NCBI GenBank assembly: GCA_009869945.1
Contig: WIXG01000101.1
Span: forward strand, 160,865-224,864
Length of the DNA: 64,000 nt
Reading direction: 5' to 3'
From: Mesaphorura yosii
Taxonomy: Eukaryota; Arthropoda; Collembola; Poduromorpha; Tullbergiidae
The notes under the pieces are model-generated. The model was not told where the DNA came from. It searched no databases and worked only from the letters and a program-made list of their open reading frames with translations. This document shows, one piece after another, positions 1-64,000 of the stretch. The translations under genes were made by a program, and so were the position numbers. Position 1 is the first letter of the stretch. Every line of letters starts with the position of its first letter.

Positions 1-28
1 ATTTTGAAGATCTCAAAATCGGGTGGCA

Positions 29-768
29 ATGGGCAACATTTTTCGTTGTTGTGGACGAACTGGAAAGCCAGCAGCGCGAGTAGTGGCCTACATTGATTTG
101 GTAAGTCGTTAAGTAGCAGTTTAATTCATTCGTTGTTAATTGCATTGTTCCATTCTTCCGGTTCATTCATTTTTAGACCATCGCGTTCCTGTCCTTATTG
201 GCCGGATTTTTACTGCTGACGTCTTATCCTGGGCAGTTTGTTTCAAAACGAGAAGGGGATACAAAGCTTGGAAGTGAGTCTTAAAACTATTAACTGCATT
301 TAAGCTATATTAAGGCTCAGCAAATTAACTTTTAACTTTGCAGGCACGCCAAACATCGTGACGATAATCATCTTCCTGGCTGTTTTCTTCGTCGAGTGCT
401 GTTTGGGTGCACTGCTTCTGAGCGCCGCAAGAAATGTAAGCAAACTCTCGTATTACATCTTTTAATGAGCATAGATCCATAACATAGACAATCTAAAGTT
501 TGCTAACACATTTGTCCTCACACAGAAAGACGCGAATCAATGTGACAATTGGTTCAAGATCCGCCTCATCCTCCTCTGCGTGTTTGTGTTTGCACTGATT
601 TACGGCCTGAGTGCGTCACAGTTGCCGGTGATCATTTTCGTCGGAGGTGGTTTCGGACTCCTGTACATCCTCTACCGCGTCTACACGCTGATGATCGTCA
701 AATTCTTCCAGAACGAGATTGAAAACAACTTCAAGATTGCACTGGAAGTGGTACAGCAGAAAGCTTAA
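29..768 (+). CDS. Small four-transmembrane protein
   Basis: Four exons (29-100, 177-273, 344-435, 526-768) join in frame into about 167 residues. The short N-terminus carries a Cys pair (FRCCGRTGK). Four hydrophobic segments follow, starting TIAFLSLLAGFLLLT, IVTIIIFLAVFFVE, LILLCVFVFALIYG and VIIFVGGGFGLLYILY. The tail (FFQNEIENNFKIALEV) is polar and probably cytosolic. No signal peptide, enzyme motif or catalytic residue is visible. Size and layout recall small arthropod four-TM families such as DUF4728 or LAPTM-like proteins, but I cannot assign a family firmly. The start is the first ATG of the frame, 28 bases into the window, so an upstream exon cannot be excluded. All junctions are GT-AG. 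Coding status is solid; function is unknown. Confidence 0.75.
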
Positions 769-853
769 GAAGGCTGGCTGTGGGATGACGATTAATATTT
801 TATAGTAAAGCTAAATTCCTATTCATTTTAATGTTACTGTTCGAAGGAGGCCA

Positions 854-859
854 AATAAA
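854..859 (+). promoter_or_regulatory. Poly(A) signal AATAAA of the four-TM gene
   Basis: Canonical hexamer 86 bases after the stop codon. The following stretch up to 1369 shows no convincing coding sequence or RNA gene and should hold the promoter of the VPS9 gene. Confidence 0.55.
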
Positions 860-1369
860 GAGTGCAAGAATGATTCATTAAACAAACTCGTACCAGGCTT
901 GCAGTTTCTGGAGCAGAATTTACATGTACGCAGTTGGCAGCAGTTACTGGTCGACTTGGTCGGTGATTCATAAGTTGAACTTGGAGTACATGCGAAATAT
1001 TAACGGTAGAAGTAGAAATCTTTGTTCCTGGAGCCAGTTGCCAGCAAGCGAAAGCGGCCGCTCACCACAGAACAGAAGTTAATGTAAACATTGTGCCAGT
1101 TTTGCGTGTACGTGAATAGCGTTAAGTGTATTAGTTTATTGAACATATGATAAAGAATGTACATAGGGAACATAGCTGAACAGCTGCGTTGCATGGCATG
1201 ATAACGAGAGCATTCGTCACCCTTTTCGACGAAATGCAACAAGTGTTTCCGTGAGTTCCTTCAAAATTGGCATTTGGTAGTCACATTTGGTGCTTCCTCC
1301 CTGCTACAATTGCGAAATGTAGTCTACGTTTTAGATTAAAAATTTTGTAGTCTTGATTAGTCTAAGAAA

Positions 1370-3507
1370 ATGGGGCTATCAGAAGACGAATTATTTATCG
1401 TGAACGTCGTGGGCGAGCAAAACATCAATGTTGAGCTCCAAGAAATCAAGAATGAGCTCAACGCTTTTCTTGACCCGTTTTCGAAGCACTTCAGACGGAA
1501 GTTAATCACCGACGTGCAACAATTAAGACGTGACCTGGAGACACAGATAAAAGACAAAAATCAGCTTAATTCGCAGACGCAAATCAACATATCAAATCTG
1601 CTCAACGAGTTCTTCATGACACTGGAAACCAATCTGGACCTGGCAGAGTTCAGCGGCGACGCACAGTTCACGGCGGAGACGAAAGACTACCTTCTGAAGC
1701 TCGTGGAAAAGTACATCACGACAATTTACTACCAGAAGTTGTTTCAGCTCGTTGAAATTGAGGACTTTGAAAACGGTGGAGAGCGATTGGAAGAAACGTA
1801 AGTTCCTCGGCCGGAAATTGGAGCCCGTTGCAATTTCTGGCCTTCGCTATTCTATCCTGTCATTGCTGTCATTTTAGAGTCGAAAAATTTCGCTGGATCT
1901 GCTGTGAGCATCTTGATCTCAGGCTCAACGAGGATGATCAAGACGTTCGCGTGTTTATCTACTCCGCAATACGAAGTATTTGCCAATCGAGTCAGTCATT
2001 TCAATGGAATGTCGAATTGACTTGGAATATTTTATTTGCGACTTGGCAGGTTTGCTTCTTGTAACTTCGGTGAAACCACCACACCAGAAACTAAATTGCA
2101 TCTCGCAATTCTGCAAGTTTGTGATGGGCGCCTTGTGCGAATCCCGAGAAACCGAAACCGAAAAGAGCCAATCCATATCAGCCGATGATTTCTTGCCAGC
2201 CTTAATCTACAGCCTATTGAAAGCAAAAGTTCCACAACTCTCCCTTCACGTGTCTTTCATAAATCACTTTATTGGGATCAGGAGCGATTTGGAACGAGGA
2301 GAAGTCGCGTATCACTTCACAAGTTTTGTAAGCCATACCTTCGTGTTTAGAAGTTCTGAATCAGATTACTATTTTCATTTTCGTTTCAGATTGCTGCGCT
2401 GGACTTTATAAAGCACCTGGATGGAGCTAGTTTCACCGACTCAACGAATTCTTTGCTGCTTTCCAAGTATTTCAACACCTCTGTCAACCTGATCCATGAC
2501 GAAGTTCGGATGATGAACCAGAAAAAAAGAGAAGACATGTTGCGAAGCTTGAAAGAGAAAATATGCTCCAGTGAAGTACGTACAATACAAAAACCAACAG
2601 TGAGGACTCAAACACTCAAACTGTCTTTAACGTTCTCATGCCTGTGTAATTTTACGTAGAAATTGGTGGCGTCCAAAGCGTCGGACATGAAAGAGAGAAA
2701 GTGCTGGAACGTAATCAAATGGATACCTATCGTCAATATCGGATACGGAGGAGCACGAAGCATTGCGTACATTTGCAAGGGCAATAAAGAAGAGGCGCTT
2801 AATTCTGTTGTGGGTAAGTGGCAATTATCAGTGCTTTCTTAATTGTTAAGTCTTGTCGCGAGCGACTACTACTAATTCATGTTCGTGTTTGTGGTTGTTG
2901 CGCAGGCGTGGCTGGTGGTTTGGCCGGACTCGGAGCTGGCATCGCTGCAGCGACAATCAGCGGACCAATGATTGTGCCAATAACCGCCGGCCTCATCTGC
3001 AGTGGCTCTGCAAATCAGGCCGTGACAGGTGGTGGCGAGCTGGCGATCGAAGCACGCGAAAATCCCGGCCTGTTCAAGAAGCTATCGCCTGACGGGAAAG
3101 AGAAGAAAATCTACGTCAAGATGATAAAGGACGCTCCAATCCTTGGAATGCTCTACTCGACTCTTCGTTCCACAGTCTACCTGGCCAAAGGGAATAAGAA
3201 GGAGGCGAAACAATCGTCCGTCAATGCTGTGGTGAACGCAGGAGCCTCCGCTGTCGGAATTTCTGCCGGAGTCGGAATGGCGAAGCTGTCGAGCCAGTTG
3301 ACGAGTGTTGCCTCGACCACTGTCGATGGCGCGGACGACATCGTGAAGCCAATTAGCACCGAAGTCGTTGAATTCATCACTGCGCAGGCGGCCAAGGTAG
3401 CAGCGAGTCCAAGTGTCAATGTTGCAGTGCACGTCGGCGCGAATTCCTGCTCCCGGTATATCATTGAGGAAGGGCTGTTTAGCGAGACTGACGACTACCT
3501 GTTTTAG
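1370..3507 (+). CDS. VPS9-domain Rab GEF fused to a duplicated glycine-rich module
   Basis: Six exons (1370-1797, 1878-1975, 2050-2327, 2390-2575, 2660-2813, 2906-3507) give about 581 residues. Residues about 145-320 form a VPS9 domain, the catalytic module of Rab5-type guanine nucleotide exchange factors. It contains the helix VKPPHQKLNCI, the core ADDFLPALIY (D221/D222) and GEVAYHFTSF (Y263); the conserved Asp and Tyr of VPS9 enzymes are therefore present. The N-terminal 140 residues are helical, with no zinc finger, SH2 or ankyrin domain. The C-terminal 230 residues are unusual: a motif of the form P-I-x-G-x-x-Y-x-x-x-R-x-x-x-Y-x-x-K-G-N-K-x-E-A occurs twice (around WIPIVNIGYGGARSIAY and DAPILGMLYSTLRSTVY). 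Each copy is followed by a Gly/Ala-rich hydrophobic stretch that could insert in a membrane. The intron at 1976-2049 is inferred from the frame change and domain alignment. VPS9 assignment is strong; the role of the tail is unknown. Confidence 0.8.
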
Positions 3508-3664
3508 GATTCGTTGTCAAAATTGGTCCAAGTACCTTGTATTAATCCAATCCAAGATTGTTATTCACCAAAGCAAAGACTGATAAGTGGCCTTCTGTTG
3601 AACGCATGCATGGTACAAGCATAAGCTTTTGTAATTCAATTAGCGCTGATTAACACAAGTTGTT

Positions 3665-3670
3665 AATAAA
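3665..3670 (+). promoter_or_regulatory. Poly(A) signal AATAAA of the VPS9 gene
   Basis: Hexamer 158 bases after the stop. Only about 120 bases separate it from the stop codon of the convergent F-box gene, so the two 3' ends lie almost back to back. Confidence 0.5.
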
Positions 3671-3790
3671 AAATATACTACACATTTTTTGATTTGAACT
3701 GATTTTATATTTTACATGTATTTCATGCGTTTAACCTTTTGCGCTTTGCGCTGTAAACTAGAAATTACAGTAGCGGAAAGCTTTACAGTA

Positions 3791-5229
3791 TTAAAATCGT
3801 GCGTGCAAATCTTGCGTCTTGAAATACTTCAAATGTGCGAGTTCCGGAAATACGCACTGCAGATTGGTCATGTCCTCCGAAGTGAGGTACGCGTCAATCC
3901 GGATTGCTCTCAATTCTTTATGCTCTCGCACATCTGCAACGTCTTTCAGCAGACTCGTGAAGTCTTCAAACGGATCCCTGTCACAGACGCGGATCCAAAG
4001 TCGACTCAGCCGTGGCAAGTGATTGACAAACTTCAGACTGGTGACCAGGTTGTCGGGAACTTCCAGCGTCCGAAGCTCATGCAGCGTGACTCCGTACGGG
4101 AAGGCGTCCAAATCGGGAGCAAGCATGCCCCTCCATATTTTCAGGCTCCGGAGGTTGGGCGCCTGCTGCTGCAGCAGGGCTGCGAATCCTCGCTCATTCA
4201 CGATCTGCCCAACGTCAATTTCGAGTGTTTCTAGCCTCAGGCCGAGGCTGTGCAGCACTTTCCATTCGTCGTCGCCGATCATTCGTGTTGCGTAATCACT
4301 GCGATATTGGAAAAAGAGCACCTCCTGTAAACTCTGAAAAATGCTAAATTGCTACGCTTAAACTTACGTTTGCCCGAAAATATTCAAGGCTTTGATTTGC
4401 ATTCGCGATTTGTGTCGAAGCAAACCTGTCAAGCATACGTGCAATTTTTCTTCAGTCAGATCAATTAATTTCAGCTCCTGAAAATGTGAAAATGTGAAAG
4501 ACATCTAAAAATGTCCAAAATTTGTGAAACCTTACGCTCAGCGAAGGAAAGGAGTCAAACAATTCATCCCACGTGAAAGGCAGTAAATTCAAGTTTGTAA
4601 AGTCAGAATCTTCGTCCGTGTTTATGTAAGTGAACGATTTCAGGTTCGTGGAGACTGGAAGATCACGCACGAGGTCACCGTCGTACCGCCAAAAGTAGCT
4701 CGACTCAAACGTTAGACGCTCGAGGCTGGAATTCGGTGAGAACAAAATCTTCCTGAAGTACTGGTCGTTTAGCACGACGTGCGACAGCTTCAGGGATTTC
4801 ATGTGCGGGACGCAGCGCTCCACGAATTTATCCAGGTTTTCCCGATCCCACAACCACGAGGAGCTGCCAAGGTTGAAATGCTCGTACCGGAATGAAGTTT
4901 GCGGGACAAACTCCAGAAAAGCGAGGAAATGCTCGTAAAGAAGCGTGCGAAGGTTGACCGAAGCTCGCTCCTGCAGCGGCGGCGACGCGGATCGCGACCA
5001 GTCGGCGCAGACGAGACGAGCCGGCTTCAAGTCTGCCACGCTCAGGTAGGCCAGAATTCGCTCGAGTATCTGAAAACGAAGACGAAGGGGAGACGGTTTA
5101 CAAAATGACTGAAAATGTGAATGCAAAATCGTCATCGCCATCGCCTTAAAGCTAACAAAATGTACTTACGGTTGGGTTGAAAAGCGGGTGGCATTCTTCC
5201 CGGCCGTCTGGATGAGTGAACACATGCAT
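3791..5229 (-). CDS. F-box / leucine-rich repeat protein
   Basis: Four exons on the minus strand (5229-5170, 5069-4536, 4477-4368, about 4331-3791) encode about 414 residues. An F-box lies at residues about 17-45 (NPTILERILAYLSVADLKPA, then RLVCADW), the element that binds Skp1 in SCF ubiquitin ligases. The remainder has irregular leucine-rich repeats (for example LKSLKL-, LERLTF-, LRSLKIW- and LRTLEV-like strands), which in this family recognise substrate. The start ATG at 5229 was chosen because it opens the frame that joins in phase to the F-box exon; the longer frame overlapping it joins out of phase. The last acceptor is ambiguous (CAG versus CAGAG), and only the second keeps the frame. 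The substrate cannot be predicted. Confidence 0.75.
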
Positions 5230-5642
5230 TTTCAGGCAGCAAAATGCAAACGGAAGGAAAGCGCAAGTAAAACGAGTCAAATTCCTGAATGACTGGGCAA
5301 AATTTTGGAAAATTTCTCGGGTTTTGTGGCTGTGGATGCGAATTGCTAAGTCCTGCGTCTGCGTCTTCAGACAACTTCAGGACTTGATTTTCATACGCTG
5401 ACTCATTTTCAAAGAAAGGGTTTGTTGGTGCATCGATGATTTCGAGCTCGGGTGAGCTATATTTAACCCCATGAATGCCGCGGAAGGTTCGACGCTCGAC
5501 TGACTGTCGCCGTTGCCAAATGACACAATACAACAATACAGCCTGTCATGTTGCTATGCGTAACATTTCGTTTCGGGTACTTCGAAGCCCTTCCAAAGGG
5601 CCTCTTTTTATGGCCAGATTCGTACGCAACAATCGCGTACAA

Positions 5643-5648
5643 TTTATT
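5643..5648 (-). promoter_or_regulatory. Poly(A) signal of the glycine-rich gene
   Basis: AATAAA on the minus strand, 33 bases past the stop codon. Confidence 0.5.
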
Positions 5649-5680
5649 AATAACTTCTGTAACAAGCGTGTTGTGTATTT

Positions 5681-6644
5681 TCAATGGTAGCCACCATAAC
5701 CACCGTAGCCGCCGCCTCCATGCCCGTAGCCGCCGCCTCCATGTCCGTAACCGCCACCTCCATGTCCGTAGCCTCCACCTCCATGTCCGTAGCCTCCACC
5801 TCCATGTCCGTAGCCTCCACCTCCGCCGCCGCCCCTGTAAGAACGAAACATGAATCAGTGAAGTAGAATGAGAAAGAAACAGCAACTTGAGTTACCCGTG
5901 CCCGTAGCCTCCACCACCGCCGTAGCCTCCATGCCCGTGCCCACCGCCGCCGTGACCTCCACTGCAAACAAAGTATGCCTTCTTTTCTTTCCACCTGAAT
6001 CTTCGACCGAAATGGACAATGTATAGGTAAACTTACCCGTATCCTCCTCCACCACCATGCCCATAGCCACCTCCTCCGTGTCCGTATCCACCTCCGCCTC
6101 TGGAAATCAGATTCACGGTGCCTTCAGCTTCTGGTAACTTAATCAGGTGTGTAAAGCAAAGTCACTCCACCGCCCACTTACCCGTGTCCGTAGCCTCCGT
6201 GTCCGTATCCCCCACCACCGTGCCCGTAGCCGCCATAACCCCTGAAAATATTGCGTGTAATCAAAATGCGATGCAGTGCGAAATACTAATGAGCTATAAC
6301 CCGAGCCAGTCGTACCCGTGACCACCTCCTCCATAGCCTCCATAGCCTCCATAACCGCTAAAGGCAAGAAACGCAAACGTGTCATAAGTCTGGAGTGTCT
6401 CAACGTGCCCCACCGGGCCACCAGTCGGCACGACTTACCCGCCGCCATGTCCATAGCCTCCTTTATGGTACCCTGTTCTGAAAATATTGGATGGATTAAA
6501 CGATGTGAACTGCGCCACATGCCAGGCATTTGCATTGACTTTGATTTACCCCGATTCGGCCAGCCTTCCAAAATGCATAAGCAGAACCAGTGTGGCGAAG
6601 ACGAAGATCTGCCATGTCTGGAAGCCTGAACTCGCCATCATCAT
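5681..6644 (-). CDS. Secreted glycine-rich GYGHGG repeat protein
   Basis: Seven exons on the minus strand (6644-6550, 6477-6439, 6357-6316, 6241-6182, 6099-6037, 5961-5896, 5834-5681) give about 172 residues. A run of three ATGs opens a signal peptide with core FVFATLVLLMHF. The mature part is almost entirely Gly, Tyr and His in units such as GGYGHGGG and GGGGYG, with no cysteine. Every internal exon begins and ends in phase 2 and encodes whole repeat units. The last exon holds near-perfect 21-bp tandem units (about 5752-5817). Such proteins occur in arthropods as cuticle or silk-like matrix components and as glycine-rich antimicrobial peptides; the sequence does not decide between these. The His content could allow metal binding (inference). 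The divergent SIAH-like gene starts about 0.9 kb upstream. Confidence 0.85.
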
Positions 6645-6734
6645 CGCCTTTGAAGACTAAAATTATAAATTGAAGCTGATCACCTGAAAATCATTAATGA
6701 CGACTGCAGCGGCGGCGGTGTGACGTGGTGTCCC

Positions 6735-6741
6735 TTTTATA
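6735..6741 (-). promoter_or_regulatory. TATA box of the glycine-rich gene
   Basis: TATAAAA on the minus strand, about 90 bases upstream of the start codon. It would place transcription initiation about 60 bases before the ATG. A clear TATA box fits a strongly or tissue-specifically expressed gene. Confidence 0.6.
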
Positions 6742-7539
6742 GACTAGTTCTTGCAATTCAAACTGCGTCTGCGTCTTTCATTTTGCCATCCGAAGAGCTC
6801 AAGCACTCGAATGATTAATGCAAATTAAGCATGAAAGTTAATTTCAGGTTGAGATTATTTCCGCAGCTTGAAATAACCTTGGGACTTGAGGCTCTCTGCA
6901 ACGACAATTAAATATAATTAAAAGGGGTTTCATTGCATAATTTCATTGTAGGCAGGCAGGCTCACAAGTTGGGGCAACAATCACAGAAATGCAATGATTG
7001 AAAAGAAAAGTTCTCAGAAAGAAGTTCGTGTCAATCGAATCTCAGTTACAATCAAATTATCGCGTAAACAGTAAACACCTACGCGCAAGCCTGAGATCAC
7101 ATTGGGCTAAATGCCAATGATCGAATGGATTTAAGTATATTCAATTGATAGCAAACGATTGCAGAATCTGACTTTCCCACACTACGACAAACCTTTTGTT
7201 GTACAGTTTGGTATTTGCAGGAGATTCCACTCGTGCCAACGGCATTGCGATTGCGAGTCGCCCAGCAGAATCGAATTGGATTCGGATTGGAAGATGCGCT
7301 GACATCAGCTGCAATCTTTCATTTGCATGCATGCATGTATCGTTTTGATTTTTAGATCAACTGCTTCTGTGTTTCAGTTTCGTAATTACTTCGTCTGTCC
7401 TGCTGATGGTTTCATTTACGTTTCCGGATCACACCGAGACAGACAGACTGGCGACTGGGTTCCGACAATTCTAACTTTTTTCAGTTAACCGTGTAGATAG
7501 TTGACAAATTTGTAATCGTGACCAAAGTAAGACACCGAA
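6742..7539. other. Divergent intergenic region
   Basis: About 0.8 kb of AT-rich DNA between the glycine-rich gene (-) and the SIAH-like gene (+). No open frame with coding character or RNA gene was seen. It presumably contains both promoters. Confidence 0.4.
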
Positions 7540-8693
7540 ATGTCCGATAACGCACACTCTGGCGTCAAGGAGGTTGATCTGGCCCTAACAGAGCTGAAGA
7601 TCAATGAAGTCAATGGCGAACCTGTCGCTCTTGCCAATTCCGAAGACTTGCTCAGGCTGCTAGAATGTCCAATCTGCACTCTGATTCAGGTGGCTCCCAT
7701 CTATAACTGCGAATCTGGCCATAGCATTTGCTACAGATGTCGACGGCAAACTAAGAGATGTCCGACATGTCGGAGACCATTCACAAGTGCAAGAAACTAC
7801 TTGGCGGAATCGATTGCGGAAACTGCAAAAATCACCTGTGCTTACACGGACAAAGGCTGCACCGTTGTGTCAACTGTTTTGGATCATTCTGCTCACGTTG
7901 CAAACTGTGATTTCAGGTGAGTCGAACATTAATATGAATTCTTCAGTTCACGCGCTTACCTTGCCTAAGTCATAAATTACTTTGATAGACCTGTCATATG
8001 CTACGTAACGAAGACGGCAGTCTGTAAAGGTGTTTCCGTTGAACTCTCGTCTTTATTCCCTCACTTGATTGGCAAACACTCCATTGCTGGTCATGAATTG
8101 GAGTACGATATGCTCTGCGACAAGGTCGAAAGGACTTCTGTCTTAAATAATGGTAAGTACCTCTCATTCAATATCAAAAATGGTTATGAACTGAACTTAT
8201 AAATCCTGGGATTAGGAGCAAGATGGCCCCCATTCTACCTGAAGGTCGAGAACAACATTTTCTTGAAGGAAACGGTATTTGTAAATGGAATTTTATACTG
8301 GTGGATTGTTCTTGTGTCCGCTCGTCCTAAGGATGCCAACGAATACTGTTCAACCATTGTTATACTATTGAGCAAATCAGATGTAAGTCACTGGACCACT
8401 ATTATTGACGAACTCCACATGCTTAGCTATCGAACTTGTAAAATCTTTGAGATTCTGCTTTTTTGCAGGACATGACGTTCAAATACTCGGTTCCAGTGCA
8501 CCACTTTCGAAAATCGCCGGATCAAATCATTTCATCTGGAAAATGTGCTTCGTTGCCGTACAACTCCGTGATTCCATTTTCCAGGAGCGAAGAGCATGGA
8601 GGAATCATGTACGCGCATTGCTGGGACATGCAATTTTCGGTTTCCAAGAAAGAGAAAGAAGCCAAGCGTCAAGAACTATTTATAATGTATTAA
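7540..8693 (+). CDS. SINA/SIAH-like RING E3 ubiquitin ligase
   Basis: Four exons (7540-7916, 7989-8152, 8216-8382, 8469-8693) encode about 310 residues. A RING finger spans residues 43-77 (LECPICTLIQVAPIY, CESGHSICYRC, RCPTCRRPF) and would recruit the E2. It is followed by the SIAH-type zinc-finger pair: C100, C107, H119, C123, then PVIC, AVC and the histidines of FPHLIGKHS. The C-terminal half matches the position of the TRAF-like substrate-binding fold. The length fits seven-in-absentia family members (about 280-320 residues). The RING and C-terminal part diverge from SIAH1/2, so a SINA-like paralogue is likelier than the orthologue. It would act in the cytosol, tagging substrates for proteasomal degradation (family knowledge). 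The start ATG has a good context and opens the only frame reaching the RING. Confidence 0.85.
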
Positions 8694-8705
8694 GGACACT
8701 GACAT

Positions 8706-8711
8706 TTTATT
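8706..8711 (-). promoter_or_regulatory. Poly(A) signal of TMEM222
   Basis: AATAAA on the minus strand, 132 bases past the TMEM222 stop. It lies beyond the plus-strand signal at 8799, so the two 3' untranslated regions should overlap. Confidence 0.5.
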
Positions 8712-8798
8712 AGCTTAGCAATCTTATAATAGCGACGGTGTATTTGTTTATACGATTGTAAAGAAAAGATATCACAAAATCAAATGACAAGTACAGAC

Positions 8799-8804
8799 AA
8801 TAAA
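8799..8804 (+). promoter_or_regulatory. Poly(A) signal of the SIAH-like gene
   Basis: AATAAA 105 bases after the stop codon and only 39 bases before the stop codon of the convergent TMEM222 gene. Confidence 0.55.
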
Positions 8805-8842
8805 TTAATAATGTTTAATATAATTCTTTGTCCCGTCCCACC

Positions 8843-9695
8843 TTACAACTTTATAACACAGACGACAGTGATCACTGTCACGAGAAGACAGGATGGGAGC
8901 CAAGTTTTCAGAAATCCGGCGAGTCCCACGAATTTGCTGTACCACATCATGTAAAATGTCAGCCAAACCATGTTCCATGATTTCGACCCTTTGTAAGTCA
9001 TGAGGTTCAGCGCGTACGCGCAGTGAGAATGACAATTATCGCAGATTAAGTTGTGCATGCGGGTTTTGTACTCTTCAGACGCTTCGTGCACTGCGCGGTC
9101 CCAACCCGCCACACCACCCAGGGCGAAAGTGGAGTCAAGAGTCCAATACTTGGTTGGATTGCCAAATGCCATGCTAGAATATTGCAATTACAGGCGTTAT
9201 TGATACTGAACGAAATTGGAAGCAAATTAATTATTTCAGGGGACTCGGTCTTACTTGTCTTCCGTCACGCAGTAAGGACCAGCAAAGTCCCTAATTATTC
9301 CACTCGAATAGCAAATGCCCATGTGTCCAATTACTGGAAACAGCCAGCTGTTAAGATGAAAGTCAGCATTATTAGCTTCGGCTTAGCCAGTACGCACGGT
9401 ATACCATTAAAGCATTCAGACAATCAACTTACGTAAGTAGTGGAATTGGACACCAAACAATGGAGAAAGGGTACCGGTGCTTCTTGAAGTCCATTTCTCC
9501 AACGCCTCTGTTGCTCATGTTTGAGTCTCTACCCGGGTGATAGTTTCCAGCGTCTGCACGAGTTGGTGGACTTGAGCCGACAATTTCAACTTCTGGCGAT
9601 TCTTCTTCCTTATAATCTCCCATTAGACTACTTGCTTCACTTCCATACAATCCGCTTGACTGTGACGTTACTATTCTGGAAGCGGACTCTGTCAT
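8843..9695 (-). CDS. TMEM222: TMEM222 (DUF778 / RTE1-related membrane protein)
   Basis: Three exons on the minus strand (9695-9433, 9347-9255, 9173-8843) give about 228 residues. After an acidic, disordered N-terminus of about 70 residues comes the DUF778 core: YPFSIVWCPIPLLTWLFPVI, GHMGIC, RDFAGPYCV, MAFGNPTKYW, then AVHEASEEYKTRMHNLICDN and CHSHCAYALNLM. Two C-terminal hydrophobic segments follow (MVWLTFYMMWYSKFVGLAGF and WLPSCLLVTVITVV). The motif order is that of animal TMEM222 and the plant RTE1 family. The conserved Cys/His cluster (CDNCHSHC) is intact. The molecular function in animals is not established. The start is the first ATG of the exon; an earlier coding exon is not evident. 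Confidence 0.9.
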
Positions 9696-10902
9696 TCAGT
9701 CGTTCGGACCAAAAGGGAGGTTGCTGTTCTCAAGTTCGATGTTGACGAATTCGCATGTAACGATAGAACTAAAATTAAGACGGAAAAGCTAAAATGCTAA
9801 TTTTGTATTTTACAGATTAATTGACCATTCGAATTGAGTTTCATACCAAAAAAGGTTGCGGAGAATGCGCAGCGGTTGCGGAGTTCGGATTCGACCGTCC
9901 GTTGGTTTGAAACGTGCAGCTCCTAATTAATTTTTGCGAAATTAAAGTTAACTTTTTTGACTTGGCGAGTTTTGGCAATTTGAGTTTTGACTCAGCCGCC
10001 CTTTGTTTATTTCAGCTGACGACCACAAAGGCATAATGCTCTTTTACCCTTTCTACAGTGCGATTGTGATGTAACGCTTATTTCGAGCAGCAGCAGCAGC
10101 GGGGGTGGTGGTGGATTGTGGATTAAGGATAAGGACGTCGAATGTGAATTAAACTATACAATTGTTAAGCATTCGCGTTTATTCATTCAATTCAATCTTT
10201 CACATGTATGCATGTAAAAAATCTTGAGATCCTTTTATCACACGTCGTGAGCATGAAGCTGGGGCTGGCTGGCTATTACTCAACCGTGAGACCCCAAAGC
10301 ACTTAAGCACTTAATTCAAAATTCTGCTTACGCAAATGCTACCAAGCAACGAGACGAAGTAGCGAAGCAACCGAGCTTCAACGTTGGATGGTCACAATCA
10401 CAAAGCAGCGAGCGAGCGAGCAGCCTGTGGCAGGCAAGCCGAATGACTCAGTCAAAGACTCAGACTCGGTACTTTACTTGGGAAAGACGTAACGTAAACG
10501 CAGCAGTTTAGTGTTTAGTGGGTTTAGAAGAGCAGGAGCTGTCAGTCACCTTTTGTGCCTTTGCATTTTAAATATTATTGTGAAATTGTCTTTTGTTTTT
10601 GCATTTTACGTTTTGCAATTGTAATCTCCCAAGCTGATCTTGAACCAAGCCTGCGTCGCGTCTGACGAACCTCCTTCCTGTCGTATCATTGACGCATCCT
10701 GTCTTCCATAAGTCACAAGAAATTAAACTAGCTGGAGCATCAACCACTCGAGATTTAAAGTTCGGAGGTACACTCTTAACGTAGCCACGGCACTTCGCAG
10801 CAGTTGCAGTTGAAGAGTTGGAACCAATTGTCCAGGTGCCTTTCTCTGCTTTACCGTCCATCGCGTTTTGCGTTCGTCGCGTCGTTCACGTCTAATTCGA
10901 TA
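9696..10902. other. Divergent intergenic region
   Basis: Separates TMEM222 (-) and PLXDC (+). It contains a short CAG/GGT-rich simple stretch near 10087-10115. No supported gene was seen; promoters of both flanking genes and PLXDC 5' untranslated sequence are expected here. Confidence 0.4.
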
Positions 10903-14001
<3,099 letters not shown>

Positions 14002-14753
14002 TAAGTTCCAGCGCCAGCGTCGATTGTCTTGTATTTATGTTCGTGAAAGTGTTCCATCAAGTCAGGGTAGTTAATATCGAGCAAGCGGAAGCGTAATGTT
14101 TTTATGGATGTCGGATTTGTACTCGCAGTAAGTAAGTCCTTAGTGCTAGGCCTTCACATTGATCTTATGCGAATTGAAAGAGGAGTCATTACGATTAGTC
14201 TCACTTAGCTTAGGATACTGTACTCTTAATTTCTTCGGTTCGTAGGTTGTTCACTGTAGCGATTGATATTAAGCACCTTAAGTGCCTTAGATCTAGAAAA
14301 CAGAATCTTTGAAATGATGGATTGACCTTCTTGCCCATTCAACATATCACATTGCATTGACAATCAACAATCAACTTTCTTCGTGCCTTAGAATTTCCGT
14401 CCACGGAATTTGTGAATGTAGCGTTCTACGTCAGGCTGGAATCTCAGACTCTTAAATCTCTCGTTTTCAATTTTGATCTGAAAGGTTGTATCTGTCAAGA
14501 TGTGCTATTTGTTCTAAAATTACGCTAAACCACACAAAGTGTCAATCATTGTGAAAATTAACCATGAGATTAAGCTAAGGATGTGTAACTAAAAGATTAG
14601 CACTAGATTCATTAGATAGTTTTCTTTTTACAACGTATTTTTCTGTGCTTACATCGTGCTGGTCAAATACCTTTAAAAATTAGAACCAAAAGTTTTATGT
14701 TAATGTTATCGAAGATGAGTTACACATTTTATACCCCAATTTAATGAATTGAT

Positions 14754-14759
14754 AATAAA
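14754..14759 (+). promoter_or_regulatory. Candidate poly(A) signal of PLXDC
   Basis: AATAAA about 750 bases after the stop; no earlier canonical hexamer was noticed. Confidence 0.35.
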
Positions 14760-16625
14760 TGAAGTAAATTAACATGAATCGACTCTTCCGTGACATGCAT
14801 TATTGCATCAGACGCAGATTAATTAAAGCGGTAATGTGGGAATTGCCTTCAGCTCAAGTGTTCATTCAAGCCGTGGTGGCTCTGACCTTGGCATTGTGTC
14901 TTTTGTAACACTCAACTCAAACTCGTGCCTCGTGCGCGTAGTATTTGATTTTATTTATAAACCTTACCCCAAACCCAATACCATCACGTCGGCTCGGTGC
15001 AAATATTTTTACTACGAACTTACGAGTTCCGAGTTCCTGGTGGTTGTGAATGTGAAAGATTCAGTTTTATAAACTTAATTCATATCAGGAACTCATTCAT
15101 ATTTGCTGTCGTGCTGGAGCAGCTACGCTACGTCGCAAATGGAGTAACCATTTTATCATTGCTCGTACGCAGTTTGCTGATTTCAAGAATATCATCTTTC
15201 TACACTTTTGGCACTTTTCCAGTCATTTTGGCGTGTGCGGTTCCTGATTTGGGGATCAAAAAGGTAGGTTATCGAATTTGGACGTTGCAAGTTTGTTGGC
15301 ATGTACGACTGGATATTTTAACATGTAGTTTCGAATATCTGCAGAGCCGCCGGAAAACGTGGATACCGATACCAATATTTCAGATGTTGGATGTGAACTA
15401 GTGAACCACATTTATCAGTTTCCACGCTCCTGATATCTCAACATCAATTTCTTTACGGTGTCTCCTGTGAGAATGTTTTGAAGGATGCAAGGTGTGACAT
15501 TCAATTGGATACTTGCTAAAGCTTCCTGCTGCCCAACACCAGGTAATTACAATCTGTTCGGTCTCTGTATTCGCGGATTTGCTGATCAATATGACGAATA
15601 CACAGTTAAACCAGAGTTAGATACTGCGCTTCCGATCATGCCATCTTTGCTCAGCGCCTTTTATCGTGATTTTGCTAATGATTTATAGGGAAATGGTAAA
15701 TCACTGTCTCCGTCATCACTAATTGAATTGGGCAAACAAGTGCTGTGATCTCATAATTCTTATCAGCGTAGGTGTAGGTGGTGCGTTTCCTGCTTGCCAT
15801 GCATTTATGGAGCATGCTACGTTTCATATTTTATTGCAATCGTTGTCGCAACTTCGCAATACATGTGCTAAATGTCAATTCATTACATAATCATATTTCA
15901 CCAGCATCAACACAGACTAAGTCGAGACTTTAGACGCGATCACTCATCTTGTGCATGGTACATATCAGCTTCTGATTAGCCATGTTTCGCATTCGCACTC
16001 AAACGGCGGCGGCTGAATAGAACGTATTCTTAAAATTCCTTGCATTGCATTAGTAAACTTCTAAACGTGAGAATTCTACACGCAATGCAATTGAAATTGC
16101 GAATGCAAAGTTCGAATCTCAAGTGGACTTTGTTTGGTGGTCACGCCGGCGTGAAATGTCAGAGTCAAGGCCCTGATGTATAAACTGTGAGATAAGAGCC
16201 CGGGCTGTATTTTGATTCTAAGATGACACCACTTCCAGACAGATCAATGGCGTGAGCGACGAGGTTGACCGATGTTTAATCTCACACACGCAAATGATAA
16301 TTCGCTGAATTCGCTCTTCAGTTAAATACTTCCTGCGATGATGAAAACTCGAGTTAATTGTTGTCTTCGAACGCACAAAGCAAGAGCAAAATTTGCAAGA
16401 TTACTGGACTCGTTCAGTTTAGACTTCAGCAGGCTCAAAGCATGGACACATTGGAATGTGTTTTTAAATTACAACACAGTGATCATTCCTTCATCATTTC
16501 AATTTTATATGTGTGCAGAATTCAGTTCTACCTCAAGAGCTCCAAAGTTAGCTTGGTCAGTGCGTTGAACGTGCTACGTCGGCACCACTCAAACATCAGT
16601 GATTATCGCAGTGGGCAGTGACACG
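14760..16625. other. Intergenic region before SCAP
   Basis: About 1.9 kb. Open frames at 14997-15401 and 15485-15688 exist, but they have no recognisable domain, no matching neighbouring exons, and stops in the linking sequence. I see no supported gene. SCAP 5' untranslated sequence probably lies near the right end. Confidence 0.35.
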
Positions 16626-19600
16626 ATGAGGAAGCATGGCAGACACGACTTTGGAGAGGTAGGAATGGAGGGCGGCGGCTTCGACCGGTCACCGCGAAGA
16701 GCCAAAGTGGTGCCAACTCAAGTGGGAAGACTCTTCTATGCATTTGGATTTCTTGGTGCTACCTACCCAATTGCAGTTATCATTTTTTCTGTCATTATTG
16801 TGCTACTTTCGTGGTATGTCACAATGCTATAATTTAACACATATGAGGAAGATCTCAAAGAAAGTTTGAATAATTTTTTGTTTTCGCACTTCGCAGTTTT
16901 CCTTTGTGGAGCATTCCGACTTCCACAAGCGGAAATCGTCCAAAGGAATTTATAACCACTTATGAAAACTATGCACCGCCTTCCGCTCTACACGAACGGG
17001 GCGTAAGTTGGCCAAGATGGTACAAAGGATCTCAGGAAGTGTTTGTGCAACAGATACTTGTCAAATCGTTCATCCATCCCTGGACAGCTGATCTTATAAT
17101 CACCGATACATTCAGAGCGACGTTGGCAGAGTCTTTTCAAGTTTTGGATGTCATAAGAAATGACTCGTACACCAAAAACGGAAAGTAAGTTTAGACTCCA
17201 GTCTGAACTATTTATTCCTCTGTTCTGGCTTTTTTTCAGTGAATTTACGCTAATCTTCCCCACATTTTGCAATTCTAGATTGTTGGATTTGGAAAAGCAC
17301 TGTTTTCATGTGGCGGATGTGAAGTCAAAAGCACTGAAAGGAAAGAATTCTATGCTACCCGAGCACAGCTGCCTGATCGTGTCTCCAGTCAACTTCTGGC
17401 ACGGAAATTACGAAATGTTTCAAAATGATCCAGACATCTTGGGAACAATTTTGAACTACCGAAGTCGTCTGAGAAGACGGAGTGGACTTGCGGAGCTGTT
17501 CCTTGGTCTGAATGTGCGGGATACCGGTTTAAAGAGGAATCCCTTCAAGCCACGACAAAGACTTATCTCGTACTCGGTCACGCTAATTCTTCAGAAACAC
17601 GATCCAAAGTAAGCCATGGCCAAGAATTTTGACGAAGGAGAGCAAAGTTTGAATAGTCTTATCTTTTACAGGTTGGTGGAAAGATTAGAGGAGAAATTAA
17701 AGTCATTTTATGGGACAAACATTGCATTTTCGGAAGATGAAAGCGTCGACAAGAATGAGACAGCCAGAAAATCGGCCACGAAGGACAAAAGGATCGTTCA
17801 CATTTTCTACCCACCACAACTGAGTCTTCTTCAGTTGATGCCCTTAATCATCACGTACATCGCCGTGTTTTCGTACCTGTACTTCTCGCTCAAGAAGGTG
17901 GAAATGGTCTACTCCAAACTTGGCATGGCTTTTGCTGCGCTCAGTGCGATTGTCATTTCGTTGTGCATGTCTGTCGGTCTCTGCACGCACTTTGGAGTTG
18001 CGTATCAAGTCAACGCACAGTAAGTTCGAATTTCCAATTGGAATACCGGTCGTTTAAATAATTTATCATGTAATTTTCTATTTCAGAGCAATTTTTCCGT
18101 ACGTCGCAGTAATTATTGGGTTAGAAAATCTGCTTGTGCTGCTGCGTTCCGTCGTTTCCACTGCGCCGCACTTGGACGTCAAGATTCGTGTTGCCCAAGG
18201 CCTCAGCAAAGAAGGATGGAGTATCATCAAGAATTTATCTGCGGAAGTGACGATCTTGACGATCGGATTCTTCACTTTCATTCCGCAAATTCAAGAATTT
18301 TGCATCCTCACCATCGTGGGACTCTTGTCCGACTTCTTTATTCAAACTTTCTTCTTCTGCACTGTGTTATCAATTGACATCCGACGAAACGAGCTGATAA
18401 GAGGTACACAAAACCCAGCGAATGCATTCACGCCGTTTCGGAAACCAATTCATCCAAGACTGGACCGCATAAAAAGCAACTCCGCATTGGCCAACGGCTC
18501 AGCCGGTGGAGGCAAGATCGGAGGTTCACTTCAGATCGTCGCGCCATCTCAGTTGAGCCCAATTTTGGTCAAGATTCCGAAAAGACTTAGAGTGCTTTCG
18601 TTTTGGGCTAGAACACGTTTCTTCCAAAGAATCTTCATCATTTGCATGGTTGGCTGGATTTCTGGCATCATATTCGAGTCGGGAATAATGCACATCAACG
18701 TCCAAGACGAAGCGGACGATGTCGTGATACCAAACATCGAATTGGACGAAACGTCGGCTCCGAAACAACCGATCATCGTCTCCGTCGCTCAAAACGCGTC
18801 AGGACGGTTTGTGAACAAAACTTTCCGCGACGAATTTCGTGGCACCCAGGAGGTGTCGTTGAATGACAGTGATCCAAAGACCTTGAACAACAAGTTTCTG
18901 AACGAACTGCGAGATTGCAACCCAAACACATGGAGGCGACTTTCCTGGTATCACTGGCAAGTTCTACTTGGCATCTACAACGTCAGCCTTACCGGGAAAT
19001 ATATTTCCATCCTTCCACCGTTATGCGCTACTTTGACGATCGACCCGCACCATGCGCTCCTAAGAAGAAATGTTCACGAGCAAGACCAAGCAGCAAAGTT
19101 TAATTGGCATAATTTCGAGACTGGATTTGAAACGATGGACGGTCCAGGTAAATTTTGTTTTAGGTAGTAATTTTATACAACTATCATTGAACTATTTGTG
19201 TCTGCCAACAGATGAGCACGAAAAGAGCAGTCACAGCCAATCCAACTTCAAAGAAGATGGTTTTTTTTACTCGTTCTCTGCTTTGGACGATCCATATATT
19301 CCAACCACTCCAATTGAACTGGCATTGGTTGTGCTTTTGGCAATTCCGAGCGCAATCTTCATCTCCTACTCTTTAATCGTTGTGTATCGGTGTGTGTGCA
19401 CCAGAAATTATGCCGAATGGAGATCGAGCTGGGGCTGGGGCCCCGACAGTGGACACGATTATTACACACAGGTAAACAGTGTACTAGAATTATCTCAAGG
19501 GCAAATTAAGACATTATTGGGTTGTTCGTAGGTTGTTTTTGAAGCTGTGCCTTTGGTGCTTGATGGTCACAGAGAAGAAGTTGAATGCATGGGTAGTGAT

Positions 19601-21833
19601 GGAAATATAATTTCCAGCGTTTGTCTAGACGGAGTTTTAAAGATCTGGAACCTCAATAATGGAGACAATATTGTGACGGTAGATAGAAAAAGGTAATTTT
19701 GCCAGACAATTCACTTTTCGCTTTCATGGAACCAAATTCGTTTTTGTGTTTATGCCGTAGTTATTTTGAAGAGGTTTCTGGTCGAAATGAAAATGATTCG
19801 TCAAATTTCTTCCTTGGGTCTGACGCTGATTCTCCAATCGACAACTCTCCGCCGAATTCTGTAAACTATGCTGGAGCAGGAGCAGGAGTGGTCACGGAGC
19901 GTGCATCAGCGCAAGTACAAGAAATCAGGAGGCATCGACAGCACACGTACTCCTGGTCCGAGTCCGATCATCTGCTACCTGCTCGGGCGGATGGTGGCAA
20001 TTCCGGCCCTTCATCAGCAGTCAACACCATTGCTGGAATTGACCAGCCAGTTCCAGTGCCCAGGCCTTCGCGGTCCAACTTAAGGTCTTGCCAGCCGCAG
20101 TCACAAGAAGACGCTCAACCCGAAGGTCGGCCATTGAGCAGGACACCGGGCGAATCCGGCCAGTCCTCACCGATTCCAATACATCGCTCTCCGCGCCTGC
20201 AAAGGCACAGCGTGACAAACACGAGCGCATCTTTCCAGAAACGGAATTCTGAGATTTCGTTACGATCTGAGTCACAAAACCGCCACAAGACAGTTGTCAG
20301 AACAAATTCGAGGCTGGAGAGCTCGTCTGAGATGATTTTCGACGATTCTGTCTTGAGTGACATGCCACCTGTTTGGTGTCTTGACTGCTACGAAAATGTT
20401 GTCATTCTTGGAACAGGCTCAGGGCGCATCGAATTCTGGGACGCGTCAACTGGGCATTTGAAGGTAGACACATCGTAAATTTCGCATTCAACATTTCGTA
20501 ATTTAAATTTAAAATCATCAGTGCACATTTGACGATGATAATGGAGTTGGAGTCACACACATAAAAGTCATCGGGAATAAAATTGTGGCGGCCAAAATCA
20601 ATGGCTCCATCGACTTTCTGCAACTCGAGTCGACGCCTCCCCGAGACGAAGATCTTCCTTCAACTTACAGTAGATGTAAGGGTTTGATGGCAGTTGTCAG
20701 ATTCGAGAAGATTCCTAATTAATATGTTGCTTGTTTTATTAGTTCCAGGTCACTCTTCAGATGGTGACGAAAATACAGCGAACGTGCATGGCTTTGACTC
20801 GAACGTTGTTTGCGTGTGGCTCAGCACGCAGAAGGCTCATCAGCAGCCAATCACTTGTCTTGACTGTGACAGTGCCAACATTGTCACTGGGAGCCAGGAC
20901 CACTGCGTAAAGGTAAACCGTGAAGGAATCCCTCCCGCATTACCAACATCGAAGGAACTTCATTGTCTTTGCATTGTGATCGTCCTGTTTCTAGGTTTTT
21001 CGCCTGGAAGACCAGCTCCCTTTTCTCTCACTTCATGGGCATTATGGACCTATAACTTGCGTTTTCATAGATAAAGTATCGCCGTTAACTTTAGGGTCTG
21101 GAAGCCAAGACGGTAAGCAGCAACGTCAGCGCGTTTTCATGATGTTCGAGATTCTGGTTGTACGTCGTTTGTTTGTTTGTGCAACAGGACTCCTTTGCGT
21201 GTGGGATCTCCAAACAGGTAAAACCCGGGCTTGCAACTGAACTTGTAGTATTTTCCGCCTCAAACCTGAACTTGTAATTATTCTTTTAGGAATGTGCATG
21301 TACTCAATCCAAGCTCACGACGGGCCAATTAGTGCTTTAACTTATTCAGTTAGTTACATAATCAGTGCTGGTGGAGACGATAAGATTTGCATTTGGGAAC
21401 GGTTCCAAGGGCATTTACTCAACACCATTCACTTGGTAAGTGAACTGCTGCTTCTTCTGGATTTTGCTGGATATGGACGGTGGATTTCACCACGCCTTTG
21501 TTAAAACTTGCAGGACAACGCGTACTGCTCCAGTTTGGTGATGTTGACGCATAACCTTCTAATCACAAGCAAGCAGGTAGGATTTAAGTCACGGGCCGGA
21601 TTCTGAAATTGGCACGATGCCACGGACACGGATTTGATTGATTTGTTTTGCAGGGTTCCTTGGTGGTTTGGGACGTCAGGTCCGGAGAGGCGGTGAGAAT
21701 CGTGCGCCTTGGACATCGAGACAGCACTGTCTTTGTGCGTCAAATTATGGTCTGTGCGGACGCGATCCTCTGTGACTACGGCTCGCAGCTCCGTCTCGTC
21801 CGCTTCCCGTCTGTCATTTCCAAAGTGGATTAG
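16626..21833 (+). CDS. SCAP: SREBP cleavage-activating protein (SCAP)
   Basis: Fifteen exons (16626-16813, 16897-17184, 17279-17608, 17672-18019, 18087-19147, 19212-19471, 19532-19692, 19761-20463, 20522-20675, 20743-20912, 20995-21112, 21188-21217, 21290-21435, 21514-21576, 21654-21833) encode about 1399 residues. SCAP escorts SREBP from ER to Golgi when sterol is low. Seen here: a first membrane helix and luminal loop; a sterol-sensing domain at about 310-485, with VGLCTHFGVAYQ, IGLENLLVLLRSVVST, RVAQGLSKEGWSI and VGLLSDFFIQTFFF (D467 matches the Asp known to matter in human SCAP); the conserved block PKRLRVLSFWARTRFFQR; then C-terminal WD40 repeats (DGVLKIWNL, GSQDHCVKVFRLED, GSGSQDGLLCVWDLQTG, GGDDKICIWERF, GSLVVWDVRSGE) that bind SREBP. 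A Ser/Pro-rich insert of over 150 residues separates the first WD units. The loop hexapeptide used for COPII binding (MELADL in mammals) reads NELIRG at 486-491. Confidence 0.95.
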
Positions 21834-22201
21834 GTTGTCATTTGGAAGGAAACTACTGGAAGTGTCACCCGCCAGACAGTCTGTGATGGAATTTTAACAC
21901 GTGCCAATTTGTGCACAACGCGAAAGACAAAAGACACGTTAGTACTCACCTCAGGGACACAAACACGGTTGTTTTAGTATCTTTCTTCGCGTAGTGTGGC
22001 GTATCACATCGACTTAAAGTTGCTCGTCTGCTAGTAACTCGATGCTTTATAAAACCTGGAGATTTGAGTAGACTTGAACGAATTTTATTTTTCAAATTGA
22101 CAAAAATGGGAGTTGTAATTGCTAAAGTTCCTAAAATGTTTTGTACTGTACTGCTTGTAAATTAATAGAGCCTGTTGAAAAAAAATATATTTTTGTAGCA
22201 A

Positions 22202-22207
22202 AATAAA
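22202..22207 (+). promoter_or_regulatory. Poly(A) signal of SCAP
   Basis: AATAAA about 370 bases after the stop. The remaining sequence to 22812 has no gene signal, apart from a minus-strand AATAAA near 22720 that fits the end of the orcokinin A transcript. Confidence 0.45.
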
Positions 22208-22812
22208 ACCATCAAGCTTTAACTTGTACAGCTAACTCCTTGCCTTGTCCTCGAAATTCGAAACAAGTTACCTCAATATCGGGTAATGTTTTGACACAAC
22301 ATTGATTATAAGTATTTATGAGAATATGTCACATTCAGTTATTCAAATAAGGTACATTCATTCCTTCGACACTTCAACAATTCACAATCGATGGTCATCA
22401 CAGCTCAACCTTTCGTTTTCCCGTTTTTTGTCTTGCTTTGGACGTCAGAATCCTTTTGCAGCTTGCACTTAGCAATCATTTCGTGCATAAATTGACAGCA
22501 TACTAAATATAATTATTAACAGTGATTATGTCAACATTCTGCCAGCCAACATCGCTTTGGTACAGATACGGAGTCCAAAGTACGAGCAAATGCAAATATT
22601 TTGTCTAAGCCTGCTCTACGTGACAACGAGAATACAAATACGAGCTCACTTCAGGGAAATGTACAAATGGGATTTGACGAGGACGAGACGATGAATGATT
22701 AATAAATAGTAGCTAACATTTATTTGCAATACAGCACGTAGCACTAAGCTTTCTCCACTCCAGCAGTTCAGCAGTCCAGCATGCATGCGGGGCTCCGTGG
22801 CTCTGTGGTCCT

Positions 22813-25800
22813 TTACACGGACCGCTTGACGAAGGAGCCGAAGCCTGTGCGGTCAATTTCATCAAAGTTTCGCTTGTTGAAGCCCAGACCAACTCGATCA
22901 ATTTCGTCAAAGTTCCTCTTCACAAAGCTCCCAAAGCCACTTCGATCGATTTCGTCAAAGTTTCGCTTCTGGTTCCCGTAAGCTGCTCCACTGCAAATTA
23001 AAAGACGTCATTTTCTAGCTCAGCCTCAGAATTTAGACCAAAAGGGACCATCAAAAATTGACCTCAGGCTTCCAAAGGCCTGTAATTATTGTACGTATTT
23101 ACCTGAGAGAATCAAACTTCTTATGCGGCGCTCCGTACGCGTCCAATGCCAGTCGGTTTCTGATGAGCGCTGCAATTTCAATTTCACGTGTTAAGACTTA
23201 ATTAATTTTCAGAAACTATTGTAGTGTTTATTTCTCCCCGGAAAGTTGATCCTGCGTCTGCAGAATCTTGAACTTTGAACTTACAATCGAGCTACTTCTC
23301 GTGCCGTGCTTGGTTTCATGCTCTTGCCAGTCATCCACATTTTTCATACTGGGATTTGGTAGGCTTCCTCAGTCAGAATCGGAAGTATTTACTTGGAAGC
23401 ACTGAGGCATTTCCGGCGAGCGCAGCGCATGCATGCAACGATTGGCCTGTTATTCTGATTCACGTGCGGCATTTCTTAATAAAACATGTGCTCAGTGCTA
23501 ATAAATAAAAGCAAAATCATACAGTAAGCGAAATGAAGAGTGCAAATTGCAAATTCCATAAGAGTAGCTGAATTATAACTGAATCCTTTATTTGAACAGA
23601 CATTACAACTACTAACCGCCCACAACAACGTGTACACTTTGCACTTTACCACTAAATTACTTTTACTTTACACTGTTCGTGGGCGAAAGCGAAAGCACAC
23701 GAAATGAGGCAATTATCGCACTTCATGAATGAATCACAAGCTTGCCACGGCTCAGCGCTTTCTTCACTTCAAATATTTCGCTGCTTGCACTCAATAAATT
23801 GTTAAACTATTTAACACACTGTAAGTTCCATTTCTGGAAATTCTTTGTAAAGTCTGATGACTCAGCAAAGCACTGATCAATTTCTGACGTAATATTGTAA
23901 GGAAGCAATGCGTGGAAGTTTGGCGGACACACGGGCTTCTGTCTTTTGCTGTCTCTTCCTAAAGTAAACTACAACTAAAGTTCTTGTTTTGTATCAAATA
24001 TCATATCTTAACGAAGTGCTTTTCATGCAGAGCAGCATGGCAGACGTGCAACTAGCTTAGAGTAAAGTTTACTTAGATGAATTTCGTGATTATGGTTCAA
24101 TTTTTGGTCTCTGAGGCGGCTGCTCTCTTCAGGATGTTCCCGTGCCCCAACGAGTCGATGGCGCGCTTGCCGGGCCCACTGGTCCCGGAACCGCTGCCCG
24201 GTCGCTCTCCCGCCGCTCCTGCCGCGTTCTCCATCATCGCGCTCAGATTGTGCAAGAAGTTGATCGCTTCTTCGTTCTCGCCGACCCTCCTGAGAATGTT
24301 GCCTCCGCCGAGCGAGTCTAGCCCCGAGCCGCGTTTCAGTGAGAATTGAGAGCTTGGCTTCTGGAGGGAGCCGAATCGCCACGAGTTTGACTTGGAGTTG
24401 CCCCACTCGCCCGCGGAGCCGAGCCCGTTGAGACTCCGGAGAATGTTGCCTTGCCCCAGGCTGTCGATGGCCCGCCGAAGGATGTTTCCTTGCCCGAGGC
24501 TGTCAATCGCCCGTGCTTGTATGTCAGAATACTGCGACTGCAGCAATGACGAAGGGTCGAAATAGTAATTTCCCCGATCTGAGCAGCAGCGTCAGCGTGG
24601 CCGTGCGGGTGAAAAAGTGTGCAGGTGAACATGCAAGGGAAAAGTAATCATGCAAAGTATTACGACATGCAACATGAGTTTGGTTCTGTAGTGAATGAGT
24701 GATGTCCAATTTGGAGACGTAAACACAAAACTCAAACAGACGTGCTGTCGCCAGTCAACCGAGCGAGCTGGACTCTCAAACGTGCATTGACAGAAACACG
24801 GAATCCTTCTTACCTGGATTATTCATCATGTTCCAGTATGCTTCGTCGTTTCTAAGCAGTCCCGATGAAATCTACGATGAAAGACAGAAAAAGGTGTTGT
24901 AAACTAAACGGATATGTGGAAAATTCTAAGCTGTTCGCAATTGGGGCTTAAATTCAAAAGAACTCTCCAACTTCACGCTAATCGGACGAAATGCCACCGC
25001 AAGTAATATATATATATATATTACTTCCTTGCAAGGCAAATTGACAACTTGAACGTTCGGACAAGTCCCACTGCCCGATTTCTAATGAACGGCCGTCCAG
25101 TCGTCCACGGGCATCTTTGATTTTTGCGGCCAGTGTCCATGAAAGCCCATTACGGAAATATCACACTACAGGCGAAAATGCAACGGCACAGCGACCGCGT
25201 GGACGTCTCCGAAATGAAAGCTTTGCTTTGAAGTTCTTAAGTGAAATCACTTCTGCAATTCGGTTCTAAGTAACCGCCAAGCACTCCGCTGGACACTTGT
25301 TTTGTTTTCGTATATAAACGGCAGACGTCTGTTTTGTGTTTGTTTGCACGTCAGTCTTAATAAATACGGCCAATCCGGCCAGCATTTTTCTAAACTGGCT
25401 ACACAATAATAAGAGTCGTGGATCTAAAAAATTGGAATAATTGGACAATATAGAGTCGGAGCCACGGGCAACGGGCGCTTGTCCTTGTCTTTCGCTTCTG
25501 TTCCCCTTTGCTCTTTGCCACAGGCACGAAGCACGAATTCTTGTGAGCCGAATTAATAATGAAAGATGCCCGATTATTTACTCATTCCGAGCATGATGCA
25601 TTGTAGCATTATTTTGTATTGCATTGTATGATGTGGACCAGTTCAAAGAAACAGTGGCAGTCGGAGTGACGTGGGACGAAAGCCACAGTCACACGCACAC
25701 GGATCGAATTCGTGATTGGAATTTTGAAGAATTGAGAATTCATTCATTATTTCGAGCACCGTCTGCTTGGAGAATTGTTTTCAACTGCTTGCCTGCCTGG

Positions 25801-28800
25801 AATTGAGTTGCCCATTTCATTTTCATCTTCCTACACGCTTCAAAATTAGAGCCAAAGGGATTCTGATCTGCTTTGAGGTCGCTGCTTCCAAGACACTTGC
25901 AGATGCGAGAAGATTGCTGCCATGAATATTTAAAATTATTCCTTCCAAGATGTGATCGATGCGTCTGAGCTGCGAGCGTTCGCGCTCACATTCGCAGTGG
26001 AAGTCAGACTCAATCTCAATCGGAGTGCTCTCCCAATTGGATGTGAATAATTAAGTGTTTACTAAATTCTGCGGGGAGCCAAGAAGCAAAGGCAAATTCT
26101 TCCCAGGCATAAAAGCCACCTGACAGCTAGCCGAAGTAAACAAAATCGATCATCATTTAAAATTGTAATCAGCAATTGAGAATTCCCTTGGGACTTTTGC
26201 CATTTTTCTGCCATTTCCATTTCCGCATTGATTCCCAGACTAAATTACTGCCTAAATTGCGGGTTGAATTTAATACTGGTTCATTAGAGTCATTGTGAAA
26301 TCGATGCGGAGGGTCATCGATGGACTAAAACTGAATGGCCAGAATGCTAAATGCCGGTCCAGCCCAGGTCCAGTACGGCACGGTACGGCACGTGTTGGCA
26401 CTGGTGAACTTTTTTTAATTGTCAACTGCGGCCAAATGCCAAATCATTTCGCAGTGAAATGCTAAGCAATATTGGAAAATACCGATCAAAATTCTTGTGG
26501 GTAATTAGACTGAATGTTGCTCCTAGCAGCTAAGCTCTTTCAGCTGCCGCTTAATTTGCAGGTTGGAATTTGAAAATCCGATAAGATAATAAACTAATAA
26601 ATTGATTCCGAGAATGCTGAAAGCGCGTCGTCGAGTTTCCTCCAACGTAAGAAAATTAAGTGTTGAGTAGCAGCAATAAGAATTGTATGAATGAATTTGC
26701 GCGTGTTAATTACTCAATTTCTAATCCGAGCTTCGAGTTAATTACTTCGAGCGCGTCAGAATTCTCCAGAAATGTCCAGAGAAACACTGGCTCCCGATGC
26801 CACCCCCGACGCAGCAGGCATGAATCCCGATGAAATCAAGCAAGAAGATGTGGGTTACAGATAAATTCAGATGATAAGAGACAATTTCCTGCTATGTCGT
26901 ATTCACTTATTGCAAAGCAATTATTTTGATGACGTTGACGTTATGTTTGCAGTTGCGTCAGATCCTGAGCCTGAGCCCAGAATGCAACGATCTGAAGAAG
27001 AAGTACGACGCCTGCTTCCGCGACTGGTTTGCGACGAAGTTCCTCGTCGAGAAGCAGTCGGACATGTCGCCATGCACGGAACTCCTGAAGCAGTACTCGG
27101 CGTGCGTTAAGGTGAGATGAAGGCGACTGTGAACTGCTTCGTGCGTCATCCTCTACCATTTTCGTCTTTCCGATTCAGGCCGCCTGCATGCGATTAGGAG
27201 TCGGGATCAATCCGGCCGAATGTCCGCCCATTCGACCGCAGGACACTTTGACTCATCCACACACGCACACGCACGCCTCAAAACCAAAAGCATACAAATG
27301 AAGTGGTCCAAGCCAGCAAGAAATCTCAAGTGACTGATGAGATCATATGAAATGATTATATCTGCAGCTGCAATCCTCTCGGCTTGAATAAAGTATGTAA
27401 TTTTGAGTAGGTTCGTTATACTCAGATTTGGAAGGGTAATTTACTCAACCGCGACCGGCTGTTCGCGGTTTGTGCTTGATTACACACGAAAAATTGCATA
27501 TTATATTGTTCCTCTTTCTTGTTCCCTGTTCAGTGTTCTGGTAATCCGCAACCCGCAGTCCAATATTTTATTCATGACGTTTGAACCGCCGTGGCGGTGG
27601 CGTGTCGTCAACTTTCTATTCTACGCTTTCACTTCGCCGCTTGAACCACCGTTTTCGGGTGCCGGTGCCGTGGCCCGTGAATTTAATCCGTAAAACGTAT
27701 GGCCATGGCATAGCGAGCATTTGAATTCAACGCAGCAGCAGAGCGAAAAGATCAATTTGCTTATTACTCGCGCTTTTCATGCGCAAGAACGGCAATTACT
27801 GTAAATTTGCATACATTTCACGAGACAAAGGAGTCCAGAGCAAAGGATGCTTTGTAATTGTAAATAATTCGGTTAAGGCTGCCAATATTTGACGCAGTAG
27901 TCGGTCGGTTAACGAGATTATTACATTTACAAGTCCACGTCTTCACAAAGTTCATTCTTGTCCGCTTAATCTTAAATGTTTCGTATATTTGCATTTGTTA
28001 AACTTTGGAAATGGAAATTCTGGCCACACACAAACAAGAACAACAAAGAAGTCCATTATTTTTCATTCCCAAAGCACGGCAGTCTGACGCTTTTGCATTT
28101 GGTTTCATTTTTGCGTGGCCGTGTTATTAAATTTGGGTTAAAACTCAAAACTCCTTTGAAATCGGCAAATGAATAAAGAAGAAAAAACCACAGAGGAATT
28201 AAAATGGAAGCGTGCATGAAAGATCCTTTTTCCTTTGTTGTATTTTGCGGATAAACTTTGTAAAAGTAAAAGAATATTTCGTTATTCGCCAGTCTCATTT
28301 TCTCAGTCGCGCGCGTGTTGCAAGTTGACAAATTCAATAAGCACAATAAAACCACTCGAGACTCGACTGGATCGGATCGAATCGGAATATCGTCGTTTAA
28401 TTTTCTCCCGGCTTTTGCTTCCACATTCCACATAATTTAAGCCTTTGGTTTCGAACACTTGAGTAAATAATGCATGTATTCTACAGAAAATATAGAAATA
28501 CCATAAATGCGATTTATGCAAACGAATTTTCCAACACTGTCGATAATTTACTTGAGAATATTTCAAATTCAAACTGCCAGGCTCGTTCTCGCCGGTTGTG
28601 GCAATAAATCAACACTTGTGTTGGCACAAACTTTAAATGCCCGAAATTGTTTTGGTATTGATTGTGAATTTTGTCAATAATTCACGAGACCGCGCCGGAA
28701 GGGCCGTTTGATTTGAATGCATGCAACTTTTAAACCATGTCGGACGGAATTGTCCTTCGAGACCTTCCATTTTTGAGTATTGCTTTGCCCCAAAGGAGCT

Positions 28801-29203
28801 CGAGTTTGGCCCATGTCAAGAAGCAATTGTTCTTTTATGTCCTTGTGAATTTCAGCAGAATGAAAGCGTAGCCCACAGCCTGAAGCCTTTTTGTGGCTAA
28901 CGACTTGACAAACTCAATAAATTCAATTCAGTTCGATTCTGAGAACTCTGATTCAGAGAATCGTGAAATGCCGAAATGCCATCAGATGTACGACTTTCTG
29001 ATTCAATCTTATCAATATGCACGCGTAACACATTTTCGGAGAAATGACAAAAGAATACGAGACAAAAGTCGACATGCGCTACGATAAGAATTGCCTTTGG
29101 GCTCGGGCTGCTTTCTTACCTGCTGCTTTAAAGCGTCGTCGGTCGGAGCACCCAAAATCAGAGGCAGAAACACGCAGACCAGTGTGACATCAATTCGAAC
29201 CAT
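22813..29203 (-). CDS. Orcokinin A precursor (splice form A)
   Basis: Four coding exons on the minus strand (29203-29120, 24871-24814, 23169-23103, 22990-22813) join in phase into about 128 residues. The first exon is a signal peptide ([18 protein letters not shown], cleavage near GAPTDD). The last holds three classical orcokinins flanked by KR sites: [27 protein letters not shown] and [15 protein letters not shown] spacer ending [14 protein letters not shown] precedes them. Orcokinins are secreted arthropod neuropeptides acting in gut, circadian and moulting circuits (literature). A pyrimidine-rich acceptor-like TTTATATCAG directly precedes the ATG, suggesting an untranslated exon further upstream. 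The intron 24872-29119 is about 4.2 kb and contains a complete gene on the opposite strand. Exon order and the shared phase-1 donor at 24814 explain the second product. Confidence 0.9.
24097..29203 (-). CDS. Orcokinin B precursor (splice form B)
   Basis: This form uses the same signal-peptide exon (29203-29120) and second exon (24871-24814), then a long terminal exon (24578-24097) with its own stop, for about 207 residues. Dibasic or monobasic sites release [11 protein letters not shown] twice, [13 protein letters not shown] and [11 protein letters not shown], the orcokinin-B consensus. Intervening spacers are acidic or Ser/Gly-rich. The exon-B acceptor accepts the same phase-1 donor as exon A, so A and B forms are alternatives from one gene. 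This matches the mutually exclusive A and B transcripts described in insects. No C-terminal amidation glycine follows the peptides, as expected for the family. Expression of each form cannot be read from DNA. Confidence 0.85.
25001..25026. repeat. 26-bp perfect palindrome in an orcokinin intron
   Basis: AAGTAA, an alternating TA core and TTACTT form an exact inverted repeat without a spacer. It can extrude as a cruciform and is probably a simple AT repeat with symmetric ends. Confidence 0.7.
26772..27301 (+). CDS. TRIAP1: TRIAP1/Mdm35-like twin CX9C protein, nested in the orcokinin intron
   Basis: Three exons (26772-26849, 26953-27111, 27179-27301) give about 119 residues. The middle exon carries two CX9C motifs ([11 protein letters not shown] and [11 protein letters not shown]), with the family signature [13 protein letters not shown] between them. 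This is the fold of TRIAP1/Mdm35, intermembrane-space proteins that pair with PRELI-type lipid carriers to move phosphatidic acid to the inner mitochondrial membrane (literature). It is longer than usual (about 75-85 residues in animals and yeast). There are some 30 extra N-terminal residues rich in Asp/Pro and a C-terminal extension with a short THPHTHTH run. The gene lies wholly inside a 4.2-kb intron of the orcokinin gene, on the opposite strand. AATAAA follows at 27387-27392. Confidence 0.85.
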
Positions 29204-32200
29204 CTGATATAAATCAAATTAAGACAATCGTCAGCATAAATTAAGGTGTGGTGCGGTCCAACCAAGCAACAGTGACAAGCAAGTGTGAATGGGAAAAAGA
29301 ATACCCAAAGCGACCAAGAAAATTCTCAACTTGCCCCATTGAATTGGTTTTGTTTAAAGCGTAAGCACGCAACAAGTGCACGCCACCGCTTGTTAGGAAA
29401 ATTCGGTTAAAGAAAATGCTAGGTTTGCTTGCTTGGGAATGTAAATTAACCTTACGCGTTGCTCGTTACACGTTTCTTTATCCGAAGTCTCAAAAACGCG
29501 TAGGGAAGAATGAGCAAAACCCTAAACACTAAATGCTAAGTCAAAGTCTAAGGCCGTGGCTGGACAACTCAATTATTTTGCAAATCAAGTTTTTAATTAA
29601 AAGGAGCCTAGCCTGGCAGGCCTAAAGAAGCAATTTAGACCAGGCAGGTATTTTTCTATACGTGTACGCAGGAGAAAGTAGGAAGAAATTCCTCTTGCCT
29701 TGATCCAGAAGAGATTTGTTGTTGTTTGTGTTGTTGAGACAAGGAACCTTCTTGAATCTGTGGAGTGCAGTAAATTATTCGCCGTGAGTCGTCGTCTGTG
29801 GCTGTAACAGAAAGATAGCCGTCGTGTTGGGGGTTGAGGTTGAAACTTGTGCTTATTCAAGAGAAAGCTCAGTCAAGTCGTGCGTGTGTCTTGGTTCGAC
29901 AATGAGAGACAAGTGGTTGACAAATGCTGCGGCTCAACTCTTTATGTACTGCTAAGCCCTGCGAAAACTGCGAATGTGAAGCTCCAACTGGAAGGAAAAG
30001 GAAACTTGGTTTAGTACTTGGACGCTCTGACGGACTTGCTGGACTCGTGGCACGGCAATTTATGCGAGCCGAACCCACGGATTGTGCAATACTGTGAAAG
30101 CCAAGCCAAGCCAGGCATTAGCACGATGCGTTACATGCTAATCGCTAAGGAAGGCAGGCAAGGCAAGGCTCGTGGCGTGGCTGGCTGGTGCAAGTAATAA
30201 TTGACCTGGGAAACTTCCATACCACGCCAAGCCAAGCCTAACTACCCGTCGGAGAAACGAAAGAGTGTTCGAGAAAACTTCGCTTAGCAGGCTTATCAAA
30301 TTACGCTCACCTTTTGTGTTCGTCCTACGCAGTGGGCAGCGAGTGACGAACGAAGGCGAAGGCAGTGACGACAAATTAAGTGATGATGACTTGATTGGGA
30401 TTTGGTACTGACTCCCCAATCAGCTCAATCGTTTGATATCTTTGTCTTTGTCTTTCACGTACGATGATAATGATTGGATCTCACTTTGAATAGGATTTAT
30501 CACGATGACGCCATAGGTCGTGACTCGTGATGGAAGACGAATTTTGATTGCGTGAAGTGTCTACGAATCTATGACGAAGACGAAACCAAGACAAAAGAGT
30601 ACGCCAAGCCAAACCACAAAGCAGCCAGCCACAAATGAATGGACAGCACTTTATTTTATCATCCACCAAAACTAACCTTGGCGGCAATAACACGTTGAGT
30701 TGACGTTGACGTGCTTCTTCCTGCAGCAACTCAGATACGCGTCGCGTCCGTCAGTAAAAACGTCGGACTTTATGACTCTAGTAAAAGGCTTACATAAAAT
30801 ATCGCACACACTTAGGCAACTTAGGCTTCAGGCAGGCAAGACAGCACGAGTTTATGATTTACAAGCACTTGGCTTTGATTCGATGTCGGTGTGGATGACT
30901 TTTAGTTAATAACCTAATTTCTCGTTCATTGAATCCATTAGCGTTATCTGCGGTTTGCTTTCGTTGAGAGTGCTTGCTTTTAAGTGCTTCACTGAATGAA
31001 AACACACTGTGGAGCAAGTCGCAAGTGTTTTGGCAGAATCCGGGACTAAACGGGCCACAAGCTTGAAGTCTGTACGGCATGCGGGCAATGCGGGCATAAT
31101 TCGCCAATTACTTCCTCGTACGTCACCTTACACAAATTATTAGCTAATCATTAACGACGGGAAACACACAATTACCACTTGTGTACTAATTAATGGTGCC
31201 TTTTGCCTATGTTCGATGAGCCAGCCGCAGCTCTCAATTAAATTTTTATTGGGTCGACTGAGCCACGACGCTATTGAATATTTACCCGTTCCAAACTCCT
31301 AGGAATTTCTGACTTTCCGAGTCCCATGCATGCGTGCACGGTGGAATACACCGCGTCTCGTTCGAGGTTCGTGGAAGCGTAAAAGTCAAAGAAGCATACT
31401 TACCGTTTGCTTATTTCCTCGCACAGCGTGAACTAAATTATTGTTTTTGTATTCATTTCTGAATTCTTACTTTCTACTTTCTACTCGATCAAGCAACGAA
31501 GCGCAACAGAATTCTGTGCACACATTTCCCGTGGAGAGTCGACAAAGAACAAAGTCGAGTTGCTGAAGCTGAAGTAGACAGCAATACATGATTTGTATTT
31601 ATAACGAGTCAATCCACCGCCGTATTGGCGAAACTTGCTTGTAAAAACATGAAGCACGAAGTAGAAATACAACGCTTGCGTTTCCCAATGGAATAAAAAC
31701 ATTGTTTTGTCCAAAGATCAAATGCAGATGCGATGCTGCAAAAAGCAGAAGCAGCTTCCAGTCTCGGGATAATGCAATATGATACATGAACGCTTTCGGA
31801 ATTGAGATTTGAGAATTGAGGTGGCATTTACTTAAATAACACTGTTGAATTTTTGCACGGGCAGACAGACGGTGGGAGTTGTTTGTTTAAATGTCAGATG
31901 TTGATTTTTCTCCATTGCACTCCAACAAAAGTCTCGAGACGCGACACGAAGAAACTTTTCTACTTCGTGAATGTGAACTTCACCGTGAAAACTGCATCTG
32001 ACTTCTCCTGATGTCTTTTTTTTACTTTGATCAAAGTGAAAAGAATACGCTAACGCTAACTTTTTGCTCCATGCAAGACACCTACTATTAGCATGGGGCA
32101 GGCTGGAGAAATTCATGTGGGACATTTAGTTTTTAGTTGGCAAATTTAATTTTGTTACTTTAAAAAGGGCATATGGGTGACCCGACGAACTTCTGTGCAC

Positions 32201-35200
32201 GGAACACTGTCAAGGAACAGAATCTTTGAGCGAAAATGTGGGTATGAAGTGCATTTTGGAAATAAAGCAGTGGCGTGGCGAAGAATTGGGCTGGAAACAA
32301 CTCAAAATGAACATTTACCGGAAGCATTTTGACTAGGAACCCCGAAACAATTGACTTGGAATAAATTACTGGAAACAATTGTTTGAGGATAATTTGTTCC
32401 TTGACTAGCAAATCAGTAGATTTTCACTGGAATCTATCATTTACTTTTGGGTTCAATTTTAAAAAATAGTCCCAAATTTAAAGAAATCGTGAATTTCGTG
32501 ATAGGTTGAAGGTTTTTATGGTCTAAAAACGAATCTTAGCTTTCTTTTCGCAAACTACAGGGCTGGAAGCTGAAGATTCTTCTCCTCGCGCCGGTGCAGT
32601 ACGCGCTGCTGATGTCGCATCCTATTTGCTCTGCGATTCGTGAACTATGCGTGACATATTACCTGCCTCGTGGACTCCTGTGTTTCCGTTTGGAATTCAC
32701 AGTCAATTAGGTTTCTTTTGAAGTTGATACATCACAACAGCCTAAATATTTTATTCTACTTGAAGGATATTTCACATGTATTTTTAATAAATGTACGCAA
32801 GGGCAAAGGCAAGCGTTTTTGCACGACAGGCAACTCCAAAAGCAAAGGCCAAACGTTTACCAGGCAGGGTGAGGCGGAATTCAACTCCAGGATTCCAAAA
32901 GCCGGAATTTTTAATGCGGCCGATACGGTTTTATGTTTTTGAGGAATTTTGCATTGCGCAAATGGCAATTTAGATTGTCACGCGATTGTCTTTCGCGAAT
33001 CGGTGGTCTTTCACAATCGCCTCGCAACCTGGTCATCGTGTGCTAATAATTAGCTTGGCTGTGCTAATAATTGTGCACAGATATGCAAGTTTATAATTCT
33101 AATGAAGCAACAGGCTACGAGAACCTGAGCTGAATATTTGGTTTGTAGATATTCGTGATTAATCACAGGAAGGCTTGGAGGCTAATAAAATCACGCCACA
33201 CGCAGACAGACTTCATGATGACGAGCTGAGCATACAAATTACGACGAGGAAAGTAAACTCGTGCACTGAAGCATTGAAGCACTCGGTCGACAGGTAATCT
33301 GCTTTAAACCCGGTGTAATTAAATTCCTAATGTCATCGTTCGATCCTCTTCTCAGTAAACAGCAAACAGATTTGTTATTCATATCATTCCAGAATTCAGC
33401 ATGCACACCCACCGCCGCGCATTAACGCTTTAGCTGTAAAACGCCTGCCTGCCTGGTCGGAGTGCAGATTGGCGATAAAACCCACGTACACGCCAAAGTG
33501 ACGGCACCCTTCACTAAAGTACGTAAGTATATGCCATCAACCTTCATTTACTGTCTACTTTCTCCGTTTTATGTCTTTCCGAGATAACACATAAAGCAAG
33601 CAGCAAGCAGCCTACACTTTCGTAATGCATGAAGTACGAAGCTGGACTGCCTGCGAACAAGAACAAGGGCATTAAAATATCATTGTACAATTTATTAATT
33701 CATTCCTTTTTATGCCAGCCGTTAAGTTTTATCCTCCGCTCATTTTTGTGCCCAGTGCTCAGTGCCCTTGTGCCCGGCACCGAATTTCTGTGGCCAGTCT
33801 CATTAAAAGTTAAATGCATGAGCGAGAAGGCAGAAATTGCAGAATTGCCGCGAGTTGCAAGAAAACGAAATAATTGCCGTGCTCGATCCTAAACAAGACT
33901 ACAAGATGACTCGTTCCTTCGTTCCAAGAAAGATGTGATTAAAAATCCAATTACGCTCGTGTCTAAATTATCGACATGCCATAAAACGCGCGTCGCAATT
34001 TGCTATTTCGCAATTGCATTGCAATTATTTAGGAGAGAAGACAAGAAAAGGAGGTGGTAGGCAGGCGAATTTGTTCTTTAATTATCAGAAACTACTTGCG
34101 CGTCCTGCTTGCAAGTGTCGAGAATACAGCAGAGATCGTTTGGTTTGGTTTATCTCCGCAATTAAATCAATTGTCATCGTCATCGCGTCATCAGCACATT
34201 TTCTTGTTTCTAGTGGTCATTATTTTCCAAGACCGTGTCGAGTTTGTTCCTCGGGAAATCGTAATCCTTCGATTTCTTGTTCGTTTCTCGTGCAAGCAGC
34301 AATTAACAAGGAATTTTGGCATTGACGCTAGTAGAAATGAATGGATGAAGACAATTTTCTGAAGCTGGACAAAAGTTACACTTTCTTCTCTTTATTTGGT
34401 TTGTGGGCCACGGAAAAGAACGGAAAGTCTCGCATGCTGTTAGTTCTCATCTGTCGTACTGACGAATTGTGAAAGTATGCTTCTGCTAATATTTAACTTG
34501 GAACTTGTTGATGCGTGTAATCTCATCCCTCACGTTCGAGTTTCTGAGCATATGGACGAATACCCGGGACACGGAGATTAGACTGGCGTCCCTCGCGTCA
34601 CCTGCCAGCTTTCTTTGAATTACTTGGCAAAATTCTCAGAATTAAATTAATGAAATTACACTCGTTATACACAAGCATGCTCACTTGTCATTTACTTTAG
34701 CTGGTGAAATTGGCTTCAGCGCGACACGACGATGGACCAAAGACACAGTCTCAAATTTCCTGCTCTGCTCTGTACTTTGCTGTAAACAATTTGAATCTCG
34801 GTTTCATATTTCCAGAAACCCAATTAATTCGAGCGTCTTGTGACTTGTGACTTAGCGTCATGACGTGAGCGAGTGAGCGTGCGCTTGACCCACGGCATGC
34901 CGTGCATGCGTGCCAAGCCTGACGACTTATTTTGCAGTTGGATTGAAAGTAAACAAACAAAATGCACAACAGTTGATTAGAATGCAATGAACAAAGGCGT
35001 GCCGTACCAATGTCTTAAGGGAATTTCCGTGCCTTGGCTGCTGGATTTAAAATTTGCATGCAATGCCGACTTTCAATTAATCAACAAGCCAAGGCCAATC
35101 TGTGCGTCAGCGTCAGCGTCTGTTTCATTTGGACATATGGCATCGCATCGCTGGTGTCGTTGCTGCTGCTGACGTTGCAAGGATGCTCTTGCGCTCGAGT

Positions 35201-35668
35201 ACAAAGAGAATAAAATAATGTCACGTTAGATGAATTAAGTGCAAATGTGGGCGGAAGATAACAGCGCAGCGTGGGGAAAAAAGGTCACCACACCACGCAA
35301 ATATCGTAAACGTGGCAGGTGAAACGTGTTTTCACGTTTTCGATGGCATAATTTGATTTTATTCGCTTAATTATAATTAATTTGAATAATTCTTATGTAA
35401 GTAATTATAAATTTGAAGAATTACTTTATTTTGACTTGATAATTTACTATTTATTTATTTCGCTTACGGTTTCCTATCTTTCAGCTAAACGACGATAAAA
35501 TTTCCTGATTTGGTTCCCTTCTAGACTTCTGGAGTTCTTTCTATTTTAATTTCGCTGCGGCGCAGCAGACGCGTCATAAAAATACGCATAGAAACACAGA
35601 ATGCTGGGTCTTAAATAAAAGTTGACATAAGAGTTCCGTAACTGCTGACAATCTCCGTGGCCACCGTG
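29204..35668. other. Long gene-poor region
   Basis: About 6.5 kb with no supported coding sequence on either strand. Open frames are short, overlap on both strands and lack domains or splice partners. A GC-richer island near 32560-32700 has possible splice sites and could be an untranslated or small coding exon. Short GCCAAGCC-type words recur around 30080-30240. Regulatory DNA or untranslated exons for the orcokinin gene are plausible. Confidence 0.35.
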
Positions 35669-37183
35669 TCAGTCCACTTCTGTCTTCGCCCTAATCGTAC
35701 GAGGGTTCATTGAAATACCGCGCTGACGGGTTCCATTTTCTTTTTCCAGAAGCTCCGAGCTGACAGAGTTTGAAGTGACACATGTCTGTCGAAAAACGCA
35801 AGCAAACCAGACAGTCGGACATTCAGAATTTGCTACTTCTGTTTCGGGAATTTCGACCATACGGACAAGTCACAGTATTGAATGAAATGTTATGAATGAA
35901 GGGCTGCAATTGCAATTTAATCAAGTGCAGAAAAACGGGAAAACACTCACAATTCGCATTCCGTTTCTGCGTCCTTTCTTCGCTCATTGCGAGGCTGAGA
36001 GGATGAAGGAGTTTAAAATTCCATTGCGACAAAAGAGTCCCAAGTGGCTCGTGAGCCGAAGCCCAAGCAGGATTTCTTGATACACGAGTCCCTCCGCTCA
36101 GCACCCCTCCGTTCTCCAGCACCCCACCGACGGCAATTTCGTTGCTACTGCTGCCTCGGTTCCAATTCGAGTTCCAATCTGACGCCAATGACGACACTGG
36201 CAGCGGGAGCGTTGATGATTTGAAGCCATTTGCGAGATTGCCTCCTCCGCCTTCCCAGAAGTATCGCGGCACGGGTACTCGAGACGAGAAAAGTCGTTTC
36301 AGTTCCTGTTTTGCATAAGAATGAGTCAAAAGACATAAGCCCGCTTCGTGTCAGCGTCGTGCATGTGAAAAATGGCGAGGAGGAAATTATTTTAGTGGAA
36401 TTGGTCTTAAAATATTTACAACAACGGCTACGGCACTTCGACTGAAATGTGCATAGGTCCACATATGGACAGCTACTCAGACAGGCCACCAAAACTAATA
36501 CATGTCTCATGTGTCATGCAAATTCCAATTTGTAATTACGTTGCTAAACAAACAGGCCATCGTGGCTTGCGTCTGACCTTAAAAATGGCAGCAGTAGCAG
36601 CAGCAGGGTTTGTGTAAATTGCAAACGCAATGGCTCGAGAGACAAAATCACCGATGACAAAAGGACAAAAGAACAAGACTCGGGGTAAGACGAAAAGTAA
36701 CTCGAGTTGGAGCGATGCGATGCGATTATGCAAATGCATACAAAGGAATTGAGGCCAAATCTACGTCAATGCAACTCGACACGAGCAGACCACACAATAA
36801 GAAGATAGAAAGAGACCACGGAACTCAATTTCGCATAGGATAGCAGCAGGACGGCAGGACAGATGAAAAAATTATTCCAATTCTAATTAAACCAGAAATT
36901 AGATTAGTTTCATTACCTGTCCCTGCTCACTTTCGCTACCGTCAGCGTTAAGATGATGGATCGCCCTGTTGGAATTGGACGCAGAAGTTTCCTCGCTCAC
37001 GCCCACATCCGCATTGGCTTCTTGCCCTTCGGCTGGACCTACGCTTCTTCGCTCCTTCGGGAGCACAAACTCGGTGCCTTGGTGGTTGGACGTGGACGCT
37101 GGCGCGGGTGCACTGAGGGCCAAATCACAACTTCCAGCGATTGCGATGATTATCAAACACAAAAGGCAGGAGCTCAGCGTCAT
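35669..37183 (-). CDS. Putative secreted prohormone-like precursor
   Basis: The first exon (37183-36917, 89 codons, ending at a GT donor in phase 0) opens with a strong signal peptide (MTLSSCLLCLIIIAIAGSCD, cleavage near ALSAPAP). A polar, acidic spacer with one RR site follows. A TATA box lies upstream on the same strand. A possible second exon (36305-35951) starts in phase after a good acceptor (GCAAAACAG). It brings a KR site followed by LFSSRVPVPRYFWEGG and a later QKR followed by NAN. A third part (about 35832-35669) could add a segment with a C-x5-C spacing (CVFRQTC) before the stop. Spacer, dibasic sites and signal peptide are typical of neuropeptide precursors, but I recognise no known peptide. 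Exon 1 is fairly credible; the later exons are tentative. Confidence 0.35.
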
Positions 37184-37327
37184 TTTCTGCTGCCAAATAA
37201 AACTTGTCGCATTTATGTGCCAAATGCGTTTTTATGAGATTGTCTTGAAGAAAATGGGCGCGGCCTCAGCAGTGACTCTTACAATGGCGACAATAAAAAT
37301 GATACAAAAATATGGTGTAGAATTCCC

Positions 37328-37334
37328 TTTTATA
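37328..37334 (-). promoter_or_regulatory. TATA box of the putative prohormone gene
   Basis: TATAAAA on the minus strand, about 145 bases upstream of the signal-peptide ATG at 37183. The sequence between it and 38523 shows no supported gene. Confidence 0.45.
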
Positions 37335-38523
37335 TGAAAATGTCGGAAAAGCAATGGAGCAGAGATTCTCTTGGTTTTTGGTGGCGGTGTGGTAGCTTAA
37401 AATTTTAATTAGTAAATTGAAATGACATTTCATGAGATGGGATGATATTTGGATACATTCATTCATTTTTTTACGGTGTCGCATCCAACCTGATGAAAAA
37501 TCGTAAATGAATTAAATCCAGCATGTCTCATGAAAAACCTGTATGGTTTTCCATACTCACAGGCTCGAGAATCTTAATCTTGGCTTAACTAATTTGATTA
37601 AAAACATCAGGAAAGATGAAAGGAAGGAGGGACTTTCTGCACGACTTTCGAGACACGAAGATATCGATTCATCAACCAATTCCTGTCTGACTTCTTTGTA
37701 CTCGTGTGTTCCAGATTCGTGACGCGTGTAATTTTCCGTCCGTGCTGGAAGGTTGGAATTCCGTCAAATACTTCTAATTTACGTTGATGAGAGTGTGTCG
37801 GCTATATTTTATGATTATTGGCACTGGCACAAGCCGTCTACGAATGAGAGCTTGAGTATTCGCTTTCGCATGCGAAATGTAAATATTGTAAAAGAAATTA
37901 TGGGCCTCTGCTTCATCATCACTGCCATTGCGGGAATCTGACACATTTATTAATAGCCAACCAAAGCCGAGTCAAAGCCACACACGAAAAGTGCACGAGC
38001 GATTCACATGCACAGGAAAGCAGCAAAGAGATGCCAGGCAAATGCACGACGGATTGATAGGTGAAAGGTGAGCGGAATTTGTCTTTGTATTATTTTCTGC
38101 GAAAAGGAAACAATGCAAATGACAGGCGAGGCAAGACGACTCACCTATCCGATCGCACGGAACGGAAATGCGTAGAGTAAAGAAACTCGAGTCGAGTCTC
38201 GAGTCGTCGAATCCCAGCGAAATTGAACAATAGCCTTTGGGCCGTCTTCCTTTCCATTCCGGGAATTTACGTTCCGGCTTCTGGGCAGTTTTAGTGGTCA
38301 TGGAACGCCTGAACGCGGACAAGATTCTTGGAAGACTTCTTGACCAGCTATCATTACTAGCATTGACATGGGAACTTGGTAAAGGAAAGCTGTTATCTAG
38401 AAAGAGCTCCATTACATTGTCATTGAAATTTTCTGCAAGAATCTGCAAAATATTCCGAAAGATTTCTTGAACGTGTGTCGCGAAAGAATTCAGAATTCAG
38501 TTCAAACCTCGTCAGTTTATAAA

Positions 38524-41500
38524 ATGGAAGTCATCAGTCGTCCATCAGCGCCTGCTTCGGACCGTCATTCAAGTATTCGCATCCTCAGCAGTTACAGCAG
38601 CCACGACCCCAGCTTGGTTGACGGTAAACCTGCTTTATACGCTGACAATCTTTACGAGAATGAAGACGAAGAATTTGCGGAGGATGGCGAAGGGGAAACG
38701 CGCTCGACCTCAAAAGCGAGCTTGCATCGGCAACTGCAACGCTTGGGCGAAGGCGATAGCAAAGGCGGACACAAGGCTGCTGTGGCTAAGTTCTGTGGAT
38801 GCCCTCCGTGCGAGTGTGATTTGGATCCAATGCCATTAAACGACCGGGAGGGCGAAGACGAGTGCATTCCGAGCGACGCCATCGAAGAAAAGCCGGTAGA
38901 CCTCTCTGTTCCGTTCTACGAAAAATTGCAAGACCATCTGAGCAACCTCCGCCGGCACTACTGCCTCGACACTCTTGGGAAGCCGCCTCCGACGCGCCTG
39001 ACGAGGGAATTAATTAGTGTATTGCTTATCGAACGAAAGGACATTGGCCAAGTCTTCTGCTACTTGCCGGGAAACGAACTCTACCCGAGGCTTTTGCCGT
39101 AAGTGCAATTTTTACAGGGCGAAAGTGAGAGCCTAAACTGAGATTCTTCGCGTGCAGGCGCCGAGTGAACGACAAGGACATGTGCAACATTTGCTCCGTG
39201 CTCGGCAAGCACATGATGATCTCAACTCTCAATTTCGCGTACAACGACATTGGAGATCTTGGCCTCAAGAGATTAGCGAGAGCTATTAAAGTAAGAAAAG
39301 GCATTTAAGTAAAGTCGCGCTCACCAGAAATGATTGACGATCGTTGCTTGGCCTTCGCCTTCTGGAAGGACTGTTGTTGTTTTTTGTCTTGTGAAGTTCA
39401 ACCAAACCAACTTTCATCTTCATTTTCGTGTGTGTTCCTGCTTTCTTTGATAATAACGCATTGCTTACTGCTTGCTTTCATTTCTCTTGTACTTCAAAGC
39501 TTTGTGGAAACATTTCGCATGTGAACCTGATGCACAACAACTTCACCGCAGTCGGACTCGAGCACCTTCTCCACGCTTTGGTGGACCGAGACCCACTTCA
39601 AACATTACGATTGACCGGAGTCAAATTTGGAGATGCCGTAAGTAAAATGAACTCACGCTCACTCACTCCTGCGGAGAGGAATTCGCATCAATATTTGCCA
39701 ATTACTCACTCTCAATTAATTACTTGCCCACTTGAAATGAAAAACAAACAATTAATTGCCTGACTTCTCGTTTGCTGTGCAGGGAATTGATGTTTTGACA
39801 TGTCTGCTCCTGAGTGGGAAGGCTCCGACCAACCTGGACATTGGAGAGTGTGATTTATCCATCGACGGCTTCCAGACTCTGAGCACCGCACTCCATGCAC
39901 TGGACCACGATATTGATGCTCCGGAGTTCCTGGCTTCCAGAAAACTCCCACTTGACCTGGGTACGTGAGAAATGGACTCTTGCCAAAGCATATTTTAGGG
40001 CTGAGCACACGTAATTTGAGTGAATCAGACCGTCAATTAATTTCATACGCTTCGTTTCCCTGTGGTTCGTGCAAAGAAAAGTATTTAATTGACTCAAAAG
40101 CTCTTCCGGTTGCAGTTTCTCTAGAATTTGATGCTCATAACCTCTGAAAGTACGAGGAATCGTGCGACTTGTGAGATGCTTGTAAACTTTGAGCCCAAAC
40201 AAATCCAAAGCATGATAATATCAAGAAAGAATAAAGTAAGAGGAAAGTAAATTCGATACGCATTTCGTAGGAGGCAGGCTTTTCCAAGAACCAAAGAACC
40301 AAGACTTTCTCCCGCTTTCTACTTTCTTCCTGCTCTTGCTCGTTTAAATATTAAAGTTTACTTGTGCAAAGTTCCATCGTTAACAATGAAGAATGAGGCA
40401 ATTGCCGTTATTATTCGCTTTTGTCGTTCCTCCTGCCTTCTTCGTTTTCCAATAATGTCAATCCTTGTCAATCTTCCAAACTTTAAAAGATAACTTTGTT
40501 TGAACTTGACTGCAATGGAAACTTAATAATTTAGGTCTCAGCAGGAGAGAAACGAATATTCTCAGTCAGTGTCGCGGTCGCAATCGTAATCGCTTCTCCA
40601 GCGAATCCAGTCATGGTATGGCCGTAACGGATCGGTAGAGTGACTTCCTGTGATGTCACTGCGACAGACAACAGACTGCGTTCATGATTTATGAGATGAG
40701 TAGCCAAATTGAAATCAACTGCCAGACTTCCGATTCCGACGGATGAACTTTCTTTCGCCCTTGCGAATGTGAATTCTTGCATCTGTCCTCTAAAGATTTA
40801 TGCGTTCGTCCGCGTCGGGAAGTCGGGATCCACGTGGCCTTGAAATGTTCATACGGATGCGGATGCTGATCAATATTCAATTTCTTCTGTCCTTTTCCTT
40901 TTTCAGAGGCGCTGAAGAACAGGAAGCAGCGCTACAACGACGAAAGAGCCGAAGTATTCGCATTGACGAGCGACAGCGACCCCGCCGCAGCAGAATTGCG
41001 ACGCTGGACCGAGAAGAATGCACAGGTGAATGCTAAAAAGCTGGACTACGCAGTTGCACTAAATTGCCTTTAAGTTAAGATGCCTTTTCAATGTCAATTA
41101 CGTTTTCAGGGCAAGCCAGCCTGGGACAGACAGCAGAAATTAAGAATGGACGGGCAGGAAGAAGAAAAGGAGACTCCGAGCAACAAAATTCCATTAATTT
41201 TTCAAGAGTTTTCAGCCACGCTTCTCGAAAGCCTGTTTGACGTGCAGCACAAACTCAGGGTACCTGAAATCCTTGCACAGTCACGACAGTCGCAGTCTGT
41301 GATAAATTCGGGCACTGAACTAGCAGAGGCAGAGAAAATAACAACGCTCGCACTAGAAAATTTTGAGTTGAGCGCCGCAAATCTGGCGTTCGATGACCTG
41401 CTAAGGCGCAGACTGCTCGCAGATGAATCTGTAGCGGGGCCTGACGACATGGCGGAACGCATCGCGTCTTTGGCGCTTGAAGAAATCCAGCTGTCGGCAG

Positions 41501-44049
41501 GAATCCTTGCGAAATCCCGACAGATCACCGAAAAAGCGAAGCTTCTCGGTTCTCTGGACGAGTACATTCACCAGTACAGGATCAAAGAGCCCCCGAAAGC
41601 GCCCACTGCCGATGCTGAAGATTATCACTCACATCCGGTGGTCAGTCCGAGCCTGTACAAGCTGGACTTCGACGGGGATGAACAGCTCCTCAGCGAATTC
41701 ACGTACGAGCTCGATAACCAAGACGAGGAAGACGCGAACACGCATGAGCAACTTTATCATGGCCAAGTCATCGATTTCAACCAGCCCGTCTTGAAACGGA
41801 ACGTCGACGAAAGCATTGCCAATCAAGTCGCAAAGCTCATGACTCAAGATTTCTTCAGATCGGCTGCCGAAAGCGTTACGGGTAAAAATTTTAAAAGTCG
41901 TTCGCAATTCAAAACAATGGCTACTTAATTGATTTGTATCACTTTTTGATATTTCAGCATCGGGGCCAATCTCAGAGAAGGCCAACATTATCCAGCTGCT
42001 GTACATGGCGCTCGTCGACCTCGAATGCGTACGCGCTGGCGCTTCGGCCCCCAGCAACTACTTCGTGCGAGAGTGCACAGAAGTGATGGATACCGCAATT
42101 GAAGCAGTGCAGGCCGTGCTAATTCCTCGGATCCCGGAGGAGTGCGCAACGCTGAGCGAAGACATGGTGAAGACGTTTGCCCGCAGCCTTGTCGAAACTG
42201 CTAGCAAGTCTTTCTTGAGTCTTCTGAACAATGACACAATTGCTCAGGTAAAAGGAAAAGAAAAAGTAAAAGCGTAGCACGCAATCGGCACGGGTTGTGA
42301 ATTATTACAGTCAGACAAATGATAAATACTGACGGAGTCCTCAAATAAGTTGTAACATTTCAGGCACTGGCTCGTGACGGGTCGCTTGCGTGTCGTCAGG
42401 CCACTTTCCGTCCACACGAAAGGGAACGCGAATCCGAGCCTCAGCCTTCGAACAATGACACCTTGACAGAAGACCAGATTCGCTTCATGGCCATGGAGTT
42501 CGTGAATGGTGCGATAGAAGAGGCAGGCAGATTAATTGGAAGTGGCGATCCATTCGGCTTCCACACGAAACACGCCAACGTCAAAAAGTTTCATGCTGAA
42601 AAGGCGCACGAGCAAGAAAAAAGTACGGGCACGTCCGTGGCGGTGCGTGCAGCAGCACAACAAATCTTGGACGTCGAATTGGGCATCTGTGACGCAGTGG
42701 ATAAGCTGATTGACATGGGTGGACAGCTCGCGGCTGCTGCGAAAGAAGCGCAGGTCTTTTAATTAAGGTTTTCTTTTCAACTAAGTGCTAAGCGTGCTAA
42801 GTGTGTTTACCTGTCGATTCGCGTTTCGGTGTTTCTATTTAAACAGGCGCCGCATGAGTTCGAAAAACTATTCCAAGAAGCTGCAAATGAATTTGTCGCT
42901 TCCTTGTTTGGAGACGTTCGCGAGGAGCTTAGTGAGTACCTGCAAAAAAACGAGCATAGTGGTGGGCAAGAAGAGATCGACAAAGAAGCTCTCAAGCAGC
43001 TGAAGCACGCGCACATTTCGAGACCAACACGCCTCGTTCTCAATCGCCCGTTCTTCGCGCACTATAAAGATTTAATGGCAACCAAATTGGGCGAGTATCT
43101 CGAAGTGAGTGAGACTGCACACAGCAAGCAAAAAAAAATTTCATAAATCTTTAAAGCGAATGGGATTTAAGAATGAATGAAGTCCGCCTGCCTCGCAAAC
43201 TGCGCAGCCAAGCATATTACGATTTGCAATTAGACGGAGAGGATCCCAGTAATTGAAAAATTACTTATTAAAGCAACTTTGATGAATGAACTCGATTCAT
43301 CCAGGGCAATCACACTCTCAAAGCACTTCATATTCAAAAGTGGGGGCTCGGAGAAGACGGGATGCTCAGTCTAATGAATGGATTGATGAAGAACAAGACG
43401 CTGAGGATGCTCGACCTGAGCTGCAACTCCCTTGGCGCGGACGGGATGGAGATGCTGGGTGTGTACTTGGCCACGAATAAGAATTTAAAGCATCTTGTGC
43501 TCAACCATAATGGCCTGAAGGATCCTGGAGTCATGTAAGAGCACTGGAGGAGAATATTTTCATGGTGTGTTCAAATTTTGACCATTGTTTCTTCCTTAGA
43601 AATCTGATTGCTCAAATCGTCGAGTCCAACCTCATCAGCTTGAACATTGCGTACAACAATGTAACCTGGGTTGGACTGGATCGACTGCTCAGAGCGATCC
43701 CTGACACCAAAATCTACGCTCTGTACCTCTGGGGCAACCAATTTGGTCTGGAAACATGGCGAGTACGTCGTCCTCCAGTAGAAAAGTGCTGTTGACCCGT
43801 TGTTACCTGTTGCAAAAGTGTTCTTATGCATATTTCTTTCAGTTGTTCCAACATCTGCTGGCAACCGGGACGTTGACGCACTCCGACACGCTCCTGCAGC
43901 AAATTGACGATGACACATTCTGTACTGTCAAGAATTCCGAGGCGAGAGACGCCATGAACCAATACTACGACGTTCCTCTGAAATGTGAAGGCCTAATTGT
44001 GCCACCGTACATGACAGACCCCGTGTACGCACTGAATTATGAAGATTGA
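38524..44049 (+). CDS. Leucine-rich repeat protein interrupted by AKAP-like helices
   Basis: Twelve exons (38524-39098, 39158-39290, 39500-39637, 39783-39960, 40907-41025, 41110-41881, 41958-42247, 42364-42753, 42847-43104, 43305-43534, 43600-43762, 43843-44049) join without frame breaks into about 1150 residues. Residues 1-165 are acidic and disordered, with a Cys cluster (CGCPPCEC). Ribonuclease-inhibitor-type leucine-rich repeats occupy about 205-330 (ISTLNFAYNDIGDLGLKRLA, ISHVNLMHNNFTAVGLEHLL) and resume at about 950-1085 (LRMLDLSCNSLGADGMEMLG, LISLNIAYNNVTWVGLDRLL). Between them, about 340-950 is helical and contains several amphipathic 18-22-residue helices of the kind that dock PKA RII subunits. 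The best is QIRFMAMEFVNGAIEEA at 774-790. The flanking LRR layout recalls LRRC34-type proteins. The start ATG has a good AAAATGG context. The exon 8 donor (GTCTTT) is weak; read-through would stop after two codons. AATAAA follows at 44076. Confidence 0.8.
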
Positions 44050-44081
44050 TTGTCTGATTGTCCAACACCTTGATTAATAAA

Positions 44082-44491
44082 CTGTTAACATCATTAGAGA
44101 AAAATACAATCTCAAGTTATGCATTCTTGATTGCTGACATAATTATGACGCTTTGCTTTGTACAATTTATTTCTCAGGTGTTAATGATGAGTGTTTTTCT
44201 GTTCGTAGCTATTTTAATGTTCTCTCCGTGTACGTAATTGTAGGATCATGTCAATATGACGTGACATTGCTGACATTCGCAGGTGTCAGATCGAATTAGT
44301 CTTTGTTTGGGCAATAGCTGATTAAGTACTTTAAATTCTTTACTTTGTGAGATATCATGAGCAATTCTTAAATCTTTTGTCTCCTATCATAATACGAGCG
44401 ACTCCAGGTTATCGAGTATAGTTCTTGCAAAATCTAAAACCGATCGTCAACTGTGTTCCTCACAACATAAACGCAGCAATTGCAGAAGAAC
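44082..44491. other. Intergenic, left of the mariner insertion
   Basis: AT-rich sequence with no supported gene; it ends at the TA target dinucleotide (44492-44493). Confidence 0.35.
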
Positions 44492-44493
44492 TA

Positions 44494-44520
44494 CAGGATC
44501 CGCCAGAATTGTTTTGGCCA
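44494..44520 (+). repeat. Left terminal inverted repeat of the mariner
   Basis: Begins CAGGATCCGCCAGAATTG and ends TTTTGGCCA. It is an exact reverse complement of 45770-45796 and is preceded by TA at 44492-44493. Confidence 0.95.
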
Positions 44521-44636
44521 GAGCAAAATCCTTGTAAATCCTTTCCTTTTGGTGCAATCAAAGTGAGATTTGAATACGACTATTTTATGTTCTTTGTCTC
44601 TGTGGTTCCGCCGTGTTTTTGTGAAATCGACTCAAC

Positions 44637-45749
44637 ATGCCGAAGAAAATTGACACCGAAGTGGAACGAACGGTTCGTAGGCTTTCCAACGAAGGGGTTT
44701 CACAAAGAGACGTCGTAAAGCGGATGGCAGCGGCCGGAACAAAAATTTCCAAGTCCACAGTGGCCAACATCGTCAACTGCATTGGAAATCGAAGAAACCA
44801 CAAAATGGTCGGGCTCACATCTCCGAAAACACCACACTCTTTCCATAGCCGCCCATCAAGGTCAAAGGTCATGATCAAGAAGATTGACTTATATACAAGT
44901 AAAGAGAACCCCCCAAGTCAAAAAGAGATGGCTAGGCGGCTGAATACGTCGGAGACTACTGTGGGAAGGATTATCCGTGAGGATTTGAAGAAGAAAATTA
45001 AAAAGAAGGCCCGTGTGCACGCCTTGAAGCCATCACATGTCCAAAATCGAATGACGAATTGTCGCAAACTTTACGAGCGTCTGGCTGGGTCAAAGTGCGA
45101 ATTCACAGTCACACTGGACGAAGCAATGTTTTATCTTCAAGACTGTAATGGTACCAGGAAGATATACTACACAAAACCTGGAGAACCAGACCCAGAATAC
45201 TGTAGCACCAAGAAGGAGAACTTCGGTTAGAAGTTTATGATCGTTGGAGCTTTGACAGGCCGTGGCACTGTGCCATTGATCAAAGTACCAAAAAACGTCA
45301 AAATAAACTCAGATTACTACATTGGGAAGGTACTCAAGCCAATTTTGGAAATTCAAGTTTCAAAAATGTACCCAGGCGAGACAAACAAGATCTTCGTGCA
45401 TCACGACGCCGCTTCGTCGCATACAGCAAAGAAAACGCAAGCGTACGCAGCAGATTTGAAGTCCCGACTCGGAATAACTCTGATACCAAATTCAGAGATC
45501 CCTATAAAAAGTCCTGACGTAAGTCCGATGGACTTTTTTGGATTTGGGTACTTGAAGCAGCGTTTGGAACAAAAGAAAGCTAAGACGCTAGATGGTGTCT
45601 GGAAACATTTGAAAAAGGAATGGAATGGAATCACCGCAGAAAAGGTTCAAGAAGTGTATGGGACATGGAAAACTCGACTTAGATTAGTTAAAGAGGTTCA
45701 GGGGCAACACATTGAACAAACAAAAAAGATTCACAAGCGAAAAGTGTAG
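44637..45749 (+). pseudogene. Mariner transposase with one nonsense codon
   Basis: One reading frame of 371 codons including both stops. Two N-terminal helix-turn-helix units (SNEGVSQRDVVKRMAAAG; SQKEMARRLNTSETTVGRII) bind the inverted repeats in this family. The catalytic triad is visible: Asp in VTLDEAMFYL, Asp in FVHHDAASSH, and Asp in SPDVSPMDFFGFG, 41 residues after the second. A TAG at 45228-45230 interrupts the frame between the first and second Asp; no frameshift is seen. The stop would cut the enzyme before two of its three catalytic residues, so this copy should be non-autonomous unless the codon is read through. Confidence 0.9.
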
Positions 45750-45769
45750 AAGTTATTGAAGTTAATAAA

Positions 45770-45796
45770 TGGCCAAAACAATTCTGGCGGATCCTG
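45770..45796 (-). repeat. Right terminal inverted repeat of the mariner
   Basis: Exact reverse complement of the left repeat, followed by TA at 45797-45798. Confidence 0.95.
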
Positions 45797-45798
45797 TA

Positions 45799-46682
45799 GT
45801 AAGCAGTACCTTCACGGATAGCACAAAGTGCCAGTGCTGCGCACGCTTAGCTCTAACGTTTACTTAACTAGCAATTATCTTTGGATTTTGGGATTGTCGC
45901 CCGGCTTTCGCCAGGCATTCAAAAAATTGTCGTAATACTCATTAAATGTCCCCTTCCACGGAAATCTTTAGTAAAAGGCGAAAGATTTATACGACTTGAA
46001 AGGAGACCAGAGCTTGCCAAACCAGCAGCAGCGGCCGGGGCTTCTTCCAGCCAACACGGGACAGCCGTCCGGCTTTTAATGTTTCAGGCAATGTACTGCT
46101 GACACTACCGGTCTTAGAAAGCCAGTCAATTCTAAAAACTGACGGATACCAATTCGTTTGCAATAATTAGCATCGTTAACTAAGATTAATTGTAAAGGGA
46201 CTTTGGTACATTAAAATTAATGCGATTTGTAACAGCTCTTAATGCTTTTGTTGGTTGGGTGCATCAAGCATGAAGCGTGGCCTTCATGCCATGCCGGCTT
46301 TCGTGGTGTGCGAACGCAGAGTTTTGCTCCATCTACTCATTTGGGCTCAACTAAGGCAGGCGCTTTGACACTGCGTCATGTACCCATTGACCAGTGCTAA
46401 TCAAATACCGCACCAGTGCAGTGCTAATACCAAGTTTCCTTCCTGTGTGGTTTCTGCAGCAAGCCATAGCCGTATTTGGTTTGGGTGGTTTCATTTGAGT
46501 CATGGTTTATCATTGTCAGGCGGTGTGTCGGTACTTGGCTGACAATTGACAATACATCACAATTACAATACTACAGCAGCTACAGTGATAATGAGTTATT
46601 CATGCACTTTCGCTAATTGAGAGGCGTGGGAGTGAATTTAATGCAAGTGGTCTAGTGCAAACACAAATCTTCCAGCATCATC
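45799..46682. other. Intergenic region before ARPC2
   Basis: About 0.9 kb. No coding or RNA gene is supported; the ARPC2 promoter and 5' untranslated region are expected here. Confidence 0.35.
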
Positions 46683-48014
46683 ATGATTTTGTTGGAAATT
46701 AACAACAGAATTTTGGAGGAAACCCTCACCGTCAAGTTTAAGAATGCGCTGAGTGGGTAAGTTTAATGACGACAGACGAGCACAACTAGTTCTGTCTGGT
46801 GGCGTGAATGGTTTGGGGTGGTTGGCAGTTATTGACCTAATTGTATCCTTCTAATGCAGTGTCAAGCCGGACTCGACGGATATCACACTAGCAGACTTCG
46901 ATGGAGTCCTTTTTCATATTTCTAATCATGGGGGCGATAAAACAAAGTTAAAAGTAAGTCTGTTACCCATTGCTTTTGCTTTACTGATGTGGCCGTTTTA
47001 CTTGGAGCACTAATAATGTTATCCTTATGCTTCTGCGTTTCAGGTGAGTATATCACTTAAATTCTACAAGCAATTATTAGAGCATGGTGCTGAGGATTTA
47101 TTGAAAAGAGAATACGGATCCTACTTACTGTACCCTCCAGAAGAAGGTAAAATTCGTGGTTAATAAATCAATCTTCGTAACCAGGTTAGCTAACGTTGAA
47201 ACCGTTTCTTTGCAGGATACAACGTGTCTTTAGTATTTGATTTAGAAAATATACCAAATGACTGGGAAGAACTTGTCAAGAAGGTTGGCCTTCTGAAACG
47301 AAATTGCTTCGCCTCGGTATTTGAAAAATACTTCGAGTTCCAAGAGAATGGAATTGAAGGACAGAAACGTGCTGTTATTCATTATCGTGATGACGAAACT
47401 TTGTAAGTCTGTCGTGGCCTCATGCATTTGCAGTCTGCGTTCGATAAGTTAATCTTAATTTACGGATCATGTTGCCGATGTTCCACTTTAGATACGTCGA
47501 GGCCCAGGCCGACCGCGTGACCGTCGTCTTCAGCACGGTTTTCAGAGACGAAACCGATGTCGTGCTTGGAAAAGTGTTTATGCAAGAATTTCGTGAGGGC
47601 AGGCGTGCGTCCCACACTGCGCCCCATGTTTTATTCTCGCACCGCGAGCCGCCTCTGGAACTCCAGAACACGGGAGCAAAGATAGGAGACAACATTGGCT
47701 ACATTACATTTGTCTTGTTCCCTCGTCACACCAATCGGGAAGCGAGAGATAATACAATCAACCTGATCCACATGTTCCGCGACTATCTGCATTACCATTT
47801 GAAGTGTTCCAAAGCGTATATCCACTCGCGCATGCGCGCCAAGACGTCCGAATTCCTCAAAGTGCTGAATCGTGCAAGACCCGAACCCAAAAATGTCGAG
47901 AAGAAAACTATCACGTAAGTTGTCTCGTTGCCTGACAGATTCTTATCACTTAACATGTTCTAACGTTATGGCTTTTAATTTGACAGGGGAAGAACATTCA
48001 TTCGACGAGAATAA
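46683..48014 (+). CDS. ARPC2: Arp2/3 complex subunit 2 (p34-Arc)
   Basis: Six exons (46683-46756, 46860-46953, 47044-47146, 47216-47402, 47492-47914, 47987-48014) encode about 302 residues, the normal length. The start [15 protein letters not shown] is nearly identical to animal ARPC2. Further hallmarks are [98 protein letters not shown] and [20 protein letters not shown]. The protein forms, with ARPC4, the structural core that holds the complex on the mother actin filament during branch nucleation (literature). The second-to-last exon covers the C-terminal two-fifths. AATAAA lies at 48177-48182. Nothing is unusual; this is a reliable single-copy anchor gene. Confidence 0.97.
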
Positions 48015-48342
48015 TGCTGGCCCACGTAGAGCCCGGTTTTAATTAATTACACTTTACTTACCTGCTTTTTGTTGTGTCCTATTCAACGTCATTGCAATGA
48101 TTACTCTTCATCGAAGTAAGACAAAACAAAGCCAAATGTTACATTGTATTAACTTATTTAATTGATTAGAGGAATTAATAAATTTATACTTGAGAGATGA
48201 GAGCTTAACAGCGAAGATTGCTCACAGCATTTAGACATTTATTCTGATTGAACGCTGATTCGTAATTTTTAAATGGAAATACAAACGCGAAGGCGGGGAA
48301 TTTCAAGGTCATTTACAACTTATTTTTAGTTTCACTTCCTGT

Positions 48343-51204
48343 TCAGGTGTCTGCTGGTTGCTGGGAGGTTACGACTAATTTTGCTTGTGCCTGACGCGAC
48401 GAGTTCTTCGACAACTGTTGGGGCTTCCTCTTGAATAGATTCAGATTCGGAGTTGAGTTTTTGTCTTGAGAAACTTGAGGTAGGCTGACCACCGTTGCGG
48501 AAGTGGTTGAAGCTGTAAAAATCACTGCTCTCGCTCTGGGACTTGTGACGCTGGGTTTGTCTGCGCTCGAAGCCCCCTCTCCATCCTCTGGTCCGGGCTT
48601 TCTTCTAGTCCCGTCTCTCCGGAAGTTCTTCCTGGCTCTTCCCAATTTATTCTCAGGACCAGGCCCTGGCGGCGCTTGCTGCTGTTGCAAAAGGCTGGCT
48701 TCCGGCAAAATGGTGCGTGTTTGAGTTCGGAGAGAGTAGGTGCCCTTCACCATGGGCATCGGCGATGGATACTGGGAGTCTTTCAGTATACTGATTGGCT
48801 GGAACTGTGCCCGAAGGTTTGTGGGACACATTGAAACGGTTGGACGCCCTATCAAAGCAAACCAAGAGCAGCTAGGCGAGCTCTTCCTCAATTCTTAGGA
48901 AAACATAATATGGAAACCTACCTAGCCTCGCAGAAGCAAAAGCATTGTGCTGAGGATTCGCGGCGTTGATTGGGTGCGCCGCGGTTGGAAACACGGCTCC
49001 TGTCAAGCCGCGAGTGTTTCGGGGCGATGGCGAAGTTCTGCCCTCGGGAGTTCTGCCTCTGCGACTCGACAATGGCAGCTTCTGCCCAGCAGCAGTGATC
49101 TGCGCCTGCGCTTGCTGTTCTTGAGGGTTTGTGCCCCTTGGAGTCGCGCCCACACTCACGTTTTGAGCGGACGGAGCAGCCTGGGGCTGTGGCCAAGGCT
49201 TGACAATGTGGTGCAGAACATTTGACTTCTGTTCAGCATGAGCTGCATTTGATGCTTCTGATGGCGACAGCTGGGGTTGGCTTGGCCTGCTTAATTTTTC
49301 CCACTGTTAGTCAAGGATTCAAGATAGTGCCGACCTTGCTGATATCATGTCAACAAAAGGGCTCACTTTACATACTTTGGAGGGTTGCAGTTCATATCGT
49401 AGGTCTCCTTCGTCTTTTCATGCACTTTAGATTTATTTTCACGCACGAATGCGGGAGAACTTGGCGAACGGCTCGTCTTCCTCTTCTTCGAAGGAATTTT
49501 GGTCCAGATATTCTTCTCAGCAGTCACTTGCATTTGACTCGCTTGCTCCTTTTGGGGCAGTGAGTCGAGGTCATCGCTGTTGGTGCTCGAACTGGGTCGA
49601 GGGATGGTGCACGTGTGAATTTGAATAGGTGATCTCACTTCAGATCGATAGGTTTGACTATCTATTCGTGGTTTGTTCCCATTCTCAATTGCAGATGCAG
49701 ATGCCACTGCCACTCCGAATCCCTGAACGAACAATTCATCAACAACAGAATACAGAACGATGATCGTGTACGTCGAAGGCCTTACCTTCTCCTGGGAAAA
49801 CAATTCTGGAAAAATTTGAAGAATTCGTTCGCTCAGAGCGTCAATGCTTTGGAATTTGCCTTGCACTACGAGTTCCAGCGAGCTCACAGCCTCAGCCATG
49901 GATTCTACAACATTCAGTCTTAAAATTCCAAAATTCTCTATACAAAATGACCGAATGACTTACGAATCAATTTGTAGTAGCGATCCTCTGTTCGAAATAA
50001 CTTCCCTCGGACTTCTTGGATTTCTAAATTCAGCCTGTGATTGTGCCCGTAAGCGTTTTGCAGGGCTTCGGTGAGCTGGGCTGTTTTGGGGTCGTTCTCT
50101 TCCGTCTGCACTTCAGCGTCGTTGGCATCGGGAGTAGATTTTTGTGTGGATTTGTCTTCATGAACAACGGCAACAGGTATGGGCATAGGCACGGCCGAGG
50201 GCGTGGGAACCAATTTCTCACTTCGAGCTCCGACGTCCTTGCCTTCGTCTTCGTCGTCAGGTTGCTGAAAGTAGCTGATAAACATTTGCGTCAACTCCGA
50301 ATTGGCTCCGGGAACTGTTCCGTGAGCTTCAAAATGTCGAGATAGCGCTCGTTCTACTCGCGACTTCAGATCGGCTTTCCGGGAATCCTAAAAAGTGGGG
50401 TACTGTTAAAATATTAAAGTGTGGCTGAATCACAGCCAACAAGTGACTAACCTCGAACAAGTCCTTGAAACTTGTGTGGTTCATCGGATCCGGGACAAAG
50501 GGCAATGCGTAAAGTGTCAGCATGTTGGCATCCACGAAGACGGTTTGTGATTTATCCTGAAAGAACTGCTTTAGCCAATCCATTCCTTCCTTCTTCTCCA
50601 CTTCGCTTCGATTTTGGCGGTAGGGAACAATTGCTGCTGCGAACACGTGCAGGTAGAACGTTATTCCTCCAACGGTGTGCCCTTGCTCGGGTTCCAAGTC
50701 GTTGACAAACGCGTTCCACAGCTGTGAAGTTCGAATTAGGTGTTAAATCACTGACGGAGGATAAAGGAGTGAAGTTCCCTACCGCAATCAGTTCAACTTC
50801 ATCTTCTTCGTCCAAAGACTTCAACAACGCTTGGGCGTCCTTCTGTCGGAACGCTCTTCTCGGGAAGGAGGGCGGTGGTAACTCTTTTGGAAACGGCACT
50901 TCTTTGTCGTCACACTCCTTACAAAATGTGGTGTAGCTCTTTTCTAAACCGCAAGACTCTAAATACTGGAAAGTAATGTTGTAATGATAATCAGTGAATC
51001 GTTGTCAGTTTCAGCCGAACTCCAATGTTAGCTCCAAGAGATTTGCCTCGAGAGTACCTGAAGTATTGTCGCATTCAGGTTCTGAGACAGTTTTGCTGGA
51101 TCTTCGTGCAATGCACTTAAGGTGAGTGTGCTTCTGATTTGGGCAACCGTATTTCGTATTGGTATTGCCATCGCAGATGCAGGTGCTATTTCGTCTCGAT
51201 TCAT
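48343..51204 (-). CDS. LisH-domain protein with ARMC9/WDR91-like N-terminus
   Basis: Eight exons on the minus strand (51204-51058, 50965-50783, 50721-50452, 50387-49964, 49904-49786, 49722-49376, 49286-48922, 48848-48343) give about 786 residues. A LisH dimerisation motif (ILQYLESCGLEKSYTTFCKE) spans about 47-66. The block that follows it in ARMC9 and WDR91 comes next: ITFYLHVFAAAIVPYRQ and TLYALPFVPDPMNHTSFKDL (about 179-198), then an RVERALSRHF helix. A coiled coil lies at about 305-340. From about 380 to the end the chain is Pro/Ser/Gln-rich and disordered, with many basic motifs. No armadillo or WD40 repeats are visible. The YALPFVPxPMxHxSFKxLF wording is closest to ARMC9, a basal-body protein; WDR91 acts in endosomal phosphoinositide control (literature). 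Splice phases are consistent throughout. Specific function is unresolved. Confidence 0.75.
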
Positions 51205-51667
51205 CGCATAAACTCCTTATTGGCAAAACACTTCAAATTTTGAATAGGTGACATAAATTAAGTACCACTACGCTTGAGAATTGAGATCTTCGACTAAATA
51301 TCACCACCAGGGAATTAGGAATATAGGAGGCGCAGAATTTGGATGAACAGCGCATCGCAGCTTCTGGAAATGAACTTCCATGATGTATCGTCCCGACAGC
51401 TTATCAGTGGAACTCCCGCCCCATTGTAAATGTCTGAAGAATTACATACTCGTTGTCAAACCTACGATTTTTAAAATCTTTTATTCAAGCGGACTCAAGT
51501 CCTTATCTTTTCACTCGCACTCCATAGAAAGTCATTTTGTGCAATAATGCAATGTTATCATTCTTGACGCTCGTACGCCATGTCAAATCTTATAAAACAG
51601 CCTTCAAATCTCAAACTTCTTCTGGACAGATTCCTCTACGTTTTTGAAGGGATGATAATTTGCGGAT

Positions 51668-54490
51668 TTACATGTTAAGAGCTTGTGTAAAAGGTGCAGC
51701 AGTCGTCGTGGTGTTCGTATTCACTGTCGAATTCATCGCTATCCACTCTGTATACCCCTGCGCAGGCAAGAGGCTTCCGGCAACGCAGGCGTTCAGGAAT
51801 CCGACGAGTATTCCGCCAAGGAACGCTCGCCCGATCGTTTTTGTCAGGTCTGCCCTTCGCTCTGGAGTCAAAAGAGACCCGAGTCCTCCGATTTGAATGC
51901 CGAGCGAGCCAATGTTTGCAAAACTGAGGGAAAAAGAAGCACCAATCACGATATTTTCACTGCCCAAAAATTCTTTTCATTCCCATGCAATGCAAGAGAC
52001 GAACCTGCAGAGAGCGAATGTTGTGATGGCTTTAGTACGAGGCTGAAAAAGTGAAAAAGATTCATGAACTGCCGAAAACAAGGCCATTGGCATTTAAACT
52101 TACAGATAAAGAAAGTTTAACGAGTCTGTCATAAGCAATGAATTCGTTGGCCACAATTTTTAAGCCGAGTAGCGTTCCGACCGCATCGACCTCTTCCGGG
52201 TCGATTCCGAGGATGAACGCGATTGGAATGAAGCATTTGCCCAAAATTGACTGCACAGCACAGCAATACAAAGCAATGATTAATCAAGTGTGCCCAACTG
52301 ATTAGGGCTAGTGTTTCAATCATAATTAAGAAATTACCTCAAATGTCAAACCGGTGACTCCAACGAGGTCTCCGAGCCAGGAGACGATGGCATTCAGGAA
52401 GGACACGAACGACACGAACGCGATTATGTTTGCGATGATGCAGCCAATGAGAATTGTGCCCTGCATTGCGCCCTGAGCAGCTGCGTCGATCGCGTTGGTT
52501 TTGGATCTGCATTGGACCAACACAAAAATTGTTTAGTTATCAGTTCTGACTCCTGGCATATGCATGTCAAGATAGCAGCATGCAAGCATTTGTGTGGCGT
52601 GACATACTCTGTCTTTAGCAGTTTAATTTTCTTCGACGTCGTCTTTGATTCCAGGGCCTCAGGATAAATCAATTTAGCCATGCCAAGAGCGGCAGGCGCC
52701 GCCATCACGGACGCAGACAGCAAATACGCTGGCTGGATTCCCAGGCTGATGTACGCTGCCATCACAGTACCTTAAAATACGACAATCGAGAAAACTCATA
52801 AACTCACTCCTTCGAGATTTCGCTTCGTCAGCAAAAAAATAAATATCACACGTACCGGCAATTGTCGCAAAACCTGAAAATGATACAAAACAGCGTTATT
52901 CAAAGTCGAAATGCACTCAATTCACATGCAAACCTACACATGTGAGTTTCAAATGTATGCCACCATAGTTTTACCTGCCGTCATGACCGCATTCAGCTCG
53001 GAATTTGTCAGATCATTCAAGAAAGGTTTGATGAGCAGTGGAACCTCGATCAGTCCAAGGAAGACGTTTGCTGCGGCGCTCATGCTTTCGGCGGCAGTCG
53101 TGCCAATTGTGGTCTGCAGCAGCCAGCCGAGTTTCACGATGACCCACTGCATTGCTCCGAAGTGGTACAGAATGCTTATCACGAATCCGAAGAAGTAAAT
53201 GACGCACAGGGCCTAAAACGATAAATTGATTTGAAATATTGATTTTGTCAAGCACCCGAAGTTTTGTTTACCATCTTGTAAACTTACTCTGAAGACAAAT
53301 ATTGGTTTGAAACTCAGGCCCTCGGCCGGCTCGCCGCTTGACAGGTAGCCGTACAAAAAGTCTGTGCCGGTGAACGTAAAATCCAGAAATACTTTTACCT
53401 AAATTATGGCAGAATTCGAAATTAGCGTCTGGTGGGAATTTCAGGCATTCATATACAGAAAAGCTAGCTTACTTTCTGACTGAGGCACGTGAGCACGGCG
53501 TAGCCGTCGTCCCACCTGAGGATCACGAGCCCGAAAAGAAACTGGAGGGCGAGCGCCCAAAGTACGTGCCTCCATCGGATCCGCTCTGGGTTCTTGGAGC
53601 ACACCAGACCAATGAACACAATGACGAGGACACCACCCGCCGAAATCAGCCGACGGCGCTGGCCGTAAGTGTCGATGGCCAAGAAGGTTATGAGTGCGAT
53701 GCACGCGATGAGTGCGACTCCGACGCTCGTGTACCTGCGAAATTGAAACCCATCTCATTTTGCCCCCAAAGGCGCTCACACGGAAGAAAAATTGCGCTTA
53801 ACGCTTACCAATAACTCCAGATCTCCTTCCAATGCTTGCTCGCCGGTTCCAGAATTCTCTTCTTAATCCTTCGTCCAAACACGCGTTTAATGACAAAATA
53901 GTACAGGAAAGCCCAGACACAAAACGCATACAAAATGACTAAAAATCCCACTCCGTTGCAACAGTCAAATGGTAAATTATTACTTCGGTTGTGCTCAAGA
54001 GCGAGAATTAAGTACACGTGAATGAGGATGACAGGAATTGCAATCAAAACTATTTGCAAGAATTTCGTGTACTTTGTATAAAAGTCTGAGCAGAGTTCAC
54101 GTAATTTCACGATGCACAGGGACACAATGTTGCTACTCGAATCGGCATCGGGCGGAGGGCCGTCTTCAGGTTCCTTGTCGTGGATCGAGAATTGGTTGTC
54201 AGGCACTGATTTCCTGGTGCGGTCATCGCTGCCGTCATCATTCGTGTGTGCACTTGTGGGCTGTTCCTGGCAGTACAGTGGAAAGAGTTTTAAACTTAAA
54301 ATGTAGCTAAATTAAAGGCTAACCAGGATAAACTTACGGAATTCAGGTCCAAGGACGTGAAAGACCCTACGTCGTCGTTATTCTGACTTTGATCTGGGTC
54401 CTCAATGTCGTAGCTGTTTCCAAATTTACTATTTCGAATTCCGTTGGTCTTGAATCGGCCGACTCCCTTCTTATCTTCCCCGTTTTCCAT
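51668..54490 (-). CDS. SLC28: Concentrative nucleoside transporter (SLC28/CNT)
   Basis: Eleven exons on the minus strand (54490-54338, 54266-53809, 53734-53473, 53398-53288, 53212-52975, 52873-52856, 52770-52608, 52506-52338, 52250-52104, 52042-52005, 51923-51668) encode about 670 residues. CNT proteins import nucleosides with Na+ or H+ across the plasma membrane. An acidic cytosolic N-terminus is followed by membrane helices and the CNT core: IGTTAAESMSAAANVFLG, PLLIKPFLNDLT, GFATIAGTVMAAYISLGI, SASVMAAPAALGMAKL, LNAIVSWLGDLVGV, VANEFIAYDRL and TTFALCSFANIGSLGIQIGG. The sugar-binding Glu (NEF) and Asn/Ser (ANIGS) are present. The normally conserved QTEAP in the first re-entrant hairpin reads LIEVP at 382-386. 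One exon has only 18 bases (52873-52856) and encodes part of GFATIAG. The start ATG at 54490 is the first in frame. AATAAA (-) lies near 51479. Confidence 0.93.
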
Positions 54491-57234
54491 CGTTTCAGCT
54501 GTTGACTGGCTTGACTCCCAGCTGGATTTGACGACTAACTTTGTGGAGGTCACACAAGATAGAAACTAAAACACGTTGGGCCTGGGCATGATTACGCCGG
54601 GCCGGCCGGTGGGTTTGAATGAAATGAATCCGCCAGTTTATTGTTACACACTTCTCGGAACTGACACACTGGATGAGGTAATTGTAAACTGTAAATATTT
54701 AATATCGACGCAACACTTCGGACACTGCCAACAGTTTACTGACATACCTCATCTGCTGCTGCAGCTGAAGCACGTCATCGTCATGCTGAATGCCAGCATT
54801 AGCATTAATGCAAACTACGTTCAGGTCAGTTGCTGGTTAAGCTTAAAAGTAGATCAGGTCTTCAGCACGGAGTTTGTACGCAATTGTACAGGAAATAACA
54901 AAATTAAACGGTTTGCCACTACCCTTCTTCACTATTTGAATTGTTTATCACTCTGCTGACTGCTGCTGTAGTGCATTTCACAAGAATTTGTGGCTGGCCG
55001 TTCTAATTCTGACTCTAGCGGACTCTAGACTGTGTGTTGGCGATTGGATTGCAATTGAATTTTCCTCGTAAACTTCTTGGAAGCTGACACAAAATTCTAG
55101 CAGGCGAGTCGAGGTGAGTAGCGAATTTCTGTCCGTCTGATGGCTTGGGTTGGTGTCGACAGATTCGACTCATTCGTGATTCACTTCTTAATTGCTGATG
55201 GATTCTCTGAATTCATCGTAATTCTAATTCGTTAACAAATTGCTGTGCACGCGCACGTGCGCGTTCGCTGGCTTCACGATCACAATTCACAACGCAATGG
55301 AATGTATCACAACCACATCTGATAAAAGCAATGCAAATTGGATATGTTCGTTTAGTATTCAGAATGCACTTCCTCTGTGAATCTTAAATAGACTGAATGA
55401 CTGGCACCTGGCACCTTTTGAGGGAGAGAATTTCCTTGTGCGTCAACTCCCCGAGTCAGTATGATAATTATGATTATGAGCAAACTGAGATTTGGTTTCT
55501 GCATCTCTGCAGCACGAGCAATTTTCAAGGACCGTGGACTTTGTGTACACGAAGCCGCCACGTCTTAGTCTTAGCCATAAGTCAAGTCGTAATTAGCTCG
55601 TAAATATGTTGGAGGACATAATTACGTAACGTGTTGTATGTTTTCGTAATTTTAGTTATTCCCGAGGAATGTCAAAAGGTCAAAGGTGTCCATCCTGCGT
55701 CTGGAGTGGAGGAATGTTTTCAATCTCACGTCCACGTCAACAACAGCGAAGCTCGAAGCTGACTGACGATGGCGAAATTCTGACGACTCTTCATGACAGA
55801 CAAGACTTCTTGACGAATTGCGACTTGGACGCGAGTGTCAGATTTCTCTTGACCAAAAATAGATTGACGAGGCGTCCGCCTAAACCTTGCCTCATTGTAA
55901 CACGTTCACTCACTCACAAAACAAATACTCGTTCGGCTTTGTCGTCTCCCCAAAAAAATTTATCTGTTCTTGATGCAAAGGAGGGTACAAATTATTTGGC
56001 GAAGAACAATTCGTGACATGTTATGGCACGACACGACACGGCAGAGCAGAGCTTTCAAATTTAGTGTGCGCAAAAAAGGAGACGACACGAGAAGCCTTCC
56101 TTAATTTAACTTGATACTTAAGGCAGGACAGGAATTGCTACGTACATGAATTGCCCGTATTTATGAGTAAGAACTATAAATCTTGAAATGAAAGGACATT
56201 TCAGGCAACAGGACGGTGACGCGAAGTTGCGTGCAATGACGAGATAACTTTAGCTTTGGGGCACCACGAAAATGCGACGTGCGCGGCAACGCGATTGTTT
56301 CCTTCTGAGCCATTGCTAATTATACTCCGTCATTTGTATTACACTGTCCATGTGCGTGTTCGTGTTTGTGTTTCAATCATTCACAATTCACAATTCAACA
56401 GCACGCGCACCTTCCTTTTGTTACTTCAATCTTCACAAAATTCGCAATTCGCATTCTTCGCGTAATGATGTCATTGTCGTCGGAGTCGTAAATTCGTGTT
56501 CGTCTTGTTGGCTGTGTTGCAGGCGGCATGACTTCTTGATTTATGCCGGTTCAAGGCGAATGCAGTCAAGTTAAAGTTGAGTTGAGTTAACTCATCGAGA
56601 AATTTTTTATTAAAAATCGACTTCTTGATAGCAGCTCGGTATTTTAATAAATATCAAGCATTCACTTGATACAAGACAACGTAGTACAAAACAATTGCAG
56701 ACGGTAATTAAGGTAGACGAGTAATAACTTTTGCGTCAATAATAAGAACAAAACTTGTACTAAAAGGTAAGACCAAAAGTAAAATTAAAGTTGGAAGGAA
56801 GACGGTGACTGTAAAGCAATGATGATGACTGACTCTGACCCTGAAAATATAAATCTTGGACGAGGACTGACTTTAAATAAAAGTTAAATGAGGTATCTTG
56901 TATCTAGCAGTTAATCGGTGGTGAAAACAGTAAACGACCGGGACCGGGACTGAACTAACAGCAATTCTGTTCTAATTATAGTCTAGCTACTCTGCACCTG
57001 GTCTAACGCTATACGCTAATGACTTACAAAAATACTTGATATATGCATATACAAAAGCTAGAATTCGCCAATTTGCGAATCCGATGCCGAGTTCACAAAT
57101 TCGCAAACAGCTAAACTACAGCTAAACTACAACTACGCATATAATCATAGACATTGTACAGAATAAATATTATACTGAATTCGGCGAGGAACCTCTGAAC
57201 AATTATTACAGTGCCGACAACTCCTGCCGAGCCC
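54491..57234. other. Intergenic region between SLC28 and the propeptide gene
   Basis: About 2.7 kb, without a well-supported gene. A minus-strand frame at 55504-55352 begins with a signal-peptide-like stretch, and a plus-strand frame at 55669-56016 lacks recognisable features. The right part should contain the 3' untranslated region of the propeptide gene. Confidence 0.35.
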
Positions 57235-60200
57235 CTACCTCGTCCTCGAGGGCAGTCGGGAGCCCTGACTCGATGAGGGTGACTCCAGAAAAATGTTCTC
57301 AATTATGACTCTCTTGCCGCTGGCGTTGCCGTTCTCTTCTTCGTCGTCGTTGACGTCAGTCGTGAGGTTGTCGTCTTCATTCACTGCCACGCCGGCCGCG
57401 GCGCCGCCGTCGCCAAACTCGGTGACGGTCACGGGGATGCGGGTTCGGAAGTACCGCCTCCTGTTTCGGTTGCGACCGAATTTCGTCGACGCTGTCGCGA
57501 AAATGTGACGAAGTGGGTGGTGGGCGTCCAGCTCGAACTTGGTGGTCGTCTCAACATTCAACGTTGACGCCGACGCGTCGTCCTGCTGCATTTGCATTGC
57601 ATTCTCGGCTGACGACGTGGAGAACAAATCGCTCCTGCCATTGCCGGTGTGAGCGTAATTTCCGTCGACTGTATTTGCTTCTGGCTGCGGCTGCGGTCTG
57701 GCCTGATTTTGACTTTGACCGTAGTGGTGGTGGTGGTGTCTTCGCCGGTGTTCGTCGCCTGAGCTCCTCCATGGGTTCTGCGGTGGAAAGCTGCCACTAC
57801 TTCTCGGAGCTTTGAACGTCCTGCCCATTGCGAGGAAGGGGCTGTTTGCTGAAATGTCAACGTAGCCGGTAGCCGAAGCAGAAGCGAAGGCCGATGGAGG
57901 AAGTGCCAGCGTGCAAACTTCAAGTAGTGGAGCCTGATCGACTGACAAGTTCAGGATGGAGCCGATTTCTTCAGGGAGTCCGGTCGAATCTAAAAGGGCA
58001 AAGGGCGTCGACTTATTCACCGAATCTAGGCATCTGGGCACTTTCTATTAGGCACTAGAAATTATGTTCAAAACTTACTTGGCCTTGTGCAGGGAGCATT
58101 TGCAAAAAATTTACTTGGGTCAATCAAGTCATCGTCTTCATTCTCCACTTCGAGCGTCAGACCGTAATTTGTACCGCGTTCCGCCCACTCTTTCACGGCT
58201 TTCTGGATGTCAAATTCGACCCATTCATCTTCTTTGGTTGAAAGCATTCGTGTGTCAAGCAGCTTCTTCTTGTCTGCAGGTAGAATCAATCACAAATTAA
58301 AGTACAATGCAAAAAATGCCATTGCCTGTACAGGTCTGGTCAATTATCCCACTTACAGTGGTGCTTGGACACTGGCGTCGTGTACCAATACACGGAAACA
58401 CGGATCCTTTCATCAACGGCGGCATTTGTGTTCATTTCAAAGCTGTTCCTTAGCACCGGAATTTGAACGGTTGGCGCTGGCCGGGTCATATCGTGGGCAT
58501 TTGTGTCATTGCAGGGTTCGGCGCGGGTCGGGGCGGCAGGTGGAAGTCCCTGAGCATAAAAACAGTCGGACTGATTAAAATCTGGGCACCCACGCGCCAT
58601 GCACTCGGCACGGCACAGCTACACGTTAATTAAGTATCAGGTACCTGTCTTGATGAATCCGTTCCCCTCTTGAAGAGCTTCAGCTTGGCTGAGATGACCG
58701 TCTCCGTCCCAGTCGCAGCCGCAGCAGATGGAATATTTTGTTTTGTCTGGAATGGATTAAACGGCTGTCTCATGACTGCGGCTGCTGCTGTTGACTGGCC
58801 GCTCATTACCGGCTCACGCCCGGTCACGTTAAAGTACAAGTGGAACAATCCAGATCTGATCCAAGTGTCCGAATCAACATTCGACGGCACTCCACCTGCA
58901 AAAAATTCCACGTAGTAATTAGTCGGCTGCTCGTCAGTTCGTCTGGCTCTGGCAGGGCGGTATTTCGAATTAATTCGGATTAGGTCATCAGCACAGCGAG
59001 CGAATCAAAGGATCTCGTTATTCATTTCGCTTGCTACCGCCGTCCTGTCTTGTCTGCTATAATTTAATTATAGACCTGCCGCCGGCCTGGCAGGTGGGCG
59101 AGTGTGAAAGCGAATTGAACTTACATGAGGCCGAGTAGGTCTGCAGCTTGCCAGTGAACGGGCTTGATGGAGTTGACCGGCCCATCTGCAAATGCACGCA
59201 AAAAATGAATGAGATTATGAGATCATCACTTAATTACATGTTCCGTTTCTTTATTGCGGTTTGCAACTTGCAATTTGCGGAACGTGAGTCACGATGATTA
59301 TGATGAATTAATAGGGTAACAAACCTGAGAAGACACCTGCGAAGTTTGAGAAAACGACGGCATCGACGGGGCAGCCGCAGCGGGCAGTCTGCCCTGGCCA
59401 AGTGTGTTGAGGACGTAGAGTTTAATCGCATTCAGACGCATCTCGCGATCTCTGCGAAAAGATTCAAAATGAATTAGCTCAAATGGGCTGCTTACACTGG
59501 AGGAGTTGGGTTTTTGTTACTCAAATTCCACTCTTCACTCGAAGTAGTTTAGAATTTAGTAATTTAGATTTTACCATACTGGCAAAGTCTTTCTAGTGTT
59601 AGATTTTAGTCGGTATAGCTCAAACCTTTGAAGCTTCAGGCAGAGAAGATAGAAAAGCGGAAGCAATCCCAAACACGTGAATTTTTTGCGTTCATGCGAC
59701 TTGCGATTTGTTTTTGTCATGTTTTTCACAAATTCGGAAAATTCCGTTAGCCCCAAATCAGAAATTCTAGTCATTGTCTTCTGAATTCGCGTTTGGGTTC
59801 GTCTCCCTTATCGGTGATTTCCCGATTTTGCCTCTGTTTCTGAAGGTGAGCGTCGAGCGTAAACGTAACGTGTTGTCGATGCGAACGTGACTCGAGCCTC
59901 GAACTCAATCAAGCACCGCAATAACAACGGGTTTAAATTAAATAAGATAAACGCTGTTTACGAGGTACGAATACAATTATGAATCGCATTTAAGGCTGGC
60001 GATCTGGAGCGAGCTTGTTTTGATTCTTTCGCGTTCCAGACCGAGTTGTAAAATTCCAGTTTCGAGATGTGAGGCGAGTAAATACAAAAAGCGTCCGCAG
60101 TCTGCGTCTGTGTTGATGTTTTTATGCTGTACAACTGTTTCGTCTGCTAATCCATTAAACGATCGAGGAACAAGGCAAGGGCAGAGAAAAATGACGACGA

Positions 60201-63200
60201 CGAGGAAGGAGAAGGCTAAGGAAAAGTTGGACGGATAAGAATTCCTTTTCATTCATTCATTCATAAAATTACACACCTCCTTCAAACTATAACTCTTGTC
60301 TGTTTTTGTACCGTCTCGTCGTCAGTTACCGACCGACTGCGGTCGCTCTTTGGGCCACTGCAACTATGTTTCTCTTTTTACAGCAGCGCACAGGAATTGG
60401 AATTTCGTGTACTACCAAAATATCATTAACATCTCGAACGAACTGGTGAATTGGCTTGGCTTCCCCTTTCAACAATTTCTTGCCTTTTGAATGCGAGCAA
60501 CGTGAGAAAAGCGAAAAGATGTAATGAAAGAAACTCAGCACGACGGGATTCTTCTGCTGCTGCATTGAGCGGGAACCAATCAGGAGCCTCCGTCGTCAAT
60601 CGTACGAGTAAAATTCTTTAAGAATGGGGCGACCGACCGTCTTCTTACTACAATATTTTACTATCATCTTTTACTCGACTGACTCTGCTGTCTGCAGTGT
60701 AAGTGTTTATCTTTATCATACTTGATTTGTATGCCATGCCATGCCATGCCATGCCATGTTATACTTTGTATTGTATGTCTTGTGTTAAGGTTCAATGAGT
60801 TCTGTGCAACAATTGCCCTATTATTAGCCACACAGCGTAATAACTACGTACGCGTACGTCGGGTGTCTGGAGCACGGAAAATTTATGGCGATGCTGGTCA
60901 CGAGCTCGAATCGAAGGCGAAAACTGGAAAATTGTTGGAGGCCATAAAACTTTGAAAGGGCAGGAATTTTCCGTGCCCCATTCTCAGAAATTTCTTGAGA
61001 GCGCATTCCGCCGCGTGGTTAAGTGAGTTAAGGGTCGCCCTGTCTTAATCATAATGCGTTTCAGTTTGTTTATTGCCCAATTGCATGCTTGCTCGAGAGA
61101 TAATGCCAGCCAAATGCGTACTTGGTCCATTGAACCTGCTGTCTGTAGACTACCTTAAACTGACGTACGAGACCCAAACCAGAAACGGCAATTAATCTTG
61201 TGACCGAGCCATGCCAAGCCAAATGAATGAGTCAGAGTCAGACGAGTACGCGAGGGCAGACGAAAGCTTGACTTGGCTTGGCTGGCCGCAATGAATGAGG
61301 GCTTGGACACTACGCAATATCAAAGATAATTGAAATATTGCGTCAGCTTTATTGACATTCATGAAAAGATGCGTAGTAGCTGTAGTAGAAATTTAATTAT
61401 ACATCGTAAAGAGTGCGAGTGCGGGCCCAACAACTGGAAGAACCAGAAAGCGAGAGATTATCGCCTCAACTCGGCACTCAATTCGACTTTAACTTTGCTT
61501 TTATGACCGCGACCGCGTCACTCGCCACGCCAGTTGCCCTTTCTATCGCTCTCTTCAGTCCAGACACGCCGTAATGAGCCCCACGATCGCAACCTCAACG
61601 AATGACCCACCATTATCAAAAATCAAAGTACGCAGCTCAAAGTCAAAGTCAACTCAAAGAATATCAAGAATTGGCTCGTATCCGGAATTAAACGACAGGA
61701 AAATGAAAACAAAAGTGATTCGCTCAACGTTACTCGGCCAATCACGTGCTATTTTGACTCTTTTCATGAGAAGTTGCATATTGCAGGTGCGGTAAAACCG
61801 TACCGTAACGAGAAAGGTCACGAGAGTTGATCGAGACTGCGGCTGCGACGCAGAAAACTTTTGGCAGCTTCTGTTGTTGTCGTTGCCCGCATTCGTTAAT
61901 TCGTTTTCGTATTGTTTGTCAATTCCCGAGTGTCGAGCCAATAACCTCTTTCCCAACAAATGCCTCGCACTGACATCAAAATATTTTGATTCCAATGTTT
62001 TCCTGCACAACTCCAAAAACTGCACGCCGCAGCCGCAAGTTTTGCATATGCGGAAAGTAAATAAACAGAAGCACAAAGTTTGGAGTAGAAAATTGCCTGG
62101 CAAAGTTCATAAATTGGGAAGCCTTGCAAGTGCACTCGCATTCGCTTTCTCTTTGAACTCCATCACCCTCGCCTGGCTCGCTGCATTCCTGCATCGCAGC
62201 GCATAATAAAAAATACCCTGTCGCGCTCGTTCGCGAGTTATTTACAGTTGAAAACCTACAAAAGTTGGTTAGTTTTGCTCCAGCATGATCAAGTTGGTGA
62301 TGCTGATGAATAGATTCTAAATCTGTCTAGTCTAGACTAGCCCAGACGAGGCACGACACGACGTAAACAAATGATCCCGTGATTTGTGATTTGTGATCGG
62401 CATGCACAACGTAAACGTAAAAAGACAGGAAGGGAAAGGTAACCCATTTTTCTGAATGCCCGAGACTGTGCCCGTGTTTTAAAATAGAATACCCGCGCCC
62501 GCATTGGCAAACGGCACCTGGCACACGCTGCCTTCGAAATTTCATTAATAATTGCGCGGATGCTGACGTATTTTGCTGACGCAGATTCACCTGCTCCAGA
62601 TTCTTGGCACTGGCATGCACGGGCGCAGGCAGCGGAAGCGGACGAGCTATTTTAATATTTTTTGGAAATTACGAAACAGAAACTAGAAAGAAAAGTGCCT
62701 GGAGCCTGTTTGAAGTGATGCCCGAAGATGAAATTGAAATTGGAGGCGGGCACAAGTATCCGGCGTGCTTAAATTGGTGCCTGCGGCAGGAGCGGTTCGA
62801 ATTAGATCACTCTTCATATTTCATGTTCACTCTGTGCCTGCTTAATTGATAGCCGACCGGATGACCTCGACATCCTCGTCTGAAATTAAATCTTTGGACT
62901 TTATCTTCTCGTGCCTGATTAACTTGTAATTCCCATTTGGATGGCATTGCTGCAGGGACTTTACGTGTAAATATGGACAGGCGGAGCCGCCATCACACTT
63001 TCAGCGAATGATTCACGATTCACGAAGCGTTTATAATTATAATTTATAAATAGAGCCGATTGAAAGAAGTTTTGTCCCACGAAATTGAGACGAGTGAGTC
63101 AATGTTTACTCACGCGCAGTTGATAACTTAATCTCAGAGCAGAGCTCCAATGCAATGCGCTTGTGGCCCGATGCCCTGGCCTGGCCTGGCCTGTCCTGTC

Positions 63201-63597
63201 GTGGCCCCATCAGGCCATCGCTTTGCTGCACAAATCACGATGCAAAAAAGTGACACAGTTTCTCGCAAATGTCGGCTACGCCGAATTGACAGACTAATTC
63301 AAAGTACTGTACGAAAGCTGATTAGAAGTTAGAAAGCGGCAGGTCAAATCAAGCCAACCAAAACATGCAATACAATGCAAGTTGTGCAGATTTTGCGTGT
63401 TGCCTGTTTACCTGAAGGACTGAACCGTCTCCGAAAAGCACAAATAGCTTGGCACAAGGTTGCAGCTGCCGCTGCCACCTGAAGAGCCGGTGCCGGCGGC
63501 AGGGGAAGAAGACGCATTAAAAACTGCCGTGTCGTTAGTCTCAAGTTTCCCACTGGCGCGACCGCCACCATCACCATGGGACGTAGCCGTAGCCGGA
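57235..63597 (-). CDS. TGF-beta-family propeptide protein without a cystine knot (5' partial)
   Basis: Seven exons on the minus strand (63597-63412, 59451-59325, 59185-59125, 58895-58645, 58549-58357, 58273-58079, 57989-57235) give at least 589 residues. The first enters in phase 2, so the signal-peptide exon lies outside the window. The TGF-beta/activin propeptide is recognisable: a Cys pair (CNLVPSYLC), the first helix EMRLNAIKLYVLNTL, a strand SAKLKLFKRG, IRVSVYWYTT, and the hallmark EWVEFDIQKAVKEWAERGTN followed by YGLTLEVENE. These elements form the straitjacket that holds the mature dimer in the family. The final exon should carry the cystine-knot ligand but instead encodes a low-complexity region (His run, acidic Asn/Asp runs) with two cysteines and a basic RNRNRRRYFR stretch, ending SRLPSRTR. 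No later exon with the CxC/GW pattern is seen up to the SLC28 gene. Confidence 0.75.
59452..63411 (-). other. Large first visible intron of the propeptide gene
   Basis: Nearly 4 kb with no supported exon on either strand. It contains an ATGCC pentanucleotide run (60731-60758). Such long 5' introns often hold enhancers; none can be identified by eye. Confidence 0.4.
60731..60758. repeat. (ATGCC)n microsatellite
   Basis: Five exact ATGCC units plus ATG, within an intron. Confidence 0.85.
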
Positions 63598-63810
63598 CTA
63601 TGAAGATGAAGTGGACATTCGCACAATTAAAGCACATTTAAAAGATGAGGCTGATAAACGGAATTTCGTTCCCGTCACCAACGCACTCGTTAAACATTAC
63701 AGAAAAAGAAAAGAAGGAAACGTCGCCCACCACCACGCCTACGCCACGGTAATTGCAATTGCGAAAGGAAAAGCTAATTATAATTGCTAATTGTCGACGC
63801 GGTACTAGTC

Positions 63811-63877
63811 TGCGAGGCGACCCACCCACCATAATGACCCACGTACGCTGGAGACTACTATGCGAGGCGACCCACCC
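63811..63877. repeat. 17-bp direct repeat, 50-bp period
   Basis: TGCGAGGCGACCCACCC occurs exactly at 63811-63827 and 63861-63877, with weaker similarity in the flanks, suggesting a degenerate tandem duplication. A TATAAA follows at about 63890 on the plus strand. No gene is evident from 63598 to the window end. Confidence 0.6.
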
Positions 63878-64000
63878 GTTATGTCCCATATAAACGTACT
63901 CCATTCGAGCGGAGGAATGGTGGCGGACAATCAATCCAACTAACACATCCTATGCTTCCTACGTGACATGAAGGCTGTATAATGTCCAGACTTGTGAATT

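Follow-up and report, generated by a model that had tools for sequence, protein, structure and literature searches.

The window analysed here, 64 kb in length, is the final part of contig C101 from the 93 Mb Mesaphorura yosii genome, which is assembled in 1127 contigs; window position 64000 is the contig end. A gene encoding a TGF-beta propeptide lies on the minus strand from 63597 to 57235. It consists of seven exons that join in one continuous frame through to a stop codon, with exon-chain phases of 2, 0, 1, 0, 1 and 1, GT at all six donors and AG at all six inner acceptors, which agrees with an earlier note in which the exons were described as spliced in frame. The interval given there, 57235..59451, covers six of the seven exons but leaves out a further exon at 63412-63597. 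The visible part of the spliced protein is at least 585 residues long, numbered from a point inside the first visible exon.

The first visible coding exon (63412..63597, minus strand), recognised from its splice contexts and frame, carries a C-x7-C motif and then the approach to the alpha-1 helix. The AG at 63598-63599 is a candidate acceptor only, the donor is GTAAAC, and an intron of approximately 4 kb follows. The evidence that links this exon to the chain consists of splice sites, frame and a motif, and no Pfam family matched its frame. The alpha-1 helix exon (59325..59451, minus strand) was placed by splice sites, frame and a shuffle-tested motif, REMRLNAIKLYVLNTL; within the visible part, this exon contains the first in-frame ATG, and it has an alternative in-frame donor 9 bases upstream of the donor used. 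After a short exon that is phase 0 in and phase 1 out (59125..59185, minus strand; splice sites and frame), the propeptide arm is encoded on the same strand by exons at 58645..58895, which includes the first strands of the arm (LYFNVTG ... ISAKLKLFK) and where the Pfam match starts at residue 188, at 58357..58549 (RIRVSVYWYTT; splice sites, frame and Pfam match) and at 58079..58273 (LLDTRMLSTKEDEWVEFDIQKAVKEW...NYGLTLEVE), which has the strongest propeptide match (PF00688, E = 3.1e-8 with this frame alone). The last exon (57235..57989, minus strand), assigned from splice sites, frame and codon score, encodes the end of the arm followed by a low-complexity tail of 218 residues, and closes with the stop codon.

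The contig ends 403 bases beyond the first visible exon and the 5' end of the gene falls outside it, so that a start codon with a signal peptide would probably lie upstream, past the contig end. Downstream of the stop codon, a pattern scan for which no chance level was set found two candidate polyadenylation hexamers on the minus strand, AATAAA at 56606..56611 and, closer to the stop, ATTAAA at 56643-56648. Coding potential was assessed with a codon score trained on 1773 codons from the same genome, with intergenic 300-base pieces as the reference. The true frame ranked first of six in three of eight pieces, namely the tail and the exons at 58549-58357 and 58273-58079, but not in the remaining five; the score therefore supports the tail without being sufficient to prove each exon.

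When the spliced protein was compared with Pfam, two families were returned at E<=1, and the TGF-beta propeptide, PF00688, was the only one above its cut-off (E = 4.5e-10, 40 bits against a cut-off of 25.8, profile positions 125-214 of 242). A match to CBM96 (E = 0.05) fell below the cut-off. A single exon frame (58289-58068, E = 3.1e-8) matched the propeptide on its own, while the other five of the six frames searched individually had no match. The same locus was recovered in a genome-wide search with the propeptide profile (C101:218995-219129). The earlier statement that all elements of a prodomain are present is not borne out by these results, as the N-terminal half of the protein had no Pfam profile match and is supported by the short helix motif.

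Shuffle tests, in which the compared segments were selected by eye, relate these two parts to ligand genes of the same genome. For the arm, the score against the gbb-, dpp- and myoglianin-like propeptides was reached by 0/2000 shuffles in each case; comparisons with the third BMP, maverick-like and C67 segments were no better than chance (scores reached by 400, 986 and 705 of 2000 shuffles, respectively). For the helix motif, the score against the ALP-like ligand gene on C90 was reached by 3/2000 shuffles, and those against the myoglianin-like and gbb-like genes were at chance level (905/2000 and 318/2000). A search of solved structures at E<=1 returned two matches, the TGF-beta2 (E = 0.33) and TGF-beta3 (E = 0.74) proproteins, neither of which is significant. 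With the 162-residue arm as the query, the next match in the genome after its own locus had an E-value of 1.4, and on this result a recent duplication of a ligand of the same genome was rejected for the arm part. Eight N-x-S/T sites are present in the visible part of the protein.

The tail occupies the place where other family members have the cystine knot. It is cysteine-free, 81% of its residues are A, E, G, K, P, Q, R, S, D, T, N or H, compared with 73% in the preceding part, and its frame has a codon score of 0.28 bits per codon, compared with -0.14 +/- 0.06 in the intergenic pieces. It had been called low-complexity and His/Asn/Asp-rich; the complexity is indeed low, but the commonest residues are Ser, Ala, Arg, Thr, Gly and Asn. 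Within the tail, a motif scan found a furin-type motif, RNRR, at 57457..57468 (minus strand), and a cut at this position would free a 73-residue C-terminal piece that is itself of low complexity, with no cysteine and no knot. Thus, the combination of furin site and knot is absent, as had been noted, although a furin-type motif is present. A count of only two cysteines, also given earlier, applies to the last exon read from stop to stop and is incorrect for the visible spliced protein, which contains six, of which the last exon encodes one.

Downstream of the propeptide gene, on the same strand and approximately 2.7 kb beyond the stop codon, the next recognised gene encodes a concentrative nucleoside transporter (CNT); measured from its likely start codon to where the conserved domain ends, it extends over 51776..54490 (minus strand). 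It was identified with Pfam (Nucleos_tra2_N, E = 4.7e-17; Nucleos_tra2_C, E = 1.3e-7, the latter just below its cut-off) and in the genome search (C101:212640-213590). CNT matches in the genome were found on only two contigs: the window holds one gene and C831 a tandem pair. Past the CNT gene, the next recognised gene includes an Armc9 CTLH-like domain (50332-50742, minus strand, E = 1.4e-18). Elsewhere in the window, a sterol-sensing domain of the SREBP cleavage-activating type (PF12349, E = 1.6e-31) is encoded at 18058-19164 on the plus strand, and two adjoining plus-strand frames at 44625-45746 resemble a mariner-type transposase by eye. In Pfam, the first of these had a weak transposase helix-turn-helix match below the cut-off and the second had no match. 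In the genome as a whole, four matches to odorant-binding proteins (best E = 1.8e-5) hint at a hexapod; a search for odorant receptors returned nothing, a result that does not demonstrate their absence, and COX1 was not found either.

The Anachronism (Ana) protein of Drosophila was reportedly described by Ebens et al. in 1993 as a glia-secreted glycoprotein that inhibits neuroblast proliferation and is not known to be one of the seven TGF-beta family members of the fly. CG8083, which we take to be CNT2, presumably lies directly adjacent to ana in the fly, the published passages supporting shared bands only. In those passages, ana (CG8084) is located at 45A1, and this position falls in the bands of Df(2R)BSC271 (44F12-45A12), which deletes cnt1 and cnt2; CG8083 appears with CNT1 and brp in a fly QTL gene list, and is grouped under symporter activity in an excerpt of another fly paper. 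Seven TGF-beta family members are credited to the fly in the available part of one paper (PMC7017013). In a domain table from another source available in part (PMC3901678), 'Transforming growth factor-beta, N-terminal' is the only domain of Ana, a secreted glial glycoprotein. This table is the sole statement on Ana as a knot-less propeptide found in the literature passages available.

This listed architecture and the CNT neighbourhood make orthology with ana the best reading of the propeptide gene, a reading drawn from domain content and gene neighbourhood rather than from direct alignment to fly Ana. We conclude that the gene is likely to be the ortholog of Drosophila anachronism, i.e. a stand-alone TGF-beta propeptide without a ligand domain. 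Counted against this reading are the extent of the Pfam match, which covers part of the profile and leaves the N-terminal half to a short motif, and the position of the 5' end, with any signal peptide, beyond the contig. The insignificant matches to the TGF-beta2 and TGF-beta3 proproteins and the small share of pieces in which the true frame scored best were weighed in the same way. An anachronism-like gene is not a novel gene type, as a propeptide-only architecture is already on record in the fly. The interpretation offered in the earlier note is supported as regards a propeptide gene that lacks a ligand domain, but missed this precedent.

Cystine knots were sought in the whole genome with the PF00019 profile, which returned 10 matches at E<=0.001 on eight contigs and 15 at E<=10 on the same eight contigs (best 14 candidates scored), none of them on C101. 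Between 50.0 and 57.2 kb, the minus strand was also scanned for cysteine motifs, and three isolated ones but no knot were found. The search for a missing knot exon, which in the earlier note covered the 2.7 kb downstream of the gene, now extends to a profile search of the whole genome, in which knots are found on eight other contigs and none at E<=10 on C101. The observation of a propeptide gene without a ligand domain is confirmed, with the corrections given above.

By eye, we take the knot matches to represent ten genes: dpp-like, gbb-like, a third BMP, myoglianin-, activin-beta-, ALP/dawdle- and maverick-like, and three divergent genes, one on C67 and two on C831. The divergent gene on C67 (92-95.3 kb; L030) is related by eye to those on C831, and frames upstream of it may encode a propeptide absent from the Pfam matches listed. 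With names assigned by eye, the usual insect ligand set looks complete without the propeptide gene. As knots of the usual ligand types, on this reading, appear elsewhere, the propeptide gene is not one of them broken. This bears on the possibility that the gene is not an anachronism ortholog but a canonical ligand gene whose knot was lost independently in this lineage, and which is decaying or has been re-purposed. The alpha-1 motif and N-terminal cysteine pair do resemble the ALP-like gene on C90 (3/2000 shuffles) and a furin-type motif is still present after the arm, both in favour of such an origin. However, in addition to the knots found by eye elsewhere in the genome, the arm has no close paralog, the seven exons keep an open frame and the CNT neighbour matches the fly ana region, and we consider loss of a knot from a lineage-specific ligand improbable.

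A TGF-beta family gene is found beside CNT at a second locus, on the 19-kb contig C831. There, at about 3.4-13.8 kb (L031, L032, L033), a tandem pair of CNT genes precedes two divergent knot genes, which are likewise in tandem but lie on the opposite strand. The first knot gene is BMP-like, with BMP6 as its best solved-structure match (E = 1.3e-11), and the visible exons of the knot genes encode a hydrophobic start, a linker and the knot. No propeptide on C831 was among the matches listed by the genome profile search, but this absence is weak because the search listed propeptides for only three of the eight knot contigs (C371, C446 and C17). Indeed, a propeptide on C90 that could be read by eye was missed by it. 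Gene order and strands differ between the two loci, being convergent on C831 and tandem on C101. When the frames of the window were compared with C831, the clear matches were the CNT frames, accompanied by three weak matches of other frames (E = 0.003-0.009). A common origin of the C101 and C831 arrangements is unlikely, and the fact that CNT has a TGF-beta family gene as its neighbour at each locus may reflect coincidence or a trace of old linkage. A common origin of the tail with the linkers of the C67 gene and the two C831 genes was also considered and is unsupported by shuffles. The score of the tail was reached by 162/1000 (first C831 gene), 857/1000 (second C831 gene) and 552/1000 (C67) shuffles, and that of the whole visible protein by 151, 288 and 54 of 300, respectively. 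We regard as very unlikely a split system, in which a CNT-linked ancestral TGF-beta gene was duplicated and divided to give the C101 propeptide and the two C831 knot genes, such that an Ana-type propeptide and a BMP-like ligand may pair in trans.

It is highly unlikely that a true knot exon has been lost to misassembly or is reached via alternative splicing. The contig does stop just past the first visible exon, and an activin-like knot exon on C165 (167033-167305; L026) lies approximately 50 bases from the end of its own contig, from which its propeptide part is absent. However, the 3' side of the propeptide gene is inside the contig, where the candidate polyadenylation hexamers lie between the stop codon and the CNT start, and C101 is without a knot at E<=10 among the best 14 candidates scored. 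Moreover, on C101 and C165 alike the gene is oriented away from the contig end; joining these ends could not splice one gene to the other, and the two therefore cannot be halves of one gene. A missing knot exon was thus rejected on the genome-wide profile searches, the cysteine-motif scan and contig-end orientation. It is just as doubtful that the 73-residue piece freed at RNRR is the active product, a small non-knot ligand that replaces the TGF-beta domain and has the propeptide as its chaperone, as the motif sits at the expected family cleavage position, after the arm and before the C-terminal piece, but the piece itself is low-complexity and cysteine-free.

If the gene is the ana ortholog, a stand-alone TGF-beta propeptide is conserved across arthropods, and its retention would indicate that the knot-less form is functional. 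Propeptides normally wrap, and can silence, the TGF-beta family dimer, and tether the dimer to the matrix. A free propeptide could therefore be a natural antagonist of, or matrix carrier for, the growth factors of other cells, and for an Ana-type protein this idea, put forward in the earlier note as a secreted antagonist or carrier, is plausible. The protein would be secreted, its arm would fold as in other TGF-beta family members, and it would act by binding a partner in trans. Candidate partners are dimers of the activin or BMP type and matrix components, for instance perlecan. Growth-factor signalling would thereby be restrained, for example to hold neural stem cells in quiescence, which is the role of Ana in the fly. 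On the premise that the gene is ana, we put the chance of this trans-binding model at about even.

According to the available text of one review, glial Ana is needed for neuroblast dormancy in the early fly larva (PMC10913833), and in that of a second, Trol, the fly perlecan, is believed to promote neuroblast reactivation through antagonism of Ana (PMC7179833). In the parts of these reviews available, neither names a receptor for Ana (PMC10913833, PMC7179833). Reading the gene as ana raises the testable question of whether Ana binds a TGF-beta family dimer and silences it, or whether perlecan holds Ana.

In its propeptide arm, alpha-1-like motif, N-terminal cysteine pair and furin-type motif after the arm, the protein resembles the TGF-beta, activin and BMP proproteins, but unlike them it has no cystine-knot ligand domain that could be found in its gene. 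Lobster myostatin, in the available part of its description, has both propeptide and knot (PMC4018349). The inhibitory myostatin prodomain is, in the passage available, a propeptide that binds and silences the ligand (PMC4520684). It is cut from a full precursor, whereas the propeptide gene described here encodes no ligand. A ligand-binding, ligand-silencing propeptide like the free myostatin prodomain is the working model for an Ana-type protein. Likeness to fly Ana, known from a domain listing and chromosome bands alone and not from sequence, length or tail, lies in a TGF-beta propeptide that is the sole recognised domain, with a knot domain unlisted for fly Ana in the table available (PMC3901678), and in a CNT neighbourhood, as the published passages place fly ana in the same chromosome bands as CNT1 and CNT2.
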